Shown here in pieces: positions 1 to 64,000 of a DNA stretch of 64,000 nt. The stretch spans positions 21,183,597 to 21,247,596 of the forward strand of contig CM055901.1 in the NCBI GenBank assembly GCA_029582155.1, given 5' to 3'. Source of the DNA: Panopea generosa. Its lineage: Eukaryota; Mollusca; Bivalvia; Adapedonta; Hiatellidae. Position 1 is the first letter of the stretch. The number at the start of each line of letters is the position of its first letter. The position numbers and the translations under genes were made by a program. A model generated the notes under the pieces. That model did not search any database, was not told the DNA's origin, and saw only the letters and a list, made by a program, of their open reading frames with translations.

Positions 1-84
1 ATATCAGTCATCATGGAGATGGTGACAGTGTGGAGATTCGAACTCACAACCCTTTGATTGATAGTCAGACACGATAACTAAGGT
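1..84 (-). repeat. SINE fragment (family B, tRNA-headed)
   Basis: Minus strand carries the tRNA-like part (TCTGACTATCAATC...GAGTTCGAATC) shared with 40018-40300; truncated by the window edge. Confidence 0.7.
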
Positions 85-254
85 AACTGTTCATTGTTGA
101 AGCACCGAAGCACCGACGTTATACAATGCCTGATCCAAAACTAATCTATGCTTAGTGTTACTTATAGCATTTTGGGAAAACCTATTTTTTATTTCTTAAT
201 TCGTTGTCAAAAGTCACATAATGTTTACATTATCCTTTTTTTAGAATGAGTTCA

Positions 255-470
255 ATGCCGTTTTTAACACATGACAGTTTATGTATAGTATATCCATTAT
301 TTTTGGTGGATAAAGATCTAATACAAGAATAAATCTAACTGAGTAAAACCACCATCCTTTGCAAGTAACTGAGGAACTTTCTCAGATAAAACTTTTGATG
401 GAGCTGGGCTATACCCCATGACCCCAGCAGTGAGAGGTAAATAGCAATTAGATGGCTGTCTTAGATCACT
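255..470 (-). repeat. SINE (family A)
   Basis: Diverged copy of the family best preserved at 8851-9059 ('AGTTACTTGCRGAAGG...GAGGTCTTCCTCC'). Confidence 0.65.
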
Positions 471-754
471 GACATTAATATATTCAATAATGAATGAGTA
501 TGTAAGATCCTCTTTTTATACAACTAGAGTTATTTACTAATCTTTTTACAAACAGGTGCTTTATTTCCAATAATCAATGATCAAGTTCAAATAAAAAGAA
601 GGGAGTACATAAATTTAAGTCTTCATACACTTTACCTATAATCTTTGATAACATGACTTATGATCTATAATTTTATACGTGATTGGTAATTTCTAGTTAC
701 ACTGCTCATTTAAACAAAATGTCAAATATGCCTGAGACATACCTGAGAAATTGG

Positions 755-880
755 TGTGGAGCCTGCGGTGTAGTAGTAGAGCATTGGATCCAAGACCGGA
801 CGTTGGGGTTCGATCATCCGCCGCGGCTAGACACTTTATTTTTATATGCTTAGTACTGGTCTTACCCAGAAAGACTTTCA
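755..880 (+). repeat. tRNA-headed SINE fragment (family D)
   Basis: GCGGTGTAGTAGTAGAGCAT followed by GGGGTTCGATCATCCGCCGC and 'TAGTACTGGTCTTACCCAG'. Lies 30 bp from ABCA exon 23. Not a functional tRNA. Confidence 0.65.
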
Positions 881-909
881 GTGTGATTTGTAATAAGTTT
901 AAAACATAC

Positions 910-1000
910 CTGAGATATTAGCTCCCTCTGGTGGTGGTGTAGGCGGATCACTGTCTGACTTCCCGTCCGCATATCCTTCATCTTCATTGTCCACAGAAGG
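910..1000 (-). CDS. ABCA1-like: ABCA exon 23 (acidic/proline linker after NBD1)
   Basis: 91 nt, acceptor ACATTACAG|CCTTCT, donor TCAG|GTATGT, phase 0/1. Encodes [20 protein letters not shown] then [10 protein letters not shown]: acidic, Pro-rich, as in the poorly conserved linker after NBD1 in ABCA1. Supported by splice sites, phase and composition. The next exon is outside the window. Confidence 0.75.
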
Positions 1001-4000
1001 CTGTAATGTATTACAACATAAAAGTTATATACATTTAAACCTGCGTAAGTGGTCACCTCTATTAAGAAATCACTTGTCTTAAACCGTCACATTTTCAATT
1101 TATCATTTTTATAGTTTTAGTTTTAATTTTTTGCTCTTTCCCTTGAGTGGCTGCTTAAGACAGGTTTGACTGTATATGAAAGAATTCATACTAATATTTT
1201 TATTAGCTCAGAGCTTATATGAACCGCTCTCGAGTTTGCTTCCTGGGTAGATCTAGTATTGAGTGTTATTTTTTTAGCTGTATCGGATCGAGCTGGGGAT
1301 CAAATCCACATCCTCTGGCTTTAGGAGACTACACTCTACCCATTACACTACCGCCCCCATTTTGGAAAGACTTTAATAGAAATATTGATAATTATTAAAT
1401 ATTATTTTTAACCTTAACAGATTTTGGGTATGAGAAAAAAATTACAGAGGAGTAGAAATTCCCGAGTTTCAGAGCAGTAATGCAGTGGATAGTGCTAGCC
1501 ACTCAAGCCACATGTCCAAGCTTTGACCCCAGGCTCTACTTGATAACCTTTCAAACAAACAAACAACACCGGTGTTATATATGTTTTTTTGGTTCTGCCT
1601 TGTCAAAAGTTATATTAATATTTGTTTTAATGCTCGGCATGATTCTTGCATAATATATTTGTATTTTTGCCAACATGTTTAATGTATTCCTCTAATAAAT
1701 TGGGTGTAAACCTATTTTCAAGAAATTTCAGGTTACATATATTCAGTTTAAATGGTGGAGGAAGACCACAGAACAAATCTAAGTAGAACTGCAATCATTC
1801 CCTAAGTTACTGGCAAACTTTCTCATGGGAAGTTTTTGAACAGAGCAAGGTTCAAACCTAGGACCTCAGCATTGAGAGGTAAGTGGTTGTTAAATAGAAG
1901 TGCCCTAGTCTACATAGGACCCCCGCCCCTCACAGAATTTACACCTCACCAGTACGCTAGTTATGGTCCTAACACTGCCTGCTGAGAATGGTCGGTCTGA
2001 GTCCATAATCAGCTGCGACTTCAACACCTCTTCTTCATCAATGTCCTTGTCGCCACGAACCAAGGTCAAATAGTAGCCATTACCATAGCGATTCTTCAGG
2101 AAGAGACTTGATCCAACACAACAGAGGCGCCCCAGGGATATTATGGCTATCCTGTCACCAAGGACATCCGCCTCGTCCATGTGATGTGTGGACAGGATTA
2201 TTGTGCGTCCTGTAATAACAAACATACCGGTAATAACATAGAGCTTTTTTTATGTTTTCATAAGCTTACCGGTAAATATTCCAGTTTTATTCTAGTGGAA
2301 GACTGCAGATTGCCTTTCTACAAGTAACTGGTAAACTTTCTTACATAACATTTTTTTACCAAGCTATCCTTGTACCAACAACCTCACAGTGATGACAGGT
2401 AGTGATCCTGAGACAACGCCTCAGACCACTCAGCCACGGAGGACCACAGACAATTCCTATAACCAGTGATGGAAAATTCCACTTGTCCGCTCGCAAGGAC
2501 GAGTGATTATTTGGTCAGGACTAGTGATATTTAACAACTAACCTTAATATGTCTTTAATTTTAAGTATTCAATAAAAAAAGTTGGAAAGGAGGATGAGTA
2601 TCTTTTATAACAAATTTCAAGCCTTTTGAATTCAAGCAAGAAATCTTCTGGCACCAGATGTAAAAGGAACTTTAACAACACTAATCATGTGTAATAACTC
2701 AATAACAGCCTAGTATGAATTCTCGGATGTATATTTTGTTTCTAGGATTATTTAATGGTTGTTTGTTTGAATATTTAGAGTATTTTTATGCCATCAAGGG
2801 CAAACAGACAACCACTTAACCCAACCACTTTCTACTGGACTCCTGGACCAGTATTCAATCCAACCCATCTCCATAAGTTACTGATAACTTTCCCACTTGA
2901 ATCATCAGTGAGAGACGAATGACAATGAGATGCAATGTTGTATATCAAACATCAGATTCACTGTGGCGTGGAGAAAATTTGAACTTATGATGTCTGAATT
3001 GATAGTCAGATGTGTTACCACTGAACCAGTCATTTAATGATTGTAATAATAAAAATATATATAACATACTGATATGATAGAACTACAAACCTTTCTTTAG
3101 CTTAATGAGAAGCTGCCAGATGGCTCTCCTGGCATAAGGATCAACACCAGCTGTGGGTTCATCAAGGATGACAGTCTTCGAGTTGCCTACAAATGCTATG
3201 GCTACAGACAGTTTCCGCTTCATGCCACCTGAAATATAAAATGATCCCAAGGTTTTGTCGGAAGTTGAATGTATGGTGTTTTGAGTCGCATTCAACAATT
3301 TTTATGTCATATCATGCTCGAGACAGTATTTTAAGCACTGTTACACTTGACTGTTATGTCGCACACGCATGATATAATACCCCACCCAGTAACATTACAC
3401 ATGTACTAACACTGGCCTAAAAAGAAATAGTATAACTACCTTTACCTCTTGTTAACTAACTGTTGCTTCATGATGTCAATAAATCGTTAACAATTGCGAC
3501 TTTATTCGTATTCCGATAATTGTAAATCTCAAACAAGATTGATTTTATCCGAAAAAAGTGAAGGTTCATGGGTTTGCATTACCATATAGGTTGCATCAAG
3601 AATATATTAAATTTCAAAGGGAATATATCAGGATTTTTCAAAAAAACTTGCTGTAAACATTTTTTCTAAATATGTCATGCCATTCATCACACTGACCCTC
3701 TATTGCTAAAACGGTATATTTTTAAACATGCCAAAATAAATTTTTTTTTTCCAAACTTGGGCTACGCGCCTAGATTAGATTAAAATAGAATTGCTGCTTA
3801 AAATTGCAACATATTTTGTGACATATTAAATGACTCATATGATTTCGTTTTCAATCAATTGGTTCCATATAAAGGTTTACACGTAGGAAAACATGTTTCA
3901 TCTTAGAAATATTCTGAAGTCTGTATGGTGATGTGAAGGTCATCAAGCAGTATGTAAGTGATGTATAATTTTAGAATGGGTTTTCATTCAAGTTTACCAC

Positions 4001-7000
4001 TCCAATTTAAATATCAGTTTTGTCATGTTTTAGTTGAACAGACATACCAAACCATTAGGATTTTCTTTATGATAATGATTTTTTTTTAATCCATTTAAAA
4101 GATAATTTTATTTATTTATTTAGGTATTTTTCAAGATAAAAGCATAAAATGTAATGGCTAACTCAATACGACATTAGCAATACAACTCCACCTACCAGAC
4201 AGGTTTGTCGACAGTTCATTTCTCTTGTGGGGCAATCCAACATCTTTGATCATTTTTTCCATCTCAACTTTCACATCCTTGGATGAAGCACCTTTCAAAC
4301 GAGCATAAAACCACATATGTTCTTCAACAGTGAGGCTGAAATATCCAACAATGCAAAAGTCTAGAATGACAGATATAACTGCATTACCGGAATATACTAA
4401 ACTTCTGGGCCCGAAGTTATAAAAAAATATCATGCTTAATTCATATGAAAAGACAATTTAAAGCATAAGCAATTGACCTTACATGAAAGCGACTATTGTT
4501 CCATCCACTGTACACATGGTGTTGTTTGTCCAAGTAAAAACAATGTAGTGTTCACTTAAGAGACCATCTGCTTGTCTTAAGAAAATGGGAGAGTAGCAAC
4601 CAATATTGATCGCTGATTCGATTATCAACTTGTTTGATTGACAGCCCGCGCCAGGTCAATTGACTAAGCCTCGAAGGTACTGATGCTGATTTGAGGTAAA
4701 AGTTATCAACATTAATTTTGTGGCCAAGTGATCTAAGGTCGTCTAATGACCTCTTATCTCACACTGCCGAGGTGAGTTGTGGGTCCAGAAAGTTTACCAG
4801 TTGCTTGCGGAGGGACAGTGGTTTGTCTCAGATTCATTGAGGGGGTTTCCTCCTCCAGTAAAACTGGATATGCCAAATATAATCTGCCATGTGTTGAAAA
4901 TGGAGTTAAACCCCATTTAAAACACATTTGTTTTGTTATATTGAGTTGGAACATGGAAAAAATGTTTTATAATCTCAGACCCTGGATTGTGTCTGTTGGT
5001 TGGAATATTTACCAGTACTCAGGCACACTCTTCTTCGCAAGTAACAGATAACTTTCCTGCTTGAATCAGTGGTAAAAGATGAATGACAATGAGACACAAT
5101 GTTGTTTATTAATCATCACAGAGACAGTAGCAGGGTGGAGATTCAAACTCATGACCCCTGGATTGAAAGTCAGATGTGCTACCAACTAAGCTATCCAGCC
5201 CCAGCTCCCTGGACTGTGACTCCTGCATCAATTAGCTTCATTCAACTATACATAATAGTCAAACCTGTCTTTAAGCAGCCAGTCATAGGAAAGTGTAAAA
5301 GTGTTTTTTATGACTGGATATTACTTAATACAGGTTGATTTGCTCTGAAAGCATAGAAACTGGAAATACCAAATGTGACTTCTTAAGACAAGTGGCTGTT
5401 GAGTTCAAGTGATCACTTACACAGGTTTGACTGTATATATTTCATAATTTATAAACCATCAGTAATCAAACTTGATACAGACAACAGAAAATGTGCACGA
5501 ATTAGCCATTGCCCAGCCCTAAATTGCCGCTTCTTTCCACATCATGCCTCAATGTGTTACCACTAGGTGACATTTCCACATCTAGCTCAGTTTATCTGGA
5601 TACTGTAACTGGTCAGTATATCTGGACTGTGACTCTTGCTGCAAAGAGCTTCAGTCTAAATTTTACCACAAATATTTGAATACATAACATGATAAACAAC
5701 AAATAAAATTACAAGGTCTAAAAAAATTTTACATTTGAGAATTTGGAACATTGTTATTACGGGTAATACAGTTTATCTTTCATTTTATTTTTGCCCTCAG
5801 CTTGGAACTTCAAGTCACTTCAGTTCAAACTTGGTCAACCATTTGAATGAAAGTTTGACACAGAGACGACAATAAGTGTTTGCAGCAAACATCAATGGTA
5901 GTAAATTGCAAGTGGCCACAATACAAACTTTCATTATCAGATAAAAAATTACAATTTTCCTGAAAAATAAGGGTGTCCCAAAACATAGGGTATCCCAACA
6001 CATGGGGTAAATACAGTAGTAGCTAGATGAGATTGAAGGTCAGTATACTTACAGGTCAAAGAGCACATTATGTTGAGGACACATGCCCAGGTTGTGTCGT
6101 ATGTGGTCCATCCTGGAGCGTATATCCTGCCCGTGGATGTAAGCAGTACCTTCAGTTGGGGGAAACAACCCAGTTAGTATAGACCTACAATTATAATACA
6201 ATATCATGTTTGATATTTATAAAATATATTTATTTCAGTCTAATTTATCAACAATTGGTCGGTTAAGCAAGAGGTCGTGGGTTCGAATCCATGCTTGATT
6301 CAAAGACCTCTCAGAAAACAACACTGGTTCTGGTTCCATCCAGGAAAAGGACTTAACAGTGAAGTGACTTATATAAACTCAGCCTTCTTCACAATCAAAC
6401 TCTATCTTGACTGTCAAAAGTGTTTGTAGAAGTTTGTTTTATGGTACATCAACATGTAAATAGATCCTTGTTAATGAATGTGAAAATGACAATACTACAT
6501 CAGATATTTCTAGATAAAGCAGCGATTGATTCGTGACATACAAACTTTTGACCTTCAAAGGTGACCTTAACCTTGATGGTACCAGCCTGTATTATGTTCA
6601 TGGCATACTTTCTGACTGTTCAGAGTATTTATGTATATGATGGAATTTCATTCAATAGTTTAACAGCAGCAGCCAAGACACGATTTGTGACTTACAAACC
6701 TTTGACCTTACAATGTGACCTTGCAATGTAACCACAAACTTGATGGTACTGACCAGTATTATATGCATGACATACACTCTGATTGCTCAGAGCATTTACG
6801 TGAGGTATGAGGGAATTCATTCAATAGTCAAACAGTTATATCAAAAAAAGAAACAATTTGTGATGGACAAAAGTGCAGATTAAAAAAATTTTAACACAAT
6901 TTGCATCACCAATTGTGTCGACTTAAAAAAAATACACTTACATGGTTGTTGTTTTTCCAGCACCATTATGTCCCAGGAATGAAGTTATCTGATCTTCAAA

Positions 7001-10000
7001 GAAATTAATACTAAGCCCGTCCACTGCCATACGGGTTCCTGATGAATATTTCTTTTTGAGATTTCTAATAGCCACTCCCACTTTCTTTCCCTTGGGCTCA
7101 GGCTCAATTTTGTCTGGGTCTGAGAAATGTTAAATAAAAATTAGATGAAACTGACCTTAATTGCAGTCACAATAGCCTCAATCCTATTCAAATTCCCATT
7201 TTTAATAATGCATACCATTTCAACTAATGCATCATGTCAAGTAGTTAGCATGCTTGTTCGGACATCCAGAGGTTCTAGTTTGGATTCCCGGTCAGGTCGC
7301 ATCCAGAAATTTAAAATGCCCTCCCATGGAGCCATATTGGAGCAAGGTAAAACAATCACTCAGGGAGAGTCATACCCAGTGCACATACAGATCCAACTGA
7401 ACTTCTACTATGTTAATCAGTGATTCAAATACCCATAAGAAAACATCAGAAACAAGGTTTCCTTAATCAATCCATAATTATTGCTAGAAACAAATATCTG
7501 TGATTTCATTATCCACATTTTCTGTGTTTTCATTATCCTCAATTTCTGTGATTTCATTATCCATAATATCTGTGATTTCATTATTAACAAACTTTTAATT
7601 TCATTATCTATAATATATCTGATTTCATTATCCGTAATATCTTTATCCACAATATCTGGGATTTCATTATCCACAATATCTAAGATTTCATTATCCACAA
7701 TATCTGTGATTTCATTATCCACAATATCTGGGCTTTCATTATCCACAATATCTGTGATTCACTTATTCACAATATCTATGATATCATTATCCACAATATC
7801 TGGGAATTCATTATCTGCAAAATCTGGATTTCATTATCCACAATATCTGGAATTTCATTGTCCACAATATCTGATTTCATTATCGGCAATATATGTGATT
7901 TCATTATCCACAATAGCTGTGATTTCATTATCCACAATATCTGTGATTTGCTTATCCTCAATATCTGTGATTTCATTATCCACAACATCTTGGATTGCAT
8001 TATCTGCAATATTTGGGTTTGCATTGTCTGCAATATCTGGGATTTCATTATCCATAACATGTGATTCTTTACTATCAAAATAAGTGATGTGCATGAGATA
8101 ACTGATAAATGGGAATATATTGATTCAAAGTTAAATGGTACATTCTCATTGTTTACCTTGTCCATTCAGCTCCAGGTTTCCTCTGGATCCAAGGTTGTCA
8201 TCATCAGCACCATATCCACACCAGTAACTCTTGGTAAACAGGAAGTAGAATGGTTTGGGTATTCCATACTGACCTGGTCAACATCACAGCCAAGAAATAT
8301 AATCATTCCAAAACCAGTCAACAATTTACAATATACAGTACAGTAAGTGTCTACTTCACACATCTTTAGTAACAATAAAACTTCAATTTTTACAATAAAA
8401 TGCTACGTCAACAAGAATTCTATTATACAGCAACTCAAATCAATGTATCCATCCCTTTAATCAACCCATATAAATGTATCCATCCCTTTAATCAACCCAT
8501 ATTAATGCATCTGTCCCTTAATCAAACAAAATTAATGTATTTGCCCCTTTAGTCAACTCAAATTAATGTATCCATCCATTTAATCAACCCATATTAAGGT
8601 ATCCGTCCCTTTATTCAACTCAAATGAATGTACCGTCCCTTTAGTCAACCCAAATTAATGTATTTATTCCATAAATCAACTCGTTTTGATGATGATACTG
8701 ACAATTCCATGTGTGTATAATGTGAAAATAAATAATATAGTCATTAGGAAGCCTGTTAGTAAGTGTTTCTTAAATATGAAATTATAAAATAAAAACAATT
8801 CCATATAATTGTCCATTAATTAGAAATTTAGTTTTGATTATTCTATTTCAAGGGTACTCTGTGGCCGAGTGGTCCAAGGCACTATTTCAAGATCACTTAT
8901 CTCTCACCACAAAGGTCGAAGGTTCAAGTTCTGGTCACTCCCAGAACTTTATGTGAGAAAGTTTGCAAGTTACATACGGAAGGATGATGTGTTCTCCTCA
9001 GATTGATTCTGAGGTCTTCCTCCACCGATAAAACTGAACATGTCATATATAACCTTGGTTGTTGTTGTTGTATGGTGTTTAGCGTTGCTTTCAACAATTT
9101 TTTAGTCATATCGCGACGCAGTTTACCTGAGTTTTCTAAGCGCTGTCACACTTGAGTATCATGCCGCAGACACATGGTATGATACCCCACCCAGTCACAT
9201 TATACTGACACCGGGTCAACCAGACCTAGAACTCTCCTCTAAATGCTGAGCGTCAAGCAAGGTAGCTTCTAGTACCATTTTTAAAGTATTTGGTATGACC
9301 CGGCCGGGGATTGAACCCACAACCTTCCGCATGTGAGGACGCTCTACCACACAAGTGTAAGTGTGTTGGAAATGGCGTTAAACCCCATCAACTCTATTTC
9401 AAATATTGTTATCAATTACTGTGGTTTTGAAAATGATGGTACCATGATTGCATTTTCTGTTGAATGAGCAAATTCTAAAGGTAACATCCCTCGATTCAAG
9501 ATGATGCGACTGTCAAAAAACCCCGGTCAAGCCGTTGTAAGTAACCTCTTTTAAGAAGCCACTTGTCTTAAGCTATTTCCTATTTCCCATTTTCATTCAA
9601 GAGAAAAAGCAAAAGTGGCCTTTTTAGACAGATTGTTGCTTAATACAGGTTAATTTGCTCTGAAAGCAAGAAATGGAAAATAGCAAATGTGGCTACTTAA
9701 GACAAGTGGCTACTCAATAGAGGTGACCACTTACACAGGGATGATTGTACATGTAAGAATATCTACTTGACATGCTGTGTACATGTAATGTTTGCATATA
9801 GATGTCAATTCATAATGGCTAGACATAATACAGCATACCAGGAAATACTGCCTCGATGTACCAGGTGAGCAGTGCATACAGGAATGTATCGAGAAGCATC
9901 ATGAAAATGCAGTGTCCCATGTTGAAGTCGTCGTCCGTGACGGGTGTGTCTAATATATTGTTCCACTGTAATCCTACTGCCTGCTCCTCCCATAATGCAA

Positions 10001-13000
10001 TGAAGTTACAACCATAGCCGAAAGCAACATTGGATGACAGGCTCTGAAAATATCAAATGTAATAAAATAACACATCTTAAACAAAGAGTTTTCAGAAGAC
10101 AAAAAAGCTCGCCGATTGGATAAAACTTACCACCCACGCAAAGATTGAGATAAGAGGCAAACACTAAAACCTAAACACAACTAAATGCAACTACAGATGA
10201 ACAAGAGGCCCAAGAGGGCCTGAGGACGCTCTACTGACTAATAGTGGCCATAGCACTTTTTGAAATTCTACTATGCAATAGAAACATGGGCCATCTTGAA
10301 TTTTAGATAGAAAAAATAAATCTTCTGTATAGTCTCCTATGCAATAGAAACATCCATGTGAAGTTTCAGTTTAATTGGCCTAGTGGTTTCAGAATAAATG
10401 AAAAAAAAAGAGAATTTTCTGTTTTCCCACAGTATCCCTATGTAAAATTCTAAGTCCCCTTACAGGGCCCCTATATATTTTAGCCCCCTAAATTCTTATC
10501 TGCAATCAAACCCCTACACTTAGGGATAATTTATATGAAAAATGTACAAATCTGACATAACAGTTCTTAAGAAAACAATTTTACTAATTCCCAATTTGTA
10601 CCCTTTTGGGGCCCCCCCTGACCCCTTAAGACATAGGAACCATGTCATTTTTACAAATCTTAACCTCCTTCACCTAACAATGCTTTAGTGAAAATATAGG
10701 CAAAATCATTTCCATTTAAAAAAAAAAATAAAAATATTATATTGACATGTGTCCCCTAATTGAACTCTCGGGGCAGGGTCATTTTTAACCCTAAGGACAC
10801 CATTTGAACAACTCTAACAGAACTATAGTTGGTCATCATTACTACATAAACATTTTGAAAATCTGTTGGGCCGTTCATAACAAGAAGATTTTTTAAGTTT
10901 TGGACAATTTTAGTAACGGCGGCCATCTTGAATTTCAGATCGAAAAAAAAAAAAATCTTCGGTATAGTCTCCTATGGAATAGAAACACCCATGTGAAGTT
11001 TCAGTTTAACTGGCCTAGTTGTTTCAGAGCAGATGAAAGAAAAAGAGAATTTTCTGTTTTCCCATAGTATCCCTATGTAAAATTATAAGTCCCCTTACAG
11101 GGCCCCTATAAATTTTAGCCCCTAAATTCTTATCTGCAATCAAACCCCTACACATTAGGGATATTTTATGCAAAATATGAACAAATCTGACATACCGGTT
11201 CTTAAGAAAACAAATTTAGTAATTCCCAATTTGTACCTTTTTAGGGCCCCTCCTGACCCCTTAAGACAGTGGAACCCAGTCATTTTTACAAATCTTAACC
11301 TTCTTCACCAAACAATGCTTCTGTGAAGATATAGGCAAAATCATTTCCATTTTAAAAAAAAAAAATAAAAAAATATTATAATGACATGTGTCTCCTAATT
11401 GAACCCTTGGGGCGGGGTCATATTTAACCCTAGGGACACCATTTTACACAAATCTAACAAAACTATAGTTGGTCATCATTACTACATAAACATTTTGAAA
11501 ATCTGTTGGGCCTTTCATGAGAAGAAGATTTTTTAAGTTTTGGACTATTTTTAGTAACGACGGCCATCTTGAATTTCAGATCAAGAAAAAAAAAACACCT
11601 TCTGTATAGTCTCCTATGCAATAGAAACACCCATGTGAAGTTTCAGTTTAACTGGTCTAGTGGTTTAAGAACAGATGAAAGAAAAAGAGAATTTTCTGTT
11701 TTCCCATAGTATCCCTATGTAAAATTATAAGTTCCCTTACAGGGCCCCTATAAATTTTAGCCCCTAAATTCTTATCTGCAATCAAACCCCTACACATAGA
11801 AATAATTTATGCAAAATATGAACAAATCTGACATACCGGTTCTTAAGAAAACGAATTTAGTAATTCCCAATTTGTACCCTTTTGGGGCCCCTCCTGACCC
11901 ATTAAGACAGTGGAACCCAGTCATTTTTACAAATCTGAACCCCCCTCACCAAACAATGCTTCTGTAAAGATATAGGCAAAATCATTTCCATTTTAAAAAA
12001 AAAAAAAAAATATTTTAATGACATGTGTCCCCTAATTGAACCCTCAGGGCAGGGTCATATTTAACCCTAGGGACACCACTTGAACAAATCTAACAAAACT
12101 ATAGTTGGTCATCATTTCTACATAAACATTTTGAAAATCTGTTGGGCCGTTCATGAGAAGAAGATTTTTTAAGTTTTGGACTATTTTTAGTAATGGCGGC
12201 CATCTTGAACTTCAGATTGAAAAAAAAAATCTTCTGTATAGTCTCCTATGCAATAGAAACACCCATGTGAAGTTAACCTACGACTATAAACCTTGTGCAT
12301 AACACATGACATACTACGATCACAAAAAGTCCCTTGAGACAAAGCCTCAGGTGACCTAAACACACAATAATTTCATTTTTTTTGTTTTGCCACCATCACT
12401 AAGGCTACACACAATGGATTGGGGACCATACAATTCACAATTTTGATTCACTCTTTGGTACCAAAACTGCTACATTATTTCATTATGATTGAGTTTAAAT
12501 TTTTTTTTTTGAAAAAGTAAAAAATGTCAACTATTTATGGACACATAAAGCACAACTACGACAATGGACAAAAGGCGATCACAAAAAGTCCCTTGAGACA
12601 AGGTCTCAGGTGACCTAAACACACACAATAATTTCCTTTTTTTGTTTCGCCACCATCACTAAGGCTAGACACAATTGGATTAAGTAAAAAATGTCAAATA
12701 TTTACGGAAGCACGACGCACGACGATGAACAAAAGGCGATGCAAAAGGTCCCTCGAGACAAAGTTTCAGCTGAGCTGAAAAACAAGTTTTAAAATATGCA
12801 GCCAACATCACAGATCAAATTGAAATCAAAATGAAATCATGTGACTCATCTAAAATTTAAGCGGGAAATATTTTGTTTTTAATCAATTCTAAATAATACT
12901 TACCACTGCCATTTTTGTTGACCTAGTTAGTATTTCATCCCACCGTAACATGAGCATGTAGGGTAAATACAGCAGGAAGTAGACAAATCCGGCACAACAA

Positions 13001-16000
13001 GCCGCCAAGTTTGGTCGAGAAAAGAATACACTGATTAGAAAACACTTGACGATGGTTGCTATGGAAAATATTGTTATGAAGAACAGTACAGCGCTGGCAT
13101 CTGAATGTTCAAGGACTTTGCCAACCTGAAAGGAGAATTGCAAATATATTGTGGCACATAAGAGTCAATAAAATAGGACATGGATTCATAGAAATGAAAA
13201 CAAAATAGAGAATTTGTTTTCATAAATGTACACAGCTAACACCTTTCAATTCATTTCTATATGTTTAACAGTACAGGACAAGCGAAACCTGAAGCACATC
13301 TATTCAACAAAAAAAGAATTGTATTTAAATGCCATAAATACTATAATAATACATTTATAATAATTCTAGAAATGTGTCTGTCGATATGAAACTAAAGGGA
13401 CCATAACTCCTGTAACATTTGACCGATGTTGACAAACATTGGACATTAACTGTATTTTATACTAGCACAGATACACATGAAATATTAATTTAATACACAG
13501 ATCCACTTCAGATGTTATTGATCTGAAGCCAATCTTTTACCACCAACAAACAAACGGACAGGACAGAAGTAACACTTCATGCCCCTTTACCATTCTTCCA
13601 ATGATAGAATTGTATTTAAACTGCAATAAATAGTATAACAATAAATTTTTATTTCTTATATAAATTTGCTTGACTTAGTGCGAGCAAAAAATACACACAC
13701 TCAGTGTTGAAACAACTCTGACATATAATAATAGCACTGCAAGCGGGTGCAGACGCTCGTCTTTTTTATAAATCTATTATGAATTGTCAAAGTCAGAGAA
13801 GTAAACTTTTTAAACATGATGGTGATAAGTTTAAAAAATCAATACTATTACTGGGTTGGTAAAAAAGTTGAAATTGGGGTAGAGTATTTGATTTAATACA
13901 AAAAAAAAAAAAAAAATAATAGGCCACAGGGTGAGGTCTTGGTTGGGCTCGGGCAGGAAAGTCCATTAAATAGGTCAGTGATGTAAACTTTTTTTAGTTG
14001 ATGGTGATCAGCTTATAGAATTAATAGCATTACTGAAAAATAAAATTGATTAAAAAAAAAAATTAAAACCCGAGCTTAACAAAAAACTTTAACCTAAGAT
14101 GTTAAAGCCCAAAGTATGAAAATTTATGTAAGTTAGCTATAAACATTGTTTCTACAACATAATATAAATGTGTTTATGAAGTTTTGTCACCAAAACATGA
14201 GTAGTTTTTTCAGAAACAGAGAAAATGCTGAGCTAAACATAAAAATTTAACCAAACCCAAGCCAATCAACAAACTTTAACCGAAGGTTATAGTGCCCAAA
14301 TGTAAATTTAGGCAAGTTAGCTATATACATTGTTTGTATAACATGATATGAATGTGTTTATGAAGTTTTGTCACCGTTACATGAGTTATTTGTTCAGAAA
14401 AAGAGAAAAAGTGCAACCTTGAACATTGAGATACGGTTTTGGGTCTTATGAGCAATACAACATCATGGCATGTTGATCAAAATGTTTTTGAAATCCAACT
14501 GTGAATGATAAAATTACAGGCAAGACACAAAATCTCAAACAAATTTAAAGTGTTGTCAAACAAACATAAAGTGTGACCTTGATCTTTGAAGTACAGGTGT
14601 GGATGTTTTAGACTGAAGATGTGATCTTGACTTTTGTGGTACAGTTCTGGGTCTTATGAGCGATACGTTGTCATGTCATGTTGATCGACTGAGCAAAGTG
14701 TTTTGTAATTCATCCATGTATGACAAAGTTACAGACTGGACACAAAATCAAAGACTCCAACAGTTAGCTGTGTTGGGATTTAAACTGAAGATCCCAGGAC
14801 TGAGAGTGAGATGTGCTACCAAATGAACAAACTGGACCCAGTTCCTTTTACAGGAAGTCAATACTATAAGATGCAGAAGTTTTAAAATGTCTAATAAAAT
14901 GCAGGGAAGGCCTTTTACAGGAAAACTATATATTATAAGATACACAAATTTTGAACAGATTGACTGTTAACATGACATTATTTTCATGTTTAGAAATTTG
15001 AATAAATTATGACATTAATATCAAACCTTGAGCAATATGACGAGAAGAAGAACGGTAATAAACATCATGACAAAGGCATTTATGAACCACGCCATCCAGT
15101 GTACACCATTACCGAGACCCATAATCTTCATTACTTCCTTCAGACGTTTCTCCTTCTCGTAGACGATACTCTTACACAACATGGCCGTCGTCAGGATCCA
15201 GGCGAGAATCATGAACAGGGGCAACAATCGTGATATCGAATTCATGAATCTGTAATTCAAAATGGAGGATATGTTAGTAACAAATGCCCTTTGAATATAT
15301 TGCTTTCTAGCTTTATATGATAACTCACTGTGAAAGTATTAGGCAAGACAATAAAAATTTGTCACAAGTAGTCTCGTGGGATACAAAATTCTGATGCAGA
15401 GGGTTGGATTGAAGTTTTCATGAGTATTAGGTTAAGATTAAAAGAATCTTTCATGGGTTTGAGGTTTGGCTAGAAAATTCTGTCCAAAGGGATAACCGAA
15501 CCTTAATCTCACAAAAAACAGTTATTTCAAAGGACGTAATTTTCTATCTGAATTGAAAAGCCATTTAAGATTATTTTTCTTTCATACCAAAAACACTGAA
15601 TAATTATTTTAATATAAATAATTATTATATTTTCAACACAATGGCTTTTTCTAAAGACATCAAATGAGATAGATAACGTCATAATATGTTTTAATACATC
15701 ACGTCATAAATGGCTCTAACGTCACAGGAAGGCAGGATAAGCACGTGAAGTGCTTGTAAGATGAAAAAACGAACCTGGTAAATATACGCAAAAATCCATG
15801 TCCACTATGGTAGATAAGGATATTTCAATCTGAGGTTTGGTTGACTTTATTGTACTAATACTGAGGGTTGCAATATCATTTTCTTGCATACCGGATAAGG
15901 ATATCTGCTTTTTAACTAGGGCAGATATAAAATTCCCGCACGATGACATTATAACCTGCTGTGATGTGATGTCACAAAACTATATGACGTAAGTTATATA

Positions 16001-19000
16001 ATTCAACCTCTTAAAATGGATATTGATATAATGATGCACTGATTCAATTATATTACTCAATGTGTTTGGTATGCAAGAAAAAGAATCATTCATACAGTAG
16101 ATACAATTAAATATTAATTTCATTTGAGAGCAACATCTAGTTTATATATATATTCTTTTATTATATTTTGATTAAAATGAAGAAATAAAGCTAATAACAG
16201 ATAAACAAAAATGGTCATGTTTGCCTCATCAATTACAATTTAATATTCCTAGTAATTGTAGCTACTTTCTTTACATAAGACATTATAAGATTTTTTTTGG
16301 GTGATGTTTTTTGTGCCATTTTCAACAAATGATAGTTTTATCCGTGGAAGAAGACCTCAGAATGAAGTTGAACCACTGTCCTTCCACAAGTAACCAGCAA
16401 ATTTTCTTACAAAATGTTTTTAGACCAGGCAAAGGGCTTGACACCTTGGCCCCACAACCTCACGGTGAGAGGTAAGAGGTCATTAGATGACAGTGCCTTA
16501 GATCACTTTGCCACAGAGGACCCAAAATTTAAAAGAACAAACATTCTAAGACTTTATTTTTTTTAATGGTGTATAATGCCATTTTCAACAAATGATAGTT
16601 TTATTCATGGAAGAAGACCTCAGAACTAATCTGAGTTGAACCACTACGCTTCCACAAATAACCAGCAAACTTGCTTACAAAACGTTTTTAGACCAAGCCA
16701 AGGGTTCAATCCCACCATCACAGTGGTGAGAGGTAGGAGATCATTAGGTGACAGTGCCTAAGATCACTTTGCCAAATTTTCAAAATGCAAATGATCATAT
16801 CAAACAATTGGCCTGGCACAGGCTGTCAATCAAACAAGTTGATAATCCAATCAGCAATTGATATTGGTTCATGCCCTGCCATATTCCTTAGTCAAGCTGA
16901 CAGTATCAAGGTAAACACAACATTGTATTTACTTGGACAAACAATGCCACCTGGACAGTGGGGGGGCATAAGAGTCGTTCTTGCGTCAGGTCAATTGTGC
17001 AAAATGTATCTGACTTTATAACTGAAAACTTTTAATAGAACATACTTGTTTTCAAAATTGAGGCTTAAACACCAACATCTAAATCCAAGATATTTAAGTA
17101 TACATGGAACAAGAGGGTGTGAATATAAAGTCCAAATGTATTGCATGTAAATACATAGTATATAAGTCATGGTCGACACCAAATTCATTGGTTTGGCAAA
17201 GGCTTTGATATTGTGTCTATGGTTTGCATTGTAGCTAGACACGCTCCCTGTAGTCTGGTCTGAACATTTGTCTTGGTTATTCACAAAATAATTATCTCCA
17301 TATATATAAATATATATCACGCATTGTGAATTAGCATATGAAAAGATCTCAAAAAATCGTAAATTCCGTTGTTGTGAATTTCATTACCTCCCTTTATGAA
17401 ATTAAATATATATTAATTCACAGTATCTCTATGATCCAACAGGTTTATAAATCTGTCCTTTATATAGCATGTGAGTAGTCATGAATCCTTAACTGGATCC
17501 TATTCATATAAAGCTATCATACCAATGTTTGGCAGAGGCCTTGATATTGTTTCTATGGTTTGCATTGTAGCTAGGCACGCTCCCCTGTCTGGTCTGTACA
17601 TTTATGTCTTGGTTATTCACTAATAATTATCTCCATATATATATATAAAAAACAACAGAAAGGTAATTTGTTCCAATTATGGACATAATGATATAGATTA
17701 TGTAAAAAATTATAAAGCTGAAAAAGATGAATATATACTGAATGACAACAATTTTTGTAACCGTTAATGAATGGAAACACTTGCTAATTATAAGTGTTCA
17801 TCATACAGTAAACAACCAGTTTGTACTATTTCTCTACACAGACTTGGTATGGTATTATGATCCTAAGAAATATTTTGTTTTTTATTTTTGTTATTCAATA
17901 TAATCAAAATAGTACAGAGCCTTAATAAATAATAAATCAAAATTTATGATCATCTGTAGAAGCCAACTTGCCATAAAAATTTAAACACGTTTTTAAAGGT
18001 AACCTTGAAACTCGAATATCCTATCTCAAAACCTTAATATTCATCCTCTCACTTAGTCCTGTACCGAGGTCAAGTGTCATTTCTTGAGGTGTAGTACAGT
18101 AGTTGAGTAGTTATTGTCTACATACCCGGCTTGCTATTGAGTGACCTGCCCCAAATCCGTAAGTGACCATACTCTAACAAAGTCCTGTACCCATGTAAAA
18201 TATCATGATAAGTGAATCCGTACCCCAGAACAGGGCAACTTTATAGCCCAAGGGATAGCATTTGTACATATTTGAATTTGATAGGATCATCACTTGTGAT
18301 CATTTCAAAAGAATTTTCAAAATCTATTTGGAGGGTTTCAGGAAGATTTTCTTCTATTTAGTCTTCATTTATTTGGAAACATTCATGTGTTAATATTTTT
18401 ATAATATGCGTCAGGTCTCTGTTGGGAAGATTTATATATAAATAACGACCACTATTAGAACACAAAACACCACATGTAGGTTGTTATGAAAGCCAACTCA
18501 CTTATCCTCTGTGTAGCACGGGTAGGGGAACTGTTGCGTAAATATTCCGACACCTGGCTTAGCTCCCCCTAGTGACGTCTTCATCTTTATTACTGCATGT
18601 TCTATCATATCTTGTATGTAGACAAACCCAAATGTAAAATATTTAAGATCCTGGGCGGGGCGGCGTCTCGGGCCTGGGCGGTAGTATCTGTGAATAGTGA
18701 TACTTGGGTGAATACATATATTATATCTGCTAGTCTACCTTACTTACTTATCTTATAGGTAGCGAGGGTATGGGAACTGGTGGGCAAGAATGCCAGTACC
18801 TGGTTTGTCACTGCCACTGACATCTGTCTGTATCTAATTGATGGCATGATCTAAAATGTCTTGAATATAAACAAAGCCGTACATGAAATATTTCAATTCC
18901 CAAGGTAAATGCCTCGGTCCTGGTTTCCAGTACCTGGAACAATCAAGATTAGGACATGTATACATCTGCAAAAGTATTTACAGACCAACTTGCGTAAGTG

Positions 19001-22000
19001 GTCACCTCTGTTAAGCAATCATTCATTTTAAACAGCAACATTTTCTGTTTATCATTTTTTTAATTAGGTTTTAATCATCCTGTGTTAAGCAGCCACTAAT
19101 TTTTGTTCTTTTTCTTCAATGGCTGGAGTAGACAGGTACATAGAAGGTCAGGAACACCCTCACATCCTCATATCTGATAAAACCGGACTTTTAGAGATGT
19201 TTTAAATGACAACTAAACTTTAAGCAATAGTAGTAATTTTGAATTATTGATGATGATAAAACACATAAAACATATATTTTGTCAGAAAAACTTATTTATT
19301 TATTTTTTTTTAATAGGGTAAAACACATTTCAGGTTATATATGGCATATCCAGTTTCATTGGTGGATGAAGACCATAGAACAACCATCCTTCCGCAAGTA
19401 ACTGGCAAACTTTCTCACATAAAATTTTTGCAGGAAACTGGACTCAAACCTACAATCTTAGCAGTGAGAGGTAAGTGATCTTGAGATGGTGACAGAGGAC
19501 CCCAGTCTATTTTTAAATGTTGGCTATGTAATGGATGTGAACAAATAAACAATATTCAAAGGCCCCCATCAAAGATTTATAATCACAAAGTTTGATAAAT
19601 ATCAGCTTTTTTATTTTTTATTAAGCTTTTCAATGACATTTTTTAATGGATGGTGACAAGAACAGAAAACAATTGATAATGCAGGACAACAAGATACATG
19701 TAGTCCTGCAGTACAGCCTCAGACCCAGGATGGAGGAATCATGGGTTCCATCCTGTGCCACGGCTAAGTGTGGTGTTCTTGACACTACAAGTAATCACCA
19801 ATTTAACAAATAACTAAACCAAGTCCTATATTTCAAAACCCTTTCAGAGTATCAGAACAGTTGGGTTCAATATTGTAAATCTGACTTTTAATCAACCAAT
19901 CAATGAAGGGCACTGTGTCATGTGACCATACCTGTCTTGAACTCTCTTGGTACTGTCAATTTTATCAATATCCATGCGTATTTTGTAGGACAGCTGTTTG
20001 GGCTGTACTGTATTGTTCAGGTCATGCATATCAGGGTAGTGAAACTCCACTACTGACCAGAACAGGTCATTCTCTATCAAATTTAAACCATCATCCATCA
20101 TCTGTCGCTGGTCAGTGTACCCGACAAACTTGTCAAAGTTGAAGCACTGAAATGTACCAGAGTAAAACTAAAACATCTGCTTACATAACTATAGTATGAA
20201 TCATTTACTTAGATGTACCTTGCTATAATAAGCATCATTTACTTGCTTTGGTAAAACTGAAACATCTGCTTACCTGGCTATAATTAGAACAATTTACTAA
20301 CTTTGCAATAATAAGCATCATTTACTTGCCTTAGCAAAACTGAAACATCTTACATAACTATAATTTGAATAATATATTTGCTTTGTAAAGTTATAAATAT
20401 TTTCTTACCTTACAATATATATATTTACCCATATTAGTTAGACAGCTATAGTAAGAAACAATTGCAACCTTGCTAAAATTAGAAACAATTACTTAGCTAG
20501 AAACAAATGCTACTTATAATTAGAAACAATTTCTTACCTTGCTATAATTAGAAACTGTACTGAAGAGCATATTCAACATGTCAATGCTGTTTCTCCAATC
20601 ATAGTCTGCTGTTTTAGCGTCATTATTTAGAAACTGTTTAAGGAAAGCACAGGCATCACCACTGTACGTAGCATTAAATCTGGACAGAACAGCAGATTCC
20701 CCATACGAACACAATGAACTATCAACAATTGCCTGAAATTGTACAAAATTGCAAGTTTTTTATGTCAAAAAATAATATCTAGACTTTATGAAAATAGTCG
20801 CATTAAATGACCATTACCATTTTTAATTGATGATGGCAGGAAATTTCAGGATATAACCAAAATTACATTATTCCACGGGTCAGGTCTAATTAAAATATTG
20901 GCTATAATAAGGAGTTTAAATACAGTTTTTTTACTATAAAAACAGTATTTTACACCAGATACGATTCAGATAGTCGCAATTAAAGCTAAATATTATAAAC
21001 ATACCAGTGTTATATTGAGTGTAAAGTGTAGTATTTACTGATAATACCACTTTAATGTCGAATATAAAACTGCTGAAAGTTTTATCACTATACTTAACAA
21101 CTATCAAAAGTTCTCAATGTTTGCTGTTCTGGCAACTCAAAGGAACTTTCAAACAAAAGAACTTATTTATTTACAAACTGATCCACTAATATTTTATTCA
21201 TAAATATGCCACTTGAAATCGTATTTATAAAAACCTTTGCTGAAAACAATAAAACACTAATATCAGTGGAAATGGAAATCTTATTATTAATGGCTTCCTA
21301 CCCTGAGCGCTTCAACAGATCTGCTGTTGTTGAGAAAATCGAATATCACATCCGACGTGCTTTCCCATGCATCAGATAAATCACCGATGTTTTCTAAATC
21401 TTTGAAAAACTGTTGAGCCTGCAAAAGAAAATGTTATAGAAATGTGTCTGTTCACACAAATGCCCCCTCTCTTGATGTGTCTGTTCACACAAATGCTCCC
21501 TCTCTTGATGTGTCTGTTCACACAAATGCTCCCTCTCTTAACCTGATACCAGTTGTTGTTTTTTTTATCAAAAATGAAGTTGAAAATGGGTCATAACTCC
21601 TGTAGAATTTGACCAAATTGACAAATATCGAACTTGATTGACTTCTATTTTAAAATTATACAGGTACACAAGAAATATTAATTAAATTCATAGACCCCTT
21701 CAGAAGACTGCAGATACATTTGTGTGAACATCTGTAGAACCACTGTCCTTCCACAGGTAACTGACAATTTTTCCCACATAAAAAGTGTTTGGACCGAAAC
21801 AAGTTCGATACCTGGCAACAACATCAGTGGTGAGAGGTAAGTGACCTTGAGATGGTGCCTTAGATCACTTATGTTATTTTAGATAAGGAAATAAAGACAA
21901 AATCCTTACATTTTCTATAATCTCCTCGGTAACTGGGTTCTGCGGGTAGTACAGTATACATCCCCTGACAAATGGCTTTCAGCTGCCGCCAGATGATTCG

Positions 22001-25000
22001 TGAAGAACTACTACCTTTGTTAAACTGTTCAAACAAAACCTGACACTCCGCAGCTACAAGAAATATATTGTCACATTTTATTGTTTGCATTCAAATAACT
22101 GTAACATTTTACACAGGTGTAATATCATATGCCAGGTTTTATATTATAAATCATGCTATGTTTTATATTGTTATCATATGTTAAATTTCATATGATAACC
22201 CTATGGTAGGTTTCATTGTGATTATCGTATTTTTGGTTTCATGATTCACAATTGGTAGATTTCATATATTTATCATAATATGCAAGGTATCATTGTTAAA
22301 TGCTAGGCTTCATATGAGAATCATATATATCAGGCTTCATATGAGAATCACATATATCAGGCTTCATATGAGAATCATATATCAGGCTTCATATGAGAAT
22401 CATATATTAGGCTTCATATGAGAATCATATATATTAGGCTTCATATGAGAATCATACTTTATTTTGTATGCTAGTTTTCATAAAGAGAAGCATATAAAAT
22501 TATAAGGCTTCATATGGGAATCATACCATGTATACTAGGCTTCCTACAAGAATCATATACTATTTTTTTTTATTATTATGAACAGTTTTATATGATTCTC
22601 ATATTCTAGGTTGTATATGAGAATCAGGGGATGTGAGTTCGATCCCTGCCTGAAACAGTCTAAGACTGATATATGACAATTGTCAGTCATCTCTCACTGC
22701 TGATTCAAGTGGAAAAAGATATCAGTTACATGCAGAGATGGCTGCACATGAGTACTGTTTAAGTGGTCAGGTTAACTGATCTTCTGTTAGCTCTCAATGG
22801 CATAAAAATGACGCGAAACATTCAAAGAAACAAAACATATGTGAAAAAAAAGAGAATCATTTGTGACCCTATTGCCTGTACCTTAAACAGTTTTGAACCT
22901 GTAGAATTATAAACTTACTTGTCTCTCGAACACAGGCTCTGTCTTTTAATCTGGCGGATGTTGCACTGGTAGATGAAACTGGTTGCTGCGTGGACGTTGG
23001 CATAGTTGGGCTCGCAGTCGTAGTCGTTGACGGGGCAGTAGTGGTTTTTGCAGATGGTAAATCAGGATTAATTGTATTTTTGTCCCTATTACCAAGGGCA
23101 TCTTCTTCATTTTCATCCATGGACAAGAACGACCCTTCACGCCCACACACTAACAGGTTCATGACTGAGGAAAGACTGCTGCTGGCTTGATCACTTATTG
23201 GACCGGTACTTTTGGCAACTTCAGCTTGTATCTGTTGAATGGTTTCCATGAGGTCTTGTAAGGGCTTTTGCCACGTGTCCGTTTGTCTTAACTGTGAACG
23301 GTAGATAATATTTAATTTAGTTTATTTTACTTTGATTATGAAACAAGTTATTACAACTTATACAAATCACGCTTGAAGTCTTCCTGGGTAGAACCAGTAC
23401 TAAGCATATGTGGAAAAAGTGTCTTGTTTAAAGAAACCACATAGCCGTGGCAGAGGATCGAACCAATGACCCTTCAATCCTAGATTTGATATTCTACCAC
23501 TGGATAATGCACTCCACAATAGTATTTGTTTGATTTTCTCTATAGAGATAATATATATAAAATAATTTAAAGTATTAAATAGATGATCTTACACAAGTTC
23601 TCACTAATTTATTAACAAGTTGATAAAAATATATAATATGAGACTCCATCATGCATTATGGTGAATTAATTTTGCCAGTGAATTTAATAGATTTTATAAT
23701 AAACGAGTACTAATATAATATCCTATTTATCATGCAGCTGAGAAAAATGGTAAAATTTCTATTTTGAACTCATTCCTTTCAGGAACGAGAACAAAATTAC
23801 TTTTCAAAGATGATATAAATAACACTATGCATAAGTAGTTTCACAAACCATTTTAAGATATCACATCTAAATATAATGTCATTTACATCAAACAACATCA
23901 ATTAGATGTAGTCAAGTCAGAAAATATCTCTCTATTTTACGTATGAGAGATGAGATATACTGACAACTACAATGGATGAATTTGTGGCAATATAAAACTA
24001 GGTTAATATCTAATATATGTCAAGAGTTTATTACACTTCTGCACCTCTAATTATGTTATATTCAATGCATATTATCTCATAAAACAGGCTGGATCTTCTG
24101 CCAGCACCAAATCTATAATTGTTTTAATAAATTACAACGAGCCAAGTTTTGATTAATACACAAAACCACTGACCCGTTTGCTGTGCAGTGCTACCGGTGA
24201 CTTTTTTCTCAGCTATGCAAGTTTTGCATATCAAATTATTTTTTTATTAAATGTTATTTTCAATGTCTACAGAATTCAATGTCTATCAAAATGTTATCAT
24301 TTGATACTATAACATCAATTACATATTTTAAGACATGGTTTATACTTTATTAGAGTAGGTGGGGATGTGGATATTGGTGTGGATTGGTTCTAAGGGGGAG
24401 TGGATTGGGGGTGGGGTCTACTTACATCATTATACAGCTGGAGTGAAGTTAATAATGGGGCTGACCCAACATTATTCAATACAAAGGCACTAATCTGTTA
24501 AATAGACATTCATAGCATTATTACATGTATGTATCATAATAGCATTATTACATGTAAGTATCATAACAGCATTATTACATGTATGTATCTTCTGATAAAT
24601 CTACAGCTTGTTACTTTTATAAAATTGATTTATTCTACATCAATTCATACCACTTAGAAAAATCTCACTGACATATGCTGAGGTAAACCCAGTACGAAGC
24701 ATAAAAGTAGATAAAGTGTTTTGTTCAAGGACACTATCTCACTTTGCAGTAGACGAGGATCGAACACATGACCCTCTGATCCCTGGGTTTAATATCGGCT
24801 GGCATGTCACCAATATTTTTTATTTGTATCAAACCTCATAACCACATGTCTAAAATAAACTTTTAATAAAATGTCAAATGTAAAGCAAGGTATGCTTAAA
24901 AAATTCCCATATTTTTTTAATTTTCAGCTGCTTGTTTCGTTGTTTTGTTGTTGCTTGCTAGAATGTTTCAATTTGAAAAATAACTCTTTGTCCTCAATAC

Positions 25001-28000
25001 AAATCTTATAAAAAAAAAATCAATTAAATTGCTTATCAGTTTTAAATGCTTAGATATTGACAATCTTTTGTAATATAAACAATGTTGTTGTTGTATGGTG
25101 TTAAATGTCACTTTAAAAAGTCAGCATTAAACTGACTAAAGGGCCGACCAGGCCTAGAACTATCCTCTAAATGCTGAATGCCAAGTGAGAAAGCTTCTAG
25201 TACCAGTTTTCAAGTCTTTGGTATGACCCGGCTGGGAATCGAACCCACATGCGAGATGGACACTCTATTACTAGACAATGCTGCAGCTGACATACTTAGA
25301 TTTGATAATTATTTTGTAATATAAACAAAAGTAGCACTAGAGTAACATATAAATACAGCACAAGTGTAACATATCAATACAGTGCAAGTGTCAAATATCA
25401 GTATAGCACAAGTGTAATATTTCAATACAGCACAAGTTCAACATATCAGTATAGCACAAGTGTAACATATCAGTATTAGCACATGTGTAAGATATCAATA
25501 CAGCACAAGTGTAACATATCAATACAGCACAAATGTAACATATCAATACAGCACAAGTGTAACATATCAGTATAGCACAAGTGTAACATAAATACAGCAC
25601 AAATGTAACATATCAATACAGCACAAGTGTAACATATCAGTATAGCATATGTGTAAGATATCAATACAGCACAAGTGTAACATATCAATACAGCACAAAT
25701 GTAACATAACAATACAGCACAAGTGTAACATAACAATACAGCACAAGTGTAACATATCAGTATAGCACATGTGTAAGATATCAATACAGCACAAGTGTAA
25801 CATATCAATACAGCACAAGTGTAACATATTAATACAGCACAAGTGTAACATATCAATACAGCACAAATGTAACATAACAATACAGCACAAATGTAACATA
25901 TCAATACAGCACAAGTGCAACATATCAATACAGCACAAGTGTAACATATTAATACAGCACAAGTGTAACATATCAATACAGCACAAGTGTTACATATCAA
26001 TGTAGAACAAGTGTTACATATCAATATAGCCCAAGTGTAACATATCAAAATAGCACATGTGTAACATATCAATACAGCACAAGTGTAACATGTCAATATA
26101 GCCCAAGTGTAACATATTAATATAGCATATATGTTACATATGAATACAGCAGAAGTGTAACATATCAATACAGCACAAGTGTAACCTATTAATATAGCAG
26201 AAGTGTAACATATCAATATATCAACAGTGCAACAAGCAAAACAGCACAAGTGTAACATATCAGTATAGCACAAGTGTAACATATCAGTATAGCACAAGTG
26301 TAACATATCAATACAACACAAGTGTAACATATCAATATAGCACAAGTATAACATATCAATATAGCACAAGTGTAACATAACCCTATAGCACAAGTGTAAC
26401 TTATCAATACAGCACAAGTGTAACATATTAATACAGCACAAGTGTAACATATCAATACAGCACAAGAGTAACATAACAATACAGCACAAATGTAACATAT
26501 CAATACAGCACAAGTGCAACATATCAATACAGCACAAGTGTAACATATTAATACAGCACAAGTGTAACATATCAATACAGCACAAGTGTTACATATCAAT
26601 GTAGAACAAGTGTTACATATCAATATAGCCCAAGTGTAACATATCAATATAGCACATGTGTAACATATCAATACAGCACAAGTGTAACATGTCAATATAG
26701 CCCAAGTGTAACATATTAATATAGCATATATGTTACATATGAATACAGCAGAAGTGTAACATATCAATACAGCACAAGTGTAACCTATTAATATAGCAGA
26801 AGTGTAACATATCAATATATCAACAGTGCAACAAGCAAAACAGCACAAGTGTAACATATCAGTATAGCACAAGTGTAACATATCGGTATAGCACAAGTGT
26901 AACATATCAATACAACACAAGTGAAACATATCAATATAGCACAAGTGTAACATATCAATATAGCACAAGTGTAACATAACCCTATAGCACAAGTGTAACT
27001 TATCAATACAGCACAAGTGTAACATATTAATACAGCACAAGTGTAACATATCAATACAGCACAAGAGTAACATATTAATATAGCCCAAGTGTAACATATT
27101 AATGTAGAACAAGTGTAACATAACAATATGGCACAAATGTAACATATTAATATAGCACATATGTAGCATATCAATACAACACAAGTGTAACCTATCAATA
27201 CAGCACAAATGTAGCATATTTATATAGCACAAGTGTAACATGTCAATACAGCACAAGTATAACATTTCACTATAGCACAAGTGTAACATATCAATACAAC
27301 ACAAGAGTAACATATCAATATAGTCCAAGTGTAACATATCAATATAGCACAAGTGTAACATAACCTTATAGCACAAGTGTAACATATTAATACAGCACAA
27401 GTGTAACATATTAATACAGCGCAAGTGCTAACATATCAATACAACACAAGTGTAACATATCACTATAACACAAGTGTAACATATCAATACAACACAAGTG
27501 TAACATATCACTATAACACAAGTGTAACATATCAATACAACACAAGTGTAACATATCAATATAGCACAAGTGTTACATAGTAATATAGCACGAAAGTAAC
27601 TTATTAATACAACACAAGTGTAACATATCAATATAGCACAAATCTAACATATCCTTATACTTACTTCTTCAAGAAAAGCTATTGTGTTGAAATCCTGAAC
27701 AAAATCATTCACAAGTGCATAGAAGTCATTTGGAGACAGACCACAGAGCTCTCTATGAACGTTGTCCGCGACCGTGTCATTTGGGAACCAGAATATCTCC
27801 TTAAGCCTTGTCTCGTTACACACTTCCTGTCTGATATACGTTATTGTGTCATTCTCATTGGTAAAAGTTGGCGGTAAAAATGAAGACAGTATCGTTATCA
27901 AAGATGTCTCATTCAATCCATCCTGGAAAAGCTGAAGATGGATACAAATATTCAAAAACTGTTGCTGTATGGTGTTTAGCATCGCTTTCAACAATTTTTT

Positions 28001-31000
28001 AGTCATATCGCGACCTGTCTACTTGAGACAGTATTCTAAGCGCCGTCACACTGGAGTATCATGCCGCAGACACATGGTATGATACCCCACCCAGTCACAT
28101 TATACTAACACTGGGCCGACCAGACCTAGAACTCTCATCTAAATGCTGAGCATCAAGCGAGGAAGCTTCTAGTACCATTTTTAAAGTATTTGGTATGACC
28201 CGGCCAGGGATTGAACCCACGAACTTCCGCATGCGAGGCGGACGCTCTACCACTAGACCACGCCGCGGTTTCAAAAACTGAAATCTAGTATATTAGGCAA
28301 AAATGTGTTGGATCATGACTGGGTTGACAAAAGCACAAAATTTACAGCAATTATATGCAACAGACTATCCTGGACTATCCAACTGGTGACAGGTACACTT
28401 TGTATTTACTTTTTGTATATTTCAATATTTGTATATTTCAAAATGGCCACCATTTAAATTTTAAGAAAATATGTTAATTAATATAATAAACAGTTGTTGA
28501 AGTTCTGTCACACTATTCTGTCTTAATAACAACTAGAGTTGTAAAACAAGATTTTTGTGAATAAACAGCTGACTTAGTATACAATGTTAGGCCCAATTGA
28601 CTCAACCACAGACAATTAAAGGGCCATAACTCAAACAATTTTTATCTGATTTGGTCATTTCAAACATTCTCCCAAGATGATTGGGATAGAGGTGCTCTTG
28701 GTGCTATTGGCCCATGGTGATATGAGGCACTTGGGGCTAAAGCTCTCGGGGCCTTATATCGCTTTCATGAGCCAATATCAGGAAGAGGCACACATACCAT
28801 TAAATAACCTCTTAATGCTAAATATTACAGTAACAAATTTCAAAACCGGCTCAGTGACCATGACTTTTTAACCCTGCACTGGAATCATGTGAAATTGCAC
28901 TGAGGTCAAACAGTTGTTTCATAATCCAACATGAGCTCTCCTTATTCTTACCCAAATTATAAAGCCCAGCAACAATTGCATTGCATACCTTTGTATTGAG
29001 AGTGACATTTAATAACCACTCCTCCACATCAGCAGTCAAATTGAATCTGTCCAACTGTGCTCTTAGATTGGCAGGATCTATGATGGAATTACCAAGAGTA
29101 ATGTTGCCTAGAAATAAAACATGATAATTGATAAAAACAAAATGCATCTGTGAAATAACAAAATGCAGACAGTTGAAAACATGTGGAGGGTAACATAGAA
29201 GAACAGATAATGTACATGACATAGAGATATTATAGAAGAACAGATAATGTACATGACATAGAGATATTATAGAAGCAACTGCATGTGTAGTTTGTTTAAT
29301 TTGTTTGTTGAAGCCTCTTTTTTTGAAGAGAAATTTCATTTATTTAACAACCGCAAGTACACTTATCTTCATTCCTGTAGTCTGCTAGTGGTTTACCAGT
29401 ACTAGACACATCTTATCTCTGCGAGTTATTTATAAGTTCCCCACATATTCTGGATGGGAAACTCATAGCTGTGGAACAAAGTACATGGCCAATCATCATG
29501 GAGATTGCGGTCAGGCATGGGATTCTAACTCACAACCCCTGGATTGACATTGATATACATTACAAAGGAGCTAGCCTGGAATGGCTGGTCGAGAACTAGG
29601 TTTAACACTACTGGAAGTTGTTGAGTTGTTGTTGTGTGGTGTTTAGCATCACTTTCAACTATCGTTGAGTTATATCGTGATGGTGTCTACTTAAAGAAGT
29701 ATTTTAAGTGCTGCCCACTGGAATATCATGCAGCAGACACATAGTTTGATACCCAACCTAGTCATATTATACTAACACCAGGCCAACCAGAGCTAGAACT
29801 ATCTTCTAAATACCGAGCACCAAGTGAGGAAGCTTCTAGTACAATTTTCAAGTCTTCAGTATGACCTGGCCGGAGATTGAATCCACAACCTTCTGCATGT
29901 GAGGAAATTAAGTTTAAAGACAATGAACTGAAGTTTAAATAAAGAAAAACTCACTTTCTCCCTATGGCTGCCAAATTTTATACTTTTATTTTGTTAAAAC
30001 TTCCAACTCGGTAAACATTAATTCCTAATTCTAGTTGAATTTTAAATCAAATTTCGACGACTTAGCCAGAAAAGAATGTCAAATCCTGAAATATAATTGG
30101 AGAAGTATAGCACTTACCAACAGTTGATCCCTGCCTCAGTTTGGTGTAGAGTTGACCCAGCAGCTGTAGGTCATACAGTGTGTCGCTGATCAGTTCCACA
30201 TCTACCGTGTTGTTGAGAACATTTTCTATGTCTTCTAACAGCTCAGTCAACCTTAAAGGGAATATATCATGATTTTTCAAACTTTTAAAATTGGCTAAAA
30301 ACATTTTTCCCTATATATCATATACTCACTAGCCCCATATTGCCAAAAAGGTATCTATTTACATATGCCCCAAAAATTATATTGAAAAGGGATTTCCTAA
30401 AATTGGCTACGCGCCTAGGTTAGATTAAAATAGATTCCTCGCTTTAAATTGCAACATATTAAATGAGTCGCATGACTACTTTTCGATTTCAACTTGCTCT
30501 GTTATACAGGTTTACACATACTTAAAATTGTTTCATCTTAGAAAGAGCCTGAATGACGAGGCAAAGGTCATCAAACGGTATTTAAGTGCTGTCTGTTTTC
30601 AAGTTTACCACTCCAATTCAAATATTGACTTTGTCACAGTTTGGTGTATTCGACATATGAAACCATTCGGATTTTATTAATTAATGATAATGAGGTATCC
30701 ATTTTAATAATTATTCTATTTTTTTAAAGACATTTATAGTGTTTTTTTCATGACATAGTTATTCTCTTTAAATATATAATTGTATTGTTGTTTTGTTTCC
30801 AACATAAATATCACAAAATGCATAGTGGTCAGTGCAACTTATCATTATTTCGGGATACACTAAGTGGTTAACCAGTACTATCACATCTTATCTCTGCAAG
30901 TCACTGACTACTTCCCCACATATTTAGAGGTGGGAGACTCAAGGCCATAGAACAAAAAAATGTGGTCAGATTGGGATTTGAACTCACAACCCCTGGACTG

Positions 31001-34000
31001 ACAATTAGACCTGTTACTATCTGATAATAATTTTTATACTGATTTTCACCCGCACAATAATCTATCCTTAGACAACAAACAAACAAACATTTAATTTATT
31101 TTTTTGTTTTTATTTTCATGTTGGCCTTATCATAATTGAAATGTATTTAAGAATCCTATTTGATAGACAGATAATAATAACATTTAAAATGAGGCATTTT
31201 TTGAAGATTTTACAACAGTATAACCAAGCCTTCTAAGCCATCCCTAGCAAAAACATCATGCTGGCTGGTTCCCATAACATCATTGAAGTGATGTCAAATT
31301 GCCTTCACATCAGGGTTAATTATAAATGATAATATTATGTGATGTGCTGAGGTATATACAGACAGGGTATGGCATCACGTGGTCATCACATGGTCACATA
31401 ACCACACAGCACATCATTGTATCTACTTACTTGCTGGGGAAGCATGTTGTGACTTATACAGCAATGAGTCATTTATTTATATATATGTCACCATGGCACT
31501 AATTTCAAGTATGAGCTATTACAGAATCAAAATCTTCATAAACTACGAACAACTTGATGGAAATCATTAACTTAATTTGTATATATAATATCAATGTAGA
31601 AAGAGTTGTCAAACAACTAAACCAACCCTATACTATATTGCTTGGTTAATCCTACAACATCTATACCAACAACAATTCCTCCATACTTATTTATTTTTGC
31701 TCAACACAATGTAACTCAGAGATGTAGTGAAACTCTCTCCAGTCCATTTTCTGGATAGAACCTGCAGTATTATATGTTGTTTGTTGAGCGGCCATTGGGT
31801 AAACATGGGACTTTATAGTGACCTCTATCCTGCACATCAAGCACACTATCCACAACATCACAACCTTGTTAAGTCCCTCAAACCAACCACACTTTTACTT
31901 ACAATGCTTGGTTAAACGTTTCCACTGCACCTGGCAGCTCATCAGCAGTAGCAGTTTCGTAGCATGTGTTGTTGAAGCTGCACATAAAAGACTGCATGAA
32001 TGGTAGAACACCAGCAGACGGCAATGCTTTACCATCAAAATGACCTGAAATATTAGTAATGAATGGTAGAACACCAGCAGACGGCAATGCTTTACCATCA
32101 AAATGACCTGAAATATTAGTAAAGAAGGTGCACATAAATGACTGCATGAATGGTAGAACACCAGCAGATGGCAATGCTTTACCATCAAAATGACCTGAAA
32201 TATTAGTAAAGAAGGTGCACATTAATGACTGCATGAATGGTAGAACACCAGCAGACAGCAATGCTTTACCATCAAAATGACCTGAAATATTAGTAAAGAA
32301 GGTACTCCTAAAATACTGCATGAATGGTAGAAGACCAGCAGACGGCAATGCTTTACCATAAAAATGACCTGAAATATTAGTAAAGAAGGTACGCCTAAAA
32401 TACTGCATGAATGGTAGAACACCAGCAGATGGCAAAGCTTTACCATCAAAAGGACCTGAAATATTAGTAAAGAAGGTGCACATAAATGACTGCATGAATG
32501 GTAGAACACCAGCAGACGGCAATGCTTTACCATCAAAATGAACTGAAATATAAGTAAAGAAGGTGCACATAAATGACTGCATGAAAGGTAGAACACCAGC
32601 AGACGGCAATGTTTTACCATCAAAATGACCTGAAATATTAGTAATTAAAGAAGGTGCACATAAATGACTGCATGAATGATAGAACACCAGCAGACAGGCA
32701 ATGCTTTACAATAAAAATGACCTGAAATATTAGTGAAGAAGGTACACGTCAAAGACTGCATGAATGGTAGAACACCAGTAGACGGCAATGCTTTACCATA
32801 AAAATGACCTGAAATATTAGTAAAGAAGGTACACGTCAAAGACTGCATGAATGGTAGAAGACCAGCAGACGGCAATGCTTTACCATTCAAATAACCTGAA
32901 ATATTAATGAAGAAGGTACATGTAAAAGACTGCATGGATGGTAGAACAGCAGACAGAAATGCCTTACCATCCAAATAACCTGAAATATTGGTGGAGAAGA
33001 CCATCTTTAAAATACCCAAAAATTGATTGTGTAACAACCAATATCAAGGAATAAAAATTGTAAAATTATGCATTTATCTGTGTTTTATATTACTTAGACA
33101 TTTAACATAGAGGTATAAAAAATATCTCCATCTTTCATAATTAAATACAAGTTAGTGTTAATATTTAACATAGTTTGTATGATATCGAGGGCTTACAGAC
33201 GATTAGTTTACTTAAGCACTCTTTGCTGTGATCCTGGTAAAACAAGTACTGGAGCACACCCATCTCAAGTAAATGATAACTATCCCACTTGAATCAGTGG
33301 TGAGAGAAAAATGACAATGACATGCAATGTTGTATATCAATCATCAGAGAGACTGTGGCTTGATATGGGATTCAAACTCACGACCCCTGGATTAAGAAAC
33401 AACTGACTGAGCTAACTGGACACAAATATTTTTATATAATTATTAACTATCTTGGTAATAACTGAATTTATAAGTTTATTTGTCTGATTTAATAATTAAC
33501 AAATAATACATACAGTGTTCTGCATATCAGTCCATAAATGATAACACATTTAGTCCAACTGACCAACCTGCAGATTTCATATACAGTGAGTTAAACCTGT
33601 CTTAATCTGAGCCAGGGAGTGAACAAAAGTGGTCTTTTAAGACAGGTTGTTACTTACTGGTAATACAGGTAAATTTGCCCTGAAAGCATAGAAATGGGAA
33701 TTAGCAAAATTTAATGTGGCTATTTAAGACAAGTGGCTGCTTAAATGAGGTGGCCACTTATGCAGGTTTGACTGTAAACTGGAAACCCTATGCCCTTGCA
33801 TTACTTGCATTAATAAACCAGTACTAACATTACAAAAGAAAATTTAAAAACAAGAAATGTCACTGTTAAGTGTCACATGCCCCCCCAAATGGTCTGTGAA
33901 AAATAACAATATATGATATAATAGGTAGTGATGTATATATGAATATCAAAGGTAATGGACTAATGTTTCAGACTAGTCATGCAATTCCATTTTTTTTTTT

Positions 34001-37000
34001 TTTTTTTTACATTAAAGCATGACCTTGACCTTTGTGTAACCTTGATTTTGACATCTGATGTAATGGTCTGGGTATTTCAACAGTTAAATGCAGGTGAAAC
34101 ATTATCATGACATGCTGATCACTTGTGTCAAGCTATTTTAAAATCCCTAAATGTAAGTTACAGATCAATTGTTGATCAATTGATAAATTGAGCCAAGTGT
34201 TTTTGAAATCCATCCATGCATGATAAAGTTATAGGACAGATGTGAAATTTCAAACAGATTCAAAGTGTTGTCATACATACTCAAAGTGTGACAGTGTGTA
34301 GGTTTTTCTTATGACATGTCGTCATGTCATCTTGATAAATTGAGCCAAGTTAAAGACAAAGTCACAGACCAGACACGCAATATCAAACAAATTGAAAGTG
34401 TGACCTTGACCTTTGAGGAAAGGTTCTGGGTCTTACATGCAACACTTAATTATGTCATGTTTATCAACTGAGCCTAGTGTTTTCAAAATATATCCATAGA
34501 TGACAAAGTTATAGATCGGACAAGAAATCTCACACAGACTGAAAGTGTTGTCAAACAAACTCAAAGTGTTACCTTGACCTTTGAGGTATGCATGTGGGTT
34601 TTACACGTGACACTTTGTAATGTCATGCTGATGAATTTAGCCAAGTGTTTTTGAAATTTATCTATAGGTGACAAAGTTTCAGACCGGACACGAAATCTCA
34701 ATCGGACTGAAAGTGTCATCAACCAATGTTAAATTGTGACCTTGACCTTTGAAGTGGGATTCTGGGTGTAACGTGTGACACATCGTCATGTTATGTCTCT
34801 CATTTGTAGCAAGTATCAACAAAATCCATCTATGCATGACTAAGTTACAGGCCGGATACAAAATCTCACACAAACTCAAAGTATTGTCAAACAAAGACAA
34901 ATTGTGACCATGACCTTTGAGGTACTGGTGTGGGTCTTACTCGCGACACGTCATCATGTTATGTTGATCATTTGTAGCAAGTATCAACAAAATCCATCTA
35001 TGCATGACAAAGTTACAGGCCGGAACAAAATCTCACACAAACTCAAAAGTGTTGTCAAACAAAGTCAAATTGTGACCTTGACCTTTGAGATACGGGTGTA
35101 GGTCTTACTCGCGACACGTCATCATGTTGTGTTGATCATTTGTAGCAAGTATCAACAAAATCCATCTATGCATGACAAAGTTACAGGCCGGAAACGAAAT
35201 CTCACACAAACTCAAAGTGTTGTCAAACAAAGTCAAATTGTGACCTTGACCTTTCAGGTACGGGTGTGGGTCTTACTCGTGACACGTCATCATGTTATGT
35301 TGATCACTTGTAGCAAGTTTCAACAAAATCGATCTATGCATGACAAAGTTACAGGCCGGAAACGAAATCTCACACAAACTCAAAGTGTTGTCAAACAAAC
35401 TGAAATTGTGACCTTGACCTTTGAGGTATGGGTGTGGTTCTAACTCGCGACACGTCATCATGTTATGTTGATCTCTTGTAGCAAGTTTCAACAAAATCCA
35501 TCTATGCATGACAAAGTGACAGGTCATCATGTTATGTTGATCACTTGTAGCAAGTATCAACAAAATCCATCTATGCATGACAAAGTTACAGGCCGGAAAC
35601 GAAATCTCACACAAACTCAAAGTGTTGTCAAACAAACTGAAATTGTGACCTTGACCTTTGAGGTTTGGGTGTGGGTCTTACTCGCGACACATTGTCATGT
35701 AATGTTGATCACTTGTAGCAAGTTTCAACAAAATTCATCTATATATGACAAAGTTACAGACCAGAAACGAAATACCAGACGGAAGGACGGACGGAAGTTC
35801 TCACCAATGGGTATTTAAGTGGCTTCTTTGCATCAATCGTATACTTGTGTGGCTGAATTTTAGAAAATTTTAGCCACATAAGAGAAAATAAGCCACATAA
35901 ATGCTGTTTTTTAAGTGTCTAGAAACAGCCCATAATTATTTTTCAACAGCTTTTCAACTGTCCATAAAAATTACTAACTCTAAACCCTAGACACTTAACT
36001 ACCCATTTGTTTGCCCGGACGGACAGACGGATGGACGGACGCTGCGATTACTATATGCCACCCAAAAATATTTTGGGGCGGCATAAAAATTTTTTTGGGG
36101 GGGGCATAAAAAAAATTGGGGGGGGGGGGGGGGCATAATAAGAGTTTATAATGAACCTTTTCTGCTTATTTTTATAAGGATTAAAAGCTATTTTCAAGAC
36201 ATGATAGGTTATATATGGCATCTACTGTTATTAGTTTATGCTAATTTATTGATAGCTTTATTGCGATGTTAACTCAGAGCTTACATGAATCACTCGATTC
36301 CATATCCTGGGTAGCACCAGTACCGAGTGCTGTTTTTTTAGGTCATTGGGTCAAGCTGGGATAAAACCTGCAACCTCATACATACATGCACAACACTATC
36401 CACTACACTACTGCAGACCTTTTTTGGGTGAGAAAAAAATCAGAATGTATTCATCCTTCCTCGTAGTAATTGACAAATTTTTCAATTTTTGTACCAAACT
36501 AGGCTCAAACCAATGACCTCATCAATGATTGGCAAGTGATACTGAGGCAACTCTTGGACAACTTGGCTACAGAAGACCCCTGTATACACAAAAACAGTGA
36601 CCGGTTGTGAAAAGAAGGATATATATACTAAGCAGTCTGAGGCATAATACAGTCAAACCTGTCTTAAGCAACATATCAAGGGTAGGAGCAAAGGTGGCTT
36701 TTAAGACAGGTTGTTGCTTAATACTGGTGAATTTGCTCTGAAAACATAGAAATGGGAAATAGCAAATGTGTCTGTTTAAGATAACACGCTGCTTAATAAA
36801 GGTGACTGCTTATACAGGTTTTATTGTAATTAATATTAATTTTACTTTTGTTGATGAATTTTAGAGATTTTTCAATGAATTATGTACTTGAGAAATAAAT
36901 ACGTGTTCATGAACTTTTATTGCGCTAGTAAACTACAAAATATAGACTTACACTCAGGGTGCTTGACCTTCAACTCGGGTTTTGTTAATCTGACAATCAC

Positions 37001-39634
37001 CAGGATTAAGAATAACGCCAATGGAAACACTATCTCGGAAACCAGGCGCAGCTACAAACAAGAATAACAAGGTAATTATATGCTTTTGTTATGGAAATTA
37101 TAATTACAAATGGATCAAATGAATAATTAATCAATGATCTGTTATCTAACATCACAAAAAATCTTTTATAGCAAACACATTATCTTTATCCATTCAAAGA
37201 ACCAAAATTAATATCTTTACAATTTTTTTCTTTGTTTTAACAGGTTTTACGCCATTTCCAACACATTTCAGGTTATATAATTATAACATTTTTAATGGTA
37301 GAGAAAGACCTCAGAATGAATCTGAGTAGAATCACTGTCCTTCGGGACTCAAAACTACAACCTTAGTGCTGAGAGGCAAGTGACCTTGTGACTATGCCTT
37401 AGACCACAGAGGACACTAATAAATATAGATCACATGGTCATGTAGTAGAGCATCAGATTCAGGATTTGAAGGTTGCGGGTGCAATTCTCCATCATGGTCA
37501 TGTGTTGTTGTGTCCATGAGTAAGACATTTATCTACATTTGCCTGGCCATTCTTAAAATGTTCACTTCATTATTTTTTTGTCATTCTGACACTGACATTA
37601 AAGGGAATATATCAGGATTTTTCAAAAAAAATTAATTTTTCCAATAAATCACGCCAATATAATACTCACTGACCCCGTATTGCCAAAAGCATATATGTTT
37701 ATAAATATGCCAAAACAATATATTGAAAATGGATTTCCTAACTTGGGCTACATGCCTAGGTAAGACATACCGTATATTCCCTAATTAACGCCCCTGGGGG
37801 CGTTACATTTTACAAGGTGGGGGCGTTTATAAAAGATAAAAAAAGCAAATTTAACAACAGTTAAAAATACTATAAAACCAATAAAGCCATGGAAAAAAAC
37901 TTAAATCCGGTTTAAATCCCCGAAAAAGTGGTTCAAAATTATTTAATAGTGAATGAAATAATCGACATAGGATGAAAAAAAGTTGAAAATCTGTATGAAA
38001 TTACTGGAATATCCGAAGTTATGGTCAGTGTACTCTTCACTTTAAATCACTTGGACGCTTGCTCTTATCAACGTGGAACAATGAGCTTTCAGCGTACACA
38101 GACTAACCGCATTTTCCGTCGTTTTGTAATGTTTTAATCGGCAGACGGTATTTGGTATATCTTGTGGTCACCCAAGATATAAACAATGGGTTAAAGAGTT
38201 CAAAGGTAATAAACATTCCGCTAATTGTTGTCTGCGTAACAAAATAATCGATTAGGGAAAGATGGGCGAATACACACTCAACTCGCATATACGTTTTATT
38301 TTTTAATTTTCCAGAAAAATAGGTGGGGGGGCGTTTATTAGAGTGGGGGCGTTTATAAGGGAATATACGGTAAATAGATTTCCAACTTTAAATTGCAACA
38401 TTTTTTGTGATGTATTAAATGAAGCACGTGATTTCATTTTTAATTCAATGCAGGATACACATTGTAAAAATTTTCTAAGAAAGAGTTTGAATGATGATAC
38501 AAAGGTTGTCAAGCAGTATTTAAGTGGTGTCTATTTTTAGAATGGGGATTTCATTTCAATTTACCACTCCAGCTGAAACATTGATTTTGTCACATTTTGG
38601 TGAATTTGCTATACAAACCAATCCAATTTTATTTAAAAGGGAAAAATAAGACACCACAACATCATTGCTATTAATATCTCAAATTTAGAAAATAGCCAAA
38701 TTTGACCTCTATGTTTCATTCATTATAAACTGCATCTCCTTTTTTACAGATTTATTTTTCAAGTCAACAAATAAAAAAAATCTGGCCTTAGTACTGGTTC
38801 TTCCCAGGTAATTATTGTGTGTTATTTGTTTATGAGGTAAAAACTTGTTTCACAATCAACATAAATCAAATAGGTTTAAATAAATAATGCTTGAAAAAAA
38901 AACAATGTACCTATTTTACCACTTATACATTTAAAGTTATTTTTTTAACATTGAATGTGGAAAAAATAATTCAACTTTTAAAAAGCATGCTCACCAGTAC
39001 TTCCTGGGTAGAACCAGTACTATACATATATGCAAATAAGGGGCCTTATTAAAAAAACAAAAAACAGGCATGGCCATGGTGGTGGATCGTATCCACAACC
39101 TGGAGATCCTCAGTCTGGTGTTCTTCTACCACACCAGGCCCTTCAAGTAAACATGTAATACAACTGATTATAAAACATTTAAACCTTAAATCTTTTGTAT
39201 TGATAACACATATTCCGATATTCAAGGAAATATAACCTCTGTAACATTTATTACCAGCCTCAGTAAGCTCATATCATTCATGTTGCTACAATAGCCACCA
39301 TCTTTTGTAGCTATTTGCACATTGGTCATTTTTTACTTCCATCCATATATTATTTCAAAAGTCGTTTTGCACATAGTTTGGTAAATAGACATTATTTCAT
39401 TTTATACTAAACAAAAAAATTAATGCTATATAAGTCTCGATAAAAATTTGGTAATTTAGCAACTTTAAAGTTAAAAGATCTTGACACAAAAATAGCCATC
39501 AAAATGAAATTATATTTAATACTAGAATGGACTACAATAATTTTGAAAATAAATTTAAAATATGTTACCTTTTGTCTTTTTCGTAATGTAAAGTTCTTCC
39601 ATAGAAGCAGCAGCAGCTGATTGAAGAACCCCAT
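910..39634 (-). CDS. ABCA1-like: ABCA1-like ABC transporter, 5' half, 23 coding exons (partial: 3' half is outside the window)
   Basis: Full-size ABCA-family transporter; family members move or flop lipids (phospholipid, sterol, retinoid) across plasma or vesicle membranes using ATP. Joined exons encode ~1,275 residues: N-terminal [15 protein letters not shown] followed by the first membrane helix (residues ~30-43), ECD1 (~45-700), membrane helices (~706-925) and NBD1 with Walker [10 protein letters not shown] (~1011-1019), Q-loop CPQHN (Q ~1058), signature LSGGM (~1110), Walker [13 protein letters not shown] (D ~1134), H-loop STHH (H ~1166). The segment [11 protein letters not shown] and the NBD end [12 protein letters not shown] resemble ABCA1; YARRAIW and [14 protein letters not shown] resemble ABCA2, so I assign the ABCA1/2/4/7 clade rather than a strict orthologue. 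Exon phases match those I recall for human ABCA1. ECD1 carries a Thr/Ser-rich insertion. A 1-nt insertion in exon 9 breaks the frame in this sequence, so the locus is either a null allele or contains an assembly error. Promoter and any non-coding first exon were not found. Confidence 0.93.
1056..1178 (-). mobile_element. MITE M1 fragment (TACAGTCAAACCTG ends)
   Basis: Contains AAGTGGTCACCTCTATTAAG and ends GACAGGTTTGACTGTATA, shared with the full copies at 5247, 33588, 36648 and 63272. Confidence 0.7.
1198..1362 (-). repeat. SINE (family C)
   Basis: Reverse of the family with 'ACTGGTTCTACCCAGGAAGC ... AGCGGTTCATATAAGCTC', also at 55320, 63080 and 36240. Confidence 0.75.
1700..1925 (-). repeat. 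SINE (family A) next to exon 22 donor
   Basis: Family A copy ending 25 bp from the donor of ABCA exon 22. Confidence 0.65.
1950..2209 (-). CDS. ABCA1-like: ABCA exon 22 (NBD1 H-loop and start of linker)
   Basis: 260 nt, acceptor TGTTATTACAG|GACGCA, donor GTACTG|GTGAGG. Encodes [40 protein letters not shown] and GYYLTLVRG, then a charged linker [14 protein letters not shown]. The donor is inferred; the frame stays open 45 nt further, so the 3' border is the least certain part. Confidence 0.9.
2283..2448 (-). repeat. SINE (family A)
   Basis: Contains CTCAGACCACTCAGCCACGGAGGACC, i.e. the reversed tRNA Ser/Leu-like A-box head. 2449-2760 shows nothing recognisable. Confidence 0.7.
2763..3035 (-). 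repeat. SINE (family B)
   Basis: Diverged near-full copy of the 40018-40300 family, ending 55 bp from exon 21. Confidence 0.7.
3091..3228 (-). CDS. ABCA1-like: ABCA exon 21 (NBD1 signature and Walker B)
   Basis: 138 nt, identical to the human exon length I recall. Acceptor TATATTTCAG|GTGGCA, donor AAAG|GTTTGT (weak). Encodes [20 protein letters not shown] then [24 protein letters not shown] is Walker B plus catalytic Glu. Confidence 0.97.
3243..3420 (-). repeat. SINE family E tail fragment
   Basis: 'GAATGTATGGTGTTTTGAGT ... GATATAATACCCCACCCAGT' matches the non-tRNA part of 27957-28270. Confidence 0.6.
3556..4085 (+). mobile_element. MITE M2 copy (TTAAAGGGAATATATCAGG ends)
   Basis: Starts AAAGGGAATATATCAGGATT and contains TGGGCTACGCGCCTAG. 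Related copies at 30253, 37600, 46638 (inverted), 48170 and 49680. Confidence 0.75.
4196..4335 (-). CDS. ABCA1-like: ABCA exon 20 (NBD1 helical subdomain)
   Basis: 140 nt, acceptor GATATTTCAG|CCTCAC, donor CTGTCTG|GTAGGT. Encodes [20 protein letters not shown] and [12 protein letters not shown], then STNLSG, the first half of the LSGGM signature, split by the intron as in human. Confidence 0.96.
4500..4665 (-). repeat. Dispersed repeat, inverted relative to 16785-16945
   Basis: TTGTTTGTCCAAGTAAA and CAACTTGTTTGATTGACAG are reverse complements of sequence at 16810-16950. Confidence 0.55.
4715..4925 (+). repeat. SINE (family A)
   Basis: tRNA-like head GTGGCCAAGTGATCTAAGG then the family A body. 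Open frames over it are not genes. Confidence 0.7.
5008..5206 (-). repeat. SINE (family B)
   Basis: Contains the reversed tRNA head 'CTCATGACCCCTGGATTGAA'. Confidence 0.7.
5247..5442 (+). mobile_element. MITE M1 copy
   Basis: Begins TAGTCAAACCTGTCTTTAAG and ends ACACAGGTTTGACTGTATA: terminal inverted repeats of ~14 bp. 5443-6052 shows nothing recognisable. Confidence 0.8.
6053..6184 (-). CDS. ABCA1-like: ABCA exon 19 (NBD1, Q-loop)
   Basis: 132 nt, identical to the human exon length I recall. Acceptor ATAATTGTAG|GTCTAT, donor GACCT|GTAAGT. Encodes [20 protein letters not shown] then [17 protein letters not shown]; the Gln of CPQHN is the Q-loop residue. Confidence 0.96.
6248..6410 (+). repeat. 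SINE (family C, diverged)
   Basis: GAGGTCGTGGGTTCGAATCC (tRNA B-box) then 'AACACTGGTTCTGGTTCCAT'. Confidence 0.65.
6525..6870. repeat. Two-copy tandem repeat, ~165 bp unit
   Basis: 'CAAACTTTTGACCTTCAAAG ... TTCATTCAATAGTTTAACAG' recurs as 'CAAACCTTTGACCTTACAAT ... TTCATTCAATAGTCAAACAG'. Confidence 0.7.
6942..7119 (-). CDS. ABCA1-like: ABCA exon 18 (NBD1, Walker A)
   Basis: 178 nt, acceptor CATTTCTCAG|ACCCAG, donor ACCAT|GTAAGTG. Encodes [40 protein letters not shown] and [17 protein letters not shown] is the Walker A nucleotide-binding loop of NBD1. Confidence 0.96.
7490..8075. repeat. 24-bp minisatellite in intron 17
   Basis: ~24 units of ATTTCATTATCCACAATATC plus TGTG. Because the unit is 8 codons, several frames stay open on both strands (e.g. 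repeated DIVDNEIT); these are artefacts. Confidence 0.92.
8157..8273 (-). CDS. ABCA1-like: ABCA exon 17 (linker to NBD1)
   Basis: 117 nt, phase 1/1. Acceptor GTTGACCAG|GTCAGT, donor GACAAG|GTAAAC. Encodes (G)[17 protein letters not shown] then [20 protein letters not shown]; matches QYGIPRPWYFPCTKSYWFG. Confidence 0.94.
8425..8685. repeat. ~31-bp minisatellite, 8 units
   Basis: Unit AATGTATCCATCCCTTTAAT plus CAACCCATATT. Confidence 0.85.
8851..9059 (+). repeat. SINE (family A), best tRNA head
   Basis: TGGCCGAGTGGTCCAAGGC at 8863 is a tRNA Ser/Leu-type A box and GGTTCAAGTTC at 8921 a B box; the body follows. No proper cloverleaf, so not a tRNA gene. Confidence 0.75.
9057..9365 (-). repeat. 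SINE (family E)
   Basis: Reversed tRNA-like head at the right (GGGATTGAACCCACAACCTT); the tail matches 27957-28270 closely. Confidence 0.8.
9535..9752 (+). mobile_element. MITE M1 copy (diverged)
   Basis: Contains AAGCAAAAGTGGCCTTTTTA and AAGACAAGTGGCTACTCAAT. Confidence 0.7.
9839..10043 (-). CDS. ABCA1-like: ABCA exon 16 (first membrane domain)
   Basis: 205 nt, identical to the human exon length I recall. Acceptor ATATTTTCAG|AGCCTG, donor TTTCCTG|GTATGC. Encodes [33 protein letters not shown] and [17 protein letters not shown]; matches [20 protein letters not shown] and [15 protein letters not shown]. Confidence 0.95.
10200..12270. repeat. Tandem array, ~650-bp unit, ~3.2 copies
   Basis: Landmarks repeat at ~650-bp spacing: 'GTATAGTCTCCTATG' at ~10328, 10960, 11605 and 12236, 'ACATGTGTCCCCTAAT' types and 'GGCCATCTTGAA'. 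Starts with ACAAGAGGCCCAAGAGGGCC, typical of mollusc dispersed repeats. No open frame. At 12300-12790 are three shorter repeats of CACAAAAAGTCCCTTGAGAC. Confidence 0.88.
12904..13125 (-). CDS. ABCA1-like: ABCA exon 15 (first membrane domain)
   Basis: 222 nt, identical to the human exon length I recall. Acceptor CTCCTTTCAG|GTTGGC, donor GCAGTG|GTAAGT. Encodes [20 protein letters not shown] and [12 protein letters not shown], matching FLISTLFSRANLAA and IIYFTLYLPYV. Confidence 0.95.
13370..13580. repeat. Dispersed 'CATAACTCCTGTA' repeat
   Basis: Same family as 21570-21725 (GGGACCATAACTCCTGTAAC / GGGTCATAACTCCTGTAGAA). Confidence 0.55.
14100..14750. repeat. Diverged copies of the 'GTGACCTTGAYCTTTGA' tandem element
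   Basis: Related to 33850-36060. Followed at 14755-14838 by a reversed SINE-B head fragment. Confidence 0.6.
15027..15249 (-). CDS. ABCA1-like: ABCA exon 14 (first membrane domain)
   Basis: 223 nt, identical to the human exon length I recall. Acceptor AATTACAG|ATTCATG; donor CTCAAG|GTTTGA, a weak donor. Encodes [40 protein letters not shown] and [10 protein letters not shown], i.e. membrane helix 2, the conserved EKE-RLKE coupling segment and helix 3. Confidence 0.95.
15395..16120. mobile_element. Dispersed element with inverted internal copies
   Basis: TTTCTTTCATACCAAAAACACTGAATAATT at 15578 recurs inverted near 16040-16100 and directly at 46470-46510. Carries several CGTCA / TGACGT motifs. 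No coding potential. Confidence 0.5.
16313..16776 (-). repeat. Two tandem SINE family A copies
   Basis: Copies at 16313-16523 and 16570-16776 share 'CAACAAATGATAGTTTTATC' through 'GATCACTTTGCCA'. The 16785-16945 block after them is the repeat also found inverted at 4500. Confidence 0.75.
17200..17660. repeat. Direct duplication, ~95 bp, 340 bp apart
   Basis: 'GGTTTGCATTGTAGCTAG...CACGCTCCC...TTATTCAC' at 17220-17320 and again at 17558-17650. 17660-18480 shows nothing recognisable. Confidence 0.7.
18502..18687 (-). CDS. ABCA1-like: ABCA exon 13 (ECD1 to first membrane domain)
   Basis: 186 nt, acceptor TATTCACAG|ATACTA, donor GATAA|GTGAGT, phases 2/2. Encodes [20 protein letters not shown] then [15 protein letters not shown]...[18 protein letters not shown], matching WGGFAYLQDVVEQAII and MPYPCYVDD of ABCA1. 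This is the open copy of the duplicated pair. Confidence 0.94.
18748..18933 (-). pseudogene. Decayed duplicate of ABCA exon 13
   Basis: 186 nt, exactly the length of exon 13, with acceptor TTGTTCCAG|GTACTGG, donor GATAA|GTAAGT and the same phases. Encodes [20 protein letters not shown] then [12 protein letters not shown], a stop (TAG), [26 protein letters not shown], a stop (TAA), DK. The conserved Cys of PYPCY is Arg here. Both splice sites persist although the frame is closed. Confidence 0.92.
18985..19145 (-). mobile_element. MITE M1 copy, partial
   Basis: 'GCGTAAGTGGTCACCTCTGT ... GGCTGGAGTAGACAGGTACA'. Confidence 0.6.
19310..19503 (-). repeat. SINE (family A)
   Basis: Family A body and reversed head. 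19504-19930 holds only a weak tRNA-like SINE D fragment (19700-19790). Confidence 0.65.
19932..20146 (-). CDS. ABCA1-like: ABCA exon 12 (end of ECD1)
   Basis: 215 nt, acceptor GTACATTTCAG|TGCTTC, donor GACAG|GTATGG, phase 0/2. Encodes CFNFDKF...[13 protein letters not shown]...[17 protein letters not shown]; the motif YKIRMDID is near-identical in ABCA1. Confidence 0.93.
20160..20537 (-). repeat. Diverged tandem copies of the exon 11 donor region
   Basis: The sequence over the exon 11 end and its donor (TCTAATTATAGCAAGGTAAG) recurs in the intron as ~30-60 bp units starting near 20205, 20270, 20345, 20400, 20465 and 20510 (minus strand). The copy at 20269-20292 still has an intact AG|GTAAG. 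Confidence 0.7.
20538..20732 (-). CDS. ABCA1-like: ABCA exon 11 (ECD1)
   Basis: 195 nt, phase 0/0. Acceptor AATTTCAG|GCAATT, donor AGCAAG|GTAAGA. Encodes [19 protein letters not shown]...[12 protein letters not shown]...[20 protein letters not shown]. Matches the DIVAFLAKH...[20 protein letters not shown] region of ABCA1 in layout. Confidence 0.88.
21302..21418 (-). CDS. ABCA1-like: ABCA exon 10 (ECD1)
   Basis: 117 nt, the same length as I recall in human; acceptor TCTTTTGCAG|GCTCAA, donor CTCAGG|GTAGGA. Encodes [20 protein letters not shown]...[14 protein letters not shown], matching [20 protein letters not shown] of ABCA1. Confidence 0.92.
21440..21875. repeat. 36-bp triplicate, dispersed repeat and SINE A fragment
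   Basis: TGTGTCTGTTCACACAAATG plus CTCCCTCTCTTGA three times (21443-21540); a 'CATAACTCC' repeat (21570-21725); a reversed SINE A piece (21735-21875). 20733-21300 shows nothing recognisable. Confidence 0.7.
21910..22053 (-). CDS. ABCA1-like: ABCA exon 9 (ECD1) carrying a 1-nt frameshift
   Basis: 144 nt, acceptor TTTCTTGTAG|CTGCGG, donor GAAAAT|GTAAGG. The first frame gives [20 protein letters not shown] then WRQL; the next frame gives [20 protein letters not shown] then IEN. Both parts match consecutive ABCA1 sequence ([20 protein letters not shown]), so the frame slips by one at the AAA run at 21977-21979. 143 nt would restore the phases of the neighbours. Confidence 0.88.
22290..22480. repeat. 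~25-bp minisatellite in intron 8
   Basis: Unit AGGCTTCATATGAGAATCAT plus ATATC, about 7 copies, with diverged copies on each side (22120-22620). Confidence 0.8.
22620..22826 (+). repeat. SINE (family B)
   Basis: GGATGTGAGTTCGATCCCTG then the family B body. Confidence 0.7.
22919..23291 (-). CDS. ABCA1-like: ABCA exon 8 (ECD1 with mucin-like Thr/Ser insertion)
   Basis: 373 nt, acceptor CCGTTCACAG|TTAAGA, donor GACAA|GTAAGT, phases 0/1. Starts with [20 protein letters not shown] and has LLVCGREG, matching the VCGHPEG motif of ABCA1. It then holds an acidic stretch ([10 protein letters not shown]) and a Thr/Ser/Pro run ([20 protein letters not shown]...) at residues ~380-410 that ABCA1 lacks; it looks like an O-glycosylated mucin-type linker. 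Confidence 0.88.
23375..23515 (-). repeat. SINE (family D)
   Basis: 'TTCCTGGGTAGAACCAGTAC ... GGCAGAGGATCGAACCAATG'; sister copies at 24655-24795 and 38990-39145. 23516-24420 has nothing else recognisable. Confidence 0.7.
24426..24494 (-). CDS. ABCA1-like: ABCA exon 7 (ECD1, short exon)
   Basis: 69 nt, phase 0/0, acceptor TCTATTTAACAG|ATTAGT, donor AATGAT|GTAAGT. Encodes [20 protein letters not shown] then YND. Weak similarity on its own; supported by clean splice sites, phase and its position between exons 6 and 8. Confidence 0.72.
24655..24795 (-). repeat. SINE (family D)
   Basis: Reversed tRNA B-box GAGGATCGAACACATGACCC. A 32-bp triplicate (CATTATTACATGTATGTATC) precedes it at 24510-24595. 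Confidence 0.65.
25083..25283 (-). repeat. SINE (family E, internally deleted)
   Basis: 'TTGTTGTATGGTGTTAAATG' joined to 'GGGCCGACCAGGCCTAGAAC' and the reversed tRNA head. Confidence 0.7.
25335..27655. repeat. 24-bp minisatellite (~97 units) with 599-bp higher-order repeat, intron 6
   Basis: Unit CAGCACAAGTGTAACATATC plus AATA. A 599-bp block (about 25861-26460) is repeated almost exactly at 26460-27060; the unique marker TCAACAGTGCAACAAGCAAA occurs at 26221 and 26820. Unit is 8 codons, giving frames of up to 403 aa (CCIDMLHL repeats) that are not genes. Ends ~10 bp from the donor of exon 6. Confidence 0.95.
27665..27922 (-). CDS. ABCA1-like: ABCA exon 6 (ECD1, longer than usual)
   Basis: 258 nt, phase 0/0. 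Acceptor CAGCTTTTCCAG|GATGGA, donor GAAGAA|GTAAGT. Contains [19 protein letters not shown], matching the SELCGLPREKL region of ABCA1. About 27 residues longer than the human exon, with sequons NET and NDT. The 24-bp minisatellite abuts its 3' border (ends ~27655). Confidence 0.9.
27957..28270 (-). repeat. SINE (family E), full
   Basis: Reads on the minus strand from a tRNA-like head (GCGTGGTCTAGTGGTAGAGC; GGTTCAATCCC box) to the ATGGTGTTTAG tail. 35 bp from the exon 6 acceptor. 28271-28988 shows nothing else recognisable. Confidence 0.85.
28989..29107 (-). CDS. ABCA1-like: ABCA exon 5 (ECD1)
   Basis: 119 nt, acceptor TTATTTCTAG|GCAACATT, donor ACAAAG|GTATGC. Encodes (G)[18 protein letters not shown] then [21 protein letters not shown], aligning with the ECD1 segment NLSLPKSTVDKML of ABCA1; three N-glycosylation sequons (NIT, NLT, NVT). 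Confidence 0.9.
29190..29582 (-). repeat. 37-bp duplicate and SINE (family B)
   Basis: GAAGAACAGATAATGTACAT twice (29200-29275); diverged SINE B at 29370-29582. Confidence 0.65.
29625..29905 (-). repeat. SINE (family E)
   Basis: Diverged copy of 27957-28270, head at the right. Confidence 0.75.
30118..30251 (-). CDS. ABCA1-like: ABCA exon 4 (ECD1)
   Basis: 134 nt, phases 2/1 matching human exon 5. Acceptor is ATATTCCCTTTAAG|GTTGAC, donor GTTG|GTAAGTG. Encodes [20 protein letters not shown] and on to [13 protein letters not shown], with one NNT sequon. The acceptor tract coincides with the end of a TTAA-type MITE starting at 30253. Confidence 0.85.
30253..30780 (+). mobile_element. MITE M2 copy forming the exon 4 acceptor
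   Basis: TTAAAGGGAATATATCATGA starts two bases outside ABCA exon 4; internal match to 3556-4085 (ATTGCCAAAA..., GGCTACGCGCCTAGGTTAGA). Confidence 0.8.
30855..31025 (-). repeat. SINE (family B, diverged)
   Basis: Reversed head GATTTGAACTCACAACCCCT. 31026-31900 has no other recognisable element. Confidence 0.65.
31903..32044 (-). CDS. ABCA1-like: ABCA exon 3 (ECD1; terminal copy of an 87-bp exon array)
   Basis: Acceptor TAATATTTCAG|GTCATTTT, donor GCATT|GTAAGT; 142 nt, the length I recall for human exon 4. Encodes (C)[17 protein letters not shown], a segment strongly conserved in ABCA1, then [19 protein letters not shown]. Only this copy continues into the full exon and its donor; eleven further acceptor+partial-exon copies lie upstream (32045-33010), so acceptor choice could vary. 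Confidence 0.92.
32045..33010 (-). repeat. Tandem array of 87-bp partial copies of ABCA exon 3 with its splice acceptor
   Basis: First exonic bases after a TTTCAG-like acceptor recur (counting exon 3 itself) at 32044, 32107, 32194, 32281, 32368, 32455, 32542, 32629, 32721, 32808, 32895 and 32979: spacings 63, then 87 x6, 92, 87, 87, 84. Each unit encodes [17 protein letters not shown] + [12 protein letters not shown] (29 codons), where TNISG is the translated polypyrimidine tract and AG. Units from 32629 down to exon 3 form one open frame. The unit starting at 32721 has a +1 insertion and stops. None of these copies has its own donor, so they can be used only as alternative 3' splice sites. 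Confidence 0.93.
33180..33425 (-). repeat. SINE (family B)
   Basis: Full-length diverged copy with reversed head CAAACTCACGACCCCTGGAT. Confidence 0.7.
33588..33778 (+). mobile_element. MITE M1 copy
   Basis: Ends GCAGGTTTGACTGTA; internal 'GACAGGTTGTTACTTACTGG'. Confidence 0.75.
33850..36075. repeat. Tandem element, ~170-bp unit, ~9 copies
   Basis: Unit marked by TGTGACCTTGACCTTTGAGG and TCCATCTATGCATGACAAAG. Units at 34880-35780 are most alike; earlier ones diverge. Ends with GACGGACAGACGGATGGACG and the TGCCACCCAAA tail, then G-rich 36080-36140. Open frames here are repeat artefacts. Confidence 0.9.
36172..36582 (-). repeat. SINE A split by SINE C
   Basis: SINE C (36240-36428) lies inside a SINE A whose parts are 36172-36235 and 36430-36582. 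Confidence 0.6.
36648..36830 (+). mobile_element. MITE M1 copy
   Basis: ACAGTCAAACCTGTCTTAAG ... ATACAGGTTTTATTGTA. Confidence 0.8.
36952..37051 (-). CDS. ABCA1-like: ABCA exon 2 (first transmembrane helix)
   Basis: Acceptor TTCTTGTTTGTAG|CTGCGC, donor GAGT|GTAAGT. Encodes [20 protein letters not shown] then [13 protein letters not shown], i.e. membrane helix 1 and the entry into ECD1. 100 nt, ends in phase 1 so that the T combines with GT of exon 3 to make a conserved Cys. No open-frame call covers it on this strand; it was found by translating around the splice signals. Confidence 0.93.
37243..37418 (-). repeat. SINE (family A)
   Basis: 'CATTTCAGGTTATATAATTA ... GACCACAGAGGACAC'. A tRNA-like SINE D fragment follows at 37440-37560. 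Confidence 0.65.
37600..38640 (+). mobile_element. MITE M2 interrupted by a Tc1/mariner-like MITE
   Basis: M2 left part 37600-37767 and right part 38373-38640 are contiguous in other copies (...CCTAGGTTAGA|AATAGATTTCC). Confidence 0.75.
37768..38372. mobile_element. ~605-bp TIR element with TA ends (Tc1/mariner-like MITE)
   Basis: Left TACCGTATATTCCCTAATTA, right GGGAATATACGGTA: ~25-bp inverted repeats including ACGCCC/GGGCGT; flanking TA fits a TA duplication. No transposase. Confidence 0.75.
38990..39145 (-). repeat. SINE (family D)
   Basis: ACTTCCTGGGTAGAACCAGT ... GGTGGATCGTATCCACAACC. 39146-39568 shows nothing recognisable. Confidence 0.65.
39569..39634 (-). CDS. ABCA1-like: ABCA exon 1 (start codon, residues 1-22)
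   Basis: 66 nt from ATG to the donor AAAAG|GTAACAT. Encodes MGFFNQ...[12 protein letters not shown], the conserved ABCA amino terminus just before the first membrane helix. An upstream in-frame GTG exists, but the ATG gives the family length of 22 residues for this exon. Phase 0. Confidence 0.93.
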
Positions 39635-40017
39635 GTCGTCGTGCACGGATCACACACAATGAATTATATTTCTCTGGCACTGCCGATGGAAGAAAAATAA
39701 AAGATCATGAGGTCATTTACTTTACCGGTAAACCACATATCAATATCCTCTGCAGACCCAGTGTCATTTAGCCAATTAGAAAATTTAACTGGAAATCTGG
39801 TGGTGCATTTTTCTTTGTCTTTGTATTGATTATAAATCGTGATTATTAAACAATATGGTATATCCATACCAATTAAAGATCACAACCCATGTCATATGAC
39901 GTACGGTGTCACCTATATAAAACATTAGATCAAAACCCAATTATGAACAATATTAGAATGACAGCTAAATATATACCATGTAAATGACATCAAGAGACTT
40001 GTAAATTAGTTAAAGCT

Positions 40018-40300
40018 GGGCCCAATTAGCTCAGTTGGTTACGCATCAGGGGATGTAAGTTCGAATCCCCGTCCGGCAACAATCTACATGATGACTGATA
40101 TACAACATTGTGTTTCATTGTCATTCATCTCTCCCTGCTGATTCAAGTGGGAAAGTTATCAAATACTTGCAGAGATTAGGTGTGCTCGAGTACTGGTTAA
40201 CCTTTCAGGATCCCAAGAAACAGTGGTAAGGTTAACTGATCGTCTGTTAACCCCCTGATAGCAAAAAAATTACACTAAATATTCAATCAATCAATCATAT
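40018..40300 (+). repeat. SINE (family B), best copy
   Basis: Head GCCCAATTAGCTCAGTTGGT (tRNA A box TAGCTCAGTTGG) and GTTCGAATCCC (B box), then ~200-bp body ending in ATTCAATCAATCAATC. Internal Pol III promoter is recognisable; the cloverleaf is incomplete. Confidence 0.85.
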
Positions 40301-40629
40301 CTTAAAGACAGAGTATTCTCATCAAGGAATATATCAATAAGAGAACTTGGCCCTGAGGTCACTCAACCAAGTATAAAAGATGGGACAAATACATTTAAAG
40401 TTGAAAATCTGGAACATGAATTAAGTCGCATTAACTTTAAAGTTGTATTACATTGTAAATACAGTTTATTATCTTCTGTTCCTGTTTCCTATTACTATGG
40501 CTCAATTACATGATTTCTATAGCAACTGCAAAAGGTGCAGTTTATTAGATAAAATTTCTATTAAAGGCTCTCAGCCTAATAAAAGTCAGTGTCCACTCCC
40601 ATGTTTAGTCTTGACCATTTGTAATGCTT

Positions 40630-41010
40630 GCTTTTCTAAAAGACAAATGTCTTGACAAGTTTGGGCGAGAATAAATGTTAAATATTTTTAATGATATTCG
40701 GATAACGTTTGTGATTGGTTGATTCAAACAACCGGATTACCTCAGAGATTTCCATAGTATTTCAAAAGAGTATTATTTAGATGTTTGTTTCTATAATCAT
40801 TATTTTTATATTATTAGATATTTTCTATGACAAAGGCCATGTACAAGATAACTGCCATGACTTCCATCCAAAAAAATATTTTTAAATTTTATTATAACAT
40901 AACCATTGCAGAGGTGTGTTTGTTTCAGCCAATTAGATCTTATTTCCAGATTCAAACATTTCTTCTGCACAGCTTGTCAAAACATTTGTCTTTTAGAAAA
41001 GCAAGTGTCA
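40630..41010. repeat. Inverted repeat, 33-bp arms
   Basis: CTTGCTTTTCTAAAAGACAA at ~40628 has its reverse complement at ~40976-41008 (TTGTCTTTTAGAAAAGCAAG); likely an uncharacterised MITE. 39635-40017 and 41011-41740 show nothing else. Confidence 0.7.
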
Positions 41011-41744
41011 CATAATGATCTGGACAAATTTTAAAACAAAAATCTAAATTTTAAATTTATAAAATATCTGGTTTAATACATTAAAGATACAAACAAATTC
41101 ATCGAGTCCTCATTGTAACACTATTCTTAACAATTGATAAAATACTTTTTTCCCCATTACAAACAACAATATTTTGGTCTCTCATAAAGGCATGTCCTTC
41201 GTAAAATGTAAAACCCCACCTGAGGGCTATTACTTAAATACATGTAGAAGCTCACCCCCTCGAATTTTAGTGTAGACATATTTATGCATATTTGTGACAT
41301 TGCTGGCATCATTGTATCAATTTTAATACCATGAAACATTTTTTATTAACAAGAACTTTATATTTGCTATTTTTCGCGAGTTTAATCCCTTGGGAACTCA
41401 AATACATTGCTTAAATTGCAACTGTATTCATTGCCTGAATGTTTATCATATACGAAATCATGCCAGTCCAACACAGTCTGAACACAGCTTTTAATTACAT
41501 TACATGCCTGGAACTATTAAACATGTCCTTTCACTGGTATGTATTTATGGGATATTATGAACAACAAAATATAATATATTGGTTGAATGAACTTAACATT
41601 ACAGCATGTTCAATACAGTGCCAAACAATAAAGGGAGTATATCAGAAAAAATGCTATAAATGTCTTTAAAAAAAATGGTTTGGTAAGTCAAATCTTCCAA
41701 AACATGAAACAATCGATATTTAAATTAAAGTTGTAAACTTGAAA

Positions 41745-43615
41745 CGAAACACTGTGCAGTGTACATAGATACTGGGCACTGTGCAATAGATACTGGATAC
41801 TGTGCATAGATATTGGGCACTGTGCAGTAGATACTGTACACTGTAAAGGAGATACCGGACACTATACAGTAGATACTGGACACTATACAGTAGATACTGG
41901 ACACAGCGCAGTAGATACTGGACACTGTACAGCATATACTGGCCACTGTACAGCAGATACTGGAAACTGTACAGAAATACTGGACACTGTGCAGTAGATA
42001 CTGGACACTGTACAGTAGTCACTGGGCACTGTACAGCAAATACTGGACACTGTGCAGCAGACACTGGACACTATACAGCAGATACTGGACACGGTACAGC
42101 AGATACTGGACACTATACAGTAGATACTGGACACTGTATAGCAGATACTGGACACTGTGCAGCAGATACCGGCCACTGTGCAGCAGATACTGGACATGGT
42201 AGAGCAGACACTTGACACTGTACAGCAGACATTGGACACTATACAGTAGATACTGGACACTGTGCAGCAGATACCGGCCACTGTGCAGCAGATACTGGTT
42301 ACGGTACAGCAGGCACTGGACACTATACAGTAGATACTGGATACTGTGCATAGATACTGGGCACTGTGCAGTAGATACTGTACACTGTAAAGGAGATACC
42401 GGACACTATACAGTAGATACTGGACACTATAAAGTAGAAACTAGACACAGCGCAGTAGATACTGGACACTGTACAGCATATACTGGCTACTGTACAGCAG
42501 ATACTGGAAACTGTACAGAAATACTGGACACTGTGCAGTAGATACTGGACACTGTACAGTAGTTACTGGGCACTGTACAGCAAATACTGGACACAGCGCA
42601 GTAGATACTGGACACTATACAGCAGATACTGGACACGGTACAGCAGATACTGGACACTATACAGTAGATACTGGACACTGTATAGCAGATACTGGACACT
42701 GTGCAGCAGATAACGGCCACTGTGCAGCAGATACTGGTTACGGTACAGCAGGCACTGGACACTATACAGTACATACTGGACACTGTATAGCAGATACTGG
42801 ACACTGTGCAGCAGATACCGGCCACTGTGCAGCAGATACTGGACATTGTACAGCAGACACTGGATACTATACAGTAGAAACTAGACACTGTATAGCAGAT
42901 ACTTGACACTGTGCAGCAGATACCAGTCACTGTGCAGCAGATACTGGACACGGTACAGCAGATACTGGATACTATACAGTAGATACTGGACAATGTACAG
43001 CTGATACTGGACACTGTGCAGCAGATACCAGCCACTGTTCAACAGATACTGGACACGGTACAGCAGACACTGGACACTATACAGTAGATACTGGACACTG
43101 TATAGCAGATACTGGACACTGTGCAGCAGATACCAGCCACTGTGCAGCAGATACAGGACACTGTACAGCAGACACTTGACACTGTACAGCAGACACTGGA
43201 CACTATACAGTAGATACTGGACACTGTGCAGCAGATACTGGACACTGTGCAGCTGATACCGGCCACTGTAGAGCAGATACTGGACACTGTACAGCAGATA
43301 CTGGATACTGTGCAGCAGATTCTGGCCACTGTAAAGCAGCTACTGGACACTATATAGCAGATACTGGACACTGTGCAGTAGACACTGGATACTGTGCAGC
43401 AGATACTGGACACTATACAGTAGATACTGGACAATGTACAGCAGATACTTGACACTGTGCAGTATATTCTAGTCACTGTTAAGCAGACACTGGACATTGT
43501 ACAGCAAATTGTAGATACTGTGCAGCAGATACTGGCCACTGTGCAGTAAATACTGGCCACTGTTCAGCAGATACTAGACACTGTACAGTAGATGCTGGAT
43601 ACTGTACAGTATATA
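41745..43615. repeat. 21-bp minisatellite, ~89 units, with higher-order structure
   Basis: Unit CAGATACTGGACACTGTGCAG (20 bases plus final G). A block starting TACTGGATACTGTGCATAGA at 41791 recurs at 42335 (~544 bp). The 7-codon unit yields long false frames (SSICCTV). Confidence 0.95.
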
Positions 43616-44519
43616 TTGTACTGTAAATTATAAACAAGGTTCATTTAACTTTCTTGATCGTGACAATTTTAAGACGACTGACACAATGAACCAGAATTTA
43701 TGATATACAAGTCTATGTTATCTATTTAGTATTTGAACAGCCCAACTTGATCTCACTTACATGTTAACATTTTACAGCAATGTTTACTTTTACATATTTC
43801 AGGAAACTGAGGTTCCCATTAGTGCCTTTATCCACCTTTTCATTGAGTATTTTGGAAATCCCATGTGGGTCTGAACCCTAGTCACACCCTGCCCCCATCT
43901 CCCCTACACCCCTCTCTAGCTACAACCAGTGTAAAAAAACCTTTGTTCAACTTTTGAATACATTTCTAAAGTGAATCATTAATAGATTATTATCCAAACA
44001 TGCATGAATAAACAAAATATTGATTTTATCTCGACGCTGTTCTGTCAACCCACCAGTTCATGTTCTAGATTTATATATATTATATCTAAATTGTATTGCT
44101 ATTTCTATATAAAGTTCATAACTACATAAGTGACAATGTTGAGGACTTTTTTTACCTTTTTAAACAAGAGGCTGATATTCGGCTATTTGTCAATTACAAA
44201 ATCATGTTGTATTTTCACAACTGAGCGAAAAAAAATCCCAAAATGAATTATTATTTTGTGTGAATTTCTCATACATAACTGTTATGTTTTATTTCAAGTT
44301 GGCTCACACTGTTTTTTTTTTCCAATCTCGAAGGTTTGTGCCGCTTCCTAATTTAATGAAAAATCCCTTATGAACAATCTGCTGTAATAAGAAATAAAAT
44401 ATAAAATCAACTTTAAAGTTACCTCGATTAAAAAAGACACACAGTAATATTCATTTAACTCTATTCTTTAAAATTACATATCTAAATGATGCAAATATGA
44501 AATTAAAATACCCCAGTAT

Positions 44520-45352
44520 GTGCAGACCCTTAATTTTCGTCCCTTTAACCTTAGTTAAGTTCGTATTATGCATATCAGTGTCTATTTAACCTTAGTTTAG
44601 TTGGTATAGCACATACTAGTGTCCCTTCAACCTTAGTTTAGTTTGTATTGTGCATACTAGTGTCTATTTAACCTTAGTTTAGTTGGTATAGCACATACTA
44701 GTGTCCCTATAACCTTAGTTTAGTTTGTATTGTGCATACTAGTGTCTATTTAACCTTAGTTTAGTTGGTATAGCACATACTAGTGTCCCTTCAACCTTAG
44801 TTTAGTTTGTATTATGCATACTAGTGTCTATTTAACTTTAGTTTAGTTGGTATAGCACATACTAGTGTCCCTTTAACCTTAGTTTAGTTTGTATTGTGCA
44901 TACTAGTGTCTATTTAACCTTAGTTTAGTTGGTATAGCACATACTAGTGTCCCTTCAACCTTAGTTTAGTTTGTATTGTGCATACTAGTGTCTATTTAAC
45001 CTTAGTTTAGTTGGTATCATGCATACTAGTGTCTCTCCAACCTTAGTTTAGTTTGTATTATGCATACTAGTGTCTCTGTAACCTTAGTTTAGTTGGTATA
45101 GCACATACTAGTGTCTCTTTAACCTTAGTTTAGTTGGTATAGCACATACTAGTGTCCCTTTAACCTTAGTTTAGTTTGTATTATGCATACTAGTGTCTAT
45201 TTAACCTTAGTTTAGTTGGTATAGCACATACTAGTGTCCCTTTAACCTTAGTTTAGTTTGTATTATGCATACTAGTGTCTCTGTAACCTTAGTTTAGTTT
45301 GTATTATGCATACTAGTGTCTCTGTAACCTTAGTTTAGTTGGTATAACGTAT
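44520..45352. repeat. 41-bp minisatellite, ~20 units, alternating two variants
   Basis: Units ACCTTAGTTTAGTTGGTATA (GCACATAC...GTCCC) and ACCTTAGTTTAGTTTGTATT (GTGCATAC...GTCTA) alternate, giving an 82-bp dimer. 43616-44519 shows nothing recognisable. Confidence 0.93.
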
Positions 45353-45359
45353 ACTGATA

Positions 45360-45910
45360 AATCCTGTTTTACAGAGACAGATATTAAGTTTCTAGGGTAT
45401 ACTGTTACATTTTTTTTCTTTTATTCTATCTTTCATTTTTCTTTCTTTTTTTATTTCTTTCTTTCTCCCTCCTTCTGTCCCTCATCCATCAAAGACATTT
45501 TTAAAACGTGAAAAAATATGTTTTATACCAAATATTGCAAAATTATGCACCCTAACTACCAGGTATTAAGTACAATAGCACTTACATGTAAATGCAATAT
45601 ATATCTATTTTTAACTGTGCGGCATAAACAGGGTAAAACTGTAATGTCCTAAATATTAAACGAGCCTTATAAAAGTATGGAAGAATGCCAAAAAAATATA
45701 CCTGTATCAAGCTTAAAATCAACTATAAACACTTTGTTTAATTTATACCCACATTACAATTCCACCTTTTAACTCCTTGGGCCTATACATGGGTATGAAT
45801 CAAGTTGTTATGAAACTTACGCACATATAAAGTCATTTACCCGTAACATATTATAGTCTGACAGTAGTACATGTATGACATTTACACAAACCTTAAACTA
45901 CAAAATCTTA
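45360..45910. repeat. Local triplicated block, copy 1
   Basis: CT-rich tract, then GTAAAACTGTAATGTCCTAA ... TTATAAAAGTATGGAAGAAT and TGTATGACATTTACACAAAC. Copies at 47180-48020 and 48700-49190. Confidence 0.65.
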
Positions 45911-46344
45911 TGCCATCCTTAAAAAGTGTTTGTTAGTGTGCTCTGACCAATTATTTTTTATGTAGGCAGGTAGCTAAAAGAAAATTGCCAGATTTTAATT
46001 TTGTATTGTCATGTTAAACAAAGATTGACAAAAATCATAAAAAAATAAATTCAATGCTTTGAAAGTCAGTAAAATAAGTTTGGGTAGCTCCATTTTAGTT
46101 GGGTGGGTAGGTAGATCCCAAGTAGTGCGACATATTGCACATCTTAAAAGAACCTTTTCAAGATTATTTTTTTGTCTCCTAAGAGACAGCATATCAGATA
46201 TCCAAATAATAAAAATGCTTTATTTAATCAGGCTAGGTCCTGAGGAGACTGGCAAACATTTTTTATTTAAAAACGGCCTTAGTAGAAACAATGAGTAAAT
46301 GTGGGGTCCAACCTGGGATGGTCACTACTATACAGTATATACCG

Positions 46345-46590
46345 AGAATAAAGGAATCTTTCATGGTAATGAGGTTGAATTCCAAGAAAGTAATAATTGA
46401 GGCTCTGCTGAGTTACCACAAACAAAGTTATCCCAAAGGAAGGATTTTCCATACCATCAGTCATCAATGATTCTTTTTCTTGCTCACCAAACATACTGAA
46501 TAATTATTTGTTATAAGTTAATCATTATCTTCTTTACCATAATCACTTAGACATCAAATCAGTAATTTATGTCATATGTTTATTTTAGGT
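46345..46590. repeat. Copy of the 15395-15710 dispersed element
   Basis: GGAATCTTTCATGG ... ATTCTTTTTCTTGCTCACCA ... CATACTGAATAATTATT. Confidence 0.5.
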
Positions 46591-46637
46591 CACATCTAAC
46601 ATAAGAATTTTATCTCCCAAGTTGAGACAGATATATT

Positions 46638-47168
46638 TCACATTTAAAGGGAGTATACCAGGAATAAACGCTTCATATGCTATAAATAAAAGAGTTATTC
46701 AAATTAATAAAAAACATCCAATTATCATTAATTAATAAAAATCCTAATGGTTTAATATGTCAAATCCACAGAAATGTCATAAAATTGCTTTTAAATTGAA
46801 CTTGAAACGCAATCTTCATTCTAAAAGTAGACAGCACTTTAATACTTATTGATGACCTTCGCACTGTCATTTGGACTATTTCTAAGACAAATAGTTATAA
46901 CTACATGTAAACCTGTGTAATTGATCAAATTGGAATCAAAATGAAATCACAAAATATGTTGCAGTTTTAAGCAGGAAATCTATTTAGTCTAAACTAGGCA
47001 CATAGCTCAAGTTAGGTAATCCCTTTTCAATATATAATTTGTGCATGTCTAAATAGATATCTTTTTGGCAATACAGGGTCAGCGAGTATATATAGGTATT
47101 TTATATTGGGGAAAAAAAATTTTCAACCGATTTTAAAATTTCTAAAAATCCTGATATATTCCCTTTAA
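46638..47168 (-). mobile_element. MITE M2, complete inverted copy
   Basis: Begins TTTAAAGGGAGTATACCAGG and ends TCCTGATATATTCCCTTTAAAG: ~20-bp TIRs beside TTAA, length ~530 bp. It defines both ends of the family. Confidence 0.8.
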
Positions 47169-47179
47169 AGGTAGAGTAA

Positions 47180-48020
47180 ACGATATCCTCATCTAGTACG
47201 TGAGAAAAAGGTTATATCTTGTCTATAATGTTTAGCCTCTCTTTCTTCCCCCCTCCTTCCCCTCTCTCTATCTCTGTCACTTCCTTCATGTAGAATGAGT
47301 CAAAAACAAAAACGTTTTTAAGAAGTTCATTTGAAATATTAAGCGTTATTTTTATGCCATTATAAGACGGCTGACCAACAACCACTCTTTCCTGGGATCC
47401 TGGAAGGTTAACCAGCACTCGAGCACAACCATCTCTACAAGTAACTGATTACTTTCCTACTTGAATCAACAGTGGGAGACAATTGACAATGAGATACAAA
47501 TGTAGTATATTAATCATCATAGAGAGTGTGGCTGGGCAGGGGTTCAAATTCACAATCCCTGGATTGATAGTCAGACGTACTACTAACTGAGCTAATTGGG
47601 CCAGGCAAGTTAAGAAGTAATTGAGTTACTTAATATTACAAAAGTATGCGCATGCCTCTGGTGCAAATGTACCAAACATGAAATTACATAACATTAAATA
47701 TATTTATTGGTGCAGAATTTTAAACAGTGTAAAACTGTAACGTTCCAATCAATAACACTGTTAAACGCCGCTCTATAAAATTATTGAAGATAAGCACTAT
47801 TTAAACACACCCTTGTCATACTACTTAATTAAAATCAATAATAAACAATTATTCAGTATGTACACCAAGTCATACTTCGTAACAGCATCTGCTGCCATAC
47901 AGTCATACAGTAGAACTTGTATGACATTTACTAACCTAAATCTAAATCTTGAAAGAAATAAATTAGTATAAATTAATACAATAATAAAGTCTTTATTTAA
48001 CAAGTCAATCTTCCATGAGA
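47180..48020. repeat. Local triplicated block, copy 2, split by SINE B (47350-47610)
   Basis: CT-rich tract CTCTCTTTCTTCCCCCCTCC, CATGTAGAATGAGTCAAAAA, then after the SINE GTAAAACTGTAACGTTCCAA and TTGTATGACATTTACTAACC. Confidence 0.65.
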
Positions 48021-48169
48021 CCCTCAAACATATACAATGTCATATTACACTGTATAACACAGTTACAGTCAAACCTTAAGCTTCACACAGAATAATGTGT
48101 ACCAGAGGTACAACTGTTTTGGTGAAAACATGGCTCTGCCAAGATACTGTGAAAACTGTTATCCAAAGA

Positions 48170-48600
48170 CTTAAAGGAAATTTATCTTGATTTTTTCCAA
48201 ATTTTAAAAGTGGCTTTTAACATTTTCCCAAATACATCATGCCTATATATACTCATGGACTCCGTATTGCAAAAAGCATATCTATTCAAACATGCCAAAA
48301 TAATATACTGAAGAAGGATTTCCTAACTCCGGCTATGTGTCTAAGTTAGACTAAAATAGATTTCACTCTTAAAATTGCAACAAATTTTGTGACGTATCAA
48401 ATAAGTTACGCGAGTGTCTACATGAGACAGTATTCTGAGCACTGCCACACTGGAGAATCCTCACCCAGTCACATTATAATGAAACCTGGTCAACCAGACC
48501 TAGAAGTATACTCTAAATATTGAGCGCAAAGCGAAGAAGCTTCTAGTACCATTTTTAAGTCTTTGGTATGACCTTGCGCGGGATCTCACTCGAGGGATCA
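48170..48600. repeat. MITE M2 fragment joined to SINE E fragment
   Basis: M2 (48170-48410) continues directly into 'GTGTCTACATGAGACAGTAT' of SINE E (48412-48600). Confidence 0.65.
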
Positions 48601-48699
48601 GAATTTTATGCAGGAATGAGGCTCCACCGGGTCCCCTGGCAATAATTCTAACCCAGAAGATGAGACAAAATTATCATACTTTTAAATTGCATGCTTATG

Positions 48700-49190
48700 A
48701 ACCAAAATTCAAAAGGTGATTTTTTTTTCTATCCCGTATATGGATACGCATGATGGAGTCTTATATTCCCCCAAGAGTAAAAGATGTATTGTTTTAGCGC
48801 ACATCTGTAAAATATCAGATATCCTTATATATCTGGTATGTGAGGAACATGTTATTTTTTGTCTAATACAGTGTGTCCTCTCAGTCCCTTCCTTTCTTTC
48901 TACCTTACTTCCTTCCTTAACCTCTCTCTCCCTTCTCTCATGTAGAATGAACAAAGAATACACCCAAAAATATTTTTTTTAAAAGTTCAAAAATAAGTGC
49001 ATTACCAAATATTTCAAAATTTTACATGTACCTCAGTACAAGTGTACCTAAATGCAAACACATAACAATACATATCTATTTTTATTGGTCCAGAGTTGAC
49101 ACTTAAAACTGCAATGTTCTGAATATTATAAACTGCTTATCTATAAAAGTATGGAAGATTGTCACAATTTAGATACTCTCTAGTCTATCC
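48700..49190. repeat. Local triplicated block, copy 3
   Basis: CT-rich tract, CATGTAGAATGAACAAAGAA, AAAACTGCAATGTTCTGAAT, CTATAAAAGTATGGAAGATT. Confidence 0.65.
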
Positions 49191-49195
49191 CAGTA

Positions 49196-49490
49196 CCTGA
49201 TTGATTGATTGAATATTTCTAGTGTCATTTTTATGCCATCGAGGGCTAACAGACGACCAGTTAACCTAACCACTGTTTCCTTGGATTAACCAGTACTCGA
49301 GCAAACCCCATCTCCGCAAGTAACTGATAACTTTCCCACTTGAATCAGCAGTGAGAGACGAATGATAATGAGACACAATGTCATATTACAATCATCATGG
49401 AGACTGTTGCTGGGCGGGGATTTGAACTCACGAACCCTGGATTGAAAGTCAGACGCGTAACCGACTGAGCTAATCGGGCCCGGCTTGATA
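49196..49490 (-). repeat. SINE (family B), near full length
   Basis: Starts with the GATTGATTGAATATT tail and ends with CCGACTGAGCTAATCGGGCC head (reversed). Confidence 0.85.
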
Positions 49491-49679
49491 TCTCCTGTAT
49501 CAGGTCTACTAACCCCCTATGAAAAAGCAGGGAATTCTATGACTGTCCCACAATTCATAGAAATTATTAAACGCTTACTAAACTGTGATGTCAATTAAAC
49601 TTTCTCTGAAGCAACTGACCAATCAACTTGCTCAATTGTGTTGCTATTTAACGGACCCAATCGAGAGAGCTGGGCTTAA

Positions 49680-50040
49680 ATAGTTATCAGGATTTTTCAA
49701 AATTCAAAAATATTTTTTTCCAATATAGCATGCTAATGATACGGACGAGCCCCACATTGACAAAAGAATATTTAATTAAACATGCCAAAATAATATACTG
49801 AAAGGGGATTTCCTTACTTGGGTTACATGTCTATGTTAGACTAAAATAGATCTCCCACTTAAAACTACAACATATTTTGTAATGTACAATTAAGTCTCCT
49901 GATTTTATTTGTATTTCAGTTTAAGCCATCATACATAGTAAAATAATTAAATGTTTCATCTTAGAAATTCCTAATGGCGATAGTTTAAACTTGTTGATTT
50001 TTTGTTGATTTTTCGTGACAGTGTGCTATTTAATTTGAAA
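49680..50040 (+). mobile_element. MITE M2 fragment
   Basis: ATCAGGATTTTTCAAAATTC ... TTACTTGGGTTACATGTCTA. Confidence 0.65.
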
Positions 50041-50208
50041 AAAAAATTAACAGTTACAAAATGAGATACAAAATGTTATCATTTATGTGTCGTTATCTTC
50101 TATTGCAGAAACAGATTGGGGGTCCTAGTCTTCAGAAGAAATCCACACTAATAATACACTGGTGTAGGATCATCGATGAAGACATCCAACTAAGACTTCA
50201 TCAAACAA

Positions 50209-50367
50209 GACATTGACTACAGTAACTTTGACAGTATAATCATGGATGAGACAACAGACATCACCGTCCACAAGAAGTTAAATATTTACTTCAAAGAAGA
50301 AACCATAGAACCTGTTATTCATTTCATCGACTGTGTAGCGATTCAGAATGGAAAAGCAGGTTTTTGA
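50209..50367 (+). pseudogene. DUF4371/hAT-transposase-like relic
   Basis: One frame reads DIDYSNFDSIIMDETTDITV then HKKLNIYF...PVIHFIDCV, stop. The pattern F..I.DETTDI...K.L..Y...F.D.V is typical of DUF4371 / hAT-like domesticated or mobile transposases. Sequence before (50100-50208) is frameshifted. A fragment, not a working gene. Confidence 0.6.
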
Positions 50368-50699
50368 CTCTCCAGATTTTGGGGTCAGGGGTCAAATGAC
50401 TCCACTTTTGAGTCCTATTGAGAACCCTGTGATGTCTGCAATAAAACTGTATCGAATGAGTACGCACCAGCGAGTTTCCGAACAAGCTTCGTAACTCCCC
50501 GATTTCTGCCAAAGGTGTTTATCGGAAAAAGACGAACATTAAATTGTAAACAGAACCCGGTGCTTTACATTCATTTTTTCATTTGCAAAGTATCTCAGTG
50601 ATCAAATAAACATGTATTATGTCTGAATTAAAATTATCATTTTTAATGATAACATATTAAATTTATGGTCAGAAAATATAATTTTATTAATAGTTATAG

Positions 50700-51950
50700 T
50701 TGTTTATTCACATTAAGAATGAATTTACAAAATAAAATTTTAAATCATCACAATTTTTTTATATTTATAACCAACAGAGCAATGATGATTCGTTGAGCGC
50801 AATGTCAATGAAAAATTAAATTGCTTAAAGATTACAAATTTGATTCGTTTAAAGCAAATTATGGTCAGAAAATACTTATTTCATAAATAATTATATAAAT
50901 AGTTTTTTTAATTTATTTAAATGATTTTAAAACATCACCTTTGAAGTTTGAAGTTATTTTCATTTTTAATCAACATTGCGCCGAAAAATCGACATTGCAT
51001 ATTTTAGTCATACCCGCACCAACCGATGAAATCACAGGTAATTTCCACTGAAGTGTGTTAAAATAAATATTTACATGCTAGACATTATAGGCATTGTTTG
51101 ACATAATTAATGACTTAACAATTAGGCAAGAAAATCAAAACATGAAAACGAAATATTAAGGCAGACGAACGGTTTGCAGACGAAAACACTAGCCTGATTA
51201 AAGAAGGCATGAATGGACAACTTTTTATATTATTTTGATATCTGATCTGCTGTCCATAACACCGTTTTGGGAGACGCAAATTAAAATCTTTAAAAGGCTC
51301 CAAAGAGACGTTGAATTCGCACTAACGAAAACACCCAACAGCCCTTTTTTCCAAATGTGTCCTGGATAATAACCCCACCTACCTGTGCCAGTTGTATTTT
51401 GTTCTCCATTTACTATAAAACAAGACAAGCTGTAAAATAATTACCTGTACGTTTGTGTCACATTTTTCTAATCCAACATTGTATCTTTGTTCAATATCTA
51501 TAATTCAGATTTTCTTATGTAAGGCGATTTTTCGCAGCAATGTTTGACAAGCGCAGGTTCCCGGCTTATTTCGTGCAATAGCTAATGATGACGGAACATT
51601 GTAACGAAATGTAACACTAATCACCGGAAAGAATTATTTTCGCTGAAATTAGCGACTCACACAGGAAAGGACTTTTTAGTTATGGGGTAGGGTATATTTA
51701 GCCTGATAAATAAGGCGTGGATGAACAGCTTTTTAATTCCTTGAATATCAAATCTGCTGTCCATAACTGTACTGGGAGACGCAAAATAAAACTGTGACAG
51801 CTTTAAAAGGCTCTTTAAGACGAGCAATATGTCGCACGAAATTATAAAACAAAATTTTCCATGACACAAAATTGCACATGTACTCAATGCATGCACTCTA
51901 CCACAATCTACCATATACACAAGTACACACAGAGTTATTGTGTATCTTTA
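50700..51950. repeat. AT-rich interval with a 140-bp direct duplication
   Basis: 'CTGATCTGCTGTCCATAACA...GGGAGACGCAAA' at 51193-51330 recurs at 51698-51836. Nothing else recognisable. Confidence 0.6.
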
Positions 51951-52105
51951 AATTGTAGTTCATGAAACTATAATCAAAATAACATATTGACACAAATAAC
52001 AGAAGACTTTAAACTGGAGTTGACTTGACCTTCGTCGTATTGACCAACGACTGGTTAAAATAACATCAAATACTATAACATCACCCATAACCTAGTTGCA
52101 ATTCC

Positions 52106-52331
52106 ACCTGAAAATCCCTTATACAAAAACAAGTCGTCTATTCCATTATCTATCCTACAAACAAATCCAAAGAAAGTCTGATTTTTATAAGTTTTCTTTC
52201 TTCCCTCACTGTATTGTCCAGCGGAACTTATTCCCTGGAAATATTGTCTCTCTTGAGCCCGTTCAGTTCAGACAGTGTACCAGGCTGAACATGTGTCCGT
52301 CTAGAAACCTGCTCTTTTTAGCCTGCTATTA
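52106..52331 (+). pseudogene. LINE reverse-transcriptase C-terminal relic (weak)
   Basis: FYKFSFFPHCIVQRNLFPGN then IVSLEPVQF resembles the FFPRTI..WN.LP..IV...S...F end of non-LTR reverse transcriptases. The usual WN is lost. Confidence 0.4.
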
Positions 52332-52867
52332 AGTACAACATGTTATTATATCTTACATGCTTTTATTATTTTTAATCTCTTTGTCAGTTGACGCGCGTCA
52401 AAGCCTATGGCCTCACGAGGGATTTGGCCATGTGGTTAGATAGACTAATAGCATAATTTACAAAAGTTCATGATGTGTGCAGCCTAACATTTGATGAAAA
52501 ACTAATAAGTCTATCTAATCATCACATATCTGACAAAGTGAAAACATAGGCATTATTATTACTGCCTTAAACGTCTCACACCACTATTACATTTTCCATA
52601 GGGCTCCGAGTCCATTGTAACATTTATGTCCAAAACACAGTGAAAAAACAACATCTGCAGCATGTGTCTGGGCACAAATTCTTCACTGAATTTAAAAAGA
52701 TGTGCAATTATAAAGGGGAAAAAAGCATATGTTGACCAGGTTTTTCTTTTAAATTTAATCTTTTGTGATACCTAACGATCAATTTCCAGAGTAACAATAT
52801 GCGTATCTATTTGGAATACACTTCCCGGGTACATTCGTAACTCAGAGACTTTATCGATATAACAGTC

Positions 52868-53125
52868 ATGTATTTTAAAACGCAAATGGTACCATCGTAT
52901 TATTTAACTGGTAGTCGAATTTTATCCGTTTTCCACGCTCGTTTGAGAAACGGATGTAGTCAACTTAATTTTGATACATTTTTAAATTCTTTAACACTTG
53001 ATGCAAAGTGCGATGGATGTGGCAATGAAAAAGAAGACGCCGAACACTACTTTATGCAATGTTCTACTTATATACTGATGAACGATTTCGTCTTTTACGT
53101 TCCACACGCCGTTTTCATCCCTTAA
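52868..53125 (+). pseudogene. LINE ORF2 3' relic with zinc-knuckle end
   Basis: SVFHARLRNGCSQLNFDTFL followed by CDGCGNEKEDAEHYFMQCS: the HARLR...C.CG..E...HYF..C motif found at the C-terminus of many non-LTR retrotransposon ORF2 proteins. Followed by a LINE-like tail to ~53530. Confidence 0.7.
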
Positions 53126-53439
53126 GTGCATGAGTGTTATTATTTGGTAAGAGAACATATACCAGTGACACAAATACATTTATATTTTTATATTTGCACA
53201 AGTACAACAATACATTAAAGACACGAAACGTTTTGTCAACAACTGACTCTCGGCATCAGATACCCTATTTTATGCAGCCCTTCAATGCACCGGAACGATA
53301 TTATGAAAGCACTTAAAAACATATTATATCTTTTCTCTCTTTTTCTCACCAAATTCATTTATTTTTCTTTACCTATCTCTTCATTTTTATTGTTTGTTTA
53401 CATCCTATTGATTGTTAAAATTGCAATCTGATTCTAATG

Positions 53440-53530
53440 TTATTTGTATATTGAAAGGGGAGGGTCGTAACTAATGTTGCTAGAACTTGTGGCCCAACCC
53501 GTTATACGATAAAATATGTTTAAACCAACA
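53440..53530 (+). mobile_element. LINE 3' tail
   Basis: GAGGGTCGTAACTAATGTTG and AACTTGTGGCCCAACCCGTT match the reverse complement of 54480-54545. Confidence 0.65.
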
Positions 53531-54404
53531 ATATGTCAACGAGTCGCCCACGATGCGGTTCGAACCAGCAATTAGTTTAAACATATTTTATTTCAATATA
53601 TCATGAAGCGGTTCTGAAATGACACAGAATTGCCAAGAAATCTGGTATCAGCATCAAATTTTCAGTAGTGATTTCTAAAATACTAACCGTTTAACGCATG
53701 TTAGGAAATATTTAGCACTGCAATATAAAGCCCTGAAATAAAATGAGAACTAAAGTTTAATTTCTACCTGTCCGGAGTACTCAAGGGAGATAATTGCGGT
53801 GTGAGTATTTTACGCAAATGTCCAAAGAAGTTTTTGATACTCAATACAAGTCAATCGTATGGCCTCACTTAGAATGTGCATCTACTATCTCCTGACCTGT
53901 ATTTGAAAGAAGAAGAATAAGTACTTGAGGGATATAAAGTAGTCCCTGTCGCCAAGAAAATTCCTTGCTGTCGCGTATGACCATTTTTGGCGGTGATTAA
54001 ATCACTATTGCGCAACCGTTAGTGGTAACCCCAGTAAAATTTACCAAAATGAGTTTAAATAGAAATAGGAAAGAACACTTTAATTAATATATTTAATTAA
54101 TATATAATATAATTAGGAAATATATAAGAAGGCCTACTTCCTTCTTGAAAACGAAATATTGCGAGATTTTGCGTGAATATGCGAACGTTAACAATATTTT
54201 TCGTTTTCACTCCGTAATAATTAAAATTCAGAAGAAAATTTTTAAAAAGCCTATAATTGAAAATAGTCTTCATTTTTATCAGCTTTACGCTAGTACTAAA
54301 ATTATTTAATTCAGACAAATTTTCAATGAGTTATTAGAGAAATTTCAGCCGTGTATATTATGAGTATTGCTATTTGCCTGCCAGTCTCTGTAATTAAGTT
54401 TAGT

Positions 54405-54548
54405 TTAGTTTAAACATATTTAATTGCCAATATATTTACAAATATACATATTTCAAGCATACAAGAAACATTCAAATAATTAGGCAAAAGGGTCTGGCCA
54501 CAAGTGCTCACCACATTAGTTACGGCCATCCCTTTGTAACGATGGTTT
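54405..54548 (-). mobile_element. LINE 3' tail (opposite orientation)
   Basis: Minus strand reads GATGGCCGTAACTAATGTGG ... AATATGTTTAAACTAAACT. 53531-54404 and 54549-55319 hold no recognisable gene. Confidence 0.65.
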
Positions 54549-55319
54549 GCGTTGTATATCGATGGCTAAGTAACATTTGAAAGGCATATTAATATTTAAA
54601 CATGTAGTAAAGTGTTACAGACATACATTATAATTCATGTCAAAAATACATGAATAGGTTTAGGAAGAAGAAGAAAAAAGAAGTTTAAAGTTTAGATAAT
54701 AAATCGAAAAGAAAATATAATATAGAAATTAAAACATTACATTCAGAAGAAGAATGTATTGTCGAGTTGTACAGTTAAGCCCCAGAACTCCATTCAAACT
54801 CAAACAGTACGCAGCGCTCCTGCAGAGTCACTGCTTTTAGTCACGGATGGCAAGCGGTACAGTATTAGAATTCACTGCCAAATTGCAGTGTTTAATATTG
54901 GAAAGTTAAAATCACAATGCTGTAATAAGTAAAAAATATAATCTAACATAAGTGTTATAAGTTTGATAAAAAGAAATCGACTGGCGACAGAGTGAAAATA
55001 AACAGAGCAGGACAACGAATACGTATTTTAACCTTGTTGTACCCAGTAAAAAGTTAGCAATATCCCCTACATCAAATAATAACAAAAGTTGACAAAAACA
55101 CTTGCATTTAAATATTTTATTTCAGAAATTTTGTAAAAAGGCTATCCGATATTCTAGTTGACGAAGTTTGAAAAGCGAACCTGTGGCTTATGCCAGACTT
55201 GATCAAATGCTTTTGAAATACATTGTATCACAAAAACACGAATTTAGATTTATTTATCATTTAAAACTTTGAAATTTCTATATAATTTCTGCTTCTATAT
55301 TATAAGTCCAATATTTTAT

Positions 55320-55490
55320 AAGCGGAGCGGCAGCGCAGTGGATAAAATCACGACTGACCGTTCACGTTAGAAGCTGCAGGTTGGATCCCAAGCTCAAAGC
55401 AACACTCAATACTGGTTCTACCCAGGAAGCAGACTCAAGAGCGGTTCATATAAGCTCGGAACTTACTTCGCAATTGAGTTAAAATAAAAT
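55320..55490 (+). repeat. SINE (family C)
   Basis: GCAGCGCAGTGGATAAAATC head, CACTCAATACTGGTTCTACC body, next to the candidate promoter. Confidence 0.75.
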
Positions 55491-55760
55491 TGATATTTAT
55501 TCCGTTGTCGGTCGATCTTTCCTTTCGTGCGAAAAAATTCCTTTCCGGTGAAAAGCGGCAAAAACTTACTTCACTTCCGGTAAACTGTTCTCCGGTCTCA
55601 TATAATATAAGATGCGATGGCAACGCCGGGAGCATTTTGGGTCCGAGAACCAGGCTACACTTCCGGCTGTCAGAAAAATGGAGTTCGAAAACACTTTTCT
55701 TGTCGCAGTATTGTTTACTTCTAGTTAACAAGTTATTTTACTTATACTTGCCGTACGTGT
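55490..55760 (+). promoter_or_regulatory. Possible promoter/5'UTR of the FN3-like gene
   Basis: GC-richer than its surroundings. ETS-type ACTTCCGG boxes at 55573-55580 and 55659-55666 and a TATA-like TATAATATA near 55600. A donor-like GTACGT at ~55753 with the acceptor at 55860 would make a ~107-bp 5'UTR intron. Open frames here on both strands have no recognisable product. Confidence 0.35.
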
Positions 55761-55860
55761 TTATTTTATTCTATTACTGATTTCTTTTTCATAAACATAT
55801 TCGTAAAATAATTGATTCAGCAAGCAAAAGTGTAAACGTCGCTCATTGATTTCGTTTCAG

Positions 55861-56063
55861 ACACTTGGTGACAATTTAGTGGAAGCAGTGGTATTTTCAA
55901 CATATTTATCCAGATCCAGATATTTTGGCAACAACATGGGCTGATTTGTTTCAGTCATATTCTGCAGACACAGTTTCGTGGACCGTTCAGTATTGATGAC
56001 GCTGTACAGTTTCTACAATGGATGAAAAAGTCATGCTTATTATCAAGGCTATTTTGCTTTTAG
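55861..56063 (+). CDS. First coding exon of the FN3-like gene (5'UTR plus signal peptide)
   Basis: Preceded by TTGATTTCGTTTCAG, an acceptor-like tract ending at 55860, so 55861 may begin a second 5' exon. The ATG at 56018 opens MDEKVMLIIKAILLL and ends in phase 1 at G|GTATGT (56063). The reading matches the phase-1 acceptor at 62402. The coding part is too short to be called as an ORF alone. 55861-56017 would be 5'UTR. Confidence 0.55.
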
Positions 56064-59000
56064 GTATGTTTGCTTGTTAGCTCTGAGGTTTTGTGTTTGA
56101 TTTTTTTTCATAATTACAATTCTTCTTCTTCCAAGTAATTCATCTGTTAAAAAACTGAGTATTCTTGAATTGAGTGTATGGGCTGTCAGACATCTCGACA
56201 TTTCGACCCTATCAGGCTGATTGTTTAGACTTATTGATCCCTTGTACGTCTCGACCCCCTCATTTTAATAGTAATAAAAGTTGGATATTAACATTGAAAG
56301 GATACTTTAGAAACATAAACTTCGTAGTGTTTTGTAATCATAGTTACTTTGATTTATTTAAGTATGTTTTATTTGATGTGAACACCATTCAACATGTTAT
56401 TATCTTATATTATTAAAATAATGAATTGTTTGTAGTGTAGGTGGGTATAGGTGTCAGTAGATGAAAAAAAAAGTTAAGACAACATTTTACACTACATTTT
56501 AGTTAAAAACCTTTATTCAATAGGTATAAATATTATGTACTGGTACCCTATTCCCATGCAAGTATTGTTTTTGAGATCTTCTGGCATCTCTCTAGTCTCA
56601 TAGGGGTCCATATCATACAGAATCATAGTCGATAAAATCATCTCATTTCATATGCATCGTCTAACTTCTCAAGAGAAAGTAGTCCTTGGTATTTTTATGT
56701 ATCTGTCAGATAAAGGTAACTTTTCAATGTACGAAAAATAAAGTAATGATGTGAAAACATGTTCGAGTCTTTACTTTTGATATCTGATATAGTGTACCAT
56801 AAAGTGGCATGGCAAGGTGGGGCGTCCCACCCTTTTTCTATGCCACCCTGCCCTTTTCTTATACTGCCACGCTAAAATAATTACCACCCCGCAGTGCCCA
56901 TTTTAATAAACAACGATAGGCACCGCTGTGAAGAATAAACGGTACCTCCCCGCTGTGTTCCTTTATTGGCTAATCAGACCATAGACAATACACGCCTCGT
57001 TAGGTAATTTCCAATATGCATATACACGCGATTAACGCATTGTTTCCGCTCTAAGTGCGTTATCATATTATTCTTTCATAGAACGTGGAACCATTAGAAT
57101 GGTCCTCATTTCAAGCTATCAAATTATAACAAACTAGGAAGCCAGCTGTACACACACACACTGACCATGTGCGATTGTTTTGATAAGCAACTGAAGGTGT
57201 TGACAATGTTTTTCACAAGATTTAAAAAGGTGTCGGCATTACCTTTCAGTTGATTCATTAACCTCAAAATCACATGAAGTCTATGTAGTATGTATGCAAT
57301 CAGTCGGAACGAAACACTTAATAAAGTGTGTCACGACCATTTCTCGGATCACATCAACTAGAAATAGATTGCAGTGTATAGTAAGAACTTTATGCAAGTA
57401 AGATAAACATTGAAATCGTAAAACGTTTTTCTCAGCATATTATTTCAACAAAGCTAGAATAAAATCCCCACTTAAAATGGTTTATTTTGTACATGAATTG
57501 AAGAAAAAAACACCTACGTGCCTACCAATGTAAACAAATTTGAGAAACCTGGACTAAAAGTCGGCGCCTTCAAAAGTTGGATCCTAAATAAATCGGTTCA
57601 TCGGTTATAGCGATCCAATTTATTATCGATGTTTAGGACTTAACTATATAAATGTTTCCTGTTATAAATTTTATATTTATTTGGAAATACACTGACACCT
57701 ATTGAAAATTACAGAATAAAACATTAAAAATGCAAACTTCTCAATTGTATTAACTTTTAAATATAACAAGACATAGTTGTCCATTTATAAACACTACTTT
57801 ACTATATTTTTATGGCAATATTATTCTAATATAGAATAGTAACATATATTTGAATTGCACATTAATAGATAGTTGGATACTCCCAGTTTCTCAGCATCTT
57901 ATTTCAACAAATAAAATCCCCACTTAAAACAATTCAAATTTTAAACATAGATTAAAGAATTGTATAAATATAATATTCATCTTATAAGGGTACTTGAACT
58001 ATCAAATACTGTTGAATTAATTACTTTATAATTGATAAATAATAAGGCAACTACAATAATATCAGGTATTATTAATAATGCTACTACAATATCATCAAGG
58101 AACTATAGTATATCCTTCTATAATTCCTTGATATCATGTTTTATAAATACATGATATTGTAATAGCCTTATTTAAGATGATTCATACATTTACCAAAACA
58201 TACATGTATCATTCTTGTTATAAGTGCTGCAATCAGTGCTCAACACAACACGCAATGAAGTAATGACCTTTTTTTCCCATTATTTTGTACGCGCCAAAAA
58301 AAACATTTTTTTGATGCCCTTTTTCAATCCTCGGGGAAACACTATGATGTCTGCAAATGATTGCTATTTACTATGAAGGCTGAAATGTAGGAGCGTCCAT
58401 ACTAATTAGCATTTCGCTCAACAATGAAAATAGTCTCTTGTAGGAGTGTCCATACTTATAAACATATCGGCAATGAAAATAGTCCCTGAAGTATTACCGG
58501 CTTTCTTTATGTTGTCGTCAGTCATGGTTGATTTCAAATTTATATTAGATTCAGAAATGTTTAACATAATTACAGAAAAGTTTTGTAATTGCTGTATTAA
58601 TAAGCTATATGTCGTGTAAATTCAGATCAGTCCATTTAAAGGGATTATATCGGCAAGTTACACATACACGTTGTTGATAAAGGGTGTCTGGAATTTAATT
58701 GTAGTGTATTATTGAGACCATTTTACAACTAAACAAAGTGATTTAATCGTAAAGGGTTTTCTGAGCATCTAATTTCAACAAATATAGGATAAAATCACAA
58801 CTTAAAACGGTTTATTTTGTAAAAATTCATAGAATTTGTTAGAAGCGAAAAAAAATATAGGAAGTCGTTACCTTGAGAAACCCTATCTTAAAGTCGGCGC
58901 CTCCAAAAATCGGATCCTAAAAGTCGGCACAAAGGTTACTGCTGTCCCATTTATTAGGGATGTTTTAAGACTTGATTATTAATGTCTACTTTTATGAATT

Positions 59001-62000
59001 TTATATTTATTTCGAAATACACAGATATCTAGTGAAAATATTCTTCATTAAATCAATAACTTATCAATTGTATTAACTTTGAAATATGAAAAGTTGTCCA
59101 TTAAAAAAAATCCTTTTTTTATACTCTATTTTCATAGCAACACTATTTTAATATAGAATAGAAAAACATATACTTGAAATGCACTTTTTATGAATTGTGG
59201 ATACCCCCCGGGTGTCAGTTTTATGCATCATGATGGATGGAGAATATCGCAGTTGATACTCTGGTATCTGACAATGCATTTATGACAACAAAACCTAACT
59301 TTTTTTTCAACACAGGATGGCATACCTATCCCGTACCCAACCAATCTCATTTTTTATTACATGTGTTCTTAAAGAAACACTGAAATATACTATGTTTTTT
59401 TATTTGAATTAGCTAAGATTTTCTAATGAGAATGGCTTCATAATGGTCAATACCAGATGTCTCAACAATCAGGGGTCGAAATGTTGATGGGTCGAGATGT
59501 TCTGATACCAGTGTATGTACATGCTTCAAATCCCATTTATATACAGGTTAAAAACTGGGTTCTATGATGATTATTTCATGGCAACCCCATCTTGAAGGAA
59601 GTTATGATCAATCCAATAGCTAAAAACAGAACTCCAAGATTAGGCCATGTTTAATTACAATTTGTTTTCTTCCTTTACAATATATTAACATATTTATAAA
59701 TGCTTGAATTTGAAGGAAAAGCAACTGATTGTGTTTAAAATCATTGAAGAACTTGATTACAAAATAAGGATAGGAAACTTGTATCTTCTGACTAAATGTT
59801 GATGAAACAGCACACAAACAATTCATAATTTGCAAATTAATCATTCATAATTCACAGGCTTCTGGTTTCTTGTACAAAACAAATGAAAGATATATGTAAT
59901 CTTAGATGTTAAAATTTGTTTCGATCACGCAAAATGATCTTGAATAAGATATTTAGGTTTGAAGGAAAATTTATCATATTTTGTTGTTATTTTAGCTGCA
60001 GTATACAAATTTTGTAATCACGAGTACTTCAACAATTTAAACACAAATTCCTGGGAATGGTATTGTTTTAATGACTATTTCATTCAGCAGTGTAAGCATT
60101 TTGATCTGTGTTTCTGAGATGAACGGTTGTTCAAATAATAGAAAATGAGATATTGCATGTTTTAGCACGAGTATGCGAGCATTCACAAAATCTCAATCAA
60201 TTGCATTTCCTTCTCTATATAATTCCTTTTAATATTGCAACTTATAAAACCCAACACATTTTATTTCAAACTGCAATGTGTTTAACTCAAAATCATTTGC
60301 ATTATCAAAACATTATAAAACATTTTAGGTTACATACATTTTATGTACCGGATATACAAGAAATCAGTTCCCTTTGAGTTCTGAATGATGATTTTCCTAA
60401 ATAATTAATGGTTTGCATGCTTTTTTCTATCAACATTTAGTCAAGAGAGGCAAGTTTCATACATATATGTCCCTGTTACAACAAAAATTACTTTTTATAA
60501 TCCATCTTTTGAAACTTAATTACCTTAGGCCAAACTAGCTTAAGGCCATTATAAGTTAATTGCTAGATTATCATCCAAGTTTTTCTTAAAAATGGGGAGG
60601 GTGGGAGGTTTTATTTTTAGCTCGCGGGGATGAATGTCCCAGGAGAGCTGTTGCCATGGCCCCATCGGCGTCGTCTGTAGACACCCAGGTTAAACTTTTG
60701 CGTTCCAGTTTAAGATATCTATGCAACAACTCATTTGATATGAATGAAACTTCGCATGTGTGTTCAACATCATCAATGGAACACACTGAGACAAGAACCA
60801 TAACTCTGGATTGCACTTTTGCAGAGTTAACGCCCTTTTTGGACTTAGACACCCAGGTTAAACTCTTGCATTAAGTTGCTTTTTAATTTAAGATATCTAT
60901 GCAACCACTCATTGGATATGAATGAAACTTGGCATGTGTATTCACCATCATCAATGGAACACACAGAGTTAAGAACCATACCTCTGGATTGCTTTTTGGC
61001 ATAGTTATGGCACTTTTTTACTTAGACACCAAGGTTAAACTTTTACGTTTAGTTGCGTTAAAGTTTAAGATACCTATGCAATCACTCATTGGATATGAAT
61101 GAAACTTTGCAAGTGTGTTCACCTTCATCAACAGAACACACAGAGACAAGAACCATAACTCTGGATTGCACTTTGGCAGAGTTATTGCCCTTTTTTTACT
61201 TAATTTTTCAGGTTAAATTTTTTTATCAGGTAAAATATCTATGCAACCACTCATTGGATATGAATGAAATTTCGTATTGTGTTCAGCATCATCGATGGAA
61301 CACACTAAGACAAAACCATAACTCTGGATTGCATTTTAGCAGAGTTATGGCCCTTTTTGGACTAAGACATCCAGGTTAAACTTTCGTGTTTAGTTGCGTT
61401 TAAGTTTAAGCTATCTATGCAACCACTGATTGGATATGAATGAAACTTTGCATGTGTGTTCACCATCTTCAATGGATCACACAGAGAAAGAACCATAACT
61501 CAGGGTTGCATGTTGGTAAATTATGCCCCTTTTGGACTTAATTTTTTGTCTGTAGACACCCAGGTTAAACTTTTGCGTTTAGTTGTGTTTTAGTGTTGGT
61601 GCTTGCCTCCAATCTCAAATTTTGCATGCATGGGGAATTTTATCTCATTGGCAAGCTTTTTTTGTCATCTGACAACTCTTGTTTATTTTTATTTTTAAAA
61701 TTTTTGATGTAAAAAAAAAAAAAATGTTTTTTTATGAAACAGAAATGGTTGGAGCGTCATGAAAATAAGGCGGCAGACGGGTACTATAATCTAGCAATTA
61801 ATTTATTATGACCTTAACATCGCTTGTGAAACAAGGTCTAAGTACTTAACACATATGGGGATAAAGTGTCTTGCTCTGGGACACCACACATAGCCATGGT
61901 GGAGATTCACCCCCCCCCCCCCCCCCACACACACACACATGTATTACCACTAGTACCAGCATCCTTCATTGACAGTTGATAATGGCTTATGAGTAGTTGT

Positions 62001-63995
62001 TATCATATCATAGCTATGTGTATGTTTAGACTTTTTTCTGTGTTTAGACTCGTCAGCCAGGTTTAATGGAATTCAAACACTACTTACGTAAGAGCCCGCA
62101 CTCTCAAAGGTCCTTTCCCAAAACATTTTCAAACACTGTGTGGAGCACTTATTGAAATAGAGTTTACATTCAATACAATTAGTATTGGTGCTAATTGGAA
62201 AAAGTCATCATATTTAACATGTTTTATCTTAGGCATCATAATTAGGACAGATAAACAAACAAAAATTAAAAGATTTAAAGCATATTCACTACCGATACTT
62301 AAGTGCTGTTATGCCCCTGGACTTATATGGCTAGTGGAGAAGCAAGATGGTATTTTACTCAGTTGTAGTACTGTGTTTTATTGGTTTTCTCAATATTTCA
62401 GTTACAGGTATTTCAGCAGTTCAATCAGACGAAACTTCGCAGATAAAACTTGAGGTAACAAGTTTTTGCTCATCATCGGCAACCATTGAATGGATTATGT
62501 TCATAAAAGATGACATGAGAGGCCTGACAAACTGTAGTGTGCTGTATGGCCTGACAGAAGACTTCATTAATAATGACCTGCTGAAGTCCAAAGACTATGC
62601 ATTTATGCAGAATTTAGGAAAAGTTTCCCTGCCAAGTCTAACTGCTGAAAGCAACTACTCCGTTCAGATAATGTGCGGACCAATAACATCAAACATTGTG
62701 TTTTTCTCCACAGATGGTTTGTACAATTGTTTATTAATTAACTCTATTGTATTAACCTTGCCATCTAGAAAAATATTCACCTTGTGTGATAACAATTGAT
62801 GAAGAAAATCACTTTTATTTTCACCTCAGAAATTTGAAAATACCCTCTTTAAAAAGTTAAAAGTTATATGTTTTTTTCCCAAATCATATACAAAGGCACT
62901 GGAATAATAATGGTAAAAGTAAATTATGAAATCATTTTGAATTGAGCAATTTTTTCGACACAATTATAGGGCCTCGTACTCATGTTGACCCCGTGTCTAT
63001 GACGACCCTCGAACCAATGACAGGGCCGATATTAAATCACGTCAATAAAACATTGTATTATAAATACATCTCAATTTTTTAGAGCGGGGCGGTTGTTTGG
63101 TGGATAGAGTGTTTATTGCTCACACCAGAGGTTGCAGGTTCGTTCCCCAGCTCAACCCGATGCGTCTCAAAAAACAACACTCAGCACTGGTTCTACCCAG
63201 GAAGCTGTCTCAAAAGCAGTTCATATAAATATAAGCATAGAGCATCTTCACGATCAAGCTAAAATAAATTGGTAATATACGGTCAAACCTGTCTTAAGCA
63301 GCCAGTCAATGGAAGAAGTAAAAGTGGCCTTTTAAGACAGATTGTTGCTTAATACAGGTTCAGGATTCTCAACAGGAAGGAATGCAACACTGGGGTAAGA
63401 GCGCGTAAACAACTACAACACATTTTCAAGCGCTGTGTAAGGCATTCATTGCAATATATTTCACTAGTAAAACTTGTATAATTAATCTGTTAAAATCATC
63501 ATATTCAGTATGTTTCTTTTTAGGCATTTAAATAAGAAAAGATGTGCAAAGAAAAATAATGATTTAGAGGAAAGTTAGCTTTTGCAAAATTTTGTTAGAG
63601 AATTCAAGCGCTACAGGGAATACTATTTTCGATAGTCAAGTGCTTGGGTGCCTCTTTGCTTAAATGGCCTGTGGAGAAGCCTGAGGTTAATTTGATCTGT
63701 AAGTATAGAAATTGGAAAGAGCAGATGTGGCTGTTTAAGACAAGTGGCTGCTTAATGGAGGTGACCGCTTACACAGGTTTGACTGTATATAATGAATAAT
63801 ATAATGATAATATAGAAATGTTTACTTTTAATATTAGTTAGGTATCATGATACATATATACACATACTGGTCATGTTTTGTGATCTGATGAATACTAGAT
63901 GATTATATTTTGTTTCAGTTGATTCCGTATACCCATGGATAAATTCTCCAATCTCACATATAAACACCCCTCCAATTTTAATGGAAAATGAATAA
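56018..63995 (+). CDS. Small secreted protein with one fibronectin-III-like domain (three-exon model)
   Basis: Exons 56018-56063, 62402-62716 and 63919-63995 join in frame (phases 1 and 1) to a protein of ~145 residues ending at TAA. The start MDEKVMLIIKAILLLVTGIS is a good signal peptide with cleavage likely near SA|VQS. The body has the FN3 pattern: SATIEWIMF (B strand Trp), CSVLYGL, SLPSLTAESNYSVQIMCG (the L...Y.V.V strands) and SNIVFFSTD. The C-terminus is short (VDSVYPWINSPISHINTPPI...). No membrane helix is seen after the signal peptide. I do not recognise a family beyond the FN3-like fold, so the role (secreted ligand, lectin partner or immune factor) is unknown. Alternative start at 62347 gives MVFYSVVVLCFIGFLNIS before the same body, also signal-like. 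The last exon is the least certain. Confidence 0.62.
56181..59509. mobile_element. 3.3-kb non-autonomous TIR transposon with 8-bp target duplication
   Basis: Left end GGCTGTCAGACATCTCGACA...TTTCGACCC...CTGATTGTT; right end (reverse complement) GGTATCAGAACATCTCGACC...TTTCGACCCCTGATTGTT. AGTGTATG lies on both sides (56173-56180, 59510-59517). Inside is a ~460-bp direct repeat (57405-57865 and 58735-59190). No transposase frame. An 8-bp duplication fits hAT and a few other superfamilies. Confidence 0.75.
60617..61680. repeat. Tandem element, ~175-bp unit, ~5 copies
   Basis: Unit marked by CTATGCAACCACTCATTGGA, AGAACCATAACTCTGGATTG and GACACCCAGGTTAAACTTTT. Starts GCTCGCGGGGATGAATGTCC and ends GTCATCTGACAACTCTTGTT. 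59520-60616 shows nothing recognisable. Confidence 0.88.
61831..61942 (-). repeat. SINE D fragment plus C/AC microsatellite
   Basis: 'GGTCTAAGTACTTAACACAT ... GCCATGGTGGAGATTCACC' then a poly-C run and (AC)n. Confidence 0.6.
62045..62346 (+). mobile_element. Transposon-like sequence directly upstream of the alternative ATG (62347)
   Basis: ACATTTTCAAACACTGTGTG, GTCATCATATTTAACATG and ATGGCTAGTGGAGAAGCAAG align in order with 63361-63683 (~65-70% by eye). Its right end stops at the ATG. Confidence 0.55.
62402..62716 (+). CDS. FN3-like domain exon
   Basis: Acceptor TTCTCAATATTTCAG|TTACAG, donor GATG|GTTTGT. An open frame upstream to an ATG at 62347 means the exon could also start transcription locally and read the acceptor tract as coding (FLNIS). 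Sequons NCS and NYS. Two Cys pairs are possible (SFCSS, NCSVL, IMCGP). Confidence 0.75.
63080..63265 (+). repeat. SINE (family C)
   Basis: Head GGGGCGGTTGTTTGGTGGAT and GCAGGTTCGTTCCCC, body ACTGGTTCTACCCAGGAAGC. Confidence 0.8.
63272..63789 (+). mobile_element. MITE M1 split by a TIR insertion
   Basis: Left half 63272-63360 and right half 63689-63789 are adjacent in other copies (TTAATACAGGTT|AATTTGCTCTG); ends GGTCAAACCTG / CAGGTTTGACTGTA. Confidence 0.85.
63361..63683. mobile_element. 323-bp hAT-like MITE
   Basis: Ends CAGGATTCTCAACAGG and (reverse complement of right end) CAGGCTTCTCCACAGG; AGGTT on both sides (63356-63360, 63684-63688) is a 5-bp duplication. CAGG ends with a 5-bp duplication fit some hAT groups. 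Confidence 0.78.
63919..63995 (+). CDS. Candidate last exon of the FN3-like gene
   Basis: Acceptor TTTTGTTTCAG|TTGATT at 63918/63919; phase 1 joins G|TT to Val and reads VDSVYPWINSPISHINTPPI plus LMENE to TAA. Supported only by splice site, phase and stop; no homology seen. Confidence 0.5.
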
Positions 63996-64000
63996 CTTAA

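Follow-up and report, generated by a model that had tools for sequence, protein, structure and literature searches.

Exon 3 of an ABCA gene in the bivalve Panopea generosa is preceded by a tandem array made of its own 5' part and of the adjoining end of intron 2. This array is probably a boundary-spanning minisatellite (a 'mirage'), whose 11 upstream copies would act as intronic decoys. The window, i.e. the whole stretch of DNA that was analysed, comprises 64,000 nucleotides (positions 21,183,597 to 21,247,596 of contig CM055901.1, assembly GCA_029582155.1). The initial annotation of the window had described a minisatellite composed of a splice acceptor and coding sequence in the ECD1 of an ABCA protein, and this description was right.

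Host gene and structure of the array

An ABCA1/4/7-type gene lies on the minus strand of the window, which contains its 5' half. The joined exon translations (a query of 1046 residues) matched ABCA1 with an E-value of 1.7e-247. The aligned segments comprised query residues 3-118, 414-905 and 903-1046 (residues 119-413 are not among the alignments shown), which correspond to the N-terminal stretch, the last part of ECD1 together with the transmembrane region, and a portion of NBD1. Seventeen exons were mapped, all of them followed by GT and all except exon 1 preceded by AG. An eighteenth exon, with its acceptor at 2209, had its 3' side cut off by the mapping, and the exon map leaves out the C-terminal half of the gene as well as the exons between 9.8 and 4.3 kb. 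In 2-kb steps, the GC content of the window ranges from 30 to 44% and is mostly around 35%. In the genome, a search for COX1 gave no match, nor did one for a mollusc haemocyanin domain, for which the control genomes gave no signal either. The exons referred to below are the following:

39569..39634, minus strand: exon 1, from its ATG (exon mapping)
36952..37051, minus strand: exon 2, 100 nt, last base T (exon mapping)
31903..32044, minus strand: authentic exon 3, 142 nt, 3' of the last acceptor; its donor GTAAGT begins at 31902
21910..22053, minus strand: exon 8, in which the ABCA1 homology shifts reading frame near 21978

Searched by itself, exon 3 matched ABCA4, ABCA1 and ABCA7 with E-values of about 1e-9. 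The junction of exons 2 and 3 splits a Cys codon into T and GT; this Cys aligns with that of ABCA1 ECHF, and the translation of the two joined exons aligns to ABCA1 HE-C-HFPNKAMPSAG. As assembled, the gene may be damaged, given the frame change in exon 8. Just upstream of exon 12, a dead duplicate of it was observed (18932-18726, 43% to ABCA1, with stop codons).

The array in front of exon 3 is made up as follows:

32980..33010, minus strand: end of intron 2 ahead of unit 1 (direct reading)
32045..32979, minus strand: upstream copies, units 1-11, each combining ~67 nt from the start of exon 3 with ~20 nt from the end of intron 2
32979, 32895, 32808, 32721, 32629, 32542, 32455, 32368, 32281, 32194, 32107 and 32044, minus strand: the 12 TATTTCAG acceptors
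32630..32721, minus strand: unit 4, 92 nt, with +1 and +4 insertions (unit alignment)
32045..32107, minus strand: unit 11, 63 nt, shortened by 24 nt (an in-frame loss) relative to the 87-nt unit

Twelve tandem copies of the acceptor and the start of exon 3 had been claimed, and all were found on the minus strand between 32979 and 32044, the acceptors being located with TATTTCAG as the search key. The spacing, described as mostly 87 bp, has this value in 8 of the 11 intervals (in order 84, 87, 87, 92, 87 six times, and 63). TRF reported a period of 87, 10.7 copies and 91% matches with a score of 1432, plus a 63-bp pair; this score rules out chance similarity of the copies. A typical unit consists of ~20 nt of the intron 2 end (CTTCTTTACTAATATTTCAG) and ~67 nt of the exon 3 start, the latter having been underestimated at ~57 nt. 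As had also been recognised, only the 32044 copy continues into the remainder of exon 3 and its donor. Unit 11 supplies the present upstream context of the authentic exon 3 acceptor and is identical to the next unit across the part that they share.

Unit 1 is the most diverged, with 82-88% identity to all the others, which are 87-100% identical among themselves. Some changes are common to neighbouring units (2 and 3, 7 and 8), and the indels are of mixed size (-24, -3, +1 and +4). This pattern is the usual minisatellite turnover with an excluded edge unit. The genome search covered 1.47 Gb in 39 contigs of one assembly and gave a single match to the array, with no second copy among the best candidates scored. 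Exon 3 of the paralogue at C2:66926039 carries no array.

The tetranucleotide CTTC stands both in the exon (GCAGCTTCAAC) and in the intron sequence that precedes unit 1 (GGTCTTCTCCACC), which makes it the likely breakpoint microhomology. We infer that a first tandem duplication, probably at this 4-nt CTTC, fused the start of exon 3 to the end of intron 2, and that slippage or unequal exchange would then have grown the array to 12 units. The last copy is the authentic exon 3; the acceptors of the other 11 look usable. The main splice junction is most likely 36952 to 32044, so that the extra copies would be excised with intron 2, and occasional leaky splicing to neighbouring in-frame copies may occur.

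Splice signals, reading frame and codon changes of the units

Acceptor strength was assessed with a profile built from the 16 other acceptors of the gene. AG is present in 12 of 12 units, and the array acceptors scored 5.3-8.8, compared to 0.3-11.0 (leave-one-out) for the 16 others. The authentic acceptor at 32044 reached 6.7, within the 5.3-8.8 of the other 11; it is not favoured by score, and therefore acceptor strength alone predicts no winner. Our best guess is nevertheless 32044, because the published amphioxus cases are reported to splice normally. All 12 units also contain GT at the same place, 12 nt past the acceptor, usually as ATG followed by GTAAAG. When compared to the 17 mapped donors of the gene (range 2.4-10.2), this internal donor-like site scored 9.6 in unit 1 (ATGGTAAGG, GTAAGG), above 16 of the 17, but 4.7-4.9 in 10 of the 12 units (below 16 of the 17) and 2.2 in one (below all 17).

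Splicing to any acceptor from 32629 to 32044 had been claimed to keep the frame, and translation bore this out: 8 of the 12 acceptors are open and would add 585, 498, 411, 324, 237, 150, 63 or 0 nt, i.e. up to 195 residues. Acceptors 32979, 32895, 32808 and 32721 lead into a stop. The +1 and +4 insertions attributed to the 32721 unit are present and close the frame for acceptors further upstream, as stated, but they close it for 32721 itself as well. The initial annotation had further assigned a sequon and a Cys to every unit. This was true in part, since NxS/T is gained in 6 of the 7 added units and Cys in 4 of the 7 (units 7, 8 and 11 have no Cys in the unit body), and use of acceptor 32542 would change the junction Cys to Phe.

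The open frame had been presented as notable, a judgement that did not survive a simple calculation. The chance of an open unit is ~0.2, from 1/3 for a period that is a multiple of 3 and ~0.6 for a stop-free 20-nt intron tail of 7 codons (hand arithmetic from the base composition). Because of this joint chance, and because a second frame of the consensus is open too, the openness is unsurprising. In-frame design was dropped as an argument, given the second open frame of the unit consensus and the mixed indels.

Relative to the consensus, the distinct substitutions of the units comprised 24 nonsynonymous and 7 synonymous changes (0.774; neutral expectation 0.753) and no stop, in a consensus-based count over 12 units, made with no tree and with the last unit trimmed to its exon part. 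The absence of stops is uninformative because the neutral stop share is 0.02. As the ratio is near neutral, there is no indication that selection maintains the copies as protein. The probability of at least 24 nonsynonymous changes among 31 was 0.0007 at omega 0.3, 0.036 at 0.5 and 0.18 at 0.7, and a weak protein constraint, of omega 0.7, may thus be compatible with the count. The conserved ABCA residues H, P and C are altered in several units. Variable columns numbered 3 of 21 in the acceptor part versus 24 of 66 in the exon part (Fisher P 0.064). The acceptor core, a motif that was also the search key, is free of variable columns (P 0.044 for 8 columns, 0.12 for 10). Selection on the acceptors was considered on these grounds and is not claimed, in view of the weak statistics and the double role of the core motif.

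It is doubtful that the in-frame acceptors 32629-32044 are functional, in which case ABCA isoforms would carry between 0 and 195 additional residues beyond the first cysteine of ECD1. Frame is kept by 8 of the 12, all 12 lie within the score range of the 16 other acceptors of the gene, and every unit has an intact TATTTCAG core, although this motif also served as the search key. However, purifying selection on the unit codons was not seen, an open frame is expected at a chance of ~0.2, 4 of the 12 acceptors would yield a premature stop, and an insert would presumably separate the junction cysteine from the remaining ECD1; published mirages are reported to splice normally. A stronger version, in which the array would be a length dial adding 0, 21, 50, 79, 108, 137, 166 or 195 potentially glycosylated residues, with a ladder that would vary between individuals and an occasional unit 1 microexon, is distinctly unlikely. 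The decoy reading, for its part, has to accommodate the fact that no stop interrupts the frame from any of the last 8 acceptors, and that the lower variability of the acceptor part would fit a weak acceptor constraint. Moreover, neutral codon changes would be equally expected of a translated functionless peptide.

Alternatively, this individual or lineage could carry an inactive copy of the gene, in which the array and other lesions would simply be tolerated; we regard this as unlikely. The frame change in the ABCA1 homology near 21978 in exon 8 and the dead exon 12 duplicate with stops at 18932-18726 would agree with inactivity, but the AG and GT edges are intact at the 17 mapped exons (exon 1 having no acceptor), the joined exons of the 5' half retain strong ABCA homology, and the exon 8 change may stem from an indel in the assembly or in one allele. 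Very little probability is given to an early intron gain in which the units are spliced as 12-nt in-frame microexons between 75-nt introns. A GT at one fixed place in 12 of 12 units and the score of 9.6 in unit 1 speak for it, as does the potato RdRp gene, in which duplication of an intron-exon boundary led to a new intron via a cryptic GTAAG; against this, the donor-like site is weak in 11 units (2.2-4.9) and the same site stands in authentic exon 3. Least credible of all is an assembly artefact, by which the assembler would have expanded reads of one or few copies. The identity of the 63-bp unit to the next across their shared part is what such an error would leave, but the units diverge from one another by as much as 18%, each bearing substitutions and indels of its own, and changes are shared within sub-blocks (2-3, 7-8). 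The single genomic match among the best candidates scored, and the occurrence of similar arrays of different sequence at other exon edges, also argue against an artefact.

Comparison with known systems

Amphioxus mirages are known in Adh3, the globins BflGb6 and BflGb9, troponin C and PGBD5, and they are reported not to disturb splicing, which for PGBD5 is a suggestion of the authors (PMC3087553, PMC3902484). Like the array described here, they repeat an intron-exon boundary in tandem, many of their units carry AG/GT signals, and their inner copies are homogenised whereas edge copies are excluded (PMC3087553, PMC3902484). BflGb6 is of the same type, consisting of an intron 3' end and an exon 5' part, with 6 and 3 units in two haplotypes. 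In the ABCA gene, the repeats span a boundary, the units contain splice signals, a single copy has the full exon, and a homogenised interior is combined with a divergent edge; the array is a further case of this known kind of repeat.

The amphioxus units, given as 10-72, 60, 108, 157 and 150-160 bp, differ from the 12 x 87 bp found here in an ABCA gene with 8 in-frame acceptors. In addition, the amphioxus evidence includes RT-PCR and a second haplotype, whereas the present array is known from the sequence of one assembly. In the literature searched, with most subscription journals not covered, no mirages by that name were found outside cephalochordates.

Three other systems are comparable. The 37-bp repeats in intron 7 of human factor VII likewise place a splice site in an array of variable number with one site normally used, but there the donor is repeated and the most upstream one is used by oriented scanning, whereas here the acceptor is repeated (PMC6627357). 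In potato RdRp, an intron 3' end and an exon 5' part were also duplicated and the acceptor inherited; that case involves one extra copy and a new intron shown by RNA-seq, compared to 11 extra copies seen as DNA sequence here (PMC4974935). Human genes in segmental duplications likewise contain minisatellites, some of them at exon-intron boundaries, that shift intron/exon limits, although they concern recent paralogues, with an average unit of 30 bp and half of the variable repeats coding (PMC2812944).

Mirages have been proposed as raw material for new introns in the amphioxus papers. The ABCA array could be a testable system for how the spliceosome selects one of several nearly identical splice sites, and for an intron gain still under way. 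A length-variable receptor, if true, would matter more; what points to it so far is the open frame.

Other boundary repeats in the genome

Within the same gene, a second repeat was found at an exon edge:

20147..20537, minus strand: intron 10, 391 nt, packed with degenerate copies (about 12, ~28 nt each) of the end of exon 10 and its donor

The 12 copies cover 259 of 381 nt, and their number compares to a null mean of 2.2 and a maximum of 7 in 200 shuffles; the self-similarity of the intron peaks at lags of 28 and 55. TRF did not list this repeat, even when arrays down to a score of 30 were included. Several of the copies resemble an acceptor, a few bases and a donor. The boundary tests (n=30) comprised both ends of 15 introns, intron 15 (which spans the unmapped exons between 9.8 and 4.3 kb) and intron 17 being left out, and 2 of the 30 boundaries were positive, namely the exon 3 acceptor array and the intron 10 donor. 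A 23-boundary scan likewise had these two as its clear positives. A candidate repeat at the exon 3 donor was marginal in that scan (16 vs a null maximum of 15) and was rejected after the 30-boundary retest, where 8 of 100 shuffles equalled it.

Two further arrays in the gene lie near exons. A 24-bp, 97-copy minisatellite at 25333-27653 starts 12 nt past the end of exon 6 (27665) and does not contain the donor, and a 33-bp x 3 array at 21442-21539 stops 24 nt short of exon 9 (21418).

At other ABC loci, an ABCA paralogue at C2:60.83 Mb carries a 13.5 x 55-bp array of an exon end and its GTAAGT donor (82% matches), and at C2:95.71 Mb the end of an ABC exon is duplicated together with its GTGAGC donor (2 x 106 bp). 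The latter duplicate differs by 2 mismatches only and is therefore recent. The first of these arrays (C2:60829400-60830300) sits right behind the exon, and many of its later units have ATAAGT instead of GTAAGT.

An array across the edge was present in 2 of 39 exon matches at other ABC loci, a sample restricted to ABC genes (20 matches in paralogue stretches and 19 to ABC_tran, some with stops). This is a lower bound, as homology may end short of the true edge. Arrays with a period of 12 or more occupy 12.6% of the 220,279 bases examined at ABC loci. Set against this coverage, 2 of 39 means that exon edges do not look like array targets; if anything, arrays are rarer there. The boundary repeats look like chance births tolerated by splicing, and the exon 3 array together with the three further boundary repeats suggests repeated origin in a genome where minisatellites are abundant. 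This recurrence at exon edges looks like repeated minisatellite birth and not like a length-tuning receptor switch.

At C12:44573422-44574540, a 33-bp x 34 array nearly fills the intron between two ABCA exon matches, and both of its ends lie less than 50 nt from the aligned portions of these exons.
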